A stretch of DNA of 64,000 nt from Oscillospiraceae bacterium. GTDB taxonomy: Bacteria > Bacillota > Clostridia > Oscillospirales > Oscillospiraceae. The notes beneath the pieces were generated by a model that worked only from the letters and a program-made list of their open reading frames with translations, was not told the origin of the DNA and searched no databases. The stretch's first letter is position 1, and the number at the start of each line of letters is the position of its first letter. This document shows positions 1-64,000 of this stretch, piece by piece. A program made the translations under genes and the position numbers. The DNA is taken from contig WQSX01000005.1 of NCBI GenBank assembly GCA_009787625.1, forward strand, positions 1-64,000. The letters are read 5' to 3'.

Positions 1-21
1 GTACGGTAAGAACACTCCTAC

Positions 22-98
<77 letters not shown>

Positions 99-338
99 AT
101 ATGTGTGATGGTTTTTGCGAAACGTAAACCGACTTTCGTCGGTCTAGAAAGATATGATACCACAGCGCATGTGGTTAAGTCAAGAAAAAACTGCTTTTCT
201 TTTTCTTCGTTAACCGTTATACTGTATCTTCAGCATTAAAAAGATAAAAACATGCAAAACAATGCTAATTTATGTACTTAATTACCACTTTCATGGTCGT
301 TTTGTACAGAAATATTTTTGAAAGGTACGGTCATTACT

Positions 339-1055
339 ATGTCAACACCACATAATTCGGCTAAAAAAGGCGAAATCGCGAAAACAGTCCTGATGCCCGG
401 CGACCCACTTAGAGCTAAATTTATAGCGGAGACATACTTTGAAAACGTTACACAAATCAACAATATCCGAGGAATGATGGGTTACACAGGCACGTACAAA
501 GGCAAACCAGTTACCGCAATGGGTAGTGGTATGGGAATACCCTCTATCGGCATATATTCATTTGAGCTGTATACAACCTATGAAGTCGAAAATATCATCA
601 GAGTCGGTTCATCGGGCGGTTACAGTGAGACTTTAGATCTGCACGATATCGTGCTCGCAGAAGATGCATTCAGCGAATCTAGCTATGCTCGCTATCAGAG
701 CGGGTTTGAGGGCGATGTAATTGCGGCATCTGAGATACTCACAAACAAACTGAAAGAGAGTGCGAGTAAGCTCGGAACAAAAATTGTGACGGGACGAATT
801 CATTCATCAGATGTGTTTTACCGTGCAATCAAGGAACAACCGGAATATTGGAAGAAAATACGGGATGAAAAAAACTGTCTGTCGGTTGAAATGGAGTCGT
901 TTGGGCTTTTCCATAATGCGAATCAGCTTGGTAAAAATGCCGCCTGCATTCTCACGATTTCAGATGTGCTTTTTGACCTTGACCACATGGTAGCCGCGGA
1001 AGATCGGGAGAGGACATTCACCACCATGATGGAAATTGCCCTCGGCACGCTGTAA
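339..1055 (+). CDS. deoD: purine nucleoside phosphorylase DeoD-type
   Basis: MSTPHNSAKKGEIAKTVLMPGDPLRAKFIAETYF..., GSGMGIPS, VEMESFGLF; start chosen at the internal ATG fitting DeoD N-termini. Confidence 0.93.
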   Translation: MSTPHNSAKKGEIAKTVLMPGDPLRAKFIAETYFENVTQINNIRGMMGYTGTYKGKPVTAMGSGMGIPSIGIYSFELYTTYEVENIIRVGSSGGYSETLDLHDIVLAEDAFSESSYARYQSGFEGDVIAASEILTNKLKESASKLGTKIVTGRIHSSDVFYRAIKEQPEYWKKIRDEKNCLSVEMESFGLFHNANQLGKNAACILTISDVLFDLDHMVAAEDRERTFTTMMEIALGTL

Positions 1056-1077
1056 ATTTATCAGGGTAGCACTAAAT

Positions 1078-1779
1078 CTATAGTAGGCTTATTTTTCTGC
1101 CGTTTACTGTTATTAGCCCGTCGTTTTCCATTTTGCGTAGTTCACGCGAAAGTGCGCTGCGATTTGCCAGAAGATATTCGGCTAGGGTAGTTTTTGAAAA
1201 TGGCAGTTTGATTATTATCCCCTTTTGATTTTCTCTTGTGTTGCCACTGCCTTTTTTCAGAGTGTGTAGGTAGGCTAAAATCTTGTCTCGCAGGGTTTTC
1301 TCACGCAAAATGTTTATCCTGTCGAACATCTGAAAATATTTGTCGCCAATAACTTTTAGTAGGTTTTGCACGTATCTTCTGTGGGCGCTGCACTTTTGCG
1401 CACATGTTGCAAATGTTTTTTCATATTCAATAAATGCCACCGTCACATCTGTTGCGGCATAGATTGTGACGGGGCTTTTGTGTGTTCTTGTGCTTACAAG
1501 TATTTCTCCGAATACGCTCAGTGGGGTCAGGTTTGCCATTAGTGTTTGATTGCCATAGTGTTCTTCCGCATAGGCACGCGCTTTACCGCTCAGCATTATG
1601 CCTATACTCTGTACCGAGTCTCCCGCCCTTATGATTATTTCACTTTTTGCATATTTTCGGACTACGGGGTTTAGGCAACTTAGCAGAGCCGCTGCCTTGG
1701 TTTCGTCTATTTCGGCAAATAGGTCTGTGCTGGCTAGGGTTTTTAAGTGCATTGTATCCATATTTTGCATATCTCCCAC
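1078..1779 (-). CDS. Crp/Fnr family transcriptional regulator
   Basis: cNMP-like sensor fold and C-terminal HTH (FSKTTLAEYLLANRSALSRELRKMENDGLI). Confidence 0.85.
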   Translation of the reverse strand: MGDMQNMDTMHLKTLASTDLFAEIDETKAAALLSCLNPVVRKYAKSEIIIRAGDSVQSIGIMLSGKARAYAEEHYGNQTLMANLTPLSVFGEILVSTRTHKSPVTIYAATDVTVAFIEYEKTFATCAQKCSAHRRYVQNLLKVIGDKYFQMFDRINILREKTLRDKILAYLHTLKKGSGNTRENQKGIIIKLPFSKTTLAEYLLANRSALSRELRKMENDGLITVNGRKISLL

Positions 1780-1795
1780 ACTATTTTAGATTTTC

Positions 1796-1809
1796 GTTGC
1801 CTTGGCAAC
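1796..1809. promoter_or_regulatory. Perfect 14-bp palindrome GTTGCCTTGGCAAC, candidate Crp/Fnr-type operator
   Basis: Direct reading; lies in the intergenic region between divergent Crp/Fnr and SBP genes. Confidence 0.6.
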
Positions 1810-1875
1810 AGTTTATTTTGTACTATTATAGTATAATAATTTTGAAATTACAAGAAAAAGGTATGGTTATTTGTT

Positions 1876-3036
1876 ATGAAAAAGTTAGTTGTTTTGGTAG
1901 TTTTATGCTTGTTTGCGGTGCTGTTTGTCGCCGCTTGCAACGGTGGTACGGAAGACGTTCCTCCGCCTGTGGATGAGGGAACTCTTGAGACTCCGACCCC
2001 GGAAGTTGTGGACGAAGATACTTCGACCGACGACTTTGAGGACGTGGTTGTTCCGGAAGAACCCATGGAAGATGTGTCGGTAAATGTCATTTTGGTTGAT
2101 GGTGCACCGGGGCTTGCAATGGCTTACATGATGTCGGATGAATTTGTGGGGATTGACGGTTTTGATATTTCTTATACTATGACAAATGATGTCGATGCGC
2201 TTGTTGCGTCACTATTAAATCAGGAGCCTGATTTTGCCATCGCGCCTATTAATATCGCCGCAATGATGCACACCAACGGGAGTGGATATCGCCTTGCGGC
2301 TATTACCACTTGGGGTCTCATGCATCTCGTTTCCGACCAAGATATTTCTTCTCTTGAGGAGTTGAAAGGTGAAACTGTAGTTGCTTTTGCCAGAGCGGGT
2401 ACCCCCGGTATAACTCTCAGGTCTGTGCTGGCGCAGAACGATATTCCGTTCATTGAGCCCGATACCACAGACTTTACACCTGACCCTGATTCGGTGGCAA
2501 TTATCTACTTGACTGCACCAAGCGATGTCAGAGATGCGGTTGCCACAGGCATGGAAATTGGCGGTACGCCTGTCAGCTTTGCTGTTTTGGCTGAGCCTGT
2601 TGCCACGGCAATCACCGGTTTTGCGGCTAATATGGGTCGAGAGGGGTTTACTGCAAGAATAAATCTGCAAGACGAGTGGGCGAGAAATAATGACGGTGAA
2701 ATTTATCCTCAGGTTGCGCTTATTTTCCATGAGAGATTACTGGACAGCGATACGGATTTTGTACAGGACTTTATCTCTGCGGTGGAGCAATCGACAAACT
2801 TTGTTATGACTAATCCTGTTGAAGCGGGGGATTTGCTTGTGGAACTCGGGTCTGTTGCGATTCCTAATGGTCAAGTTGTCGGGAATGCTGTCGGCGCGAG
2901 GAGAATACCCATGGACTTTACGCGTGCAACTGCGGCACGTTCCGCCGTTGAGGCGTTTTTACAAGTTTTGTTTGACGAGAATCCAAATTTGATTGGCGGT
3001 GCTATGCCGTCAGACGAGTTCTTTTTTGGGGGATAG
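1876..3036 (+). CDS. ABC transporter substrate-binding lipoprotein (NMT1/SsuA-like)
   Basis: Lipobox signal peptide MKKLVVLVVLCLFAVLFVAAC; type-2 periplasmic binding protein-like sequence; no adjacent permease/ATPase. Confidence 0.7.
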   Translation: MKKLVVLVVLCLFAVLFVAACNGGTEDVPPPVDEGTLETPTPEVVDEDTSTDDFEDVVVPEEPMEDVSVNVILVDGAPGLAMAYMMSDEFVGIDGFDISYTMTNDVDALVASLLNQEPDFAIAPINIAAMMHTNGSGYRLAAITTWGLMHLVSDQDISSLEELKGETVVAFARAGTPGITLRSVLAQNDIPFIEPDTTDFTPDPDSVAIIYLTAPSDVRDAVATGMEIGGTPVSFAVLAEPVATAITGFAANMGREGFTARINLQDEWARNNDGEIYPQVALIFHERLLDSDTDFVQDFISAVEQSTNFVMTNPVEAGDLLVELGSVAIPNGQVVGNAVGARRIPMDFTRATAARSAVEAFLQVLFDENPNLIGGAMPSDEFFFGG

Positions 3037-3139
3037 CTTTTAGTTTTTTCGGTTTTAGGGTTTGTTTTATAAGAAAAGTCTTGCATTACCTGCCAGACTG
3101 TGTTACAATCTCTGAGCGCAATGTACAAAACCTGAAAAT

Positions 3140-3217
3140 GGTGGGTATAGCTCAGCTGGTTAGAGCACTGGATTGTGGTTCCAGGGGTCGTGGGTTCGAA
3201 TCCCATTATCCACCCCA
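3140..3217 (+). tRNA. tRNA-His (GTG)
   Basis: GGTGGGTATAGCTCAGCTGGTTAGAGCACTGGATTGTGGTTCCAG...TTCGAATCCCATTATCCACCCCA with extra 5' G. Confidence 0.95.
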
Positions 3218-3222
3218 CACAA

Positions 3223-3297
3223 TGGGGTGTCGCCAAGCGGTAAGGCACCAGACTTTGACTCTGGCATTCGTAGGTTCAAATCCTGCCACCCCAGCCA
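3223..3297 (+). tRNA. tRNA-Gln (TTG)
   Basis: TGGGGTGTCGCCAAGCGGTAAGGCACCAGACTTTGACTCTGG...CCACCCCAGCCA. Confidence 0.95.
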
Positions 3298-3373
3298 GAC
3301 CTGTTAGCTCAGTCGGTAGAGCATCTGCCTTTTAAGCAGGTGGTCCCGCGTTCGAGTCGCGGACAGGTCACCA
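3298..3373 (+). tRNA. tRNA-Lys (TTT)
   Basis: GACCTGTTAGCTCAGTCGGTAGAGCATCTGCCTTTTAAGCAG...GGACAGGTCACCA. Confidence 0.95.
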
Positions 3374-3407
3374 AAGCCCTCAAGTCTAAGCGGATTTGAG
3401 GGCTTTT
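3373..3407 (+). terminator. Rho-independent terminator of the His-Gln-Lys tRNA cluster
   Basis: AAAGCCCTCAA ... TTGAGGGCTTTT hairpin directly after the tRNA-Lys CCA. Confidence 0.8.
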
Positions 3408-3459
3408 CACCATTGTATACGTCTCATACACCAAAAAAGAGGGTCAGGTTTTAAATAAT

Positions 3460-3499
3460 ACTTGCTTATTATATAAACTTTTGATATATTTAAGCAAGT
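3460..3499 (+). promoter_or_regulatory. Promoter (TTGCTT-17-TATATT) bracketed by 9-bp inverted repeat ACTTGCTTA/TAAGCAAGT
   Basis: Direct reading upstream of the REC-GGDEF gene. Confidence 0.5.
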
Positions 3500-3521
3500 T
3501 TCAAAAGTGAGGGAATATAGC

Positions 3522-4430
3522 ATGGAGCAAGAAAAAAACAGCATCCTGATTATAGAAGATCAGGCTCTGAGTATACGTGTGCTCAGTGATATCCTGCAAT
3601 CTGATTACGCTATTTATATAGAAAAGAAAAGTACAAAGGCATTTACGACAGCAAAAACACTTTTGCCGGATTTGATATTGCTTGATATCATGATGCCTGA
3701 AAAAAGCGGATTTGAGGTTATAGCAGAACTAAAAAACGACGATGTCACCAAAGATATACCGGTTATCTTCGTAACAGGGCTTTCAAATCCGGAAAATGAG
3801 ACGAGAGGTCTTTCAGAAGGTGCAGCAGATTATATAAATAAGCCATATACTCCTGCAATTGTAAAAATGCGTGTACAGCATCAAATGATGCTTGTAAACC
3901 TCATACGAAAGCTTCAAATGTTAAGCTCAACCGATGAGCTGACAGGTCTTAGAAATCGCAGAGACTTTATGTCGACCCTTCAACGCGAGTGGGGGCGAGC
4001 TAAGCGTGATAAAAGTTCGCTTGGCGTTTTGATGATTGACATTGATTATTTTAAAGACCTAAATGACACTTATGGCCATATTAACGGGGATGTTGCGCTT
4101 GTTCAAGTCGCCCAAGTGATAAGGTCGCAGGCTAAACGGCCAGCTGATATGGTTGCACGGTGGGGCGGAGAAGAGTTTGCGGTGATTTTACCGAGCACAC
4201 ATAAAGAAGGTGTTGGCATTGTTGCGGAGGTAATACGCAAGGCAATCGAAAATCATAAACTCTTAATCGGTGGACAAAGCCCGATAAGCATAACGGTTAG
4301 TATTGGCACAAACTGTATCACACCTAATCGAGACGAAGCTTACACGGCAGAAGATTTGATTTCTGATGCAGACAAAGCTCTCTACAAGGCTAAGCAAGAT
4401 GGGAGAAATAGGGTATGCGCTCATCAGTAG
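3522..4430 (+). CDS. Response regulator diguanylate cyclase (REC-GGDEF)
   Basis: REC phosphoacceptor LPDLILLDIMMP; RWGGEEF active site; upstream RPAD (RxxD I-site); ATG with RBS gtgaggga. Confidence 0.92.
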   Translation: MEQEKNSILIIEDQALSIRVLSDILQSDYAIYIEKKSTKAFTTAKTLLPDLILLDIMMPEKSGFEVIAELKNDDVTKDIPVIFVTGLSNPENETRGLSEGAADYINKPYTPAIVKMRVQHQMMLVNLIRKLQMLSSTDELTGLRNRRDFMSTLQREWGRAKRDKSSLGVLMIDIDYFKDLNDTYGHINGDVALVQVAQVIRSQAKRPADMVARWGGEEFAVILPSTHKEGVGIVAEVIRKAIENHKLLIGGQSPISITVSIGTNCITPNRDEAYTAEDLISDADKALYKAKQDGRNRVCAHQ

Positions 4431-4478
4431 AGCAAGTGTGCTAAACTTGAAATAGTGGCGGTGATGAGGAGAGGTAAA

Positions 4479-5036
4479 TTGACAAATAATAGTGATGGCA
4501 TATTTGAGAATGTTGACGACCTTGAATTTGACGAACAACTCAAGCGTGAGCTGCGATACGAGTTTGTAAAGGTACACAACAACTATTATGAGCAGATATG
4601 TGAAAATCTGGATAAGAGAGATTTTGAGACGGCTCAGCGGCTTACACACACGATAAAAAGCTCAGCCGGGCTTATTCATGAACTCGTTCTCGCAAAACTT
4701 TCTGAGGATTTAGAGTCTCAGATTATTGAGGGTAACTCCCCGAATAAAGACACACTTATTGCCTTTAAAAACGAATTTGATAGAGTTATAACTGAAATCG
4801 GCGTAAAAGAACGGGTTTTGCTAACCGCCTGTGAGCTTCTTGGGAAAGACGAATCTCTTGAGCTCTTAGATATAGTAGAGCCCCTGATAATACGTCAGAG
4901 CGGCGAATCTTTAAAAATGCTTGATAGACTTCGTAAAATTCCGGGATCGGAAGAGCTTTGTGAAAATCTTGACGCATACGACTTCGACAACGCTATCTCG
5001 GAGCTTATGAGATTGCGAGAAATCCTGTCACTGTAG
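4479..5036 (+). CDS. Orphan Hpt-domain phosphotransfer protein with extra C-terminal module
   Basis: Hpt motif AQRLTHTIKSSAGLI; TTG start preferred because gaggagagg RBS precedes it (ORF track opens at 4455). Confidence 0.75.
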   Translation: MTNNSDGIFENVDDLEFDEQLKRELRYEFVKVHNNYYEQICENLDKRDFETAQRLTHTIKSSAGLIHELVLAKLSEDLESQIIEGNSPNKDTLIAFKNEFDRVITEIGVKERVLLTACELLGKDESLELLDIVEPLIIRQSGESLKMLDRLRKIPGSEELCENLDAYDFDNAISELMRLREILSL

Positions 5037-5146
5037 GCGTTATGGCGGTGTGGCAGTTCCATTGTTTGGGTTCACACTTTTGATGATGTTATGGTGTTGG
5101 AAGCTGCAGTATGGATGGTACTGCGATGTTAAGGTAAGTTTTGTTC

Positions 5147-5178
5147 AAAAAAAATCAGCCATGTTACGGCTGATTTTT
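5147..5178 (+). terminator. Rho-independent terminator
   Basis: AAAATCAGCC-atgttac-GGCTGATTTTT. Confidence 0.75.
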
Positions 5179-5219
5179 AGTTTGAGAACACTTGACATGT
5201 TCATTTACTTTTATATTGT

Positions 5220-5286
5220 TAGTGACCGGCGACCAGCGTACGCGAGCTAGACTCCCGTCAGTCGGACGGATGACCGCCAATCACTA
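5220..5286. repeat. Imperfect inverted-repeat/structured intergenic element
   Basis: Outer arms TAGTGA..GGCG / CGCC..TCACTA plus inner hairpin CCGTC-agtcg-GACGG and GCGTACGC palindrome. Confidence 0.4.
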
Positions 5287-5296
5287 AAACAACTAA

Positions 5297-6370
5297 TTAA
5301 TTGTTTCCTTCCTCTTCAGCATAATAATCTGAAGGCGGTGATGCAGGTGCTTCTTCGGGGCTGTATTCCGGTGGTTCGGTGGGTGGCTCACTCGGCTGAT
5401 AATCTGCCGGTGGTTCTGCAGGTGGCTCGGTAGGCGTTTCAACAGGGTACTCCGGGGTATAATCGCTACCCGGACCATTAGGTTTATCACCTACACCATT
5501 GTCACCGCCACCTATTGTGTTATCACCCGTATTATTTCCCGGATTTTGACCTTCGGAGCCATTGTTGTTATTTCCTGCCGCTGCTTTTTCCGCTAAGAGT
5601 CTTTGCAGAAGCATCTGTATCCAAGCTTCATCAAAGTGGAAAATTTTACCGGGTGGCGGACCGCTTGGAGAGGCGGTGCTTGGTGAGCTTCCCGGACCAA
5701 CTGCACCAATTGGGGGCCCGAAGTTATTTGCACCAACTACCGTGCCGTTTCCGAATGTCGGTCCTCCAACAGCTGCATTGCCGCGAGTTCCATCAAATGA
5801 AATTGCGAGCTGAGAGGGGTCTACGCTACTATCGGCAAGGTGACTGAGAACTTTTTGCACATAGTTCTGTGTTTCCCTAATCGGCGGAACACCTCCGTGG
5901 CGCTGAACTGTTGGCCAGCCTGCATTGTATGCTGCAAGTGCAAGTGTAATATCACCATCAAATCTGTCTAATTGTTCTCTTAGGTACCGCGCACCGCCGA
6001 AGATGTTTTGCCTTACATCAAATGGGTCATCAACACCTAAATGTTTTGCAGTACCCGGCATGAGTTGCATTATACCCATAGCTCCGACACGAGAAACTGC
6101 ATCAGGCCGGAAGTTTGATTCTACTTTTGCAACAGCCTTTAGCAAATCCGGAGACAGGTTATACCGTCTACCTGCTTCTTCGAAAATCGCATCAAGTTCG
6201 GCGTTTCCGCTTGTGATCGTGTTTGTTCTTATTGAACCGCCATGACTGACGTGATTAGCATTATTAAGCAATTGGTTAAACTGCGCTCCGGATGTTTGCA
6301 TAATTGGCTGGGTTGCGAGGGTTGGTTGAACAGTTTGTGCGGGTTCCGGTAAAATTACTCCAAGTGTCAT
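5297..6370 (-). CDS. Lytic transglycosylase (SLT domain) with proline-rich acidic C-terminal tail
   Basis: LLKAVAKVESNFRPDAVSRVGAMGIMQLMPGTAKHLGV...LALAAYNAG; tail of PPSEPPTEPPEYSPEEAPASPP. Confidence 0.88.
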   Translation of the reverse strand: MTLGVILPEPAQTVQPTLATQPIMQTSGAQFNQLLNNANHVSHGGSIRTNTITSGNAELDAIFEEAGRRYNLSPDLLKAVAKVESNFRPDAVSRVGAMGIMQLMPGTAKHLGVDDPFDVRQNIFGGARYLREQLDRFDGDITLALAAYNAGWPTVQRHGGVPPIRETQNYVQKVLSHLADSSVDPSQLAISFDGTRGNAAVGGPTFGNGTVVGANNFGPPIGAVGPGSSPSTASPSGPPPGKIFHFDEAWIQMLLQRLLAEKAAAGNNNNGSEGQNPGNNTGDNTIGGGDNGVGDKPNGPGSDYTPEYPVETPTEPPAEPPADYQPSEPPTEPPEYSPEEAPASPPSDYYAEEEGNN

Positions 6371-6586
6371 GTTAAATATCCATCCCTTTCGAGTATCTTA
6401 TCACACATCGGTTAATTATCTTCTACTTTTGGAACTACAGTTCACAGTTACTAAAGTCGAGATTATTACCCCGGTCTATTTTCCTGAGAACAAAGTTCCC
6501 ATTACAATATATAGTATCGACATATAAAATAGGAACTTTAGTAAAAACATGGCATTTAGTGTAGATTTCTCTATAATTTACGAAAC

Positions 6587-6626
6587 ATTCATAACTTTGG
6601 GTATTTTTTAATCCAAAGTTATGAAT
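6587..6626. repeat. Perfect 14-bp inverted repeat ATTCATAACTTTGG / CCAAAGTTATGAAT
   Basis: Direct reading, 12-nt loop. Confidence 0.6.
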
Positions 6627-6744
6627 CAATATGTTGTATAATAACGAAATGCATGATTTTGTAGAATTAGCTATTGCCCCGCTCTATATAAATGTGATAC
6701 AATTTTGCCACCTGATGCTGATCTATTTCTGAGCGGGGTGCTAT

Positions 6745-7617
6745 ATGTTTTACTTTTTATCACTGCTGATGGGTGTGCTGATTTCCGTTATGATTGCTGT
6801 AAATGGCGGTTTGACGGAGCGGTACGGTTTGTTTACGGCTACTGTGATAATTCACATCGTCGGTCTGCTTTTTATCATTGCGGTTGTGTTTATTAAGCGT
6901 GAAAAGTTTTTCCCTAAACTGTTTCCGTGGTATCTATACCTCGGTGGGGCGATCGGTGTGCTTACCACAGTGTCAAATAATTTTTCGTTTGGACGTATCA
7001 GCGTGTCTGCGATTCTCGCTTTGGGTTTGCTTGGGCAGAGTGTTTCAGGCATCGCGATTGATCACAACGGTTTGTTTGGCATGAAAAAATATCCGTTCAC
7101 CAAGGAGAAACTTTTCGGACTGGCACTCATTATTGCAGGTATTGTCTCGATGATAACGAGTTTTGATGTGATTGCTGTAATAATTTCGTTTATAGCGGGG
7201 GTCAGTATCGTTATGTCCAGAACGGTCAATGCAAGGCTCGCTGCCCTTACCAGCGTGAGGGTCAGTACGTTTTACAACTACTTCGTCGGATTGTTTGTTG
7301 CGAGTATTGTTTTTTTCATTCTCGGTGGAAATGAGGTTTTGCCTGCGGGAGCTCTGCCGCTTTATAATTGGTATATCTACCTTGGCGGAATACTTGGGCT
7401 TTGCGTTGTTTTGGGGCTGAATGTGATTGTTGTCAAGGTTTCGGCTTTTTATCTTACTTTATTTATCTTTATCGGGCAGGTGTTCACGGGGGTACTCATT
7501 GACGTGATTATCACCGAAACGTTTTCCACTCGAAACGCTATAGGCGGCGCTCTTGTTGCTGTCGGGCTTTGTTTGGATTTGGTCGTTGACCGCCGGAAGG
7601 CGGTAGAATCGGCTTAG
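6745..7617 (+). CDS. DMT-superfamily membrane protein (YdcZ/DUF606-like, two repeats)
   Basis: Two about 140-aa hydrophobic halves; MGVLISVMIAVNGGLTERYGLF and VSAFYLTLFIFIGQVFTGVLIDVI. Confidence 0.8.
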   Translation: MFYFLSLLMGVLISVMIAVNGGLTERYGLFTATVIIHIVGLLFIIAVVFIKREKFFPKLFPWYLYLGGAIGVLTTVSNNFSFGRISVSAILALGLLGQSVSGIAIDHNGLFGMKKYPFTKEKLFGLALIIAGIVSMITSFDVIAVIISFIAGVSIVMSRTVNARLAALTSVRVSTFYNYFVGLFVASIVFFILGGNEVLPAGALPLYNWYIYLGGILGLCVVLGLNVIVVKVSAFYLTLFIFIGQVFTGVLIDVIITETFSTRNAIGGALVAVGLCLDLVVDRRKAVESA

Positions 7618-7765
7618 TTTTTCCTGTGATTGTCGTAGGTGATTGGCGGTTTGTCTTGCTGTCACATTGTAAAAGTTCAGTGAACATGGGCTTTTTGGAG
7701 TCTTTTCTCTTCACTTTCACTCTGAAGTGTGCTAGAATAAAGTTTTAATTGTGGAGGTGGAGCTT

Positions 7766-9013
7766 GTGAAAATTGCGCTTGGAATGATTGTTCCTCGTTT
7801 GAGTTCTTGTGTTGAGATTATGAGTTTTATTGATAATGCTTCTCGATATGGACACGAGCTTGACTGTGTTATTGTTGCTCATTCGCAGACTAATGATTCG
7901 GCTGTTGTGAAGAGTATTCGCGAGAAAGTTACTCTTCATTTGATTGATGTTATGAATCCTGAGTTTTGTTTTGAAAAACTGACTCGTCTTGACTCACGGG
8001 GGTCTTTTCGTGACAGGCTTTTGCGTTGCCCTGTTGCTTCGGACAGGGGGCTTGTGCCTTATGGTTTTAACCGCTCTTTGGTTGTCATTGAAGCTATTTT
8101 GCGTGGGATTGATATTTTATTTTTTACAGATTCTGATGTAGTTCCGTCGGTGCTTAAAAAGGTTGAGGGTGGACAGTTAGGTAATGAACAATTTGTGGAG
8201 GATATTGATTTTTTCGGTGTGCATCTTAATCACTTAAATACCAGAAGTGACGCCACCACCGGAGAATATAGCGGGTACAACATTTTGCCGCTTGCGCAGT
8301 TTGACCATATGGAAGATCTTCTTTTTGGTGTCCAAAAAGAGGGTATGCTTGATTATTGGCAGACTAGCTCTGAGCATCGTGGGCTTGTTTATCAGCCTGA
8401 TGATATTGTGGTTAAGCCCTCTAATAAGGTTCTGGGCGGCAATATGGCGATTCACCTTGATTCGTTTTCGAAGCTCCCGCCGTTTTTTTCTTCAACTTAC
8501 GTATATAATGATGAGCTTTTCCTTTGTCGGGGCGAGGATACGGGGCTTGGAATCGCTCTTGCGAGTGAGTTCACTTTTTTAGGTGGCAAGGGTAAGTTTA
8601 ATTGCACCGATATTGGTATTTATCCTCTGCATGATACGTTTAAGAGCCATCCTGTTGAGCCTGATTTGAAAAATGATATTAACATACAGCAGAGGTTTTA
8701 TTATGCGCTCACCGGTTGGGTCGGGCGCAATCCTCTTCTGAATTTCATTCTCGGCAATGACTTGACTTCGATACGAGAGTTTCAGCGGGAACGTTTGGCT
8801 GTGGGGCTTGATTCGCTTTCGACATATACGTCGAACCCTAAGTTTAAGTCTGTTTTGGGGAACTTCGATGAGAGCTGGGATAATACAGACCGCTACATTT
8901 CCGAATATAAGCAGACACTTGCGGCGTGGCATTTATTTATGAAGCGGGTTGTCAAGCTTGTCGATAGCAAGTATGACGCCAATATCAGACATAGTGAATA
9001 TATAAATAATTAA
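7766..9013 (+). CDS. Putative GT-A-fold glycosyltransferase
   Basis: DxD-like FFTDSDVVPS, LGGNMAIH, RGEDTGLG; GTG start with GGAGGTGG RBS. Confidence 0.6.
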   Translation: MKIALGMIVPRLSSCVEIMSFIDNASRYGHELDCVIVAHSQTNDSAVVKSIREKVTLHLIDVMNPEFCFEKLTRLDSRGSFRDRLLRCPVASDRGLVPYGFNRSLVVIEAILRGIDILFFTDSDVVPSVLKKVEGGQLGNEQFVEDIDFFGVHLNHLNTRSDATTGEYSGYNILPLAQFDHMEDLLFGVQKEGMLDYWQTSSEHRGLVYQPDDIVVKPSNKVLGGNMAIHLDSFSKLPPFFSSTYVYNDELFLCRGEDTGLGIALASEFTFLGGKGKFNCTDIGIYPLHDTFKSHPVEPDLKNDINIQQRFYYALTGWVGRNPLLNFILGNDLTSIREFQRERLAVGLDSLSTYTSNPKFKSVLGNFDESWDNTDRYISEYKQTLAAWHLFMKRVVKLVDSKYDANIRHSEYINN

Positions 9014-9112
9014 TTGTAGGGGTGAACTGTGTTCGTCCGTCGGTGAAAGCCACACTAACGAGAAAATGAAATTTTTTATAGCTTGGCGCAGTGGAAAGGA
9101 ATGGTGTTTTCA

Positions 9113-10300
9113 ATGAAAATTTTACTTATTAATCATTTTCCGCTTGAAGGCTCCGGGAGTGGAACGTACACTCGCAATATTGCTGTGCATTTGACCAAGA
9201 AGAACCATGAAGTTGCTGTTGTCTTGCCTGAAAATACGATCAATTTTTCCCGGGTTGCGGATGTTGAGCTTATCCCTGTCTATTTCAAATATGAGGAGCA
9301 GATTGATGGAGCTCTCCCGTTTAATTTTCCCTGCTTTACCACGCATCCCCGTAGCTCTATGACTTTTTACGACATGAGTGACGAGCAGATTTCTCTCTAT
9401 ATTTCTGCTTTTGAGAGAGTTATTTCGGAAACCGTTGAGAAATTTAAGCCCGATATAATTCATGGTCAGCATATTTGGCTACTCAGTTGGCTTGCGATCA
9501 AGACCGGTGTGCCGTTTGTTGTCACTGCGCATGGGACTGACCTTATGGGTTATAACAAGGGTTTGAATTTTAGAACATACGCTGAGGAAACTGCACGTGA
9601 GGCTAATAGGATTATCACCATTTCTAATGATAACAATGCGCTTGTGCGTGAACTGTTTCCGTATAGTGCGGACAAGGCTGTTTTTATGCAAAATGGTTAT
9701 GATACAGGTAGGTTTTATCCTGAACCTGCTTCGCCCGATAAAATTGAGGATATGTTTAATATCTCTCTTAAAAAGAAGCTTGTTTTGTTTGTTGGGAAGT
9801 TGGCGCATTTTAAGGGAGTTGATGTTCTCATTGAGGCAGTGCGGCTCTACGAGCGTGATTATCCCGATGATATTACCACTATTATTGCAGGTGCGGGTGA
9901 GCTTGAATCTGCTTTGAGGTTGCAGGCTCAAGAGGCAAATCTTGATAGTTTGCATTTTGTGGGGCATATGGATATCACTCGGCTCCGTGCGCTTTACAGC
10001 TCCGCAGATGTCAGCATTGTGCCGTCTCGGCGTGAGCCGTTTGGGCTTGTGGCTATTGAAGCTCTCGCCTGTGGGTGCCCTGTTATAGCGACCAATCAAG
10101 GTGGGCTTCGGGATATTATCACCCCTGATGTTGGTTCGCTTGTTCCCGTTGAAGATGCTTCGGGGCTTGCAGATGCGATTCGTAATGAGCTTTATTCTCC
10201 TAATCGAAAAGAGCGCAGGCGTGCAGCCGCTCAGTATGCACTTAATAATTATGCGCAGGAAGCGCTTATTGATACTTTGGTTGATATTTATAATTCATAG
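9113..10300 (+). CDS. Glycosyltransferase family 4 (GT-B)
   Basis: MKILLINHFPLEGSGSGTYTRNIAVHL; LFVGKLAHFKGVDVLIEAV; SRREPFGLVAIEALACGCPVIATNQGGLRDII. Confidence 0.92.
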   Translation: MKILLINHFPLEGSGSGTYTRNIAVHLTKKNHEVAVVLPENTINFSRVADVELIPVYFKYEEQIDGALPFNFPCFTTHPRSSMTFYDMSDEQISLYISAFERVISETVEKFKPDIIHGQHIWLLSWLAIKTGVPFVVTAHGTDLMGYNKGLNFRTYAEETAREANRIITISNDNNALVRELFPYSADKAVFMQNGYDTGRFYPEPASPDKIEDMFNISLKKKLVLFVGKLAHFKGVDVLIEAVRLYERDYPDDITTIIAGAGELESALRLQAQEANLDSLHFVGHMDITRLRALYSSADVSIVPSRREPFGLVAIEALACGCPVIATNQGGLRDIITPDVGSLVPVEDASGLADAIRNELYSPNRKERRRAAAQYALNNYAQEALIDTLVDIYNS

Positions 10301-10311
10301 GAGGCAGTTTT

Positions 10312-12072
10312 ATGCGAAAGGTTGTACTTATTCCTACTTATTGGTCACGAGCTAAACGTGAATGGCGGGAGGGTGATGCTGTTTATGACCATCCTACCCC
10401 TATTGATGAAAACGGAACTCTTGCGCGCACTTTGGAGAGTATGAAAATTTTGACGGCTAAGGATTTTAAGCTGGTGCTTCTCATCTGCCCCACGACTCCT
10501 GATGTTGCCGCTGAGGCGGAGCGGCGTGTTCTTGAGATTATTCATGATGTGAATTTACATGCGGAGACGTATATCTTCACTATTTCTGATCTTGCTCGGA
10601 TTGCCGATGTCATGTTTGAGGAAGATACCGAGCGTAAGGTTGCGCCGCTGCTCAATATGTCGGGTTATGCAAATGTCCGAAATATGTGTTTGCTTTGTGC
10701 TGATATTCTTTCGGCGGATGCGGCGATTTTAATAGATGATGACGAGGTTTTTGAAAAAGCTGACTGGGTTGAGCGCAGTGTTGAATTTCTTGGCAAGCGC
10801 ATTTACGGCGATGTGGTTTATGGCATGGCTGGTTACTACACTAATAAGTATGACCAGTATTACGACGATGTCAAAATGGAGCATTGGATGACTTACTGGG
10901 ATAGGTTTGGGTTTAAGGCTAAGGCGTTTGACGAGATTATCGGCAGTGCGCCGCGAGTTAAGCGCACGCCGTTTGCGTTTGGCGGTGCTATGATTATTCA
11001 CCGTGATATGTTCCAAAGTGTGCCGTTTGACCCTGAGATCACCAGGGGTGAGGATATCGACTACGTTATAAACAGCAGAATGTATGGTTTTTCGTTTTTC
11101 CTCGACAATACTTTGTCGATTAAGCATTTACCTGTTCCGAAAAAGCATCCGCAGTGGAAGCGGATTCGTGAGGATATTTACCGTTTTGTTTACGAGCGTG
11201 AGAAGATTGCTTCGCAGGTTAAAAAGGGCAACATGGTTATGGTCACACCTGAGGATTTTGACCCTTATCCGGGTGTGTTTTTGCGGGAAGATTTGGACGA
11301 AAAAATATTCCGCTCAAACATGATGCTTGCAACGGATTATATGATGAAAGGCGACAGCGAGGGCGCTCTTGAGTCAATGAACAATATTATGATTGCCACT
11401 AAGGATGCCAAGCCTAAGTTTAATGCTTTTGCCAAGTATCGCAAGACACAAAAGCTCTGGGAACTTATGTGCGAGGTTGTTGCACATAATCGCTATGAAC
11501 TCCGAAAGATTATGGAAGAACATAATATCACGAATCACCCGATTGTCAGAAATGAGCAGAGTGTGCGCCAACTCGGTAAAGAAGAGATTGTTGCGGCACT
11601 CCACAAGGTGTTCGACTTTGAATTGGGTGATGATGATTGGAAAGCTCTTGCCGACAGGTTTTTTGTCAAGACGTTCTTTGAGGATGAAATGCTCTTTAGG
11701 AGCGGTGATTTCAATGAGACTATGTACATAATTCTCAAAGGTGAGCTTATGCTCTTTGCAGGCACGCATAAGACGGGCGGTGAGATTGAAATTGCCCGCC
11801 TTGCTAAAGGTGATATTTTGGGTGAAAGTTGTCTGAAAAATCAGCCGTTTACATTAAACTGCCGTGCTATTCAGTTCACTGAACTAATCGGCATTGACCG
11901 CCGTGATATTTACAAGCTGATAGAGAGCCGCCCTGAGCTGGGTGTAAAGTTCTATCAGCAGGTGCTTGTAAAGGTCGTCGGCAAAATGCGGACTAATAAT
12001 CTCTACAACATGAGTATAGGCGGCGGCACTGTGCTAGAGGCGGTGCACGACGCTACAATTGTTCCGGATTAG
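10312..12072 (+). CDS. Putative GT-A glycosyltransferase fused to C-terminal cyclic-nucleotide-binding-like domain
   Basis: N-terminal ILIDDDEVF, FGGAMIIHRDMF, TRGEDIDYV; C-terminal LFRSGDFNETMYIILKGELMLF...IARLAKGDILGESCL. Confidence 0.75.
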   Translation: MRKVVLIPTYWSRAKREWREGDAVYDHPTPIDENGTLARTLESMKILTAKDFKLVLLICPTTPDVAAEAERRVLEIIHDVNLHAETYIFTISDLARIADVMFEEDTERKVAPLLNMSGYANVRNMCLLCADILSADAAILIDDDEVFEKADWVERSVEFLGKRIYGDVVYGMAGYYTNKYDQYYDDVKMEHWMTYWDRFGFKAKAFDEIIGSAPRVKRTPFAFGGAMIIHRDMFQSVPFDPEITRGEDIDYVINSRMYGFSFFLDNTLSIKHLPVPKKHPQWKRIREDIYRFVYEREKIASQVKKGNMVMVTPEDFDPYPGVFLREDLDEKIFRSNMMLATDYMMKGDSEGALESMNNIMIATKDAKPKFNAFAKYRKTQKLWELMCEVVAHNRYELRKIMEEHNITNHPIVRNEQSVRQLGKEEIVAALHKVFDFELGDDDWKALADRFFVKTFFEDEMLFRSGDFNETMYIILKGELMLFAGTHKTGGEIEIARLAKGDILGESCLKNQPFTLNCRAIQFTELIGIDRRDIYKLIESRPELGVKFYQQVLVKVVGKMRTNNLYNMSIGGGTVLEAVHDATIVPD

Positions 12073-13355
12073 TTTGTAATCACTTCAACGCCACCAAGAT
12101 ATTTCCTCAAAACTTCAGGCACTACAATACTTCCGTCTTTTTGTTGGTTTTGTTCTACCAGTGCGGGTAGGATTCTGCTTGTTGCCAGACCTGAGCCGTT
12201 TAGGGTGTGCATGAATTCTGTTTTACCTGTGGACTCGCGCTTAAATCGCATTGCTCCTCGGCGGGATTGGTAACAGCGGGAGTTTGAGACTGAGGAGACT
12301 TCTTTGTAGCCTTGCATTGACGGGATCTGAATTTCAATATCAAATGTCCGCGCCATGGCATCTGAGCAGTCGCCTGCGGCCAGTTTTACTGTTCTGAAGT
12401 GGAATCCGAGATTTGCAACTAAAGCTTCTGCTTTCCCCACAAGTTCGTCAAAAGCTTCGGCACTGCCCTCGGGTGTTGTGTACTGAACCATTTCGACTTT
12501 GTTAAACTGATGGCCGCGGATCATGCCACGCTCGTCGGAGCCGTAGGTGCCTGCTTCACGCCTAAAGCACTGTGTAAATGAGACATATTTTTTTGGTAGC
12601 TCCGCTTCTGTTAAAATCTCATCGCGGTGAAGTGAGCAGAGTGCCGCCTCTGCTGTCGGCAGGAGGTACCGCAGCCGCTCATCGGGCGGATTTTCAATTT
12701 TAAAGACTTCATCTGCAAACTTGGGAAACTGTCCCGCAGTGAGTCCGCACTGATACTGAAGCATGTACGGGACGAACAAAAGCTCGTAACCGTCTGCTAT
12801 ATGTGTGTCAATGAAATAGTTAAGCAGAGCCCATTCAAGCCTTGAACCCATGTTTCGATAGACCCAGAAATTACTGCCTGAAAGTTTGACTCCGCGCTCA
12901 TAGTCGATTAGATTTAACTCTGTGCAGAGATCCATGTGGTTTTTTGGCTCAAAGTCAAACTCATGCGGCTCACCGTGAAGCCTGAGTGTTTCGTTGTTTT
13001 CTTTGCCTCCGTTTGCTAGGTCGTCATCGGGCATATTCGGCAATCTCAGCATGATGTCATCAAGCTCTTCTTCCACGTTTTTGAGCTCACTGCCGAGATT
13101 CTTTATTTTCTCTTTGAGTGTGTTTAGCTGTGCAAAAATCTCAGTGGCGTCTCCGCCGTCTTTTTTTATCTGCGGTATCTGTTTTGAGAGTTTGTTTTGT
13201 TCGGCTTTATCTGTCTCCGTTTCAGAAATCAGAGTCCTGCGCCTAATGTCAAGCTCCAAAATTCTGTCGATAGATTCACTGTAATCTGTGCCTTTTTTCA
13301 AAAGTCCCGCCTTGACATAGTCAGGCGTTTCACGAATTAATTTAATATCCAGCAT
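12069..13355 (-). CDS. serS: Seryl-tRNA synthetase
   Basis: MLDIKLIRETPDYVKAGL; class II motifs FRREAGTYGSDERGMIRGHQFNKVEM; EVSSVSNSRCYQSRR. Confidence 0.97.
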   Translation of the reverse strand: MLDIKLIRETPDYVKAGLLKKGTDYSESIDRILELDIRRRTLISETETDKAEQNKLSKQIPQIKKDGGDATEIFAQLNTLKEKIKNLGSELKNVEEELDDIMLRLPNMPDDDLANGGKENNETLRLHGEPHEFDFEPKNHMDLCTELNLIDYERGVKLSGSNFWVYRNMGSRLEWALLNYFIDTHIADGYELLFVPYMLQYQCGLTAGQFPKFADEVFKIENPPDERLRYLLPTAEAALCSLHRDEILTEAELPKKYVSFTQCFRREAGTYGSDERGMIRGHQFNKVEMVQYTTPEGSAEAFDELVGKAEALVANLGFHFRTVKLAAGDCSDAMARTFDIEIQIPSMQGYKEVSSVSNSRCYQSRRGAMRFKRESTGKTEFMHTLNGSGLATSRILPALVEQNQQKDGSIVVPEVLRKYLGGVEVITN

Positions 13356-13399
13356 AAATTTGGATGTTCCTTTCCGTTTATTCGCTATTCAGCTGTCTT

Positions 13400-13430
13400 G
13401 TCATTCTGCGCATAGTCGCAGAATCCAGTG
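13400..13430. repeat. Dispersed repeat GTCATTCTGCGCATAGTCGCAGAATCCA (family copies also 16254, 36547, 63318)
   Basis: Shared core ATTCTGCG...CGCAGAAT inverted repeat in intergenic spacers. Confidence 0.7.
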
Positions 13431-13459
13431 AGGGTTCTGAACAGTCACTTTTATTATGA

Positions 13460-14317
13460 TTACTTTTTCATCAACATTAGTACGTCAAACAAGTTATCAA
13501 AATCCTCTTGATCGTAGTATTCAAGTTCAATTTTTCCTTTGCCCTTGCCGTGGCGAATTGTTACGCGCCGCCCTAGCGATGCTGTCAACTGGTTTTGCGC
13601 TTCGGCTACATAATTAACTTCAAGCTCACGTTTTTTTGATTTCTGTGCCATTTCCTTGCCGAACTTTTTGACGAGAGCTTCAACATCACGGACATTTAGG
13701 TCGTTTTCAATGACAATTTTTGCGGCGGCTTTCATGTCTTCTTTGTTTTTGAGAGCCAAGAGTGCTCTCGCACTACCCGCCGAAAGTTCGTTTCTCAAAA
13801 TAAGTTCTATGAGCTCAGACGGTAATGAAAGCAGTCGCAGTGAATTTGCAACAGACGGACGCGACTTGCTCACTTTGCGTGCGACATCATCTTGAGTCAT
13901 GTTGAACTCTTCCATGAGTGCTCTGTAGCCGCGAGCCTCTTCGATGGGGCTTAAATCTTCTCTCTGAAGATTTTCTACCATTGCAAGCTCCAGTGCTTTT
14001 TGGTCGTCCGCAGGCATTATGCGCGCGGGAACTTCTGCTAAACCTGCCTCTCTGGATGCTCTCCACCTGCGCTCACCCGCAATGATTTGATAATAACCGC
14101 CGCCCAAGTCTCGGACAATAAGAGGTGATAGCACACCATGCTCACGAATTGAGTCCGCAAGCTCGGAAATCCTCTCTTGCTCAAATACCGTGCGGGGTTG
14201 ATCTTGCTTAGGCTCAATTCTTCTGAGCGGAATATATTCAAAGTCGCTTTGTAGCTCTGATTGTGCAGCGTCACCAAAAAGCACGCCAAGCCCTGCACCT
14301 AAACCCTTTTTAGCCAT
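13460..14317 (-). CDS. parB: Chromosome partitioning protein ParB/Spo0J
   Basis: MAKKGLGAGLGVLF; IIAGERRWRA; ENLQREDLSPIEEARGY. Confidence 0.96.
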   Translation of the reverse strand: MAKKGLGAGLGVLFGDAAQSELQSDFEYIPLRRIEPKQDQPRTVFEQERISELADSIREHGVLSPLIVRDLGGGYYQIIAGERRWRASREAGLAEVPARIMPADDQKALELAMVENLQREDLSPIEEARGYRALMEEFNMTQDDVARKVSKSRPSVANSLRLLSLPSELIELILRNELSAGSARALLALKNKEDMKAAAKIVIENDLNVRDVEALVKKFGKEMAQKSKKRELEVNYVAEAQNQLTASLGRRVTIRHGKGKGKIELEYYDQEDFDNLFDVLMLMKK

Positions 14318-14374
14318 CTACCATTACCTCTTCTTCGCTTACTTTTTTTCACTCATTCGAGCTTGAATTTGAGC

Positions 14375-15157
14375 TTAAGTTGCTTGTTCCTCGTGCGCTA
14401 GAGGATTGCGTTTCATAAACTCTTTTGCAAGTTCTTTGTACATCTGTGATCCCCTTGAATAGCGGTCATACGCCGTCACAGGTTTACCATGACTGGGAGC
14501 TTCAGCAATACGAACACTTCTGGGAATAACTATGGTGTATGTTTTTTCTTTGAAGTATTTTTTTATCTCAACCATAATTTGCATTGACAGGTTAGTCCGC
14601 GAATCAAACATTGTAAGCAGAACACCCTCAATTTCAAGCTTAGGGTTAAATGATTTTTTAATCATACGAATTGTTGACATCAAGTCGGATAGCCCTTCAA
14701 GCGCAAAATATTCACACTGCACGGGGATAAGCACGGTGTCTGCTGCGCAAAGTGAGTTTAGCGTGAGCATTTCCAGTGACGGCGGGCAGTCTATAAAAAT
14801 GAAGTCATACTCATCACGCACTTTTTCAAGTGCTTTTTTAAGCACATATTCTCGGTTTTGCATGTTCACTATCTCAACGCCTGCGCCCGACATGTCCTTG
14901 CTTGACGGCAAGATGTCTCCAAATGGAGTCTTGACAATAGCGGTGGCAACGTCTGCACCGTCGATCAGCACATTGTACATATTCGACCTCGGTGCCTTTT
15001 TCGAGAGACCCATTCCCGAAGTCGCATTGCTCTGTGGGTCCATATCACAGAGTAGCACTTTAACGCCCATGTCGGCGAGTGCTGCACACAGGGTAACACA
15101 GGTGGTCGTCTTACCGACCCCTCCCTTTTGATTTGATATTGAAATAATTTTTCCCAT
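14375..15157 (-). CDS. parA: Chromosome partitioning ATPase ParA/Soj
   Basis: ISNQKGGVGKTTTCVTLCAALA deviant Walker A; CDMDPQSNATSGMG. Confidence 0.96.
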   Translation of the reverse strand: MGKIISISNQKGGVGKTTTCVTLCAALADMGVKVLLCDMDPQSNATSGMGLSKKAPRSNMYNVLIDGADVATAIVKTPFGDILPSSKDMSGAGVEIVNMQNREYVLKKALEKVRDEYDFIFIDCPPSLEMLTLNSLCAADTVLIPVQCEYFALEGLSDLMSTIRMIKKSFNPKLEIEGVLLTMFDSRTNLSMQIMVEIKKYFKEKTYTIVIPRSVRIAEAPSHGKPVTAYDRYSRGSQMYKELAKEFMKRNPLAHEEQAT

Positions 15158-15175
15158 AATGACTCTCTTTTAAAA

Positions 15176-15219
15176 ATACTATAACTTTACATTTGCGCCA
15201 AACGTAGAAGTTATAGTAT
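15176..15219 (-). promoter_or_regulatory. parA upstream region: 12-bp perfect inverted repeat ATACTATAACTT/AAGTTATAGTAT overlapping predicted -10
   Basis: Direct reading; minus-strand TTTACA-16-TATACT promoter just upstream. Confidence 0.55.
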
Positions 15220-15285
15220 ACCACAAAATGTAAATGTGTAAAGTGGAAATAAAAATGGCGAGGAACCATCCTCCGGTCTTGCTCT

Positions 15286-16212
15286 TTACTCGTCCGCAAT
15301 ACAGACTTTATTTTTTCCTGTGCGTTTGGCTTTATATAGGGCTTCGTCTGCTTCTTTGAAGAATTCCGGTAGACCATACTCGCCTTTGTGTTTTGGTATG
15401 ACGCTTTGGACTCCGCCGCTTACTGTTACGCTTGCTGCTCTGCCGTCGTCCAACTCAAACTTGGCGTTTTCTACTGCTTCGCGTATGCTTTCGGCGACTT
15501 GCTTTGCTCCACTTATTGGGGTGTCAGGAAGAATTATTGCAAACTCTTCACCGCCCCATCTTGCTGTTTTGTCTGTGACACGGGTTAGCGCTGAGGAGAT
15601 TACTTTTGCTACTATGACCAGCGCTTTGTCTCCATTTAGATGCCCGTAGGTATCGTTGAAATTTTTAAAGTTGTCGATGTCAAAAATAATGAAACTAATG
15701 TGCGATTGCTGTCTTTTTGCCCGCTCCCATTCTTGATCGATCAAGGTGTTGAAAAAAAGCCTGTTTCCTATGCCTGTTAACGTATCTGTGGTACTGAGGT
15801 TCTGAATTTCACGCATTTGATTTATGATTTTTATCTGGTGTGCAACGCGCATTTTTACGACGGGTGCGTTAAACGGCTTATTTATGTAATCCACTGCACC
15901 AAGTGAAAATCCTTTCACTTCGTCCTCTGTATCGGTGCGCCCTGTGACAAATATGATCGGAATATCCTTTGTGAGCAGCTCCGACTTTAGCTGCCCTATG
16001 ACCTCAAATCCGTCCATGCCGGGCATCATGACGTCTAAAAGTATAATATCGGGCAGCAACTTTTTTGCCGTGCTGACGGCGTCTTTGCTGACCCTTTCGG
16101 CGTAGACTACATAGTCGCTGCTCAGAATATTGCGCAGTACCTTTATGTTTTCTACATCATCTTCAATAATTAAAACAGTATTTTCCGGTACAGGTTGTTC
16201 TCTATCTTTCAT
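15286..16212 (-). CDS. Response regulator diguanylate cyclase (REC-GGDEF)
   Basis: LPDIILLDVMMPGMDGF; RVTD I-site and RWGGEEF; closely similar in architecture and sequence to the 3522-4430 protein. Confidence 0.93.
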   Translation of the reverse strand: MKDREQPVPENTVLIIEDDVENIKVLRNILSSDYVVYAERVSKDAVSTAKKLLPDIILLDVMMPGMDGFEVIGQLKSELLTKDIPIIFVTGRTDTEDEVKGFSLGAVDYINKPFNAPVVKMRVAHQIKIINQMREIQNLSTTDTLTGIGNRLFFNTLIDQEWERAKRQQSHISFIIFDIDNFKNFNDTYGHLNGDKALVIVAKVISSALTRVTDKTARWGGEEFAIILPDTPISGAKQVAESIREAVENAKFELDDGRAASVTVSGGVQSVIPKHKGEYGLPEFFKEADEALYKAKRTGKNKVCIADE

Positions 16213-16253
16213 TAATTCACCTTCTTTCTGTGTAACTGCTAAGTACCCCCAAT

Positions 16254-16271
16254 GGATTCTGCGACTATGCG
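16254..16271. repeat. Dispersed repeat copy GGATTCTGCGACTATGCGCA
   Basis: Inverse orientation of the 13400 repeat. Confidence 0.65.
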
Positions 16272-16292
16272 CAAAATAATGAGAGGGGGCTA

Positions 16293-19200
16293 TTATAGAT
16301 TTTTGCGTAAGCTCTCCAGTGCGTCTAACGACTGTTTAAAGCTGAGTGTGGAGACATATTCGAACAATTCGTTTGCACCGGGGGTTCTTTTTATTTCGTC
16401 TAGTAGGTCTAGGCAGTCTACATTGTTGGTTTCTAGTAGCGGCTTTAGTTTATCGAGCAAGGTAAGCGACTCCTCTTTGCTCAATTTATCTGTTTTTCCC
16501 GTTTCCAATCCCAATTTTTGCTCTACCTCGCCGAAATACATTAAGATTCGATTTATCTCATTTCCAATTTCATATAGAATAGATCTCGGCGGCATGTCTC
16601 CTTTGTCGAGAATTCTTTCAAGCCGCAGAGCTATGTTTGATAAGGTGGTGAGTTTGAGTAAGCCTGCAACGCCTTTTAGGCTATGAGCTAAAATATGTGC
16701 CGACCGTAAATCGCCCGTGTCTATTTGGTTGCAGAGTTTTTCATATGTGTTCTCATGCTTTTTCATAAAGTCACGGCGTAGTTCGGTCGTAAGCTCATCG
16801 CTGTTTTGGAATGCCATTATATCTCCCACATTCATGCGGTCGCTCTCTTTTCTCGCCTTGTTCACAACTTCAGGCGGATGCTTGTCTCTTATATTTTTAA
16901 GTAAAACTGCGTTTAGAATCTTCGTTTGAATTGGCTTTGATACAAAACCGTCAAAGCCTTTTTTTATGAATTCCTGCGCTTGTCCAATCATTGCGTTTGC
17001 GGTTAGGGCAATTATTGGGTTTGTGTAACCCAGCTCACGCATGATTAGCATTGCAGCAATGCCGCTCATATCATTCATCATATGATCCATGAATACTATG
17101 TCATAAACATTGCCCTGCTTGATTAATTCAATCGCTTCATTACCTCCCACGCATGTTGTTACGTTTAAGTCGTAAAATGCAAGCAGACCTTTTGCAACAT
17201 ATAGGTTCGCTTCAACATCATCGACAACCAGCACACTGCCGTAAGGCATCGGCTCGGGCGTAAATGAAAACTTTTTGCTCTCAAGCAACTCTGATTCGTC
17301 AAAGTTTTCAAGACGCACTGCGGTTTCTCTGCCTATCACCTCTGTTACCTCGGCAAGTTTTTGGGGAATTGAGAGTGATACTTTTGTGCCGACTCCAACT
17401 TCGCTCTGTACGTCGATGTTCGCTTCCATCAGGCTGAGCAGACTGAATACAACAGGCATTCCAAGCCCTGTGCCGCTGACTTCACGATTTCCGCTTTCGT
17501 GAAAACGCGCATATTCATTGTTTTTCAGAATCTCCACCTGTTCTTTTGTCATGCCGTACCCTGTGTCGGTTATGGTGATTTCAAGATTTACGAGTTCATC
17601 GCTTTCATCATGCTCTACACACCGCACTTTCATCTCCACACAGCCCGATACTGTATACTTAAATGCGTTCGACAGCAGGTTTGTTAGCACTTGTTTAATT
17701 CTGAGCATGTCGCCGATTAGCAATGCGGGGGTGTTGTTGTCAACATTCAACTTAAACTTTATTTTTTCGTTTGAATAAAACTCAGGGTGCATCTGCGTGA
17801 CTTCACTAATCATGGAGACGACTTCGTATTCCTCTGCAAACACTTCCATTTTGCCGGCTTCGAGTTTTGATAGGTCAAGCAAGTCGTTGACTATATTTAG
17901 GAGCCTGCCGGCGGCATTGTTTATTTTTGTTAGGGATTCTTTCATTTTTATGGAGAGATTTGAGTCTTGCAGCTCAATCTCGGAAATGCCTAAGACAGCG
18001 GATATTGGGGTGCGGATTTCATGGCTCATTCTGGCCAAAAATCTGCTCTTTGCCCTGTTACTCTCCTCTACAACGTCCATGCGTTTAACTTCGTCCATTG
18101 CTTTTCTCAGCTCGGTGACGTTTTTTGTGTATGAAATGACAACAGGGTCGTTATTGAGAATCATGCATACGGCATCTACTTCAGTTTGCATCGGATTTCC
18201 GTCCGGGTCGATGTCCTCGTATTCAAAGCAGTTGGAGCCGTCGTCAAATGCTTTTTTGACATTTCGCATAAAATCCTCAAGGGTTTCGCCATACCTGAGT
18301 TTGTGATCGGTAAAGTTATCTATGAATTCTTTTTTACCTGAATAGCCATACATCTCAGCAGTTGTTTTGTTGCATTCGATAACGTTGAAGTTTGTATCCC
18401 AGATTTCAACCGCAAGTGGGGTTGCGTCAAGCATGGCTTGGATACGCACACTGAGTTCTCTATCTTGCTTTTTTCGTTCCTGCTCACGTGCAAGCTCACG
18501 TTCAAGGCGCAGTGTGTTTTCAAGTATCCGCATGTCAAGCGAGTATACTGCGCAGACAAATTCATCACGCATGATAAATCTTGTTCCCACTATTTCAGTA
18601 GGGATGGATTCACCGTCCACGAGGTGAGTCCACTGCGCTCTGCTGACGCTGTCGTCGGCAAACATATCTTTTAGAATCTCCGTGGCTTTTTCTGTTGAGC
18701 GTGTTCCGCATGATTGAAATTCCGGGGAGAATTCAAAGAACCTGCTCAGTGCTTCACTTTTCTCAGGGGTCTGCAAAAAGTCAAGCATTGCCTGATTGCA
18801 ATCGATTATTTCAAATTTTTCATTCCACAAGCTACCCGGTATCGGTATCGAGTTGTACATCATACGTTGGACGTACATGGCTTCGCTCTCACGTTTTTCT
18901 GCATCGAGTTTGTCGGTTATTGGTACTATTATCCTGTTTCGCAGGAAGAAGAACATCACTGCAACCAGTGAAAATACGACAACCGCTGTTGTTATTACTT
19001 GTGTCATTATCGCCTGCTGCATGGGGACGGAGGCAACTGTTGCCGGCACGATTACTGCGAGTGACCAGTTGTTTGATTCAAGTGGGAGCTTAATAAAATA
19101 TGAGGTCACACCCGTATCGTAGACAAACTGCACGATGCTTTCGCCCGCTTCAAAGAGTTCGGGCAACTCTGCATATGGGTGTTTGTTAAATAGGTAGTAA

Positions 19201-19913
19201 AATCCGTTTCCTGTGGGCATAAGGTCACGGTTTGGGTGAAATATAATTTCGCCTGCCGGTCCGAGCAACATAAAGTCTCCGTCATTTCCCTGCTCAAGAG
19301 CTATCAGCATTTCTTCAACTGAGTCCATATCAAGATTTGATGCGGCGACACCTTTTTGCCCGGTCCAGTTTTCTATATGCCTTGCCACTGTCGCTGTGAT
19401 TCTTCCTGTTTCGACTGATGCATACGGCAGGGTTGTCACTATTTCGTCGTTATGGCTTTCCGCCAATATCCACCATGGGCGCTGCGTGTTCACAAACCAT
19501 TCGGGCGGTTCCCATCCCGAACTACTGTAAAACGAGCCGTCCTCAAGTGCAACCCATAGTGCAGTAGCGTGTTCTAATGTATCCGCGGTTCTTTCGATTA
19601 TGTCTTGATAGTAATCCCGCCCTACAAACGGCAATACGTTGGTAAGGCTTTCAACAATGATACTATGATGTACAAATAGTTCGTCAAGTTGTGCCGCATG
19701 ATTGACTCTTTGCTGATAAATACTGTCAAGAATGTTGTCGTAGACGACATCTCGCACAATGGCGTGGATAAATATGTATGCCACAATAGTACCCACAACA
19801 GTAAAAACTGCCATGAGCAAGATAAGTTTATGATTGAGTTTCATCGATTTACCAATCCTCAGCATACATCCTCTCCTAATGTTGTTTTTATGCATGAAGT
19901 CTAAGTTATCCAT
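16293..19913 (-). CDS. Hybrid sensor histidine kinase (Cache-like sensor, PAS, HisKA, HATPase, REC, Hpt)
   Basis: ARMSHEIRTPISAVLG; GTGLGMPVVFSLL; FMDHMMNDMSG; AHSLKGVAGLL; translation start may be further in (MLRIGKSMKL). Confidence 0.92.
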   Translation of the reverse strand: MDNLDFMHKNNIRRGCMLRIGKSMKLNHKLILLMAVFTVVGTIVAYIFIHAIVRDVVYDNILDSIYQQRVNHAAQLDELFVHHSIIVESLTNVLPFVGRDYYQDIIERTADTLEHATALWVALEDGSFYSSSGWEPPEWFVNTQRPWWILAESHNDEIVTTLPYASVETGRITATVARHIENWTGQKGVAASNLDMDSVEEMLIALEQGNDGDFMLLGPAGEIIFHPNRDLMPTGNGFYYLFNKHPYAELPELFEAGESIVQFVYDTGVTSYFIKLPLESNNWSLAVIVPATVASVPMQQAIMTQVITTAVVVFSLVAVMFFFLRNRIIVPITDKLDAEKRESEAMYVQRMMYNSIPIPGSLWNEKFEIIDCNQAMLDFLQTPEKSEALSRFFEFSPEFQSCGTRSTEKATEILKDMFADDSVSRAQWTHLVDGESIPTEIVGTRFIMRDEFVCAVYSLDMRILENTLRLERELAREQERKKQDRELSVRIQAMLDATPLAVEIWDTNFNVIECNKTTAEMYGYSGKKEFIDNFTDHKLRYGETLEDFMRNVKKAFDDGSNCFEYEDIDPDGNPMQTEVDAVCMILNNDPVVISYTKNVTELRKAMDEVKRMDVVEESNRAKSRFLARMSHEIRTPISAVLGISEIELQDSNLSIKMKESLTKINNAAGRLLNIVNDLLDLSKLEAGKMEVFAEEYEVVSMISEVTQMHPEFYSNEKIKFKLNVDNNTPALLIGDMLRIKQVLTNLLSNAFKYTVSGCVEMKVRCVEHDESDELVNLEITITDTGYGMTKEQVEILKNNEYARFHESGNREVSGTGLGMPVVFSLLSLMEANIDVQSEVGVGTKVSLSIPQKLAEVTEVIGRETAVRLENFDESELLESKKFSFTPEPMPYGSVLVVDDVEANLYVAKGLLAFYDLNVTTCVGGNEAIELIKQGNVYDIVFMDHMMNDMSGIAAMLIMRELGYTNPIIALTANAMIGQAQEFIKKGFDGFVSKPIQTKILNAVLLKNIRDKHPPEVVNKARKESDRMNVGDIMAFQNSDELTTELRRDFMKKHENTYEKLCNQIDTGDLRSAHILAHSLKGVAGLLKLTTLSNIALRLERILDKGDMPPRSILYEIGNEINRILMYFGEVEQKLGLETGKTDKLSKEESLTLLDKLKPLLETNNVDCLDLLDEIKRTPGANELFEYVSTLSFKQSLDALESLRKNL

Positions 19914-19962
19914 TATAAATCAATCACGAATAAAACACAAATAAAAAATTTACAGACATTTT

Positions 19963-19991
19963 TTGAACTAATATGTTAAAATGGATAGCAT
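19963..19991 (+). promoter_or_regulatory. Sigma-A-like promoter TTGAAC-17-TAGCAT
   Basis: Upstream of the LDH/MDH-family gene. Confidence 0.5.
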
Positions 19992-20024
19992 AGGTATTTT
20001 TATTTTCCGGAAAGGGGTTTCTTT

Positions 20025-20993
20025 ATGAATTCTTTAATTGACACACGGCGTAAGTTTTCTCGTAAGGTTTGTATTATTGGTGTTGGGTACGTTGGAGCTA
20101 GCATTGCCTATGCTTTGAAGCTTAAAGAAATAGCGCATGAAATTGTGCTTATTGATAAGGATATTTCTAAGGCTGAGGCTGAGCTTATGGATCTGCGGCA
20201 TGGTATTTCTTACATGGGTTCAGCTATTATTCGAGTTGGTGATTTTAGCGATATTTCAGGGGCGGACCTCATTGTCGTTACAGCGGGTCTAAACAGAAAG
20301 CCTGACCAGTCTCGGCTTGATTTGGCTGCGGATAACATCAAAATCACAAAGGACATTTCTCTTGAAATACAGAAGTATTACACTTCGGGTGTGGTTTTGA
20401 TTGTCAGCAATCCGAATGATGTGTTGACTTTTAAGATGAGTCAGTGGCTTGGACTTCCTCGCGGCATGGTTTTTGGAACCGGGTGTACTCTTGATGAGGC
20501 TCGGTTTGTCAGTGTCGTCGCCGATTATCTCAACGTTAAACCAAATGCAGTTATTTCGCAGGTTATCGGCGAGCATGGCGATACACAGGTTCCGCTTTGG
20601 AGCAAAACCAGTGTAACCGGTGTGCCTATTGTTGAGTATTGTAATGCTATTGATATCCGGTTTGGCGATGATGAGCGCCTTAAGGTTGAAGAGACTACAC
20701 GCAAAATGGCAGTTTCCATTATTCGCGGTAAGCAGAGAACGCATTATGGCATTGCCTCTTGCATGTGTTTTATTGCAGATGCGGTTTTGAGTCGCCGGGC
20801 AACTGTTTTGTGTGTTACCAGCACCTTGGATGGTGAATACGGGCTTAAAAATGTGGCTCTCAGCGTGCCTACAGTTGTTGACCATATGGGTGCCTCTCGG
20901 CGCCTTGAAGAGTCTATCACCGACCTTGAGTTTTCACGGCTGAAGGCTTCTGCTGAGGCTGTTCGTACTGTTATAGAGCAGATGCCGACCTAG
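20025..20993 (+). CDS. L-lactate/malate dehydrogenase family protein
   Basis: IGVGYVGASIAYAL; GEHGDTQVPLWS; mobile loop AGLNRKPDQSRLDL. Confidence 0.88.
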   Translation: MNSLIDTRRKFSRKVCIIGVGYVGASIAYALKLKEIAHEIVLIDKDISKAEAELMDLRHGISYMGSAIIRVGDFSDISGADLIVVTAGLNRKPDQSRLDLAADNIKITKDISLEIQKYYTSGVVLIVSNPNDVLTFKMSQWLGLPRGMVFGTGCTLDEARFVSVVADYLNVKPNAVISQVIGEHGDTQVPLWSKTSVTGVPIVEYCNAIDIRFGDDERLKVEETTRKMAVSIIRGKQRTHYGIASCMCFIADAVLSRRATVLCVTSTLDGEYGLKNVALSVPTVVDHMGASRRLEESITDLEFSRLKASAEAVRTVIEQMPT

Positions 20994-21751
20994 CCGCCTA
21001 TTACTCTGAATCTGTTGTATCTGTGGTCTATCAGTTCATCTATTTGCATGGCTGAGTACTTTTTCACTGCTTCCATCAGTTCTCTTTTTAGGACGTCCAT
21101 TAATGCTTCGTTTTCTGATATTATTTTTTCTATGATTTTTAGTTCGTGTAGGTCTGCGGGGGTGAGCTTTAGGCATTCGCTGGCTTCTTCCGCTCTTGCA
21201 CTGTCTTTCCAGAGTATGCTGGCGCAACCCTCGGGTGAGATTACTGAGTATATTGAGTTTTCCAGCATCCAAACTTCGTTTGCCGCCGCCAGTGCCAGTG
21301 CTCCGCCGCTACCACCTTCTCCGATTATTATTGATATAATCGGGGTTTGAAGTGACATCATCTCTGTTAGGTTTTCTGCTATCGCCTGCCCTTGCCCGCG
21401 CTCTTCTGCTCCGATTCCGCAGTATGCACCCGACGTGTCTATGAAGCAAATTACGGGTCTGCCGAATTTTTCGGCAAGTTTCATCTGGCGCAGAGCTTTT
21501 CTGTATCCTTCGGGGTGCGCTGAGCCGAAGTTTCGGTGCGAGCGCTCTTTTATGGTGTGACCTTTTTCTATGCCTATAACCGTGACCGGGATGCCATTGA
21601 GATATGCGAGCCCACTTACTATTGCCCTGTCGTCTGCAAATCGGCGGTCGCCGTGCATTTCCATAAACTCTGTGAAAATTCCGTCAATCATGTCTAGTGA
21701 GGTAAATCTATCTTTCGCCCGCGCAGCAAGTACCTTTTCATATGATGTCAT
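20990..21751 (-). CDS. accA: Acetyl-CoA carboxylase carboxyltransferase subunit alpha
   Basis: RFADDRAIVSGLAYLNGIPVTVIGIEKG; GEGGSGGALALA. Confidence 0.95.
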   Translation of the reverse strand: MTSYEKVLAARAKDRFTSLDMIDGIFTEFMEMHGDRRFADDRAIVSGLAYLNGIPVTVIGIEKGHTIKERSHRNFGSAHPEGYRKALRQMKLAEKFGRPVICFIDTSGAYCGIGAEERGQGQAIAENLTEMMSLQTPIISIIIGEGGSGGALALAAANEVWMLENSIYSVISPEGCASILWKDSARAEEASECLKLTPADLHELKIIEKIISENEALMDVLKRELMEAVKKYSAMQIDELIDHRYNRFRVIGG

Positions 21752-21753
21752 GA

Positions 21754-22605
21754 TTAGTAGCCCCTCCTTGCATGAATTTTTAGAAGACTTCCTAAGTAGG
21801 CTCTTTGGCGTAGCCTTGATACTATTTGGTCTATAAAGCCGTGCTCCAGTTGGAACTCGGCTTTTTGAAAGCCGTGGGGGAGTCTTTTCCGGATTGTTTG
21901 CTCTATTACTCTGGGGCCTGCAAAACCTATCAGTGCGTTTGGCTCTGAGAGAATTATGTCTGCTTGCATGGCAAAGCTCGCTGTAACGCCGCCTGTTGTC
22001 GGGTCGGTGAGCACACAGATATAGAGGTTGCCCGCTTCGCTGTGCCGCTTAACTGCGCCACTTGTTTTTGCCATTTGCATCAGCGAGACAACACCCTCTT
22101 GCATACGCGCTCCGCCTGAGACTGCGTAACCGATTACGGGGATGTTTTGCTTTAGTGCACGCTCGAATGTGCGGGTTATCTTTTCCCCTGCAACGCTTCC
22201 CATGCTTCCCATCATAAATGCGGGCTCCATCACGAAAATACCGATTTTGTTGCCCTCAATTTCGCATTCTCCGCTAACTACTGCGTCAGACTCTGAGCTT
22301 TGGAGCTTCGCCGCTTCGAGCTTTTCTTCATAGCCGGGGAATCCGAGAATGTTTGTTGGGACTAAATCCTTATCAAATTCAACGAACGTGCCGGGGTCTG
22401 ATATCATGTGGATTCGTTGGCGGGCATTCATTTTGAAGTGGTGGCGGCAGTATGGGCAGACAAATGCGGCTTCTTTTAGTTGGTCTGCGAGGATTGTTTT
22501 TTTGCACTTGACGCATGGTATGGTCTCATCTTCAACTATGTCGCTGACACCGGGTGCATGTTTGCCGTGCCCCTCAAGTGCATTTTTCGGTTTTCTGAAA
22601 ATCAT
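21754..22605 (-). CDS. accD: Acetyl-CoA carboxylase carboxyltransferase subunit beta
   Basis: CVKCKKTILADQLKEAAFVCPYCRHHFKM Zn ribbon; GGARMQEGVVSLMQMAKTS. Confidence 0.96.
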   Translation of the reverse strand: MIFRKPKNALEGHGKHAPGVSDIVEDETIPCVKCKKTILADQLKEAAFVCPYCRHHFKMNARQRIHMISDPGTFVEFDKDLVPTNILGFPGYEEKLEAAKLQSSESDAVVSGECEIEGNKIGIFVMEPAFMMGSMGSVAGEKITRTFERALKQNIPVIGYAVSGGARMQEGVVSLMQMAKTSGAVKRHSEAGNLYICVLTDPTTGGVTASFAMQADIILSEPNALIGFAGPRVIEQTIRKRLPHGFQKAEFQLEHGFIDQIVSRLRQRAYLGSLLKIHARRGY

Positions 22606-22619
22606 ATGTTTTCACCCCA

Positions 22620-23960
22620 TTATTTTATATACTTCAATAAATAATCCGTTGTGTAGGTGCCGTCTTGGAATTCTTCTGTAGACATCAGTTCGTCTTGGAA
22701 TGAGCCTGTGTTTGTCACTCCTTGAATTATTAGCTCGCATAATGATGCTTTCATTTTTCTGATTGCCTCGTCTCTTGTATTGGCATAGACTATTAGTTTT
22801 CCTATCATTGAGTCATAAAACGGCGGGATTGTGTAGCCTTGATAGATTGCTGAGTCAAAGCGCACCCATGGGCCACTTGGGACGTGGAGCATTTCTACTT
22901 TTCCGCCTGAGGGCCTAAATGCGTTATATGGATCCTCTGCATTTATTCTGCACTCGATTGCGTGACCTGTCAGCTTTATATCTTCTTGGGTAAAGTCCAG
23001 CTTCATACCTGAGGCTAGGCGGATTTGCCATTTTACGAGGTCTACCATTGTCACCATCTCTGTGACGGGGTGCTCAACTTGCAGGCGTGTGTTCATTTCC
23101 ATGAAGTAGAAGTCTTGAGTTTTCGGGTCGTAGAGGTATTCAATGGTGCCTGCTCCTCTGTAGCTCACTGATTGCCCTGCTTGGATTGATGCGTCAATCA
23201 TCTTTTTTCTAGTCTCGTCTGACAGAACAACTGCGGGGCTTTCTTCTATGAGTTTTTGGTTTTTGCGTTGGGTTGAACAGTCACGCTCGCCAAGGCAGAC
23301 TACGTTACCGTGGTTATCCGCTAAAAGTTGCATTTCAATGTGTTTCACGGGTAGTAGGAATTTTTCCATGTACACAGCCCCATCACCGAATGCTGAGGTT
23401 GCTTCAGCCGTTGCTGTGTTGAATGCAGATTCAAGTTCTTCCATATTTTCAACTTGGCGTATGCCTTTTCCACCGCCGCCGCTACGTGCTTTTATGAGTA
23501 GTGGGAAGCCTATTTTTTTCGCTTCCTTTTTCACTTGCTCAAGGCTCTCTACTAAATCGCATCCGGGAATTACGGGTACTCCTGCTTCTCGCATGGTTTT
23601 TCTCGCCATATCTTTGTCGCCCATTTTTGAGAGCGTTTCGGGGTCGGGGCCTATAAATACGATTCCGTGTTCACTGCATAACTGTGCAAATTCGGCGTTT
23701 TCCGACATGAATCCGTAGCCGGGATGAATTGCCTCTGCTTTTGATGCAAGTGCCGCCGATACAACCGCTTGTTTGTTGAGATAACTGTCTTTTGAGAGCG
23801 ACCCGCCGATGCAGTAGCTCTCGTCTGCAAGACTCACATGCAGAGAGTTGCGGTCAGCTTCAGAAAATACTGCAACGCTTGCAATTCCCATTTCTTTACA
23901 TGCCCTGATAACACGGACAGCTATTTCTCCTCGGTTTGCTATAAGGATTTTTGAAAACAT
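22620..23960 (-). CDS. accC: Biotin carboxylase
   Basis: MFSKILIANRGEIAVRVIRACKEMGI; ATP-grasp motifs. Confidence 0.97.
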   Translation of the reverse strand: MFSKILIANRGEIAVRVIRACKEMGIASVAVFSEADRNSLHVSLADESYCIGGSLSKDSYLNKQAVVSAALASKAEAIHPGYGFMSENAEFAQLCSEHGIVFIGPDPETLSKMGDKDMARKTMREAGVPVIPGCDLVESLEQVKKEAKKIGFPLLIKARSGGGGKGIRQVENMEELESAFNTATAEATSAFGDGAVYMEKFLLPVKHIEMQLLADNHGNVVCLGERDCSTQRKNQKLIEESPAVVLSDETRKKMIDASIQAGQSVSYRGAGTIEYLYDPKTQDFYFMEMNTRLQVEHPVTEMVTMVDLVKWQIRLASGMKLDFTQEDIKLTGHAIECRINAEDPYNAFRPSGGKVEMLHVPSGPWVRFDSAIYQGYTIPPFYDSMIGKLIVYANTRDEAIRKMKASLCELIIQGVTNTGSFQDELMSTEEFQDGTYTTDYLLKYIK

Positions 23961-23997
23961 TTTTTCCTCCGTTTTATTTGACTTTTTCGGAACAAAT

Positions 23998-24039
23998 CAC
24001 CCGCCGCCTGCGGGCGGCACCCTCTTTTCTAAAGAGGGT
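23998..24039. repeat. Dispersed intergenic repeat (copy 1): CACCCGCC..GCGGGCGGCACCCTCTTTTCTAAAGAGGGT
   Basis: Near-identical copy at 29063-29101; two hairpins. Confidence 0.8.
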
Positions 24040-24057
24040 CGGGTTGGCTACTTCTTT

Positions 24058-24465
24058 TTATGCGAGTGCGAAAGACAATTCGCCTTTTATGCATAGCTTT
24101 CCGTTTACTTTGCCTTCACCTTTCATGAAATAAAAGGGGCCTTTTTGATTTGTTTTTGTTGTTCGGAATTCTATTGTGTCGCCTGGTTTTACCATGCCTT
24201 TGAACTTGACATTTGTTAGCCCTGTGAAATATGGGGTTTTGTTTTCGCCTTCCATGTTCACAAGTAGACATGAGGATTGCGCCAGCATTTCACATAGAAT
24301 TACGCCTGGGACAACAGGGTTTTCGGGGAAGTGTCCCTGCAGAAAAAATTCATCACCTCTTACTGTGTAGCGACCTATGGATACTTCTCCGTCCAGCTCC
24401 GCCTCATCAAGCAATAACATTGGCTCCCTATGCGGGAGTATTTTTTTTAATTCGTCTCTTTTCAT
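24058..24465 (-). CDS. fabZ: 3-hydroxyacyl-ACP dehydratase FabZ
   Basis: LPHREPMLLLDEA; QGHFPENPVVPGVILCEMLAQ. Confidence 0.95.
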   Translation of the reverse strand: MKRDELKKILPHREPMLLLDEAELDGEVSIGRYTVRGDEFFLQGHFPENPVVPGVILCEMLAQSSCLLVNMEGENKTPYFTGLTNVKFKGMVKPGDTIEFRTTKTNQKGPFYFMKGEGKVNGKLCIKGELSFALA

Positions 24466-24468
24466 GAT

Positions 24469-24933
24469 TTACCTCAACTTAAACAGTACTTGTCCGAATT
24501 CTGCTATGTCTCCGTTTTTTATGCAGATGTCTACAATTTCACCGTCATGTTCGGAGATTACTTCGTTCATCAACTTCATTGCTTCGATTATGCAGAGTAC
24601 ATCACCTTTTTTTATTTTCTTACCGATACTGATGAACGGCTCAGAATCGGGGGATGCCGCTGAATAGTATACGCCTACGAGCGGAGATGTGATTTCTGTA
24701 AAGTTACCCGGTTCGCTTGCAGGGATGCCTTCTTGCTGTGGTGCTTCTTGCGCTATAGGATTTGAGGCCATCGCTATCGGGAATGGTGCACCGGGAAAAG
24801 GAGCTCCGATTGGTCCGAATGCTGATGCTTGGCGCTCTACGCGGATGCGGTTTTCGCCTTTGCCCACTTCGATTGCTGTTAGGTTGTTTGTGTTTATCAG
24901 GTCTGCCAGTGCTTTTACATTTTCAAAGTTCAT
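24469..24933 (-). CDS. accB: Biotin carboxyl carrier protein
   Basis: Biotinylation motif CIIEAMKLMNEV. Confidence 0.96.
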   Translation of the reverse strand: MNFENVKALADLINTNNLTAIEVGKGENRIRVERQASAFGPIGAPFPGAPFPIAMASNPIAQEAPQQEGIPASEPGNFTEITSPLVGVYYSAASPDSEPFISIGKKIKKGDVLCIIEAMKLMNEVISEHDGEIVDICIKNGDIAEFGQVLFKLR

Positions 24934-24943
24934 TGTTTTTCTC

Positions 24944-26194
24944 CTATATCTTGTTTAGTACTATTGCGGCGTTGTGTCCGCCGAATCCGAGTGATATTGA
25001 GATTGCTTTGTCTATTTTTTGTTCTCTTGCCGTGTTTGGCACGTAGTTTAGGTCGCATTCGGGGTCTGCTTCTTTGTAGTTCGCTGTGGGGTGAATTATA
25101 CCTGTTTCCAGTGTTTTAACCGCCGCTATTGCTTCTGCTCCACCTGCGGCTCCGAGCATGTGACCTATCATGGATTTTGTGGCACTTATTGGTATCTTGT
25201 ATGCCAAATCTCCGAAAACAGTTTTGATTGCATGTGTCTCTGCTTTGTCGTTGAGTGGCGTTGATGTGCCGTGTGGGTTTATGTATAGATTCTCATCTGC
25301 TGTGAGTTTTGATTCTGCCATGGCGAGTTTCATGAGATTTACCGCACCTGCCGCTTCGGGGTGGGGTGCTGTAATGTGGTGCGCATCGTCGGTGTTTCCG
25401 TAACCACTGATTTCGCAGTATATTTTTGCTCCGCGTTTTTTTGCGTTTTCATATTCTTCCAAAACGAGAATTCCTGCACCTTCACCCATGACAAAACCGT
25501 CTCTGCGTCTGTCGAACGGCATAGAGCTATTGTCAGGGTCGTTTGTTGTGGACAGAGCTTGGCAGTTTATGAATCCGCCGATGGCAAGCGGGTTAACCGT
25601 CGCTTCGGCTCCGCCTGTTATTATCGCATCGGCATATCCGTGTTTTATTGCTCGAAACGCTTCGCCGATTGAGTGTGTTCCTGAAGCGCACGCAGTTACT
25701 ATTGGTAGGTTCGGTCCCATTGCGCCGTATTTCATCGCTACCAAGGCTGAACCCATGTTTGCTATCATCATCGGGATGAAAAGTGGGGATATTCGCTGTG
25801 CGCCTTTGGTTAACATCGTTTCGGTGTTGTTTACAAATGTTGAGATGCCGCCAATGCCTGAGCCTATGTATACGCCGAGCCTTTCAGGTGGCACTGCTCC
25901 TACGATGCCGCTCTCTTCAACCGCTTGCGTTGCCGCGGCAATGGCGTATTGTGCAAACAGGTCAGTGCGTCGCACCTCACTTTTTTCAATGTACTTTGTT
26001 GGGTCAAAGTCTTTTACTTCAGCCGCGATGTGTACCTTTAGCTCTGATGCGTCAAACTTTGTAATTTTGGCAAAGCCGTGCTTCCCGTCTGTAAGTGTCT
26101 GCCAAAATGTCTTGACATCGTTCCCAACCGGAGTTATACATCCGAGTCCCGTAATAACTACTCGTCTCATTGATTTGACCATTCCTTTCAGCAT
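24944..26194 (-). CDS. fabF: Beta-ketoacyl-ACP synthase II
   Basis: RRVVITGLGCITPVGNDV; TACASGTHSIGEAFRAIKHG. Confidence 0.96.
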   Translation of the reverse strand: MLKGMVKSMRRVVITGLGCITPVGNDVKTFWQTLTDGKHGFAKITKFDASELKVHIAAEVKDFDPTKYIEKSEVRRTDLFAQYAIAAATQAVEESGIVGAVPPERLGVYIGSGIGGISTFVNNTETMLTKGAQRISPLFIPMMIANMGSALVAMKYGAMGPNLPIVTACASGTHSIGEAFRAIKHGYADAIITGGAEATVNPLAIGGFINCQALSTTNDPDNSSMPFDRRRDGFVMGEGAGILVLEEYENAKKRGAKIYCEISGYGNTDDAHHITAPHPEAAGAVNLMKLAMAESKLTADENLYINPHGTSTPLNDKAETHAIKTVFGDLAYKIPISATKSMIGHMLGAAGGAEAIAAVKTLETGIIHPTANYKEADPECDLNYVPNTAREQKIDKAISISLGFGGHNAAIVLNKI

Positions 26195-26211
26195 TTTATA
26201 AGTTGCATAAT

Positions 26212-26958
26212 TTACATTGACAGACCGCCGTCTATTCTGATTATTTCACCTGTTATGTATGCCGCCATATCCGATGCGAGAAATACGGCGAGATTTGCCA
26301 CTTCATCGGGGGTTCCCATTCTTTTTAGCGGGATTGACCTGTCGGCGAAGTCTTTTGCCGCTTGTGGGAGTGAGGCGGTCATGTCTGTCTCTATGAATCC
26401 CGGCGCTATTGCGTTGCATGTCACTTTTTTGCCCGCAAGTTCTCTTGCGATTGTTTTTGTCATGCCCAGCATTCCTGCTTTTGCCGCTGAGTAATTTGCC
26501 TGACCGGGGTTTCCCATTAATCCGCTAACCGATGAGATGTTTATGATTCTGCCGCAGCTTGATTTCATAAGCGGGCGGGATAGTTGTTTTATAAAGTTAA
26601 ATGCGCCTTTTAGATTTACGTCTATTACCTCGTCGAAATCTTCTTCGCTCATTCTGAGCAGAAGAGTGTCGCGTATTATTCCTGCGTTGTTTACTAAAAT
26701 GTCGATTTTTCCGAAATCTTGAATTATGCCGTCGCAGACTGTTTTTACTTCCGCAAAGTCTGCTACGTTGCATTTGTAGGTTTTTGCTTTTATGCCGTAT
26801 TTTTCAGCTTCTGTTTTGACTTCGTTTGCAGAGTTTTCATTTGAGCTGTAGATGATTGCTATGTCTGCGCCGTTTTCTGCAAAATGCAGGGCTATGGATT
26901 TTCCTATTCCACGTGATGCGCCTGTGATTACGGCGGTTTTATCGGTTAGTGTTGGCAT
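26212..26958 (-). CDS. fabG: 3-oxoacyl-ACP reductase
   Basis: VITGASRGIGKSIALHFAENGA; NYSAAKAGMLGMTK. Confidence 0.96.
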   Translation of the reverse strand: MPTLTDKTAVITGASRGIGKSIALHFAENGADIAIIYSSNENSANEVKTEAEKYGIKAKTYKCNVADFAEVKTVCDGIIQDFGKIDILVNNAGIIRDTLLLRMSEEDFDEVIDVNLKGAFNFIKQLSRPLMKSSCGRIINISSVSGLMGNPGQANYSAAKAGMLGMTKTIARELAGKKVTCNAIAPGFIETDMTASLPQAAKDFADRSIPLKRMGTPDEVANLAVFLASDMAAYITGEIIRIDGGLSM

Positions 26959-26974
26959 GGGTGACGCTCCTTGC

Positions 26975-27826
26975 TTATATTTGGGTTTTTACACTTGGGT
27001 TTATTTTTTTTATCAGTCCTGTTAGTGTTTTGCCGGGGCCTGCTTCTATGAATGTGTCGTAGCCGTCTTTTATCATGTTTTCTATTGTCTGTTGCCAGAG
27101 AACCGGGCTATTTATTTGTTTTGCCAGCTGCTCTTTTGGATTTGTGTAGACCTGTGCGGTTAGGTTTGAATATACCGGCATTATTGGTTCTGCCATTTCT
27201 ATGTTGCTCAGATATTTTTCCATGGCTTCGCTTGCTTCGTTCATCAGTGGGCTGTGGAATGCTCCGCTTACGGCTAGTTTCATGCATCTGCCACCTGCGT
27301 CGGCAATTGCTTTTTCCAGCTCCTCTTCTGAACTTTTATCGTATGCCACAACCACTTGACCTGGGGCGTTATAGTTGACCGGATAGGTTTTTGGTATTTT
27401 TTTGCAGATTTCCTCGACTGCATTTACTTCAAGTTTGAGAACTGCACACATTCCACCTTTGTTTTTTTCGGTGCATGTTTGCATGGCTTTTGCTCTGTTT
27501 CTCACGAACTCAAATGCTTGCTCTGTCGTCATCAGCCCTGCATAACTCACTGCAGCGACTTCGCCCAGAGAGAACCCTGCCACGCCGTCTGCTTTTATGC
27601 CTTTTTCCGTCAGGACTGCGGCACACGCCAAGTCTGTTAGGAATACGGCGGGTTGGGTGTTTATTGTTATGTCGAGATCTTCTTTCGGACCGTTAAATGC
27701 TATATCACGAATTTCGGGGCATAGGTCATATATTTTGCGGGCGCTTTCAAAATTTGAGTAGAGGTCTTTGCCCATACCAACGGCTTGTGCGCCTTGCCCT
27801 GCAAATACAATTGCCAGTTTGCTCAT
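26975..27826 (-). CDS. fabD: Malonyl-CoA:ACP malonyltransferase
   Basis: IVFAGQGAQAVGMGKDLY; GFSLGEVAA; SGAFHSPLM. Confidence 0.95.
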   Translation of the reverse strand: MSKLAIVFAGQGAQAVGMGKDLYSNFESARKIYDLCPEIRDIAFNGPKEDLDITINTQPAVFLTDLACAAVLTEKGIKADGVAGFSLGEVAAVSYAGLMTTEQAFEFVRNRAKAMQTCTEKNKGGMCAVLKLEVNAVEEICKKIPKTYPVNYNAPGQVVVAYDKSSEEELEKAIADAGGRCMKLAVSGAFHSPLMNEASEAMEKYLSNIEMAEPIMPVYSNLTAQVYTNPKEQLAKQINSPVLWQQTIENMIKDGYDTFIEAGPGKTLTGLIKKINPSVKTQI

Positions 27827-28770
27827 TATCTTCTCCCTAAAATGTCTTCGGCTTCTTTAATGATTTCTTCTATGATTTCTCCCGCAGTCTGCTCTTTTTT
27901 TATCAGCCCTGCTACTTGACCTGCGAGGAAACAACCTTTTTTTGTGTCACCCTCTTCCACGGCTAGCCTTAGTGCTCCTACCCCTATGGATTCAAGCTCT
28001 TCGTTTGTCACTGAAGAGTCGTATTCTTTTGAGAAGATATCCCTTGAAAATGCAGTTTTCAGAGAGCGCACGGGATGCCCGAGACGCTTGCCCGTGGCTA
28101 TTGTGTCGATATCTCTTGCTGAGATTACTTTGTCTTTGTAGTTTTGGTGTATGTTACATTCTTTTGCCACCAAAAATCTTGTACCTATCTGCACTCCCGC
28201 AGCTCCGAGCATGTATGCCGCCGCCATTCCTCTGCCGTCGGCTATGCCACCTGCCGCAATGACGGGAATGTCCACTACATCGCAGACTTGCGGAACAAGT
28301 GCCATTGTTGTAAGTTCGCCGATGTGTCCGCCTGCTTCACAGCCCTCTGCAATAATCGCCGCCGCACCGAGCTTTGCTGACATTTTTGCAAGCCCTGTTG
28401 ATGCTACAACAGGTATTACGGTTATGCCTGCTTCAGTCCACTGCGCCATGTACTTTGAGGGATTTCCCGCTCCTGTTGTGACGACTGCTACTTTTTCTTC
28501 GGCGACAACTTTTGCTATTTCCTCGGCGTGGGGGCTCATGAGCATGATGTTTACGCCAAAGGGTTTGTCTGTGAGAGTTTTTGCTTTTCTTATTTGCTCT
28601 GATACGTAGTATGCAGGCGCACTGCCCGCTGCGATTATACCGAGCCCCCCTGCACTTGAAACCGCTGCGGCAAGCTCAGCATCTGAAATCCATGCCATTG
28701 CGCCTTGAAATATCGGATATTTTATTCCTACAATATCGCAAATTTGTGATTTAACCATTGTTTTCCCCAA
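27826..28770 (-). CDS. fabK: Enoyl-ACP reductase FabK (FMN nitronate monooxygenase-like)
   Basis: YPIFQGAMAWISDAELAAAVSSAGGLGIIAAG; EGCEAGGHIGE; in the fab operon. Confidence 0.93.
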   Translation of the reverse strand: MGKTMVKSQICDIVGIKYPIFQGAMAWISDAELAAAVSSAGGLGIIAAGSAPAYYVSEQIRKAKTLTDKPFGVNIMLMSPHAEEIAKVVAEEKVAVVTTGAGNPSKYMAQWTEAGITVIPVVASTGLAKMSAKLGAAAIIAEGCEAGGHIGELTTMALVPQVCDVVDIPVIAAGGIADGRGMAAAYMLGAAGVQIGTRFLVAKECNIHQNYKDKVISARDIDTIATGKRLGHPVRSLKTAFSRDIFSKEYDSSVTNEELESIGVGALRLAVEEGDTKKGCFLAGQVAGLIKKEQTAGEIIEEIIKEAEDILGRR

Positions 28771-28969
28771 TAACTTTCATAAGGTCTCCTACGGTCTTAA
28801 TACTTTCGTCCATTTCGATTGATATACCGTATTCTTCTTCGATGTTCATGACCAGCTCGACTGTGTCGAGTGAGTCGAATTCCATGTCCACGAATGTGCT
28901 GTTTTCTGTTACTTCCATGCTTTGGTCGTCTTTGTAGTCTCTTAAGATTTGTGTGATTTTTTCTAACAT
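28751..28969 (-). CDS. acpP: Acyl carrier protein
   Basis: DMEFDSLDTVELVMNIEEEYGI. Confidence 0.96.
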   Translation of the reverse strand: MLEKITQILRDYKDDQSMEVTENSTFVDMEFDSLDTVELVMNIEEEYGISIEMDESIKTVGDLMKVIGENNG

Positions 28970-29008
28970 TGTTTTTGTCTCCTGTCTTTTTTTGTTTTTA
29001 TTTTTTTG

Positions 29009-29044
29009 GCGGGCGGCAGGATGCCGCCCCTACATTGGGTTGCG
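29009..29044. repeat. Dispersed palindromic repeat GCGGGCGGCAGGATGCCGCCCCTACA (copy 1)
   Basis: Hairpin GGGCGGCA-gga-TGCCGCCC; second copy at 30106. Confidence 0.8.
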
Positions 29045-29062
29045 TTTGTTCATTTTTCAAAA

Positions 29063-29101
29063 CACCCGCCTGCGGGCGGCACCCTCTTTGCTAAAGAGGG
29101 T
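29063..29101. repeat. Dispersed intergenic repeat (copy 2): CACCCGCCTGCGGGCGGCACCCTCTTTGCTAAAGAGGGT
   Basis: Matches 23998-24039. Confidence 0.8.
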
Positions 29102-29129
29102 AAGGTTTGTGCATTGATTGCGGTGGCGG

Positions 29130-30086
29130 TTATTGCCATTTGAATACCGCTGTGCCGGCTGTCATTCCTGCTCCGAAGGCTGATAGAACTATTGTGTCAC
29201 CTGTTTTTACTTTGCCTTCTTCTATCATTTCATATAGGAGCAGAGGGATTGATACCGAGGATAGGTTGCCGTATTTTTCTATATTTGTGGGAAATTTTTC
29301 CTCTGGTTGTTTTAGCTTTCGCCTTGCTCCGTCTATTATGCGCTTATTTGCCTGATGGAGCAGAAACCAATCGACTTCTTCGGGTGCTAAGTCCAGTGTT
29401 TCAAGCGCTTTGCTGACTTCTATATCGCAGACTCCAACAGCGAATTTGAATACGTCTTGCCCTTGCATGTATAGATATGGCTCGTCAACTTTGCTCTCCA
29501 AAAACGGGGTGTTGCCTGTGCCAACGGGGATTTTAAGGATTGTTGAGTCGGGGCTTGCTATGAGACTTATGTAGCGCATGGAGTCTCCCGGAGTTACAAC
29601 ACATGCCGCCGCTCCGTCTCCGAACAGCACGCAGGTGTTGCGGTCGTTCCAATCGAGTTGGGTTGACATCATTTCACCGCATGTTATTAGTATGTTTTTT
29701 GCCTTACCCATAGCGAAATAGCCTACCGCAACTTCGAGTGCGTAGGCGAATCCCGTACATGCCGCATTTATGTCAAATGCTGTGCATTTTAATCCGATTT
29801 TTTCCGCTGTTGTACATGAGAGTGACGGGGTGCGCAGTTCTCCGCCAATGGTTGCGCATATAAAAAGGTCGATGTCCGAAACTGTCAGCTTTGCGTTTTC
29901 GAGTGCTTCGAGTGACGCTGTTGCCGCAAGGTCGCTCAGGGTTTCGCTTGTGCAAACATGGCGTGTTTGTATGCCTGTTCTGGACGTAATCCATTCATCG
30001 TTTGTATCTACATAGTTTGCTATTTCGCCGTTTGTGATTTGCTTTTTTGGTATGCCTTTGCCCATGCCTATGATGTTTAAGCTCAT
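29130..30086 (-). CDS. fabH: Beta-ketoacyl-ACP synthase III
   Basis: MSLNIIGMGKGIPKKQITN; INAACTGFAYALEV; LHQANKRIID. Confidence 0.95.
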   Translation of the reverse strand: MSLNIIGMGKGIPKKQITNGEIANYVDTNDEWITSRTGIQTRHVCTSETLSDLAATASLEALENAKLTVSDIDLFICATIGGELRTPSLSCTTAEKIGLKCTAFDINAACTGFAYALEVAVGYFAMGKAKNILITCGEMMSTQLDWNDRNTCVLFGDGAAACVVTPGDSMRYISLIASPDSTILKIPVGTGNTPFLESKVDEPYLYMQGQDVFKFAVGVCDIEVSKALETLDLAPEEVDWFLLHQANKRIIDGARRKLKQPEEKFPTNIEKYGNLSSVSIPLLLYEMIEEGKVKTGDTIVLSAFGAGMTAGTAVFKWQ

Positions 30087-30105
30087 TGTATTACCTTTCT
30101 TGTCC

Positions 30106-30142
30106 GGCGGGCGGCAGGATGCCACCCCTACAATGGGATGCC
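30106..30142. repeat. Dispersed palindromic repeat GGCGGGCGGCAGGATGCCACCCCTACA (copy 2)
   Basis: Matches 29009-29044. Confidence 0.8.
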
Positions 30143-30156
30143 TGTTTTTGTGTGGG

Positions 30157-30615
30157 TTATGTTTCTAGTTGTTCTTGGAAGAAATTGTTTAGCTTGTTTA
30201 TTGTTTTGTATAGGATTTCTTTTTCGTTGTCTTGAAATTGGCTACTTATGTTTCTCACCATTCTTGAGTGGAAAAACCTGTGTGAGCGTTCTATTTTTTC
30301 CCCTGTTGACGTTAGGCTCACCAGCATTTTTCTGCCGTCTTTTACACAGGGGGATTTTTTGACGTATCCTTTGCTTTCTAGTTTTTTTATTGCTACTGTT
30401 GCCGTTGGTGCTGAGACGTTCATCGCTGATGCTATCTCACTCACTGTTGCTTCGCCGCCTGTTTGCTGACCTATTGCTTCAATTATGTGAGCTTCGCCTA
30501 TTGTCACAGGGGTTGCGACGAGTTTTTTCAGTGAGTCCTCTTCGTATTTGAGTATTATATTGAATGTTTCTATGAGTGCTTTATTCAGGCTTTTTTCAAA
30601 ATCGTCCACGAGCAA
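30157..30615 (-). CDS. MarR family regulator, probable FabT-like fab operon regulator
   Basis: winged HTH EATVSEIASAMNVSAPTATVAIKKLESKGYVKKSPCVKDGRK; first gene of the fab operon. Confidence 0.85.
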   Translation of the reverse strand: MLVDDFEKSLNKALIETFNIILKYEEDSLKKLVATPVTIGEAHIIEAIGQQTGGEATVSEIASAMNVSAPTATVAIKKLESKGYVKKSPCVKDGRKMLVSLTSTGEKIERSHRFFHSRMVRNISSQFQDNEKEILYKTINKLNNFFQEQLET

Positions 30616-30680
30616 CTCTCCCTATTCCTTGATTTGCACCTGCGGCACAATGAGTCTAGCGGCATTTATTTCAACAACAA

Positions 30681-30738
30681 TTAGTATGACTAACTAATTA
30701 CTTTGCACTTATATTATCATATGATTTCACGTTGTCAA
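30681..30738 (-). promoter_or_regulatory. Minus-strand promoter (TTGACA, -10 about TAATAT) followed by TTAGTTAGTCATACTAA operator-like palindrome
   Basis: Direct reading upstream of the MarR gene. Confidence 0.6.
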
Positions 30739-30837
30739 GTATTTTTTGTCAGTTGGGTGGTTTTTGGGTTTTCGGCTCACCTTGTTTGGTCGCCCTATAA
30801 TCATGTTGTGGCGTATATGGGTTTTGCGTATATATTG

Positions 30838-30866
30838 TTGACAAGTGAATAATTTCTGTTTAGTAT
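30838..30866 (+). promoter_or_regulatory. Promoter TTGACA-17-TAGTAT upstream of pduL
   Basis: Near-consensus hexamers with 17-nt spacer. Confidence 0.55.
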
Positions 30867-31018
30867 ATAGTACCAAGTAGTGGTGCGGTAAAATTAAAGT
30901 TTACAACTTAAATATTCATTGGCAAGAACGCCAAAAATTTAACTATATCTTGCGTTTTTCTGCAACTGGTGATAAAATAATTATTGTAAAAAATAAATTT
31001 GCGAGAGGATTCATTTAT

Positions 31019-31594
31019 ATGGCTGATAAGAAAATTTTAATCGAAGGTTCAGGCAAACATTGTCACGTATCACAGGCGACACTTTACAAACTTTTTGGCG
31101 ACGGCTTTGAAATGGTAAATAAAAAGGAATTGTCACAACCCGGTCAGTATGCGACACCCCACAAAATTACGGTTGTTGGTCCGAAGAGGTCTACAGATGT
31201 TACAATCCTCGGTCCTTGCAGAAATGCCGACCAAATCGAACTTTCACAGACAGATGCCACTGCAATTGGGCTTAACCCGCCAATCCGCGAAAGTGGTGAC
31301 CTCGCAGGCAGCCCCGGCTGTAAGCTCGTTGGTCCGGAGGGTGAAATCGAAATCAAAGAGGGTGTCATAATCGCGAAGAGGCACATCCACTTTACAGTTG
31401 AAGATGCCGCAGCACTTGGTGTTAAAGACAAGCAAATAGTCAAAGTTAAAGTCGGCGGTGACCGTGCGCTGATTTTTGATGAAGTGGTTGCAAGGGTGAA
31501 CCCCGAATATGCCACAGCAATGCACTTAGATTATGACGAGTATAACGCCGCCGCACTCTCAGGCTCAAACAGCACAGGCGAACTGATAGTATAA
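31019..31594 (+). CDS. pduL: PduL-type phosphate acyltransferase (phosphotransacylase)
   Basis: KHCHVSQATLYKLFG; VTILGPCRNADQIELSQTDA; AKRHIHFTVEDAAALGV. Confidence 0.88.
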   Translation: MADKKILIEGSGKHCHVSQATLYKLFGDGFEMVNKKELSQPGQYATPHKITVVGPKRSTDVTILGPCRNADQIELSQTDATAIGLNPPIRESGDLAGSPGCKLVGPEGEIEIKEGVIIAKRHIHFTVEDAAALGVKDKQIVKVKVGGDRALIFDEVVARVNPEYATAMHLDYDEYNAAALSGSNSTGELIV

Positions 31595-31604
31595 GAATAA
31601 AGCT

Positions 31605-31636
31605 AAAAAAAGTTGTCCTCTCGGACAACTTTTTAT
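31605..31636. terminator. Bidirectional Rho-independent terminator
   Basis: AAAAAAAGTTGTCC-tctc-GGACAACTTTTT. Confidence 0.85.
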
Positions 31637-31655
31637 TAGCCTGATAAAATCAGGA

Positions 31656-31892
31656 TTAATATACTAGATTGAGCACAACAGTTAGGACTACAAATAGACC
31701 TGCGACCCATTTTGTTGCAAGAGCGAGCCTTGCATCGCGAGACTTGGCTTTGTTTTTAGCGAGGTAGGACTCATTCGCTCCTGTAAACGCTGAAAGTCCT
31801 GAGTTTTTTCCTGATTGCAAAATAATTACCAAAAGTAAAATCAGACAAACTACCAATTGAACAATTCCTATTACTATCATTAATGGACCCAT
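31656..31892 (-). CDS. secG: Preprotein translocase subunit SecG
   Basis: MGPLMIVIGIVQLVVCLILLLVIILQSGKNSGLSAFTG. Confidence 0.88.
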   Translation of the reverse strand: MGPLMIVIGIVQLVVCLILLLVIILQSGKNSGLSAFTGANESYLAKNKAKSRDARLALATKWVAGLFVVLTVVLNLVY

Positions 31893-32040
31893 TATAACTA
31901 ACTCCTTTAATACTATATGTACGCAAGCTCTGTATAAACGCTTGCTTTTTAAGACAGTGCATGATATATTACCATGATGCAGCGTCAATTGCAAGGATTT
32001 TTTTGAAGGGGCTGTATTTTTTTAGGAAGGCAAAACTCTG

Positions 32041-32802
32041 ATGTACTTTGATACCCATGCTCATTATTGCGATAAACGGTTTGACAGCGATAGAGATGAT
32101 ACTTTAATTTCTCTTAAACAGGCAGGAATTTCCTATGTTCTCAATGCAGGGAGCAGTGTTCGTTCCTCCAAGACGAGTCTGGAGCTTGCCGATAAATACG
32201 CATTTATCTATGCATCCTGTGGAGTTCACCCGCACGACAGTAAATCTATGACAGACGACACTACTGAAGAACTTGCAAGATTGCTTATCCATCCTAAGGC
32301 TGTTGCCGTGGGCGAGATAGGTCTTGATTATCACTATGATTTTTCGCCGAGAGATGTTCAGCGTAAACGCTTTCGTGAGCAATTGGAGCTTGCACGTTTT
32401 TTGAAAAAGCCTGCTATAGTCCACGAGCGTGAGGCTTTTGAGGATACTCTGGAGATAGTTCGTGAGTTTCCCGATTTGACGGGTGTTTTCCATTGTTTTT
32501 CAGGCAGTTTTGAATCCGCAAAGCTCCTCTTAAAACTCGGCTGGTCGCTTTCGTTTACGGGTGTCGTGACTTTCAAAAACGCAAGGCGTGCAATTGAAGT
32601 GATAAAACATGCGCCTTCAGACAGGCTAATGCTTGAAACCGACTGCCCCTACATGGCGCCCGAGCCTTATCGTGGTAAGCGCAACAGCTCTCTGTATTTG
32701 CCGCAAATAGCGGAAAAGTTTGCTGAAGTCCGTGGGGTCACGGTCGAGGAAATAGCAGAGACCACAACTGCAAATGGGCTTAGGCTCTTTGGGATTAAGT
32801 GA
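32041..32802 (+). CDS. TatD family metal-dependent DNase
   Basis: MYFDTHAHYCDKRFDSDRD; AVGEIGLDYHYD; LETDCPYMAPEPYRG. Confidence 0.93.
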   Translation: MYFDTHAHYCDKRFDSDRDDTLISLKQAGISYVLNAGSSVRSSKTSLELADKYAFIYASCGVHPHDSKSMTDDTTEELARLLIHPKAVAVGEIGLDYHYDFSPRDVQRKRFREQLELARFLKKPAIVHEREAFEDTLEIVREFPDLTGVFHCFSGSFESAKLLLKLGWSLSFTGVVTFKNARRAIEVIKHAPSDRLMLETDCPYMAPEPYRGKRNSSLYLPQIAEKFAEVRGVTVEEIAETTTANGLRLFGIK

Positions 32803-32823
32803 TTATAAAAGGAGATAACCAAA

Positions 32824-33852
32824 ATGAATTTACCAAAACAATACTTCGTTGAGACACTTAGTAAAATTTTATCCATTGACAGCCCAACAGGGTATACCGC
32901 TAAAGTTATCGCCCAAATTAAAGCTTATGTGGACGAAATTGGCTATGACAGCTACTGTACCAACAAGGGTAATCTTGTTGTAACTATTCCCGGTAAAAGC
33001 GACAAGACCGTTGGTATTTCAGCACATGTTGACACACTGGGCCTCGTTGTACGGGGGTTTAATTCGGACGGCACTTTGAGTTTCGAGCCTGTTGGCGGGC
33101 CTATTATGCCTACGCTGGACGGTGAATATTGCAATATTTACACCCGCTGGGGCGATGTATATACCGGAACTATATTGACTAAATCACCTGCAATTCATGT
33201 GTTTGACAACGCTGTTGACATCAAGCGTGAGCAAAAGAATATGGCTATAAGACTCGATGAGGAAGTTAAAACAGATGCTGATGCAAAAAAACTCGGAATA
33301 CTGCCGGGTGATTTCATATGTTACCACCCTAAAACGGTTATCACCGAGAAAGGTTTTATAAAGAGCAGATTTTTAGATGACAAGCTCGCGGCGGCGATAA
33401 TGCTCTGCCTGATGAAGCATTTTAAGGAAAACGGCATTGTGCCTGAGAATAATGTCCTTGCTATTTTCACCACATATGAAGAGGTCGGGCATGGGCTTAG
33501 TCATCTGCCGCAAGAGGTGAGTGAGTTTGTTGGTATCGACATGGGGTGCATAGGCTCTGACCTCAGCTGCACGGAGTATGATGTCTCCATCTGCGCAAAG
33601 GATTCCACGGGTCCATATGACTACGAGTTGACTACCAGACTCATAAATTTGGCGAAAGATGCAAAGCTCTCATATGCCGTTGACGTTTACCCTCGCTACG
33701 GCTCTGATGTTTCCGCCGCCCGCTCTGCGGGGCATGATATAAAGGGGGCTTTGATTGGTCCCGGTGTCGCCGCCAGCCACGGCATGGAGCGTAGTCACAT
33801 CAAGGCAGTTGATAACGCTTGGAAACTTTTGTGTTTGTACTTAACAACATAG
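32824..33852 (+). CDS. M42 family metallopeptidase (divergent)
   Basis: SAHVDTLGLVV; RFLDDKLAAAIML; TTYEEVGHG; ASHGMERSH. Confidence 0.85.
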   Translation: MNLPKQYFVETLSKILSIDSPTGYTAKVIAQIKAYVDEIGYDSYCTNKGNLVVTIPGKSDKTVGISAHVDTLGLVVRGFNSDGTLSFEPVGGPIMPTLDGEYCNIYTRWGDVYTGTILTKSPAIHVFDNAVDIKREQKNMAIRLDEEVKTDADAKKLGILPGDFICYHPKTVITEKGFIKSRFLDDKLAAAIMLCLMKHFKENGIVPENNVLAIFTTYEEVGHGLSHLPQEVSEFVGIDMGCIGSDLSCTEYDVSICAKDSTGPYDYELTTRLINLAKDAKLSYAVDVYPRYGSDVSAARSAGHDIKGALIGPGVAASHGMERSHIKAVDNAWKLLCLYLTT

Positions 33853-33907
33853 AGAACCGCTGATAAGACAGGCGGAGATTTTAGGAGTTGATTCTATAAA
33901 GCAGTTC

Positions 33908-35269
33908 ATGACAAAATTTGCTTCAGTAGATATGACAGATGGTGTACCGTGGAAAAAACTTATGCTTTTCACTGTGCCTCTGCTGATTGGCAATGTCTTT
34001 CAACAATTATACAGCACTGTTGATGCCATATTTCTCGGCAGATTCGTCGGTGACAATGCACTTGCGGCAATCGGCAGTTCGATGGCTATATTTTTTCTTA
34101 TTTTAATGCTTGTAATGGGTGTGGCAATCGGTGCGGGGATAATGACTTCGCAGTATTTCGGTGCGAAAAGGCGTGAGGATCTCTCGTACACAATCGGCAC
34201 GTCAATCACCCTCACCGCAATTGTCGGTTTATTCCTCACCATTTTCGGACCGCTCGCAACAAGACCTGTGCTGATTTTGCTTGAAACTCCTACCGAAATA
34301 CTTGAGGACAGCGTATTATACATGAATGTTCTGCTTTGGGGAATCTTGGGGCTTGCTTATTTTAACATGTTCTCAGGTTTGCTCCGAGGCATGGGTGAGG
34401 CTATTGCCCCGCTGATCTATCTGATAATCGCGAGTGTTTTGAACATTGCCCTGAACTTCGTGTTTATTGTTGTTCTTGGCATGGGCGTGTTCGGTGCGGC
34501 TATAGGTACGGTAATTGCACAGGCTTTCACGAGTGTGCTGTGCCTGCGTAAGCTGATGAAAATGCGCGATGTTTTTGACATGGGGTGGAAGTACTTAATA
34601 CCTCAGAGAAAGTATGTCAGACAGGTTTTAAAGCTCGGAATTCCGTCGGGTGTGTCACAGGCAATATTTGCCGTGGCTATGATGATTGTACAACCGCTTG
34701 TCAATGGGTTTGGTCCTACGTTTATCGCTGTGTACATCATCGTGATGCGGATTGATGGGTTTGTTGTTATGCCTGCTTTTTCGTTTGGTAATGCCATAAC
34801 TGTTTATACAGGGCAAAATGTTGGGGCGGGAAAAATGGACCGCGTGGACAAGGGCATAAAGCAGTGTATAATCATGGCTCTTGCTGTGGCTGTTGTGTTA
34901 GTCTCCGGTGTTCTGGCTTTCGGCAGGGGGATAGCGGGTGCTTTCACCGAGACTCAGCAGGTCATTGACATGACAATGCAAATGTTATGGATACTTGCTC
35001 TTGGATACGTTGCATTTTCAGCAAACATTGTAGTTTGGGGCGTAATCCGAGGTGCAGGAGATGCCATATCGCCGCTCTGGGGGGCGCTTATAAATTCGGT
35101 GGTTGTGCGATTGCCCACTGCGTTTTTGTTTGTACATCTCTTGGGTACGCCTGATGCTATAATGTATTCTTTGTTGGCGGCTTGGATTAGTAACCTTATC
35201 ATAGCGATAATAGTGCTTAAAATAGGCAAGTGGCGGAAGATGGGGTTGATTCGGAAACAGGAAACATAA
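33908..35269 (+). CDS. MATE family efflux transporter
   Basis: 12-TM pattern; VPLLIGNVFQQLYSTVDAIFLGRFVG. Confidence 0.92.
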   Translation: MTKFASVDMTDGVPWKKLMLFTVPLLIGNVFQQLYSTVDAIFLGRFVGDNALAAIGSSMAIFFLILMLVMGVAIGAGIMTSQYFGAKRREDLSYTIGTSITLTAIVGLFLTIFGPLATRPVLILLETPTEILEDSVLYMNVLLWGILGLAYFNMFSGLLRGMGEAIAPLIYLIIASVLNIALNFVFIVVLGMGVFGAAIGTVIAQAFTSVLCLRKLMKMRDVFDMGWKYLIPQRKYVRQVLKLGIPSGVSQAIFAVAMMIVQPLVNGFGPTFIAVYIIVMRIDGFVVMPAFSFGNAITVYTGQNVGAGKMDRVDKGIKQCIIMALAVAVVLVSGVLAFGRGIAGAFTETQQVIDMTMQMLWILALGYVAFSANIVVWGVIRGAGDAISPLWGALINSVVVRLPTAFLFVHLLGTPDAIMYSLLAAWISNLIIAIIVLKIGKWRKMGLIRKQET

Positions 35270-35270
35270 T

Positions 35271-36149
35271 CTACAACTTCTTGATGAAGTTTCCACTTAC
35301 GTCTATTTTGTTGTTGAATACTATAAATGCGCCGGGGTCGGTGCTTACTATTATCCGTTTTAGGCGGGGGACTTCGTATTTTGAGATTACTGTTGTAAAG
35401 ATGTGGGTATGCTGCCCTGAGTAGGCTCCTTTGCCTTCCCAGCATGTTGCACCGCGTCCGAGTTGTTCCATTACATCACTCACAGCGTCGGGGTTTTTTG
35501 TGAAGATAAGTGCGCTTGTTTTGATGTTTTGATAATAGGTGTGGTCAAGTGTTAGCGCATAGATTGTGGTGAACAGTGCTGAGTATATTACTGTGTTCAG
35601 GTCATAACGAATCAGCCCGTAGCTATACACAAATGCGCCTATGATGAGCGAGACTTTCCCCACTGTAAATGTGGGGTATTTTATTGAGCAATATACTCCT
35701 ATAAGGTCGGAGCCGCCGCCTGTACCGCCACAACGAAGTGTAAACCCTGCACCAAATCCGGCGATTGCACCGCCTACAATTGTCGCTGTGAGTGTTTCGT
35801 ATATTAGTGGTTCTTCAGGTATTGGTATAATTGACAGCGCGAATGTCACGAAGATTATATTGATGACAGATTTGATGGGTAGGGTTTTGTTTGTGACGCG
35901 CAGTACCATTATCATCAGTGGTATGTTCATGATTAAAAGCGCCATGCCTGTCAGGTTAAAGTTTTGCGGCATTTCAAGCGGCGTGTATGTGGTTAGTATC
36001 GCTTCTATAACTTGGGCAACTCCTGTGAGTGTGCCGCTATAGAGGTGATGCGGCACGATGATTATATTGATGGCGACGGCGAAGAGCAATAACCCAAACA
36101 ACGACCCGGCATAGCCCGCCAAGATGTTGTATACTTTTTTGTTTTTCAT
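35271..36149 (-). CDS. YitT family membrane protein (DUF2179 C-terminus)
   Basis: GGTGGGSDLIGVYCSIKYPTFTVGK; C-terminal KIDVSGNFIKKL. Confidence 0.88.
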   Translation of the reverse strand: MKNKKVYNILAGYAGSLFGLLLFAVAINIIIVPHHLYSGTLTGVAQVIEAILTTYTPLEMPQNFNLTGMALLIMNIPLMIMVLRVTNKTLPIKSVINIIFVTFALSIIPIPEEPLIYETLTATIVGGAIAGFGAGFTLRCGGTGGGSDLIGVYCSIKYPTFTVGKVSLIIGAFVYSYGLIRYDLNTVIYSALFTTIYALTLDHTYYQNIKTSALIFTKNPDAVSDVMEQLGRGATCWEGKGAYSGQHTHIFTTVISKYEVPRLKRIIVSTDPGAFIVFNNKIDVSGNFIKKL

Positions 36150-36213
36150 TTTCGTAACACCTTCCTTTAGTTTATTCTAGTAATCGTGGTATCAACTTTT
36201 TATGACTGAAATT

Positions 36214-36254
36214 AAAAAAAGCATCGAAAACCTTGTGTTTCCAATACTTTCGAT
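36214..36254 (-). terminator. Rho-independent terminator of the Ala-Ile tRNA transcript
   Basis: Minus strand ATCGAAAG...TTTTCGATGC followed by T-tract. Confidence 0.65.
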
Positions 36255-36260
36255 ACACTC

Positions 36261-36337
36261 TGGTGGGCCCAAGAAGACTTGAACTTCCGACCTCACGATT
36301 ATCAGTCGTGCGCTCTAACCAGCTGAGCTATGGGCCC
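36261..36337 (-). tRNA. tRNA-Ile (GAT)
   Basis: GGGCCCATAGCTCAGCTGGTTAGAGCGCACGACTGATAATCGTG...TTGGGCCCACCA. Confidence 0.95.
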
Positions 36338-36364
36338 CCACGAGCGCTCGTTTTGCGGGGAAAA

Positions 36365-36440
36365 TGGTGGAGATGAGCGGAATCGAACCGCTGACCCCCT
36401 GCTTGCAAAGCAGGTGCTCTCCCAGCTGAGCTACACCCCC
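36365..36440 (-). tRNA. tRNA-Ala (TGC)
   Basis: GGGGGTGTAGCTCAGCTGGGAGAGCACCTGCTTTGCAAGCAGG...CATCTCCACCA. Confidence 0.95.
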
Positions 36441-36546
36441 ATATTCGTGCATCCACGCACAAACCGATAAACAAGCGCCCGAATAATTTACCACTTTTGC
36501 GCGCAGTTGTCAAGATATATTCTAAGATTTTTTCGTCATTTTTTCG

Positions 36547-36575
36547 TCATTCTGCGCACAATCCTCAGAATGACA
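36547..36575. repeat. Dispersed repeat copy TCATTCTGCGCACAATCCTCAGAATGACA
   Basis: Same family as 13400. Confidence 0.6.
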
Positions 36576-36670
36576 GGTCATGGAGTCGTTTCATAGAGAA
36601 TCGGGCGAGGGGGCTTTTATTGACAAAGCCCCTCGTCCGCGCCTGTTTAATTTTGAACTTAACCATTGAT

Positions 36671-38914
36671 TTATCCCAACTCTTTATCAAGCATCTCCTG
36701 TGTAATGTACATTCCGCTGAACATGCCTAATGAGCGAATCGGCATTTCCTTTAAAACGGCAACAAACATTTCCTCCTTGGGACTAAGATTATCAGCGCCA
36801 TCGTTTTCCAAAGGAGCACTGCCCTTATACTTTTCTATGAGAGCGGCACCTTTGGGGTCTTGCATAAGCTCCATCACAGTGGAGTTAAGCGTGATCGGGC
36901 GAACAATCGGAACTGTCGGGTTTACTGAAATGTCTTGACATAGTCGAATGTCCTGCGATGACGCACCTACCAGTATGCCATAGGTTCCACCGTCTAAACG
37001 CCACTCCTTGCGGTCTGCATCATAAAACGCAAATGAGCGCTTGCCCAGTGTGAATAAAACAGTTTTTTCCTCACCGGGGCTGAGGCTTATTTTTTTGAAG
37101 CCCTTTAGCTCCTTAATTGGGCGAACAACGGTCTCCATTTTAGATGAAATGTACAGTTGCACAATTTCCTTGCCTGCGACCTTGCCTGTATTTTTCACCT
37201 TGACTGAGACATTTATAGTATCAGTGTCAAGCGCATCTGATTTGTCAACGCTGATATCAGAATAGGTGAAATTAGTGTAACTCAGTCCATGCCCGAACGG
37301 GAACAGTACAGGCATTTCTTTTTTATCGTAATAACGGTAGCCTACGAAAACGCCTTCGCGGTATTCCACCTTGTCTCGCTCGCCGGGGAAGTTTAGATGT
37401 GATGGATTGTCTTGCAAACGCAATGGGAATGTCTCAGCCAGCTTGCCTGACGGGTTGACCGCCCCGCTGAGAACATCCATGACTGCGGCTCCCGCAGCCT
37501 GCCCACCCAAATATGCCTCCACTACTGATTTGACATTGCAAATCCACGGCATTTCAATAGGACTTCCGTTGTGAAGAACTACAACCGTATTGGGCTGTGT
37601 CTTTGCAACTTCCACTATAAGCTCAATCTGGTTTGCGGGCAAGTTCATATGTGTGCGGTCGTAGCCCTCAGACTCATAGCGATCCGGCAGTCCTGCGAAT
37701 ATCACGCAAACATCGTTCTCGCTTGCATGTTTCACTGCATCGCTAAGTAATTTCGAATCTGTATCGTCATCATCTATGAGGAATCCTTTTGTGTAGGATG
37801 CGTTATCAAATATCCCTATTAGTTCTTTTGCGGGCGTTACTTTAAATGGGTTGATATTTGAACTTCCTCCGCCTTGGAATCTGGGTCTTTCGAAGAACTC
37901 GCCTATGAACGCAACTTTTTTATCTTTCGATATAGGCAATATGGAGTCTTCATTTTTCAGAAGAACTATGCACTGCCCTGCAATGCGGCGGGCAATCTCA
38001 TCATTTTTATTTAAATCGAGAGGATACTTTTCTTTTTGCTCCGCTGTTACAACTGTTTTAAATGTAATGTTTAGTATGCGTTCAACTGCTTTATCTAGCA
38101 CTGTTTCATCTAGCTTGCCTGATTTTACAGCTTCTACGATAATGGCATCGTTCACACCTCGTGATGTTGGCATTTCGAGCTCCAATCCTGCGGCAAGCCC
38201 GTCAACACGGTCGTTGACAGCACCCCAGTCACTCACAACGAAGCCATCAAATCCCCATTCATTCCTCAAGATGTCTGTCAACAGATACTCGTTTTCAGAG
38301 GCGAATACTCCATTCACTTTATTATAGGAACACATTATGGTTGTGGGTTTTGCTTCCTTAACTGCCTCTTCAAACGGTGCGAGATATATTTCCCTGAGTG
38401 TGCGCTCATCAACTTCGGAACTTATTGTCATACGCAGTGTTTCTTGTTCGTTTGCCACATAGTGTTTTAGGGATGTGCCGACGCCTGTTTTTTGCACGCC
38501 ATTAATATGTGCAACTGACATTTTTCCCGAAAGATACGGATCTTCTGAAAAATACTCAAAATTTCTGCCGCACAGGGGAGAGCGCTTAATATTTGTGCCC
38601 GGTCCCAGTAAGATTGACACATCTTCCGCTATGCATTCTGCGGCGATTGCCTTGCCCATTTCCGCAATCAAGTCCTCGTCAAAGGAACTGGCGGTAGCAC
38701 ATGCCGTTGGAAAACATGTGGCAGGTACACTTTCATGCAGCCCCAAGTGGTCTGAATGAGCTTTCTGCTTGCGTAAACCATGGGGGCCGTCAGCTACAAA
38801 AATCGATGGGACACCGAGTCTCTCTACAATTTTTGTTTCCCAAGCTGTTTGCCCCGAGCAAAGTGACGCTTTTTCTTCCAAAGTCATTTCCGATACGATT
38901 TTCTTGATGTCCAT
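36671..38914 (-). CDS. Glycoside hydrolase family 3 beta-glucosidase
   Basis: MDIKKIVSEMTLEEKASLCSG; FVVSDWGAVNDRVDGLAAGLELEMP; C-terminal FnIII-like domain. Confidence 0.93.
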   Translation of the reverse strand: MDIKKIVSEMTLEEKASLCSGQTAWETKIVERLGVPSIFVADGPHGLRKQKAHSDHLGLHESVPATCFPTACATASSFDEDLIAEMGKAIAAECIAEDVSILLGPGTNIKRSPLCGRNFEYFSEDPYLSGKMSVAHINGVQKTGVGTSLKHYVANEQETLRMTISSEVDERTLREIYLAPFEEAVKEAKPTTIMCSYNKVNGVFASENEYLLTDILRNEWGFDGFVVSDWGAVNDRVDGLAAGLELEMPTSRGVNDAIIVEAVKSGKLDETVLDKAVERILNITFKTVVTAEQKEKYPLDLNKNDEIARRIAGQCIVLLKNEDSILPISKDKKVAFIGEFFERPRFQGGGSSNINPFKVTPAKELIGIFDNASYTKGFLIDDDDTDSKLLSDAVKHASENDVCVIFAGLPDRYESEGYDRTHMNLPANQIELIVEVAKTQPNTVVVLHNGSPIEMPWICNVKSVVEAYLGGQAAGAAVMDVLSGAVNPSGKLAETFPLRLQDNPSHLNFPGERDKVEYREGVFVGYRYYDKKEMPVLFPFGHGLSYTNFTYSDISVDKSDALDTDTINVSVKVKNTGKVAGKEIVQLYISSKMETVVRPIKELKGFKKISLSPGEEKTVLFTLGKRSFAFYDADRKEWRLDGGTYGILVGASSQDIRLCQDISVNPTVPIVRPITLNSTVMELMQDPKGAALIEKYKGSAPLENDGADNLSPKEEMFVAVLKEMPIRSLGMFSGMYITQEMLDKELG

Positions 38915-38957
38915 GTATTTACCTCCAAAATTTTTATTTTCAAATCCAATATTTCGC

Positions 38958-39983
38958 TTAGCGCTTGCCCACTTGAACTCCGTGAATCCAGCCCGCTTCC
39001 GGCAATAGCGGACCTGTGATTCTGTGGGGTACATATGCTTCTTCTAAGTACTTCATTTCATCTTCTGTTAAAGACACACCTATGGCATCAACAGAATCTT
39101 CAAGATGCGAAATTTTTGTCGCACCTATAATTGGTGATACTACGGGCGCCTTGTGAAGAAGCCACGCCAGTGCGACCTGAGTGCGAGTGATTCCTCGTTT
39201 TTCTGCAAGCTCGGCTACTCTGCCGATTATCACCTCGTCCTCTTTTTCGGTAGCTCCATACTTATGCCTTTGGATTTCGTCTTCCTTTGTACGTTTTGTG
39301 TCTGCGCCAATACCTCGCGACAGGCGACCGGACGCCAGCGGACTGTAGGGGGTGGAGGCAACTTTCTGATCTATGCACAGGGGAATCATTTCCCGTTCTT
39401 CTTCACGGTAAAGTAAGTTGTAGTGGTTTTGCATGGAGACGAACTTTGTCAAACCATGTTTTTCTGCAGTAAATTGTGCCTTTTGAAATTGCCATGCAAA
39501 CATTGCAGAAGCACCGATATAACGCACTTTGCCCGACTTCACCACATCATGCAGCGCTGTCATGGTTTCTTCGATAGGGGTGTTTTCATCCCAGCGGTGT
39601 ATTATGTAGAGGTCTATATAGTCCATACCCAACCGTTTAAGGCTGTTATCCAATTCACTCATAATCGCCTTTCGGGAAAGACCTTGACCGTTTGGCGTTT
39701 CCCTCATTTTGACAAACACTTTCGTGGCTACCACCACTTCATCACGGCTCGCATATTTTTTCAATGCTCTGCCAAGAAATTCTTCGCTTGTGCCATAAGA
39801 ATAACAGTTTGCGGTATCAAAGAAATTAATACCTAAATCCAAGGCACGCTTGATGATTTTGTTACTGTCCTCTTCACTTAGTACCCACTTTGAAAATCCC
39901 GATTCAGTTTCTCCAAAACTCATGCATCCGAGACAAATCTGAGATACATCCATACCTGTGTTTCCTAGTTTAACATATTCCAT
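38958..39983 (-). CDS. Aldo/keto reductase
   Basis: MEYVKLGNTGMDVSQICLGCMSFG; NFFDTANCYSYGTSEEFLGRAL. Confidence 0.93.
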   Translation of the reverse strand: MEYVKLGNTGMDVSQICLGCMSFGETESGFSKWVLSEEDSNKIIKRALDLGINFFDTANCYSYGTSEEFLGRALKKYASRDEVVVATKVFVKMRETPNGQGLSRKAIMSELDNSLKRLGMDYIDLYIIHRWDENTPIEETMTALHDVVKSGKVRYIGASAMFAWQFQKAQFTAEKHGLTKFVSMQNHYNLLYREEEREMIPLCIDQKVASTPYSPLASGRLSRGIGADTKRTKEDEIQRHKYGATEKEDEVIIGRVAELAEKRGITRTQVALAWLLHKAPVVSPIIGATKISHLEDSVDAIGVSLTEDEMKYLEEAYVPHRITGPLLPEAGWIHGVQVGKR

Positions 39984-40004
39984 AGCTACTCCTTTTCAGC
40001 ATTT

Positions 40005-41000
40005 TTACAGCTCTGCTTTTTTCAGTTCGGCTTTAATTTTTGTTGTGTCGGGTTTTATGCCGGATTTTTGCATTGCCCGAATTACCGCGCCTGCCACGGG
40101 TGGTGCCTCTGCTATGATGTATTTAACAGGTCGCTCTCCGAGTGCATCTGCAACTCGTTTTTCTATCAGTTCTTGCAGTATCTTTACTTTTTGCTTCACG
40201 AACACCGAGCCTGCCAGCGCCACGTGAAGTGTGTCCTCTTTTGGAAAATCCATGTCCATTGCTACCCTTGCAATTGCTCCCGCGTATTGCTCCGCTGAAT
40301 CGCTTAGCACACCTATGGCAACCTCATCACCTGACGCAGCTGCTTCAAAAGGTATGCTGTTCAGTGCGACAAGATCTATCTTCCCCTCAACATATCTGTC
40401 AGCGACAATATCTAGGAACTCTTCTCTGTGTTTTACGCCTGTCAGGTTAAACAGCAGTTTCTTCATAATTGTGGGTTTTCCGAGCTTGTATATTTCATTA
40501 TAAACCATGCTGATTGCTCTTTGCCCATACCATGTACCACCGCCGCAGTCGTCTGTGAGTGCACCTACGCCGCATGTGTGTATTGATTCTCCGCTTTTAT
40601 CAACGGCTGCAATTTTAAACCCCGAGCCGTTTATGGCGCAAATCCCTACGCTGTCAGGGCAAGTGGAAGATACTCCGAGCAACGCATCATTGCACACCAG
40701 AAAATTCCTTATCCCCGTTTCTTTCACTATATCTGTAAGCCTCTCATGTTGTGATATTGTGTCTGCTCCCGACAATCCAAGCACCGCATATGCAACATTA
40801 TCACTGTGTGCGTCTGCGGCTTTTAGTATTTTCGCAATTTCCTCACAGATGATTTGTCTGAACTCATCAAAAGAGCCTTCTAAAACTTCGTGATTTAGTG
40901 CTCCGATAGCCGCTGTTTGAGTGCAGTTGCTGCTTTCGTCAAACAACACAAGATGGCTTTTCGTAGATCCGCCATCCACACCTAAAATAAGTTTACCCAT
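40005..41000 (-). CDS. BadF/BadG/BcrA/BcrD ATPase-family sugar kinase (N-acetylglucosamine kinase-like)
   Basis: LILGVDGGSTKSHLVLFD; GICAINGSGFKIAAVDKSG; LTDDCGGGTWYGQRAI. Confidence 0.85.
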   Translation of the reverse strand: MGKLILGVDGGSTKSHLVLFDESSNCTQTAAIGALNHEVLEGSFDEFRQIICEEIAKILKAADAHSDNVAYAVLGLSGADTISQHERLTDIVKETGIRNFLVCNDALLGVSSTCPDSVGICAINGSGFKIAAVDKSGESIHTCGVGALTDDCGGGTWYGQRAISMVYNEIYKLGKPTIMKKLLFNLTGVKHREEFLDIVADRYVEGKIDLVALNSIPFEAAASGDEVAIGVLSDSAEQYAGAIARVAMDMDFPKEDTLHVALAGSVFVKQKVKILQELIEKRVADALGERPVKYIIAEAPPVAGAVIRAMQKSGIKPDTTKIKAELKKAEL

Positions 41001-41014
41001 TCTTTTCTCCTCGC

Positions 41015-42292
41015 TTATTTAAAAAATCTCGGCAAATATTCCCTGTTTGCCATAAGCATTTCTTCCAGTAGCGGCAGAGCTTTTGCTATGTCACCAACCA
41101 GAGGATGCGCCATCAAAGCGGCGAGAGCTATGTCGCGATCACCACTGAGAGCGGCTTTCACTGTCAGTTTTTCGTATGCCTTGACCGCTCGCATTAAGCC
41201 TATTATATAATCATTATAAACCGTGACAGGTTTCGGAGTTATGCCCTCTTTTCCCAGACGGCACAGCACCTCTACTGCGTCATCATCATCCATAAAGGGA
41301 ACTGCTCCGTTATTTTTTGCCGCTACTACGTGAAGCTCGTTTTTATCACAAATGATTGCTTCCGCTGCCGAAACTGCTGCAGTTGCATACAATGAGCCAC
41401 CGCGCTGTGCCAGCTCAGGCGGTTTAATGTTAAGCGCGGGATTTGTGTATTGCTCTCTGAGCTTGCTCTCTATTTCTACGCATATTTCCCCTCTTGTTTT
41501 CTCTGCTTCAAGGCATAACTTAACTTGCTCGCTACGATCGTAATAGTAATTCAGATAGGAACTGGGTATGTACGGAACCGCTTTGAAAAGTGCCGGATTT
41601 ACATGCGCAATGGGATTGTTTTTCATTGATGTGTCTGCTTTTCCTGCGAGTTTTGACACTATGTTTTCGGCTTCTCCGTGCTTTACAACACTTGTTATCC
41701 AACTCAAATGATTTAATCCAACATATTCATAGTCGAAATCATATGTGTCAATAACATCTGCAACGCCTTTAACCATGTTTATTGCACAGTTGCACAGCCC
41801 TACAATGTTTGCATCGGTTTGATTTAGTACGGCTTCCGCTATTATCCCCGATGGGTTGGAGAAGTTGATTAGCCATGCGCCGCTTTCGCTTAGGCGCTTT
41901 ATGTCTGCCACAAGTTCCATGATGACCGGAACTGTCCTGAGCGCCTGCATGAATCCTCCTGCACCTGTTGTCTCTTGACCGAGCAATCCATATTTTAGAG
42001 GTATCTTCTCGTCTCTGATTCTTCCCTCCATTTTGCCCGGTCTGATTTGTGCGAATATAACTTTGGCGCCGTCAAGAGAATGGTGCAGATCCTGTGTAAG
42101 CTCAGCTTTTCCTTTGAATCCGCCCTTTTTGAGCTGTCTTATTGCCAACCCGCCCACAAGGTTGAGAGCCGCTTCGTCAATGTCCATAAGCGATATGTTC
42201 TCAACTTGAAGAGCCTGCGCACGTTTTAACAATTCCTCTATCAGCTCAGGTGTGTAGGTACTTCCTGCTCCAATTACTGCTACTTTAGCCAT
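41015..42292 (-). CDS. Glycoside hydrolase family 4, 6-phospho-beta-glucosidase-like
   Basis: VAVIGAGSTYTPELIEELLKR; GLLGQETTGAGGFMQALRTVPV; GLCNCAINMV. Confidence 0.9.
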   Translation of the reverse strand: MAKVAVIGAGSTYTPELIEELLKRAQALQVENISLMDIDEAALNLVGGLAIRQLKKGGFKGKAELTQDLHHSLDGAKVIFAQIRPGKMEGRIRDEKIPLKYGLLGQETTGAGGFMQALRTVPVIMELVADIKRLSESGAWLINFSNPSGIIAEAVLNQTDANIVGLCNCAINMVKGVADVIDTYDFDYEYVGLNHLSWITSVVKHGEAENIVSKLAGKADTSMKNNPIAHVNPALFKAVPYIPSSYLNYYYDRSEQVKLCLEAEKTRGEICVEIESKLREQYTNPALNIKPPELAQRGGSLYATAAVSAAEAIICDKNELHVVAAKNNGAVPFMDDDDAVEVLCRLGKEGITPKPVTVYNDYIIGLMRAVKAYEKLTVKAALSGDRDIALAALMAHPLVGDIAKALPLLEEMLMANREYLPRFFK

Positions 42293-44792
42293 TACTCAGT
42301 CCTCCTGTCTCTGTTTCGCACACATTTTCCTGCCCTCTTCCAATGTCATAGACCGACCTGACTTTCAGGTTTTTTGGATCACCTCTCACGAGTTCTACCG
42401 TAATCTCTCCCGCATTTATGTCAAAATAGTTGTCTGACAGTATGAAGTCCTCATCGTCGGAGTATATTTCTACGCTCTTAGCGTAGTTCTCCGCTTTCAC
42501 AGTTATTTTATTACCCTCTTTTTTTACAGTCAGTGATGGGTTTTTGAAGTTGTAGTGCTTGGGCATGCAGAATAAAACCGTACCTGCGGACACTATCTTG
42601 CCGTCTACTTCAAGCTCGTAGCTGAAATAGTCGCTGAGTTCATCGCAATCGGAAAAGTCGAGTTCGTTCAACCACAGTGACGACAAGGGTTTTACCCTCA
42701 CTTTGTAGTCGCCGCCTATCTTGACCTTGCCCGATGAGTCACGCAGTGCCCATGTTATTTTTCCTCTTATTTCGTTCATTGTTTCGTTTGCCACGGACAG
42801 CTTCGCAGCTTTTTTGATAGGTTCGGGCTGTGCTACGCAGAACGGGCGCTCGGTCATTTCGCCTGTTTCTTCACAACTGAGCATTATCGGGGCAAAGAAT
42901 CTTTTTGCATAGTAATGCAGTGCTTTCCATCTGCCGAAATAGTCGATTGAAGCCCATGAGGCAACCGGCCAAATGTCATTTAACTGCCAGTAAATCGCAC
43001 CCATACAGCGACCGCGGTTGCGCCGCCAATGCTCAACGCCATAGCGTATCGCATCGGCTTGCAGAAGCTGTGAAGCGTAAAGCAAATGGTCAAAGTCCGT
43101 GGGATAGCGGTACATACTTGCCAAATAACCAAGTATTTTACCGTTTGCCCCTGTGTTTCGCTGGTGCATTTCCATCACACGTGAGAAGATATTTCTGTCC
43201 TCGGGTTCGGTGAAAGACTTGACGGTTTTAAGACCCGGAAAACTTTGGAAGCCAAATTCGGAAACATAGCGAAAATGAAACTTGCGATATTCGCTAAACG
43301 GCTTAAACCCATGCCATACATCCCAGTAGTGGACATCTCCCCTATCGGGACTGTTGGGGTCGTCAAAACTGCCGCCGCTTGATGCGGAAGCGGGCCAGTA
43401 GTAGGTTTGTGGATCATGTTCCGAGACTATCTGCGGTATGATATACTCAAACATTTTTATGTAGTCCGCCCTCTGCTTGGGGCTTGCTTTATACCATCCG
43501 TCATAGTGAGCTTGTTCAAGTTCATTGTTACCGCACCAAAGCCCAAGTGAAGCATGGTGGCGCAAGCGTTTTACGTTATCAATCATCTCTTTGCGAATGC
43601 TTTCCTCAAATTCGGGTGTCAGTTCATATACTGCACAGCAGAACATAAAGTCTTGCCAGACTATAAGCCCAAGTTCATCGCAAATGTCATAAAAGTCGTT
43701 TCCGGGGTAATACCCTCCGCCCCAGATTCGGATTGCATTGAAGTTTGCCGCCACGCAGTCCTCAAGCAAGCTGCGTTTTTGCTCAATTGTTATTCGGGAG
43801 AATATATTATCTTCGGGAATGTAGTCGGCACCCATCGCAAAGATATCTATGCCGTTTATGCGGTGCATGAAACTTTCGCCCCACTCATCTTTTTCTCTTG
43901 CCACTGTCATTGTGCGCAGTCCAATGCGGCGTTCCCAGCGGTCGTACTCTTTGCCGTTTTTGTCTGTCAGGATTGCAAGCACTTTGTAGAGTGGTTGTTT
44001 GCCATAGCCGTTTGGCCACCATAGTTCGGGGTTTTTAATATGTATCGTGCCATCGGACATGGTTCCCTCATGCAGTGTGCCGTCAGGGGCTGTTACGGTT
44101 ATGGTTATGTCAAAATCGTCAATATCGGGATTATCGCTTCCGTGGCAATATATGGCAGGCTCGAAGCCTAGTTCTACAGTGCCGTCGTCTTGGTGGCCTT
44201 GGGTGACATATACATTATCAAATCTGAAAGTGTCTGCGTAGCCTATGTATATGTCTCTCCATATCCCTGCGTCGGGAAGTCTTGGACCCCAGTCCCAGCC
44301 AAACATGCAGTGTGTCTTACGCATCTGCGGAAAACCGCGCATGGCGTCAGGCGAACCATCTGTTAAGACTTCACTGTGCTTTGCCGCAATATGTTTTGTA
44401 GGCGAACGAAACGTCAGTCTTAGTTCGTTGCCTTTTTCTAAGACCTCATCACTTATGTCATATTCCCAATGCCTGTGCATGTTGTCTGCATACCCTATTT
44501 TCTTTTTATTTAGTTCTATGTCGCAGAGCGTGTCAAGACCCTCACAAATGAGCAGTATTTCTTCGGTACTTTCGCACTCCATGTCAAAGGTGCGTGTAAA
44601 CACAAAGTCATAATCCATCAGCCTTAGTGCTTCGAGCTCATTGTCGCGCCAATATGGGTCCGGCATTTTCTCGGCATCAAGCAAAGTGCTGTAGACCGAA
44701 CCAGGTATCGTTGCTTTTAGTTTTTCGCCTTTAAATGGGGAATCACCGAGAAATTCCAATGTCCACGAACCGTTTAATAGTTGTTTTTTCAT
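42285..44792 (-). CDS. Glycoside hydrolase family 2 beta-mannosidase
   Basis: LNGSWTLEFLGDSPFKGEKLKATIPGSVYSTLLDAEKMPDPYWRDNE; IRIWGGGYYPGNDFYDICDELGLIVWQDFMF. Confidence 0.93.
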   Translation of the reverse strand: MKKQLLNGSWTLEFLGDSPFKGEKLKATIPGSVYSTLLDAEKMPDPYWRDNELEALRLMDYDFVFTRTFDMECESTEEILLICEGLDTLCDIELNKKKIGYADNMHRHWEYDISDEVLEKGNELRLTFRSPTKHIAAKHSEVLTDGSPDAMRGFPQMRKTHCMFGWDWGPRLPDAGIWRDIYIGYADTFRFDNVYVTQGHQDDGTVELGFEPAIYCHGSDNPDIDDFDITITVTAPDGTLHEGTMSDGTIHIKNPELWWPNGYGKQPLYKVLAILTDKNGKEYDRWERRIGLRTMTVAREKDEWGESFMHRINGIDIFAMGADYIPEDNIFSRITIEQKRSLLEDCVAANFNAIRIWGGGYYPGNDFYDICDELGLIVWQDFMFCCAVYELTPEFEESIRKEMIDNVKRLRHHASLGLWCGNNELEQAHYDGWYKASPKQRADYIKMFEYIIPQIVSEHDPQTYYWPASASSGGSFDDPNSPDRGDVHYWDVWHGFKPFSEYRKFHFRYVSEFGFQSFPGLKTVKSFTEPEDRNIFSRVMEMHQRNTGANGKILGYLASMYRYPTDFDHLLYASQLLQADAIRYGVEHWRRNRGRCMGAIYWQLNDIWPVASWASIDYFGRWKALHYYAKRFFAPIMLSCEETGEMTERPFCVAQPEPIKKAAKLSVANETMNEIRGKITWALRDSSGKVKIGGDYKVRVKPLSSLWLNELDFSDCDELSDYFSYELEVDGKIVSAGTVLFCMPKHYNFKNPSLTVKKEGNKITVKAENYAKSVEIYSDDEDFILSDNYFDINAGEITVELVRGDPKNLKVRSVYDIGRGQENVCETETGGLSNG

Positions 44793-47020
44793 ACACTTAC
44801 CAATCCTTTTAGAGCTTTCTTTTTCATTTTTTCATCATACAGAACATTGTCTGCACCACGCAGAGCCACATCGAATTCTTTCTTTGTATTGACCTCCAAA
44901 ACAGAATAGCCTATGCTCGCTGAAATGTTATACTGATGTATGCGGAGTTTATTATACTCATCAATATTTTTTCTCAGTCTGCTTTCGAGAAGTGCGCTTT
45001 CCTCATTCGCTTTGACAGTTGCCAGCACGACAAACTCATCACCGCCGACTCTCCCTGCAATATCTTCTTCACGGAGTGTTTCTTTTAAGATTTTTGCAAA
45101 AATTTTAATCGCTGTATCGCCTTCTTTATGACCGTAGGTGTCGTTTATCTGCTTTAGCCCGTCCAAATCCATGTACAGAACTACCGCCATCTTTAACTCA
45201 TCTCTGCTCAGTTGCCGAAGCCTTGAATATGCAAACTCAAGAAATCCTCTGCGATTGAGAATCCCTGTAAGTTCATCTGTTATCGACAGCTCACGTATTT
45301 GTGTAAGCAGCTCAGAGCCCTTAACCGAAGAAGATATGGTTACACGCAGACTTTCATACACATCCGATGTTACATTTTTATCATACGGCAAAAGTAATAA
45401 TCCCAAGTCCTGTTTTTCAAAAAACAACGGAAATATGAAAACTGACATTCTCTGACTCTCAAAGTCAAAGCCTTTCATTGTTGAATAATCGTGGAATAAA
45501 ATTTGCCTCTCATAAGTCTGCTTCAAGTGGATTCGCTCATCGCCGCAAAATCCCACCATTTCTTCGATAACTCCGATTTCACTCCCTTCTTTGACGATTT
45601 TCATATTTTTGTAGACTCCGACCAACGCTGAATCCATGCGCAGTGACGGCAGTGACCTGTAAAGCTCCTCTGCTATGGAGTTAAGGTCATTTGTCTGTGC
45701 AAGAGAGCTCGTTGTTCGCCGCAGGCGCAGGCGGGTTTCTGCTTGTTTATATTCGTTTATTACGTTTTCCTTGACTTTGACATTATTTATGAGTGTTGCG
45801 GCGAAAACTACTGCGTTAATAATTGGTCTTACGCTGACTACCTCATTTTCAAATTTTTGCACGCCGAATGTCAGCACACTGAGCGCATCAAAGCATTTGT
45901 TCAAATCACCGGAAAAATAGTTGTACTCAACAAGATAACCGTCAACGAGGCGACAAAAATCATCTTGGCAGAACGGGTCTTTTTTTATCTGCGCAACGAG
46001 ATTTCCGGCAAGTTTTTCCACAGTTATCTCTTCCACTTCGCCTTTAAAAATTGATTTAAACTCACGCATAACAAACGACTCCATGTTGCTGTCATCGGAA
46101 TTTGTGTCGATTTGCCTATTTGTGACCGATTCTATTTCCCTTCCCAGACATCCGCAAGACTGCCTTATCATGAATGTCGGATTGATATATTCCAAATCCT
46201 CTACCTGCTCACCATTAATCTTTCTTTGAAGCATAGAGGTGCCGCGCCTGCCTATCTCATAAAAATCTTGTCGTGCCGTGCTTATCGAGGGTATGTATGT
46301 CGCTGATTCTCTGTTATCGTCAAAGCTCACTACGGCTACATTCCGCGGCACCAGAATACCTCTTTTTCCAAGTTCCTCTATGGCTCCAATTGCCGATTCA
46401 TCGTTGCTTACTGCAATCGCATCAAAAGGAAGTTTGCGCTCGTCAATAAGTTCCCGAACCGCTTTCGCCCCTGTGCGCCGCACAAAATCTCCGGGCAAAG
46501 AATATCTCTCATCGTATTTTATGCCGTTATCTTCAAGTGCTTTTTTATATCCCAAAAATCGCTCATTACCCTCGCGATTCCCCTCAGGACCGCAAATAAA
46601 TGCAATCTGTTTTTTTCCGTGTTCACAAATTAAGTGATTCACGGCATCATAAGTACCACTGATATTCTCTGCCAGCACGGTGGGAGTTCCCTTTGACGGA
46701 AACGAAACCGAAACGGTTGGTATATGCTCGGAAAATTCCTGCACAACGCGCTCAATTGTATCGTTATCATAAACATGTCCTACATATCCTGCAAATAAAA
46801 TAACTCCGTCAAGTGATTTCGTTTTCTTCATCAGCTCAAAACAAACTTCCAGATGAGAGACATTCCCTCTTTCAGGCATATGACATGTACCAACATAAAT
46901 AGTCAAGTTTATATCATGCTCTACTGCAAACTCATTGATTCCTTGCAAAATCTTATATTGGCACGGGTCATCAATATTTGATACCAGTACGCCGATGTGC
47001 AGCCTACCTTCTTTTTTCAT
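44789..47020 (-). CDS. LacI-type periplasmic-binding-like sensor domain fused to GGDEF diguanylate cyclase
   Basis: N-terminal IGVLVSNIDDPCQYKILQGINEFA ... AVSNDESAIGAIEELGKRGILVPRNVAVVSFDD; C-terminal REEDIAGRVGGDEF. Confidence 0.9.
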   Translation of the reverse strand: MKKEGRLHIGVLVSNIDDPCQYKILQGINEFAVEHDINLTIYVGTCHMPERGNVSHLEVCFELMKKTKSLDGVILFAGYVGHVYDNDTIERVVQEFSEHIPTVSVSFPSKGTPTVLAENISGTYDAVNHLICEHGKKQIAFICGPEGNREGNERFLGYKKALEDNGIKYDERYSLPGDFVRRTGAKAVRELIDERKLPFDAIAVSNDESAIGAIEELGKRGILVPRNVAVVSFDDNRESATYIPSISTARQDFYEIGRRGTSMLQRKINGEQVEDLEYINPTFMIRQSCGCLGREIESVTNRQIDTNSDDSNMESFVMREFKSIFKGEVEEITVEKLAGNLVAQIKKDPFCQDDFCRLVDGYLVEYNYFSGDLNKCFDALSVLTFGVQKFENEVVSVRPIINAVVFAATLINNVKVKENVINEYKQAETRLRLRRTTSSLAQTNDLNSIAEELYRSLPSLRMDSALVGVYKNMKIVKEGSEIGVIEEMVGFCGDERIHLKQTYERQILFHDYSTMKGFDFESQRMSVFIFPLFFEKQDLGLLLLPYDKNVTSDVYESLRVTISSSVKGSELLTQIRELSITDELTGILNRRGFLEFAYSRLRQLSRDELKMAVVLYMDLDGLKQINDTYGHKEGDTAIKIFAKILKETLREEDIAGRVGGDEFVVLATVKANEESALLESRLRKNIDEYNKLRIHQYNISASIGYSVLEVNTKKEFDVALRGADNVLYDEKMKKKALKGLVSV

Positions 47021-48358
47021 CTAGTTACAACTCCTTTCCGCACGTTTGCGCACTATATAATACGAAGAAATCAGCAGCACGGCAGCTATTGGCCAACCAA
47101 TCGGATCAGCAAGATGTATGCCCCACACACCCAGAACTCCAGTTAAAAATACTACCGAAATTATTCGCATAACAAGTTCCGCAAACCCTGATATCATTGG
47201 AATCACTGTATTCCCAAGCCCTTGCAATGCCGCGCGATACAGAAACAGCAAGTATAGCAGCGGCAACCCTGCCGTCATTAGATTTAACTGCCGGACACCA
47301 ACATCAAGTACCGCAGCGACTTGCTCAGCGTCTCCGTCTATAAACAGTGATAGTAAGTTCCTGCCCAGAGGGAATGAAACCGCCATTAAAAAGATTGCCG
47401 AAACTAAAGACATTTTTAGACCATCACGCACACCGCTTTTTACACGTTCCCACTGCTTTGCGCCAAAGTTTTGAGCGACAAAGGTTCCCACAGACGCCTC
47501 TATTGCTCCACCGCCAATCAGCAGAAAACTATACATCCGTCTCGCTGCTGCCATGCCCGCAACGAATTCTGTCCCAAACTCATTAACATAGCGTTGCATT
47601 ACCAAACCACCAATTTCAATAACTGCGTTGCGAAACCCAAGGGGCAATGCAAGTCTCAGCAGTGGTTTTACTGACGGAAGATCGGGCTTTAGCCCGCATT
47701 TCTTGAATATACCGGTTCTTCGTATTGCAATAACACAGAAGATTATCCCTGAAAGCTGCGCTATAAGAGATGCTGCTGCGACTCCTGCTATCTCAAACGG
47801 GAAAATCAAAATAAGGTTGAATACTATGTTGACCACTGACGCCACAATCATTGCATAGAGCGGTGTTCTGCTGTCACCAAGCGAAAACAATGTCATCGCA
47901 AGCAAATTATACACTGCAACCAAAGGCTTTCCTGCCCAAAGCCAACTTAGATATGTGACAGCTCCGTCAATTATTTCGGGTGGTGTCGCCAGCCATTCAA
48001 GCAGAGTCCTACACATAAAAACGCCGCTAACACTTATTGCCAACCCGAAAACCAGCGATAGATATAAAGCTGTTACGAACGCATTGCGTAGCCCATCCAT
48101 ATCCTTTGCGCCAAACCGCTGTGCCAGGAACGTGCCAAACCCGATATTTATTCCAATTACCGCACTAAATACAAGCCAGTGCGGACTTGCAGTTGCTCCC
48201 ACTGATGCAAACGCATTAATGCCAAGCAATCGGCCGATAATCGCACTGTCTACCACGACAAAAAGCATTTGCAGTGCATTTGAAATTAGTAGAGGAATGG
48301 AAAACTTAATCATTAGCCGAATGGGTTTTCCAACGGTCATATCAGTGACTTTCGACAT
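47021..48358 (-). CDS. MATE family efflux transporter
   Basis: PLLISNALQMLFVVVDSAIIGRLLG; 12-TM pattern. Confidence 0.92.
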   Translation of the reverse strand: MSKVTDMTVGKPIRLMIKFSIPLLISNALQMLFVVVDSAIIGRLLGINAFASVGATASPHWLVFSAVIGINIGFGTFLAQRFGAKDMDGLRNAFVTALYLSLVFGLAISVSGVFMCRTLLEWLATPPEIIDGAVTYLSWLWAGKPLVAVYNLLAMTLFSLGDSRTPLYAMIVASVVNIVFNLILIFPFEIAGVAAASLIAQLSGIIFCVIAIRRTGIFKKCGLKPDLPSVKPLLRLALPLGFRNAVIEIGGLVMQRYVNEFGTEFVAGMAAARRMYSFLLIGGGAIEASVGTFVAQNFGAKQWERVKSGVRDGLKMSLVSAIFLMAVSFPLGRNLLSLFIDGDAEQVAAVLDVGVRQLNLMTAGLPLLYLLFLYRAALQGLGNTVIPMISGFAELVMRIISVVFLTGVLGVWGIHLADPIGWPIAAVLLISSYYIVRKRAERSCN

Positions 48359-48407
48359 ACTTTTTACTCGCCGGCTCCAATTCTTTACGCATTTTGCGTT
48401 CTATACA

Positions 48408-49286
48408 CTACGTTACATTTAGGGAGTCTGCCATATATGCTTCATCCCATGTTTGCTGAGTTCTGCCTTTGTTTCTGCTAAATTCCCATGGTTCATGAAT
48501 TTTCGGCACATCGTTTAGCAGTTGCTTTGTATAATCCGCTTTGGGTGTTAGTACAACGTCATTTGCAGAGCCAAACTCTACAAATTTGCCTTTCTCCATG
48601 ATATACACAGAGTCCGAAACATAGTATGCAAGCCCCATGTCGTGCGTGATAAAAATAATCATCATTCCTGTTTCATCACGTAATTTCAGAAGCATCTCAA
48701 GTATTGTGGCTCTGGAACATGCATCAATCATTGAGGTCGGCTCATCCGCTAATAAAATCTTTGGCTTTAGCAAGAAAATCCTTGCAATCATAAGTCTCTG
48801 CATCTGACCTCCTGAGAGTTCAAACGGATACTTATTTGTCATTTCATCAAATTTGAGATTGACAAAACTACATGCCTCGCGCATCATTTCGATTTTTTGC
48901 TCCTTCGGCAGATGCTTTCCACCACGCATCTTAATGCAGTCCAGTAACACAGAGTCGATTTTACTAAAAATATTGTAAGAAGAATATGGGTCTTGGAAAA
49001 TAGCCTGAATGCCTTTCCAATATTCCTTTTTCTTTCTCTGTGAGCTTATGTCTCGCTTCTTCCCCATGAAAAATACTTCTCCGGAGGTAACCGAGGTCAA
49101 TCCAAGCAGCATCTTGATAAGCGTGGTTTTTCCGCTCCCGGACTCGCCGACAATTGAAATCAGCTCACCTGAATAAAACTTAAAATCAACATTATCAACA
49201 GCAACGGTTTTTTTACTGCCTATGCCAAAGACTTTGGTGACACCGCTTCCGCTAAGGCAGACTTCCCTTTTATCATTATTACTCAT
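48408..49286 (-). CDS. Opp/Dpp-type ABC transporter ATP-binding protein (F subunit-like)
   Basis: [49 protein letters not shown]. Confidence 0.93.
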
Positions 49287-50286
49287 CTTTGTACATCTCC
49301 CTCAATTCATTTTCATTTAAGAGGCATCTGCATTTGCGGTTATTGTCAAGGTGAGATACCTCAACACTCAAAACCTTGCATTGTGGCGATGCATACCTGC
49401 AGCGTTCGGCAAACCTACATCCGTCGGGTGGCTTTTTCAGGTTTGGAGGCGTACCCGGAATTGCGGTAATCTTTGCTTCCCGCGTGCCATCTTCCGGGAC
49501 CAAAATTGAGCCCATAAGCCCTCTGGAATACGGGTGAAGCGGGTCGAAAATCATCTGATCGGCAGTTCCCGACTCAACAAGCTGAGCGGCATACATTACC
49601 ATGATATCGTCCGTCACGTTATATAGCAGAGGCAGTTCGTGGGTAATAAATATCATGGACTTGATTATCCCCAAATCCATGAGGTCATTAATCATTTTTA
49701 TAACCATTTTCTGGCTCGTGACATCGAGTGCCGACGATGGCTCATCGGCAATTAGCACCTTTGGGGAGAGTATTGTCGAAACAGCGATAACCGTGCGCTG
49801 TTTCATGCCGCCGGAGAGCTCTACAGCATACTTATGCAGAGCTTCTTTTGGAAGATTTAGTGTTTCAAACCGTTGCTGTGCAAGGTCATAGATGTCCTTT
49901 TTCGTCGCCTTGGGATCATGGACTCGAATAACATCCTCGATAAATTTTATGATTTTTCTCGTCGGGTTGAGCGCATTCATTGCCGCTTGCGGAATGTATG
50001 CAATTTCCGTACCAAGCACTTTTTTCCGCACATCGTCGGGTTTCATGTCCGTGATTTTTCTGCCGTCAATAATAATTTCACCCGAAGTGTAATGAAGTGG
50101 TGCAAAGTAGTACCCCATCAGACTCAGAGCAAGTGTTGATTTGCCACACCCTGACTCTCCGGCGATACCGAGAGAACGCCCTTCCTCCAACTTGAAAGAC
50201 ACATCATTGACCGCATAGACATCTTCTTTGTAGCGTGTTATGTATTTTGTCATGAGGTTGTTGACCTCAAGAATTACTTTACTCAT
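49279..50286 (-). CDS. Opp/Dpp-type ABC transporter ATP-binding protein (D subunit-like)
   Basis: [51 protein letters not shown]-terminal [14 protein letters not shown]. Confidence 0.93.
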
Positions 50287-50304
50287 ATGATGACCATTCC
50301 TTTA

Positions 50305-51570
50305 CTAGTCTCTAAGCTGAGGGTTGAATATTTGATCCATCCCGGTGTTCATAAGGTTAAGCGAAAACGATATCAGTGCTATAACAAACACGACAGGGAA
50401 GTAAGCCCACCACGCACCCATTATATGCGCTGAAAATGACATTGCCCAGTTCATCATAAGCCCAAGCGTCGCAACCTCAGTTGTACTCGGACCCAGCCCA
50501 AGCATTGAAAGTCCTGCTTCTGCAAGTATAGCACCTGAAACTTGCAAAATGAATGCCATCACAACATATGATGCAATATAGGGCAATATGTCCTTAAAAA
50601 CAATCCTTGGGAGAGAGTGACCGCTGAGTTTACTCAGATTTACATGATCTCGGTTGCGAAGCGAAAGAACTTGTGAACGCACGGCACGGGTTGTCCACAC
50701 CCATGTTGTAAGTCCTATGACGACTCCGACAATTGTTACGCTCCTCCCGGCAGGTCCGATGCTGAAGGCAAGAAGTACCAGCAACACAAAACCCGGTATA
50801 ACCGTAAGCAGATTGCAGACAAACATTATTATCTCGTCTACCCAGCCTCCAAGATACCCTGAAATGAGACCCAGCAAAAGTCCTATGGCAGTCGCTATTG
50901 ATCCTGCAATAAGCCCAATCCTAAGAGAAACCCCGATTGCCTGTACAAGCTGTTTGAGCATATCTCTGCCGAAGTTATCTGTTCCCAGTGGCAGTCTTCT
51001 TATGTTTACTATGTCTGAGAGGGCAATATAGTCGGTATCGGCAATCGGTGCTTGAAACTGCGGTTCCCCGGTCTCCGGGTCTGCTGAGTACAGCCGCAGG
51101 GCTGATGGATCAAACATCCCTTGAATTCTGTTGTTGAGTCTCTGATAGGCTCTGTGATCAGCAAGTATCATGCCTTCTATGCGTTCATCCGGGTCATAAT
51201 TTGCATTCCAGAGTGCGAGGAGAGTTTCAGGGTCATAGATGTCTATCGCAGCCTCCGGCATACCCGCCCTAACAAGCCAGTCGCGCATCGCCTCCCTGTC
51301 AGACATAGGCAATGTGTTGACAATTCTCGCTTCTGCAGCTCCTGGAATACGGAGTGTATATACAAAAACATTTGGATTTACTGCGTCATAGAGTGAAATA
51401 TATGTGCCGGGGGGTATAAATGAGTTATACCCTATCATCTGAAGAGGATTTCCGGGGACAAAAAACGGATAAATAGTGATGAATAATAGGATTGACATGA
51501 AAACAATAAACCCTACCATGAATTTGCCCGATTTTAATAGTTGCTTTATTTGATTTTTCATTTTCCACAC
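50305..51570 (-). CDS. Opp/Dpp-type ABC transporter permease (C subunit-like)
   Basis: [51 protein letters not shown]. Confidence 0.92.
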
Positions 51571-51575
51571 CTCCC

Positions 51576-52742
51576 TTACTCATATTGCGTCGTCTTGACG
51601 CGTGGGTCAATTAGACCATAGATAATCTCAAGAAGGAACACTGATGCAAGTACCATAACTGTTACTACGAGCGTTATTCCCGATACCAACGGATAATCAC
51701 CCTCCCTTACTGCTTGTAGCAGCGCCGTTCCGAGTCCGGGATACGAGAAGATAATTTCTGCCACTATTGCTCCGCCCATCATTGTTCCAAGCGAAAGCGC
51801 AAGCCCTGTCACTTGAGGAAGCATGGCGTTTCTGAATACATATCTGACAATCTTGCTGTCCTTAATTCCCATGAAGCGACTGTACCTTACATAGTCGGCG
51901 TTTAGTTCATATATCGACATTGAACGCATTCCGAGTGCTTGACCGCCTATTGATATCAAGACGATCGACCAAAACGGTAAATGGTAGTGCTCTATAATAG
52001 ATGAGACAAACCGCCAACTAAAGTGCGGAATCAAGCCGATTTCATATCCTCCCGTGACCGGGAACCATCCCAAGTTGAGCGCGAAAACAGCCAGTAAAAT
52101 GACCGCAAGACCAAAAGCCGGAATGCCGCTTACAAAAAGTGAGGCAGGCATTACAATTTTGTCAAAAACTCTTCTTCTATATGCAGCAATCGCACCGAGG
52201 ACATTGCCAATTACCCATCCCGTTAGGATTGCAGGTAGCTGTAGTCCAATTGTCCAAGGCACAGCACTTGCGATAATATCCGAAACAGGTCTGGGAAAAC
52301 GTGAAAATGACAAGCCTAAATCACCGCGGAACAAATTCCCGAAGTAGATAAAAAACTGTTCTATAATAGGTCTGTCAAGACCAAAAAGCTGTAGGTAATG
52401 GTAGTAAATAGCACGAACTTGCTCGGCATCATGGAGCCCAACTGCAACTCTCTGCATAATCGCAGCAAGAGGGTCGCCCGGCATTAGCCTAGGCAAGATA
52501 AAATTCAAAATAGCCGCTGAAACCAGTGTAACGAGAAACCAAATGGTTCTCTTGGTATAATATCTTGTGTAACCGTTTCTTCTGAATCTCTCCCACAATG
52601 AAGTCGATGCATCGTCTTCACTTCCTGAATTATTTGGATTATCGGTGTTGCCCGAATCTTCCGGAGTCTCAAAATCATCGGATTTTTTATCGTCGGTATT
52701 TTTTACCGGCTCGCTCATATGCAAGTCCCCCTTATGTGGCAT
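51576..52742 (-). CDS. Opp/Dpp-type ABC transporter permease (B subunit-like)
   Basis: [38 protein letters not shown]; start may be internal (MSEPVKN). Confidence 0.92.
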
Positions 52743-52749
52743 AAATTAT

Positions 52750-52786
52750 GGAAGGCGGTCATTATGCAAGCCAATGACCGCCTTCC
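52750..52786 (-). promoter_or_regulatory. Intra-operon stem-loop GGAAGGCGGTCATT-9nt-AATGACCGCCTTCC
   Basis: Perfect 14-bp stem between SBP and permease genes, no T-tract. Confidence 0.75.
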
Positions 52787-52799
52787 GGCGAGATAGATG

Positions 52800-54755
52800 T
52801 TAGCCTACCAGTCTAATGTTGAATTTGTCTGCTATAGCAAACCCGTTTAGTGCATTTGCGGGGGGAACGTTGCGGCCATCACCGTATTCTGTCCAACCTG
52901 TCCAGACAGCTTCGCTAACTGCATGGAACTGGTCGGGGCGGTACATGAGCGAGAATGAAGGAACCTCTGTGAGGTACAGTATAACAAGCTCTGTCCATAG
53001 GTCAACAAGAACCGCTTGGTTGGTGGTAACGGGTATGAGCGAAAGAATTTCGTCTGCACGGTCATTTGTCCATGCACCCCAGTTTCCTGACCAGTTGTGA
53101 TCGTTACCAACATGGGTAGAGCTCATCAGGTTGAATGCGCGTTCCCACGGTGCAGTCGGTGATGCGGAAGCTGTCCACATCATAAAGATGTCATACTCCG
53201 TATGAACAGCCGCCGTGACAAATGTTTGGTAGATTGACCAGTCGTCGAATTGGGTCACAATTTCAATACCTATGGCTTCGCCTGCCGCGGCAACTATCTC
53301 CATTGCAGCTTCCCAGTCTGACCAGCCAAAAGGTACTGAAGCGATATATGCGGGAAGTCTTTCACCATTATAGGTGCGCCAACCGCCTGCGCCTCTTGGG
53401 AAACCTGCTTGATCAAGAAGTTCATTTGCCGCTTCAATTCGATCGTTTACATTGGGCATTTGATAATCCCATTGATATGGTGCGACACGAGCACTGTCAA
53501 ACAGTGCCTGCTCGCCGGCGGTCGGGTTCATGAGCGAACGCGGAACTTCAGCAAAGCTTGGGCTTTGGTTGGTCATTGCGTTTGCGATGATAAGGTCATA
53601 ATCAACAGCCATTGCTATGGCTCTGCGGAAATCAGCATTGTCTATTCCGGGTTTGTCGCTGTGCATGTTAAACCATGCTGTGGGCATATTGACTGTTACA
53701 CCGTATGGAGGAGAGTCCATAAATGTGGAAATCGGGAGACCTTCCACTTCCCATAAGTTTTGTACATTCGGGATAAACATCTGGCTGACATCTACCATGC
53801 CCGCCATCATTGCTGCAAGCCCTGCATCATTATCTTCAAGAATCGGGTGAGCAAGGAATCTTGGAACAGGCAGTTGTCCCCACATGCTCTCATGTTGTCC
53901 CCAGTAGCCGTCATCACGAATGAGAACAGTGAGTTCGTCGTTAGTGAAATACTTGGTGTAGGGTCCTGACCATACGACATCATCGCCGGGATCTGCTTGC
54001 ATAGCGCCGATGTCTCCGTTGTTGCGCTCTACGAGTTGCTCCAGCCATGCTTGCTGCAAGACATATTCTTCAATGATAAATTGGTCTAACATGAGTGGGT
54101 TTAGTGGTTGTCCTGCTGCGTTTACTGTTGCGTATATCGCAACTGTCAACTCATCTACTGCTACAACCCTGTCGATGAACGGGCTGGGTGCGGGAGTATA
54201 GGTGTTGTTTACATAGAATGTAAACTCAGCATCCCATGCTGTTACCGGTGTGCCATCACTCCAAAAAGCAGCGGGGTTGATGCTGTACTCAAGTCTTGTG
54301 AGGTCGTCGTTCCAGCGCGGAGGACCAATTGCCAGAAGCGGAACGAAAGAGCCGTCGAGGAAGTTATACATAAATGGGGTTTCAAACATCGGTACTCGCG
54401 CTCCGGCACTGACTTGCTCAATTGCAAGCGGGTTGTTCATTTCATCGGAAAACGGGTTCCAACCGTTGGATGGTCCCCACTGGTGACCAAAATGGAAAAC
54501 AGTTTCGTTGCGCGGAAGCTCTGTGGAAATGGCTGTAGGCGGAACGAATGGTTCGCGTGCAAATTGTGATCTGTCGATAGCATCGGGATCGGGCGGCTCT
54601 GCCGGTTCCGTCGGTTCTGTCGGCTGCGGAGCCGGTGTGGCTTCCTGTTCGGTGGGAACATCAACAGGGGGGTCTTCTGTAGCAGGGGCGCAAGCGGCAA
54701 TCAACGCAATACATATGACTGCTACAAGTGCGATGGCTAAAATGCGTTTTTTCAT
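52800..54755 (-). CDS. ABC transporter substrate-binding lipoprotein (SBP family 5, Opp/Dpp-type)
   Basis: MKKRILAIALVAVICIALIAAC lipobox; FRRAIAMAVDYDLI; large about 650 aa SBP. Confidence 0.92.
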   Translation of the reverse strand: MKKRILAIALVAVICIALIAACAPATEDPPVDVPTEQEATPAPQPTEPTEPAEPPDPDAIDRSQFAREPFVPPTAISTELPRNETVFHFGHQWGPSNGWNPFSDEMNNPLAIEQVSAGARVPMFETPFMYNFLDGSFVPLLAIGPPRWNDDLTRLEYSINPAAFWSDGTPVTAWDAEFTFYVNNTYTPAPSPFIDRVVAVDELTVAIYATVNAAGQPLNPLMLDQFIIEEYVLQQAWLEQLVERNNGDIGAMQADPGDDVVWSGPYTKYFTNDELTVLIRDDGYWGQHESMWGQLPVPRFLAHPILEDNDAGLAAMMAGMVDVSQMFIPNVQNLWEVEGLPISTFMDSPPYGVTVNMPTAWFNMHSDKPGIDNADFRRAIAMAVDYDLIIANAMTNQSPSFAEVPRSLMNPTAGEQALFDSARVAPYQWDYQMPNVNDRIEAANELLDQAGFPRGAGGWRTYNGERLPAYIASVPFGWSDWEAAMEIVAAAGEAIGIEIVTQFDDWSIYQTFVTAAVHTEYDIFMMWTASASPTAPWERAFNLMSSTHVGNDHNWSGNWGAWTNDRADEILSLIPVTTNQAVLVDLWTELVILYLTEVPSFSLMYRPDQFHAVSEAVWTGWTEYGDGRNVPPANALNGFAIADKFNIRLVG

Positions 54756-54862
54756 CTGGGATACCTCCATATTTTTTTTGGATACTTTTTAGTAACCATA
54801 TCGCCACGAGCTGCTTCTGCAGCACCGATTGACGTTGCGAGGTAGTTTCCGGATTTTTGCAT
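54752..54862 (-). CDS. Possible 36-aa leader ORF overlapping SBP start (ATGA)
   Basis: MQKSGNYLATSIGAAEAARGDMVTKKYPKKIWRYPR*, TAAAGGCAAGTAATG start context, stop overlaps SBP ATG. Confidence 0.35.
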   Translation of the reverse strand: MQKSGNYLATSIGAAEAARGDMVTKKYPKKIWRYPR

Positions 54863-55186
54863 TACTTGCCTTTAAATTATCGCTATATCCTTCAGGTCTC
54901 TATACTTTTTGGTTGAAGTATATACATTTTCAACATATTATTGTATAATAAATACGTAATATTTGTTGCTTTGTTGTTAAATATAGCATATTTAATATTC
55001 TCAGTCAAGCATCTCTTAGAAGAAATAGACAATAATTTTATCAACTTTAAAGATTTTAGTTTACATACAACGCTGAACTAACTAAAATTCCTCACATTCC
55101 CAAAAGTTAAAAGTTTTCTTTGATTAATTACTCCCTGCTATGATATACTATTTACTATCCAAATAAACAAAGAAAGTAGGTGTGAC

Positions 55187-56242
55187 TTGAAACTTACGGA
55201 GTTATTTGCCCGAATGAACGACGTGCCTCATGTTTCGGGGTACGAGGGCGAGTTGGTTACTGTTTTGACCGACGTTTTTTCTGAGTTTGCCGAGGTGTCT
55301 GTGGATAAGTTCGGCAGTCTTATTGCGTTGAGAAAAGGGACGGGCGGCGGCCCTAAGGTTATGTTCATGGCTCACATGGACGAAATTGGCATGATGACAA
55401 GTGTTATCTGCGATGGCGGATTTGTGAGATTCGCCACAATCGGCGGAGTTGACCCTCGCAACATTCTTGCACAGGAAGTCATTATCCACGGCAAGGAAAA
55501 GGTCTATGGAGTTATCGGAATAAAGCCGCCCCACCTCACTCCTCCTGAGGAACAAAAGAAAGCCATCGAAATGCATGATATTATTATTGATACAGGTTAC
55601 AGTAAAGACGAGCTTTCAAAGCTCATAAAACCCGGAAATATCATAACGTTTAAGCAAGGTGTCACGGAACTGCAAAACGGAAAGTTGGCGGGCAGATCGC
55701 TTGATAATCTTGCAGGTGTAGCGGCAATCTACTGCGCAGCAAAAAATTTAAAGGATTTCAATCATACGGCTGATGTCTATTTTGTCGCTTCTGCTCAAGA
55801 AGAAGTCGGCTGTAGAGGTGGAAAGACTGCGACATATACCATCAAGCCAGATATTGGAGTGGCTGTTGATGTCACGTTCGGCCGCACCGAAGGGCTCACT
55901 GAGTATGAGTCATTTGAGCTCGGCAAGGGCCCTGCAATCGTAATCGGCCCTGCGGCAAGCAGAAAACTCTTCAGCGAGCTCAAAGGTGTCGCTTCGAAAA
56001 ATAAAATCCCCTATCAGATTTCAGTTGATCCAACACGCACAGGCACAGATGCGGACGTAATTCATTTGTCTCCCGGGGGAGTTTACACGGGTGTTCTCGG
56101 CATTCCTCTCAAATATATGCATTCAACCGTTGAAACTCTCAATATAAACGATGTTGAAATGACAGGAAAACTCATGTCCGACTTCATCATCAGCCTAAAT
56201 GATTGTGATAAGGAGGATGAAGAATGCTTCTGGAAAAATTAA
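55187..56242 (+). CDS. M42 family metallopeptidase
   Basis: FMAHMDEIGMM; RSLDNLAGVAAI; ASAQEEVGCRGG; TGTDADVIH. Confidence 0.93.
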   Translation: MKLTELFARMNDVPHVSGYEGELVTVLTDVFSEFAEVSVDKFGSLIALRKGTGGGPKVMFMAHMDEIGMMTSVICDGGFVRFATIGGVDPRNILAQEVIIHGKEKVYGVIGIKPPHLTPPEEQKKAIEMHDIIIDTGYSKDELSKLIKPGNIITFKQGVTELQNGKLAGRSLDNLAGVAAIYCAAKNLKDFNHTADVYFVASAQEEVGCRGGKTATYTIKPDIGVAVDVTFGRTEGLTEYESFELGKGPAIVIGPAASRKLFSELKGVASKNKIPYQISVDPTRTGTDADVIHLSPGGVYTGVLGIPLKYMHSTVETLNINDVEMTGKLMSDFIISLNDCDKEDEECFWKN

Positions 56243-57234
56243 CAACAGCCTGCGGTCTGCCCGGTCTTGAAGATGAGGTCAGAGATATTATCAAAGAAGA
56301 GCTTGAGGGTCATGTTGATAGCCTGAAAGTAGACCGTATCGGTAATTTGATTGCCTTTAAGAAAGGCAAAAAGAAAAGCCCTCATATTGCACTCAGCGCA
56401 CATATGGATGAAGTTGGCCTTTGCATAAAGGGCATAGATAAAGGCGGCATGTTAAAGTTCGCATCATGGGGTGTGGATGGGCGGATTCTCCCGTCTATGC
56501 ATGTTCTTGTTGGTAAAGACAAGATTCCGGGTGTGGTTGGCAATAAACCCATACATCTGCAAAAAGACGCTGAGCGTAAGAATGTTTACGAGATTGACGC
56601 TATGTATGTGGACATTGGCTGTGACACTAGAGAACAGGCTGAAAAGCTTGTGAACATCGGTGATTTTGTCGCATTTTCAAGCGAGTTTACTCGGTTTGGA
56701 GATAACAAGGTTAAGGCGAAAGCTCTCGATGACAGGGTTGGCTGTGCCGCTATAATTGAAGTGCTTAAATCAGATCTCCCGTATGATGTCACAGGAATTT
56801 TCTGTGTTCAGGAGGAAGTCGGTCTGAAAGGTTCGGCTGTTTTGTCGAAAACTTTTAAAGCGGATATTCTTGTAAATATCGAGGGCACAATTTGTGCGGA
56901 TATGGAGGGTATTGACGAAGATAAGCATGTCACTACATTAGGTGCCGGACCTTGTCTTTCACTTCTTGATAATACATCTGTATATCAGAAGAAATATGTT
57001 GAGGCAATAGAAAAGGTAGCAATAGCCGAGGGCATTCCATACCAGCTTCGTCGCTCAGGAATGGGTGGAACCGACTCGGGCAGTTATCACTTGGGCGGAG
57101 AGGGCATTCCGTGCATTGGTGTTGCCGTTCCGTGCAGATATATCCATTCACCTGTCTCGGTGATGCATAATAGCGATTATGAAAATCTGATTAAGCTTGT
57201 AAAAGCCTTTATTTTAAAAGGAGCAGTGAAGTAA
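56224..57234 (+). CDS. M42 family metallopeptidase
   Basis: LSAHMDEVGLCI; KALDDRVGCAAI; CVQEEVGLKGS; GGTDSGSYHL. Confidence 0.93.
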   Translation: MLLEKLTTACGLPGLEDEVRDIIKEELEGHVDSLKVDRIGNLIAFKKGKKKSPHIALSAHMDEVGLCIKGIDKGGMLKFASWGVDGRILPSMHVLVGKDKIPGVVGNKPIHLQKDAERKNVYEIDAMYVDIGCDTREQAEKLVNIGDFVAFSSEFTRFGDNKVKAKALDDRVGCAAIIEVLKSDLPYDVTGIFCVQEEVGLKGSAVLSKTFKADILVNIEGTICADMEGIDEDKHVTTLGAGPCLSLLDNTSVYQKKYVEAIEKVAIAEGIPYQLRRSGMGGTDSGSYHLGGEGIPCIGVAVPCRYIHSPVSVMHNSDYENLIKLVKAFILKGAVK

Positions 57235-58223
57235 TGAACATAGAACTATTAAAAAAGATGTGTGCCGCAAACGGTGTTTCCGGGCACGAGCAGTCAATAA
57301 GCAAAATTATTGAAAAGGAAGTGAAACCCTTTGTGGATAGTTGCCGAAATGATGCGCTCGGCAATCTCATCGCCCACAGAAAAGGTCCGGGCAAAAAAAT
57401 GATGCTCGCCGGGCATATGGACCAAATTGGTCTTATGATCACGCATATAGACAAAGAGGGTTTCCTGCGTTTTGCCACAATCGGTGGATTTAACCACGTA
57501 GTTTTACTTGCGCAGCGTTTTGTTTTTCCGAGTGGACTACTGGGGGTTGTGGGGTGCGAGCGCCTTGACAACCAAAAGGATATGGCTCTCGATAAACTCT
57601 ACATCGACATCGGAGCTGAAAATGAAGAAGAGGCTAAAAAGCTTGTAAAAGTTGGTGACGTTTGCGTTTATGCAAATCCGCCTGCTGAAAACGGTGCTAC
57701 ATTTATCTCTCCTGCGCTTGATGATAGAATCGGTTGCTTTATAATGATTGAAGCTCTGAAAAGGCTGAAAAAGCCCGCTTTTGACCTCTATTTTGTGTTC
57801 ACCTCACAAGAGGAAGTTGGTCTGCGCGGCGCGACTACTTCGGCATATTCCGTTGACCCTGATTATGGACTCTCATTTGATGTAACTATCTCTGCGGACA
57901 CTCCGAAGATAAGACCGCTCCCCTCAAAAATGTACGGCGGTGCGGCAATAAAACTAAAGGATCGCTCTTTGCTCTGCCACCCGAAAATTATCGAGCATCT
58001 TGAAAAATGTGCCGAAAAAGCAAAAATCAAGTATCAGTATGAGATACTTGAAATGGGCGGAACCGATTCAGGCGCAATCCACGTAACTCGCGGCGGTGTT
58101 CCTTCGGGCGTTATTTCGCTCGCCACCAGACATATCCACACATCAAACGAGATGTGCGCACTGTCCGACATTGAGGACTGCATTGCATTGACTGTGAAGG
58201 CATTAGAGACGGCTATCGATTAG
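57234..58223 (+). CDS. M42 family metallopeptidase
   Basis: LAGHMDQIGLMI; PALDDRIGCFIM; FTSQEEVGLRGA; GGTDSGAIHV. Confidence 0.93.
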   Translation: MNIELLKKMCAANGVSGHEQSISKIIEKEVKPFVDSCRNDALGNLIAHRKGPGKKMMLAGHMDQIGLMITHIDKEGFLRFATIGGFNHVVLLAQRFVFPSGLLGVVGCERLDNQKDMALDKLYIDIGAENEEEAKKLVKVGDVCVYANPPAENGATFISPALDDRIGCFIMIEALKRLKKPAFDLYFVFTSQEEVGLRGATTSAYSVDPDYGLSFDVTISADTPKIRPLPSKMYGGAAIKLKDRSLLCHPKIIEHLEKCAEKAKIKYQYEILEMGGTDSGAIHVTRGGVPSGVISLATRHIHTSNEMCALSDIEDCIALTVKALETAID

Positions 58224-58251
58224 GTGTAATTAGGCAGGGGACTGACAGACT

Positions 58252-59871
58252 ATGTGGTTTAACAGACAGAAGAAACAGATGCGGGAAAACTATGGCAAAA
58301 AACCTGACATACACTACTTCGATGGCGATATGCGGGGAATTAAGTCGTATTTCAACTATCGTGAGCAAAACGATTTAGATGAGTTTCTCGTTGACGATAC
58401 CACTTGGAATGACCTTGCGGGTGATGAGATATTCAAACGTATAAACCAAGGACTCAGTACTTCAGGTGAGCAATATTTGTATTATTTGCTCCGAAGCCCG
58501 ACGCTGCATAAATCAGAGTACGAAAAACGTGCAAAGCTTATCGAAATCATGGAAAAAGACCCGGAGCTTCGACTGAAACTACAAATTATTTTAATGCAAC
58601 TTGGCAGAAGCCGTCAGGCAAACACCACCGAGGTGTTTAGCCCCGCTGCCCACGGACTGAGGCAGATGTTCATCTATATTGCACTCGTTATTTCACTGAT
58701 AACGAGTGCAGTGAGCTTGATATTTACATTTGCTTTTGTGCCGCTGCTTGTGGTTTTATTCGTTTTTATTCCTGTTTATCACAATATCATGGCAAGTAGA
58801 AATTCCCGCGAGCTTGCAACCGTCAACTATTCAGTCGCAATGGTTTATGCGGCGAAAAAGATAAATAAGCTCTCATATCAAGGCTTTACAGAGTACCACC
58901 GAACAATGCGCGAAGCGATGAAAAGGCTCAAACCAATTTTGCGCCTTGGATTTATTCCCTCAAAAAATTCGCTGGGTGAGATTGCGGAGCTAATTAATAG
59001 TTTTATTTTGCTTGACCTGATAGGTTTTGAGCTTATGAAAAATCTGCTTGGAAAGCACCATGCTGACATATTTCACATACATGAGCAACTGGGGCAACTT
59101 GATTCGGCGATAGCCGTTGCGTCGTATCGGAAAAATTTGGGTAATTATGCGATTCCTGAGATAAGTTTTAATATTGCGCCCAAAGAAGAAACACCGGCAA
59201 GTGCAGGCTCTAAGATTCATATTGTGGGAACGGCACTTATTCACCCACTTGTGGAAGGTGCTGTGCCAAACGATTTCGATATTACAAGCTCTGTCTTGCT
59301 CACAGGTTCCAACGCATCAGGTAAATCGACTTTTTTGAAAACCGTCGTAATCAACGCAATTTTCGCACAGAGCATATGTACTGTGCTGGGCGAAAGTTTT
59401 ACGGCGTCAGCCTTTCGCATATATTCGTCAATGGCAATCACCGACAATATTCTTGCCGGAGAGAGTTATTTTATCTCGGAAATAAAGTCGCTGAAGCGAA
59501 TTGTCGAAGCGGACTCTTCGAAGCAACCTCTGCTGTGTGTTATCGACGAGGTTCTCCGTGGAACAAACACGGTTGAGCGAATAGCCGCATCGAGCGAACT
59601 TCTTAGACATCTCTCCGATAAGAACGCAATATGTCTTGCGGCGACTCATGATATTGAGTTGACTAGCCTACTGGAGTCTAACTATAAAATGTTGCATTTT
59701 GAAGAAACTGTCACCGACGATGGCGAAGTCCTGTTTGACTATCTATTAAAGGGCGGACCTGCTACCACTCGAAATGCTATAAAACTGCTTGCTGGCATGG
59801 GCTTTGACAAGAAGCTGGTCAAGCGTGCAGATGAGAGGGCAAACTTGTATACACAGGAGGGGCGTTGGTGA
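58252..59871 (+). CDS. Membrane-anchored MutS-related ATPase
   Basis: MutS-type Walker A TGSNASGKSTFLKTV, LCVIDEVLRGTNTVERIAAS, AATHDIEL; two hydrophobic segments IALVISLITSAVSLIFTFAFVPLLVVLFVFIPVY. Confidence 0.85.
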   Translation: MWFNRQKKQMRENYGKKPDIHYFDGDMRGIKSYFNYREQNDLDEFLVDDTTWNDLAGDEIFKRINQGLSTSGEQYLYYLLRSPTLHKSEYEKRAKLIEIMEKDPELRLKLQIILMQLGRSRQANTTEVFSPAAHGLRQMFIYIALVISLITSAVSLIFTFAFVPLLVVLFVFIPVYHNIMASRNSRELATVNYSVAMVYAAKKINKLSYQGFTEYHRTMREAMKRLKPILRLGFIPSKNSLGEIAELINSFILLDLIGFELMKNLLGKHHADIFHIHEQLGQLDSAIAVASYRKNLGNYAIPEISFNIAPKEETPASAGSKIHIVGTALIHPLVEGAVPNDFDITSSVLLTGSNASGKSTFLKTVVINAIFAQSICTVLGESFTASAFRIYSSMAITDNILAGESYFISEIKSLKRIVEADSSKQPLLCVIDEVLRGTNTVERIAASSELLRHLSDKNAICLAATHDIELTSLLESNYKMLHFEETVTDDGEVLFDYLLKGGPATTRNAIKLLAGMGFDKKLVKRADERANLYTQEGRW

Positions 59872-59893
59872 GGTTGTGGGATATTCCAACTTA

Positions 59894-62491
59894 TCAGCTG
59901 TTTGAAAGCTTGCTCTTTAGGGTCGATAATGTAAACGATGCTTCTTTTATGTCGAAGTTTTCAAGTTGTTCTATGAGCGTTTCGGCTTCGGGAATTCCTC
60001 TTAGTTTGTCAATATAGTCTATGACCTTTGCGTCGTGATTGCTCACTAAAGCTTCCAGTTCGTCAAGTGTCTGCATGGCATCCTCTTTCCTGACTTCAGC
60101 TACTTCTGTTTGAGATTTCACACTTTCAACTAACTCTGAAATTTTCTCAATCACGGGCTTAAGCTCGACCTTAAGTTCATCTAGCAACTCCCTTGAGGGT
60201 GGCTGATTTGTCAGGCACTCTTCAATTTCGCCCGCCACCGATTGCAGCCGTGTTTCGCCTATAAGCCCTGCGTTGCCTTTTAGGCTGTGAGCTAGGCGGT
60301 GGGCAACAACTAAGTCGCCGATTTCGATAGCTTCAGTAATTTTACTTAAAATATCATGATTTTGCTTCAAGAACATACGCTTTAGGTTTAATGTCTTTTG
60401 CCCGTTTTCTCCTTCGTCAATAAGTGTTTCGGTGTTTGATACAGGACTGAGAAATTTTAGAAGAATCTTGTAAAGTTCACCTGTCGTAAATGGCTTGGTT
60501 ATGTAGCCGTCCATCGTGTTGCTTCCGAATGCTTCGCCTGCTTCATTAAGCATTGTCGCAGTGGTTGCTATAATTGGCGTGGCTACGTCTAAATCCCTGA
60601 TACGTGATGTCGCTTCTATGCCGTCCATTACAGGCATATGCAAATCCATAAATATCAAATAAAACGGTGGTTTCCCCGTTTCTTTCCTGTTTCGGACCAT
60701 ATCTACGGCGACTTCACCGTTCACGGCAATTATAGGGGTTAGCCTAACTCGCTTTAGGTGCTCACACATCACGCCTTGGTTCATTTCGTTATCTTCAACC
60801 ACCAGTATTTCTTCGTTATCAAACTCCGGTTTTGCAATCACGTTGGTTTTTTCCGGCATACTTCCGATATTATCAGCTAGTTCAAATGGTAACTGAAAGA
60901 AGAATTTACTGCCTCCGTTCAAAACGCTTTGCACTTCTAACTTGCCACCCATCGCACGAATATAGTTTGCCGCAATGGAAAGTCCAAGCCCTGTTCCGCC
61001 GAACCTGCGGGTGGTGCTTGCGTTTGCTTGCACAAATGGGTCGAACACTTTTTCAATCTGATCTTCGGTCATGCCTATGCCTGTATCGTAAAACTCAAAT
61101 TTCAGCTTGCAGGTTTTTTCGTCTTGCTCGGCAGTAGTGACCACGCAACTTACAAAACCTGAATCGGTAAATTTTACGGAGTTTGACAGTAGATTCATGC
61201 ATATTTGCGTCAGCTTGACACGGTCTCCCACAAGTACCTTTTTGGCGGGAGTGTTTATATCGATGTTTAGCTTTAATCTTTTTTTCTCCACTTCATGGGC
61301 AACAGCGGTACGTCCGTCCTCTATTACCGAGTTTATGTCAAAAGCTATGGTATCAAGTTCTGTTTTCCCCGCTTCTATCTTTGAAAAATCCATTATGTCA
61401 TTGATTATGGTCAAGAGCCATTTTGCGTTTGTTAAAACATTATTTAAGTATTCTTTTGATTTATCGGGGATATCGTCATCCATAGCAAGCTCGCAGTAAC
61501 CTATGATGCTGTTCATGGGTGTTCGTATCTCATGGCTGGTATTGGCGATAAAGCTTGTTTTCGCCTCCGATGCCGCTTTTGCTTCTTTAAGCGCTTTTTG
61601 GATTTGCGCTTCGTAAATTTCCTGCTGCTCAATGCGATACTTCTGTGCGGCGGCGGTGTCAATCATTTTAGAGACAGATTCAACCATGTCGGCAATATCG
61701 TGAGATAGCCTCCCGATATCGTCGTTATATTCCATTCGGATAGGATGTGTCATATTGCCTGATGTCACTTCTGCCATTGCCGCCTTTAGCTCGGAGATGG
61801 GCTTTTGTATTGTGTGTGCCAATAATACGGCAAGCAAAATGGCAATGGAAATACCAATCACCGTGGCTACGTTAAATATCCTGTCCTCAATTTGGTCGTA
61901 GTAATGCATTGTTTCTGTCACATATGTTACAAACACAAATGTTCTGTCTCTAAGCTCCCAAGCCATGCGAGTCAAGCTGTATCCAAGAGAAAAATTCACG
62001 TAAAGAGCATCTGCAAACTTATCTGCATCTTCCATCTCTATAGCGGCTACCATCGCATCACCCGATGGAATGTAGTAGTTATATAGAGTGTTTATCATAT
62101 CATACAAAATAGCTACATGGATTTCTGCGTCCTCTGCGGTTAATATGCCATCTGCTACAACTGCGCTTCGATAGTGATACAGAGCCTGATGCAATGATGA
62201 AATATTAGTTTCCCTGTCTACTAAGAGGGGGTTAATGCGCTGATATAACTCAGGGTAATCACTAAATGCACCTACAATTAAATCATTGAACCTAAGCATG
62301 TTTAGTTCTGTCACAATATTTCCAATGTATTGTTGCTGAATGTTTAGTGTTTCCATGGCGTGGTTGTATCTGTTCATTACTGCATTGAGTTGTTGCCCCC
62401 TGAAAAATGCAAAGAAAATCATAATTGCCCACATACATGCAAAGGACAAATATAATCTTTTTTTAATACTGGAGCTTTTGAATAATCCCAT
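59894..62491 (-). CDS. Hybrid sensor histidine kinase (4-helix-type sensor, HAMP, HisKA, HATPase, REC, Hpt)
   Basis: ANTSHEIRTPMNSIIGY; GTGLGLSIA; FMDLHMPVMDG; AHSLKGNAGLIG. Confidence 0.93.
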   Translation of the reverse strand: MGLFKSSSIKKRLYLSFACMWAIMIFFAFFRGQQLNAVMNRYNHAMETLNIQQQYIGNIVTELNMLRFNDLIVGAFSDYPELYQRINPLLVDRETNISSLHQALYHYRSAVVADGILTAEDAEIHVAILYDMINTLYNYYIPSGDAMVAAIEMEDADKFADALYVNFSLGYSLTRMAWELRDRTFVFVTYVTETMHYYDQIEDRIFNVATVIGISIAILLAVLLAHTIQKPISELKAAMAEVTSGNMTHPIRMEYNDDIGRLSHDIADMVESVSKMIDTAAAQKYRIEQQEIYEAQIQKALKEAKAASEAKTSFIANTSHEIRTPMNSIIGYCELAMDDDIPDKSKEYLNNVLTNAKWLLTIINDIMDFSKIEAGKTELDTIAFDINSVIEDGRTAVAHEVEKKRLKLNIDINTPAKKVLVGDRVKLTQICMNLLSNSVKFTDSGFVSCVVTTAEQDEKTCKLKFEFYDTGIGMTEDQIEKVFDPFVQANASTTRRFGGTGLGLSIAANYIRAMGGKLEVQSVLNGGSKFFFQLPFELADNIGSMPEKTNVIAKPEFDNEEILVVEDNEMNQGVMCEHLKRVRLTPIIAVNGEVAVDMVRNRKETGKPPFYLIFMDLHMPVMDGIEATSRIRDLDVATPIIATTATMLNEAGEAFGSNTMDGYITKPFTTGELYKILLKFLSPVSNTETLIDEGENGQKTLNLKRMFLKQNHDILSKITEAIEIGDLVVAHRLAHSLKGNAGLIGETRLQSVAGEIEECLTNQPPSRELLDELKVELKPVIEKISELVESVKSQTEVAEVRKEDAMQTLDELEALVSNHDAKVIDYIDKLRGIPEAETLIEQLENFDIKEASFTLSTLKSKLSNS

Positions 62492-62537
62492 GTTTATGAC
62501 CTTCTCTTTCAGCTATGTTATAAGTTATAAAACAGCC

Positions 62538-63110
62538 TTACCCCTCAATTTGTAAACGCTGCCTTCTATTTTCAATGATATCGCTCAGAAAAACCAGAAG
62601 AAAATAGAATGAAAATCCCCAAAAGCTTCCCATGCCGATAGCAGTTACCGAACGTCCAAGCAAGCCGTTTAGATTAAGTACGAACAGTGCCGCGAATACA
62701 CCGCAAAGCAGTAGTATCATAAGTCCAAATTCTCTTGTAAATCCGGCACTAACAATGAGTACGGGGATAATCCATACGTGAAATGACCAAGCCGCAAAAA
62801 AGTTTGTGTTGTAGAAAACCAACAAAAGAAACGCACCAATTATATAGGCCGAAGCACAGAAGGCATGGCAAATAATTTTCGCCTTTATTCTGTGCTGTTT
62901 CGCATCTTGTGCCGAGGAGTTTTTATGAGTTGACATCATAAATATATACAAAACAAGCGAGCCTGCGCCACCGATAATAAACGGTAAATAAAATGCAGCA
63001 GACCAACCAAAAAACAAGTTAATCCCAACAACAACGGCCGTTAAAGCCAGCAATAAAAAATATGTGTGTGCAAATAAAACACGCGCTTTTGTCAACATAT
63101 TAATGACCAT
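62538..63110 (-). CDS. Hypothetical multi-TM membrane protein upstream of hybrid kinase
   Basis: About six hydrophobic segments; same strand, 46-nt gap to the kinase ORF. Confidence 0.6.
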   Translation of the reverse strand: MVINMLTKARVLFAHTYFLLLALTAVVVGINLFFGWSAAFYLPFIIGGAGSLVLYIFMMSTHKNSSAQDAKQHRIKAKIICHAFCASAYIIGAFLLLVFYNTNFFAAWSFHVWIIPVLIVSAGFTREFGLMILLLCGVFAALFVLNLNGLLGRSVTAIGMGSFWGFSFYFLLVFLSDIIENRRQRLQIEG

Positions 63111-63228
63111 TCCTTTTAATATTATTGAAGTCTACTCATGATTATAACGATTTGTGACTATAATTCAACCTTTTTTTCTGTCTTGTGACAAATTTGTGGA
63201 AATTATAGATGCAATAAATTAGAAAAAG

Positions 63229-63283
63229 CACTGAATGGATGTGGCGAATTTCACTGAATGGTATTGACAAAATTCACTGAATG
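63229..63283. repeat. Three CACTGAATG direct repeats with 23-bp period
   Basis: 63229-63237, 63252-63260, 63275-63283. Confidence 0.75.
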
Positions 63284-63317
63284 ACTTATGTTGAACTGAC
63301 AAGATTTGTTCATTGCC

Positions 63318-63345
63318 GGATTCTACGACTTCGCGCAGAATGACA
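63318..63345. repeat. Dispersed repeat copy GGATTCTACGACTTCGCGCAGAATGACA
   Basis: Same family as 13400. Confidence 0.65.
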
Positions 63346-63395
63346 AGGGTATCGGATAGCTGCAAATTAAGTAAATTAAAAAGGAGTCTAAAACC

Positions 63396-63791
63396 ATGCT
63401 TCAAGAATTTAACTTATCTACACCACGAGAGGATTTTTACAACATTACAAGCCAAATTCGGCAAGCTATCTCCGCCAGTGGCGTAAAAGATGGCATTGCC
63501 GTAGTATTTTGCCCGCACACAACGGCGGGAATCACAATAAATGAAAACGCCGACCCCGATGTGGTGCATGATTTATTACTCGGCTTAGCAAAGGCATATC
63601 CCGACCGCTCGGAATTTCGCCATTTCGAAGGAAACAGCACCGCACACCTCAAAGCGTCAACGGTTGGCTCGAGTGAAACGGTGATTGTAGCAGACGGCAA
63701 GCCTGTCTTGGGAACATGGCAGAGCGTCTATTTCTGTGAATTTGATGCACCGAGGACGCGACGGTTTTTTGTTCAGGTTTTGGGTGGGTGA
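63396..63791 (+). CDS. YjbQ family protein (UPF0047, secondary thiamine-phosphate synthase-like)
   Basis: VVFCPHTTAGITINENADPDVVHDLL; GTWQSVYFCEFDAPRTRRFFVQVLG. Confidence 0.92.
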   Translation: MLQEFNLSTPREDFYNITSQIRQAISASGVKDGIAVVFCPHTTAGITINENADPDVVHDLLLGLAKAYPDRSEFRHFEGNSTAHLKASTVGSSETVIVADGKPVLGTWQSVYFCEFDAPRTRRFFVQVLGG

Positions 63792-63831
63792 TTAATTCAA
63801 ATCCTCTACGGCAATAGCAACCAGTGATATC

Positions 63832-64000
63832 CTAGCTCTCAATCATGCTCTCAACGTCTTTCGTGTACTCATCATAAACCATCACGCTGTCTGTTACTTC
63901 TAAAATGCCATCGCCTATGTGGTCGGTGGCTTTTTCGTTTATGCTGTCTGCGAGGACTTCTAGCATTATGCCGCATTCGTCTGCAAATGCTTTTACTCCT
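63832..64000 (-). CDS. C-terminal fragment of unidentified protein running off the window
   Basis: ...GVKAFADECGIMLEVLADSINEKATDHIGDGILEVTDSVMVYDEYTKDVESMIES*. Confidence 0.5.
   Translation of the reverse strand, partial: GVKAFADECGIMLEVLADSINEKATDHIGDGILEVTDSVMVYDEYTKDVESMIES

Follow-up and report, generated by a model that had tools for sequence, protein, structure and literature searches.

The locus

The window, by which we mean the whole 64,000-nucleotide stretch of gut-bacterial DNA that was analysed, carries on its forward strand a set of three genes, numbered here in the order in which they lie (Table 1). In gene 2, Glycos_transf_1 (133.7 bits) and Glyco_transf_4 (70.6 bits) both match above cut-off; judged from the family consensus, its start is probably the ATG at 9113. 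Gene 3 joins a predicted glycosyltransferase to a cyclic nucleotide-binding (cNMP)-like domain. Its frame begins with an ATG, is free of internal stops, and has exactly the limits given in a preliminary description of this DNA. That description had named a stop or frameshift between the two halves as an observation that would count against a fusion, and the window frame contains none. All of the motifs that it quoted are also present (ILIDDDEVF, FGGAMIIHRDMF, TRGEDIDYV, LFRSGDFNETMYIILKGELMLF and ARLAKGDILGESCL).

Table 1. Positions in the window of the three genes and of the domains and motifs of the gene 3 protein
Feature	Position	Strand	Basis or remark
Gene 1, GT-A-like protein	7751..9013	+	420 aa; no Pfam family; conserved partner
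Gene 2, GT4-type (GT-B) glycosyltransferase	9083..10300	+	Pfam profiles
Gene 3, GT-A transferase + cNMP-like domain	10312..12072	+	586 aa, one ORF; 44 homologs aligned
Glycosyltransferase module, aa 1-400	10312..11511	+	GT-only homolog alignment, GT-A/GT2 fold matches, secondary structure
DDDE, aa 142-145, putative DxD-type metal/NDP-sugar site	10735..10746	+	49/49 homologs
GG, aa 224-225, within PFAFGGAM motif	10981..10986	+	49/49 homologs
RGED, aa 245-248, xED-type catalytic motif	11044..11055	+	49/49 homologs
His272, candidate further metal ligand	11125..11127	+	49/49 homologs; analogy to MtdL His287 only
cNMP_binding/CRP-like domain, aa 441-560	11632..11991	+	PF00027 match; Foldseek to CRP, PKG, SthK structures
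Phosphate-binding cassette, aa 498-520	11803..11871	+	Glu505 at 11824-11826; Phe513 at Arg position, 11848-11850
Long C-terminal helix, aa 541-579	11932..12048	+	Model; position resembles CRP dimerisation helix

Two predicted folds in one protein

The C-terminal CAP_ED/cNMP fold proposed beforehand is borne out by a Pfam profile search, in which PF00027 (cNMP_binding) matches residues 454-539 (E 7.7e-14; it scores 51.9 bits, where the cut-off is 27.5); the same profile is present in 28 of 44 aligned family proteins, the window protein counted. An AlphaFold2 model of the fusion, built from the 44-homolog alignment, has a mean pLDDT of 86 and a pTM of 0.74, so the mutual placement of the two halves is unsure. 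Foldseek comparison of this model with the PDB gave CRP, PKG and SthK structures at a probability of 1.00, and when the sequence of the domain is searched against the PDB, the Bd1971 entries 6hq2-6hq7 rank among the top matches. A family 2B encapsulin was also matched, implying that cNMP-like domains occur on non-receptor proteins. The extent of the domain, unlike its fold, had to be corrected, to approximately residues 441-560 plus the C-terminal helix. By analogy, this helix may be a dimerisation helix; the model is of a monomer, and dimerisation and allostery are carried over from CRP and Bd1971.

The N-terminal half is more distant from described families. Pfam yields nothing above threshold in the first 440 residues of the window protein, PDB sequences include no relative of this half, and NCBIfam returns sub-threshold matches only and no family name. 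A profile search of the kind suggested beforehand gives no match to this half of the window protein itself and a few matches in its relatives: PF13632 (Glyco_trans_2_3) matches in five of 44 family members (best 1.8e-5), and PF00535, absent from the window protein, in three of 44 homologs (best 0.017). Because the full-model search against the PDB gave only cNMP-containing proteins among the matches listed, we also searched a library of viral models to bring out the transferase half. This returned GT2-like, DPM-synthase-like and GtrB models (E 1e-6 to 1e-7) over approximately 300 or more columns. Sequence and model together therefore support the prediction of a GT-A-type transferase, as first described, and each half of the model is backed by fold searches.

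In the secondary structure of the model, the transferase module comprises a GT-A core to about residue 300 and a helical subdomain at about residues 313-402. The preliminary description had recognised two halves correctly and had read these helices as a linker; since they are conserved in relatives lacking the cNMP domain, they are part of the transferase module. Residue conservation was counted over 49 homologs with the full module, and Asp250 is invariant in all of them, as are the motifs of Table 1. An active GT-A enzyme that uses a metal would be expected to show such conservation.

Distribution and origin of the fusion

A scan of one genome per species, covering 85,462 species, yielded 55 loci. 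Fusions of about 580 residues occur in Oscillospiraceae metagenome-assembled genomes (MAGs), Christensenellaceae, Lachnospiraceae, Fusibacter, Acidaminobacter, Peptoclostridium, Acetoanaerobium, Cloacimonadota and an Armatimonadota MAG, so that the suggested census of domain architectures finds the same arrangement in Clostridia, Cloacimonadota and Armatimonadota. Transferase-only forms of about 410 residues were found in Methanolobus, Methanococcoides, Syntrophoarchaeum, Thermoplasmata, Zixibacteria, Nitrospirota, Marinimicrobia and Aminicenantes. The family is rare, being present in 3 of the 388 genomes sampled from the class (the window's own counted) and in 13 of 18 genomes of the same genus. 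The transferase-only homologs from Methanolobus, Methanococcoides, Zixibacteria, Nitrospirota and others have the same module, approximately 44-49% identical and with the same invariant residues. They differ from the fusions in having no cNMP domain and in fixed substitutions, an example being residue 226 (GGNM rather than GGAM).

The fusion is real. That assembly or gene calling artificially joined two genes has a negligible chance of being right, and we regard it as excluded. One locus points that way: in an Oscillospiraceae MAG (L035:6980-8754), the halves lie in different frames with a 10-base overlap, which is either an error or a real split. Against this, the frame is uninterrupted at the remaining 30 fusion loci, which span several phyla; they include isolates of Peptoclostridium, Fusibacter, Acidaminobacter and Acetoanaerobium as well as Cloacimonadota and Armatimonadota MAGs, and in the circular record of Acetoanaerobium noterae the unbroken fusion stands with genes 1, 2 and 3 in order. 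Among plasmid records there was a single match, a 2.6 Mb A. noterae record; phage records gave no family match.

In a maximum-likelihood tree of the transferase module, all 31 fusions fall, with support of 100/99, into one clade of 32 rows. The remaining row is a transferase-only protein from a Chloroflexota MAG (L047), which lies inside the fusion clade on a long end branch. The tree requires two changes between the fused and transferase-only states, and its simplest reading is one fusion event followed by one later loss nested in the fusion clade. The absence of the cNMP domain from L047 implies that the domain is dispensable there.

A conserved three-gene set

Clustering of all neighbouring ORFs revealed a linkage that the preliminary description had missed: gene 3 belongs to a conserved set of three glycosyltransferases. 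Gene 2 adjoins the fusion at 31 of 31 loci and gene 1 at 30 of 31, on the same strand and mostly with short or overlapping spacers; the order is 1-2-3 in Clostridia as opposed to 1-3-2 in Cloacimonadota and Armatimonadota. By contrast, neither partner adjoins the gene at any of the 18 loci of the transferase-only clade, and gene 1 was not found anywhere in the 14 genomes of that clade that were searched. A strict need of the fusion for gene 1 was nevertheless rejected, as the cNMP domain persists at one locus (L031) that lacks gene 1. Separately, at a locus in a single-contig genome (L087, genome G390), the gene 1 profile match has one internal TAA stop, with genes 2 and 3 also there.

A Pfam search of 31 gene 1 members gave no credible match. 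By profile comparison, gene 1 is distantly homologous to the transferase module of the fusion, the similarity covering the GT-A core (E 1.2e-7, probability 94%). The gene 1 model (pLDDT 90) adopts a GT-A fold, with MtdL (GT75) and GpgS as its closest structures; MtdL is the best PDB fold match (E 1.1e-7), with TM-scores of 0.43-0.49 at 11-13% identity. Distant relatives of gene 1 lie at other loci in approximately 3% of the sampled genomes of the class.

Among the neighbouring ORFs, no membrane partner, flippase or polymerase was consistently linked to the set. We considered guessing the product from other neighbours and rejected this, because GalU, MurJ, leucyl aminopeptidase and AsnB-Dph6 are all lineage-specific. 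MurJ is a neighbour in a Cloacimonadota/Armatimonadota subclade, leucyl aminopeptidase in a Peptostreptococcaceae subclade, and GalU adjoins the set in three related genomes of one Clostridia subclade. No product is therefore inferred beyond a weak hint, from GalU, of UDP-glucose. In Methanolobus and another Methanosarcinaceae MAG, the transferase-only gene is preceded by a fusion of glutamine amidotransferase/asparagine synthase with Dph6 diphthamide synthase; this AsnB-Dph6 gene lies at L073:160-2412, and the same cluster is present at L058, L060, L063, L065 and L066.

A diverged pocket

In cyclic-nucleotide receptors, a glutamate of the phosphate-binding cassette contacts the ribose 2'-OH and an arginine contacts the phosphate (PMC11555346). 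The glutamate, Glu505 in the window protein, is retained in all 32 fusion proteins, across Clostridia and Cloacimonadota. The arginine is found in none; its position is occupied by Phe in 13, His in 11 (mostly in Cloacimonadota), Tyr in three, Ile in two and Ser, Met or Val in three. The caution first voiced about this arginine was thus well placed. L001 and L002, two cNMP domains from the window's own genome that were aligned alongside as controls, both carry the canonical Glu and Arg, so the loss in the fusion is not an organism-wide trait. Within the cNMP region, only Gly465, Gly477, Glu505 and Ala519 are conserved at 95% or above. Among close relatives, however, pN of this half is 0.06-0.16 against a pS of 0.78-0.92, with synonymous sites near saturation, implying that the domain is under purifying selection and is not decaying. 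The invariant glutamate and this strong selection fit a working pocket or interface; Glu505 might also be structural only.

Cyclases are unevenly present. A class III cyclase was detected in 15 of 29 cassette-bearing genomes, the window's own among them, and not in the other 14; no CYTH (class IV) protein was found in 16 of 19 cassette-bearing genomes searched; and in Peptoclostridium litorale, Acidaminobacter sp. JC074 and Acetoanaerobium pronyense neither type is detectable. Outside the window, the same genome has a class III cyclase domain and L001 and L002 within approximately 12 kb (G000:C6 43699-44235, 49535-49801 and 55865-56131), L002 lying about 5.3 kb from the cyclase. These likely form a separate cyclic-nucleotide circuit.

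Other genes with related domains were seen in passing. The window encodes a CRP/FNR-type regulator (1078-1779, minus strand) with His at the cassette Arg position in a profile alignment, and, approximately 6 kb upstream of the fusion, a response regulator fused to a GGDEF diguanylate cyclase (3507-4430, plus strand). An Anaerolineaceae ORF of 1088 residues (L080:6977-10243) carries numerous WD40 repeats after a cNMP domain that contains the Arg.

Proposed role and alternatives

We propose that the gene 3 product is a soluble, divalent-metal-dependent GT-A glycosyltransferase, which would work with the GT-A-like gene 1 enzyme and the GT4 gene 2 enzyme to build one small glycan on an acceptor, probably from UDP-sugars. 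The CRP-like domain, gained once by fusion, would regulate the transferase; most likely it dimerises the enzyme through its C-helix, and its diverged pocket most likely binds a small molecule other than cAMP or cGMP. Transferase activity would then follow the level of a metabolite. Taken as a whole, this reading of a transferase with a regulatory domain seems to us rather probable, the non-cAMP ligand being its least certain step.

The alternatives concern mainly the C-terminal domain. The preliminary description had suggested allosteric control by a nucleotide second messenger, and a classical switch of this kind would have the domain bind cAMP or cGMP despite its His, Phe or Tyr, and toggle the transferase as in Bd1971 or MtPat. 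The complete cNMP fold and invariant glutamate are consistent with this, as are the class III cyclases in about half of the cassette-bearing genomes; the His in 11 of the proteins could contact the phosphate, and Bd1971 (PMC6717892) and mycobacterial Pat (PMC8556138) are precedents. Yet the arginine is missing from every fusion protein although L001 and L002 retain it, the cyclases are absent from many of the genomes, and in Bd1971 cellular c-di-GMP rose with the pocket change R67D just as it did on deletion (PMC6717892). The universal loss of the arginine and the existence of fusion genomes without detectable class III or CYTH cyclases together make a classical cAMP/cGMP switch unlikely, and the original suggestion is not upheld. 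Somewhat better placed, with perhaps a minority chance, is a purely structural domain that binds no ligand and would serve for dimerisation or as a scaffold, placing the transferase or keeping the three gene products together in a complex. Such a role would suit the degenerate cassette, the long CRP-like C-helix, the encapsulin match and the sparse conservation of the region, but it does not obviously require a glutamate that is invariant from Clostridia to Cloacimonadota. We therefore favour a retuned ligand pocket, a dimerisation role, or both, over cAMP/cGMP control.

A different possibility concerns the transferase half, which might act as an NDP-sugar mutase that depends on a metal, or might glycosylate itself, in the manner of GT75 proteins (MtdL/RGP). 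Gene 1, its homolog, has MtdL as its best fold match, and the DDD motif and downstream His of gene 3 recall those of MtdL (PMC9937993). The TM-scores and identities of that match are low, however, and searches of the window protein and of the gene 1 and gene 3 families gave no RGP profile match. Moreover, the stretch from DxD to GG contains no invariant Arg in gene 1. In MtdL, the nucleophile Arg159 lies about 48 residues past the DDD (PMC9937993), whereas the first invariant Arg in gene 3, Arg215, lies 71 residues after Asp144, a test of spacing without superposition. The fold matches of gene 3 itself are GT2-like, and we consider a GT75-like activity quite improbable.

The glycosyltransferase reading carries a broader, more tentative extension, to which we give somewhat less than an even chance: that this is a hitherto undescribed cross-phylum three-glycosyltransferase system whose CRP-like sensor has been retuned from cyclic nucleotides and now recognises something else, such as a nucleoside, a nucleotide sugar or a pathway product. 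If so, a retuned sensor on one enzyme would place glycan building under direct feedback or feed-forward control. A fusion that is spread over several phyla, is under selection and is tied to two partners, one of them without a Pfam family, points to an uncharacterised pathway in anaerobes.

Comparison with known systems

The transferase half resembles the GT-A enzymes of GT2, GT81 and GT75 (GT2-like enzymes, GpgS and MtdL) in its fold, its DxD-type and xED-type motifs and its late His, but its sequence, with neither a PDB relative nor a Pfam glycosyltransferase match in the window protein, is too distant for assignment. In the open-access papers that our search covered, we found no description of a cNMP domain on a glycosyltransferase. 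Both parts of the idea have precedents: enzymes with cNMP domains are known, as are glycosyltransferases under nucleotide messengers. Bd1971 of Bdellovibrio bacteriovorus (PMC6717892) likewise joins a CRP-like domain to an enzyme, with a proposed C-helix dimer; unlike the fusion, it has the reverse domain order, an EAL c-di-GMP phosphodiesterase and a cassette (FGEMALIDNQNRSA) that retains its arginine, Arg67. The mycobacterial cAMP-regulated protein acetyltransferases MtPat and MsPat (PMC8556138) also combine a cNMP domain and a transferase that it controls in one chain, but their transferase is a GNAT acetyltransferase, their domain binds cAMP and they have no linked glycosyltransferases. 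HfsJ of the Caulobacter holdfast (PMC8846402) is a glycosyltransferase controlled by a nucleotide messenger; its ligand, however, is c-di-GMP, and that paper mentions no cNMP domain. Set beside these systems, the fusion family is a natural setting in which to ask what a CRP-like pocket binds when the phosphate-contacting arginine is gone and the glutamate is kept.
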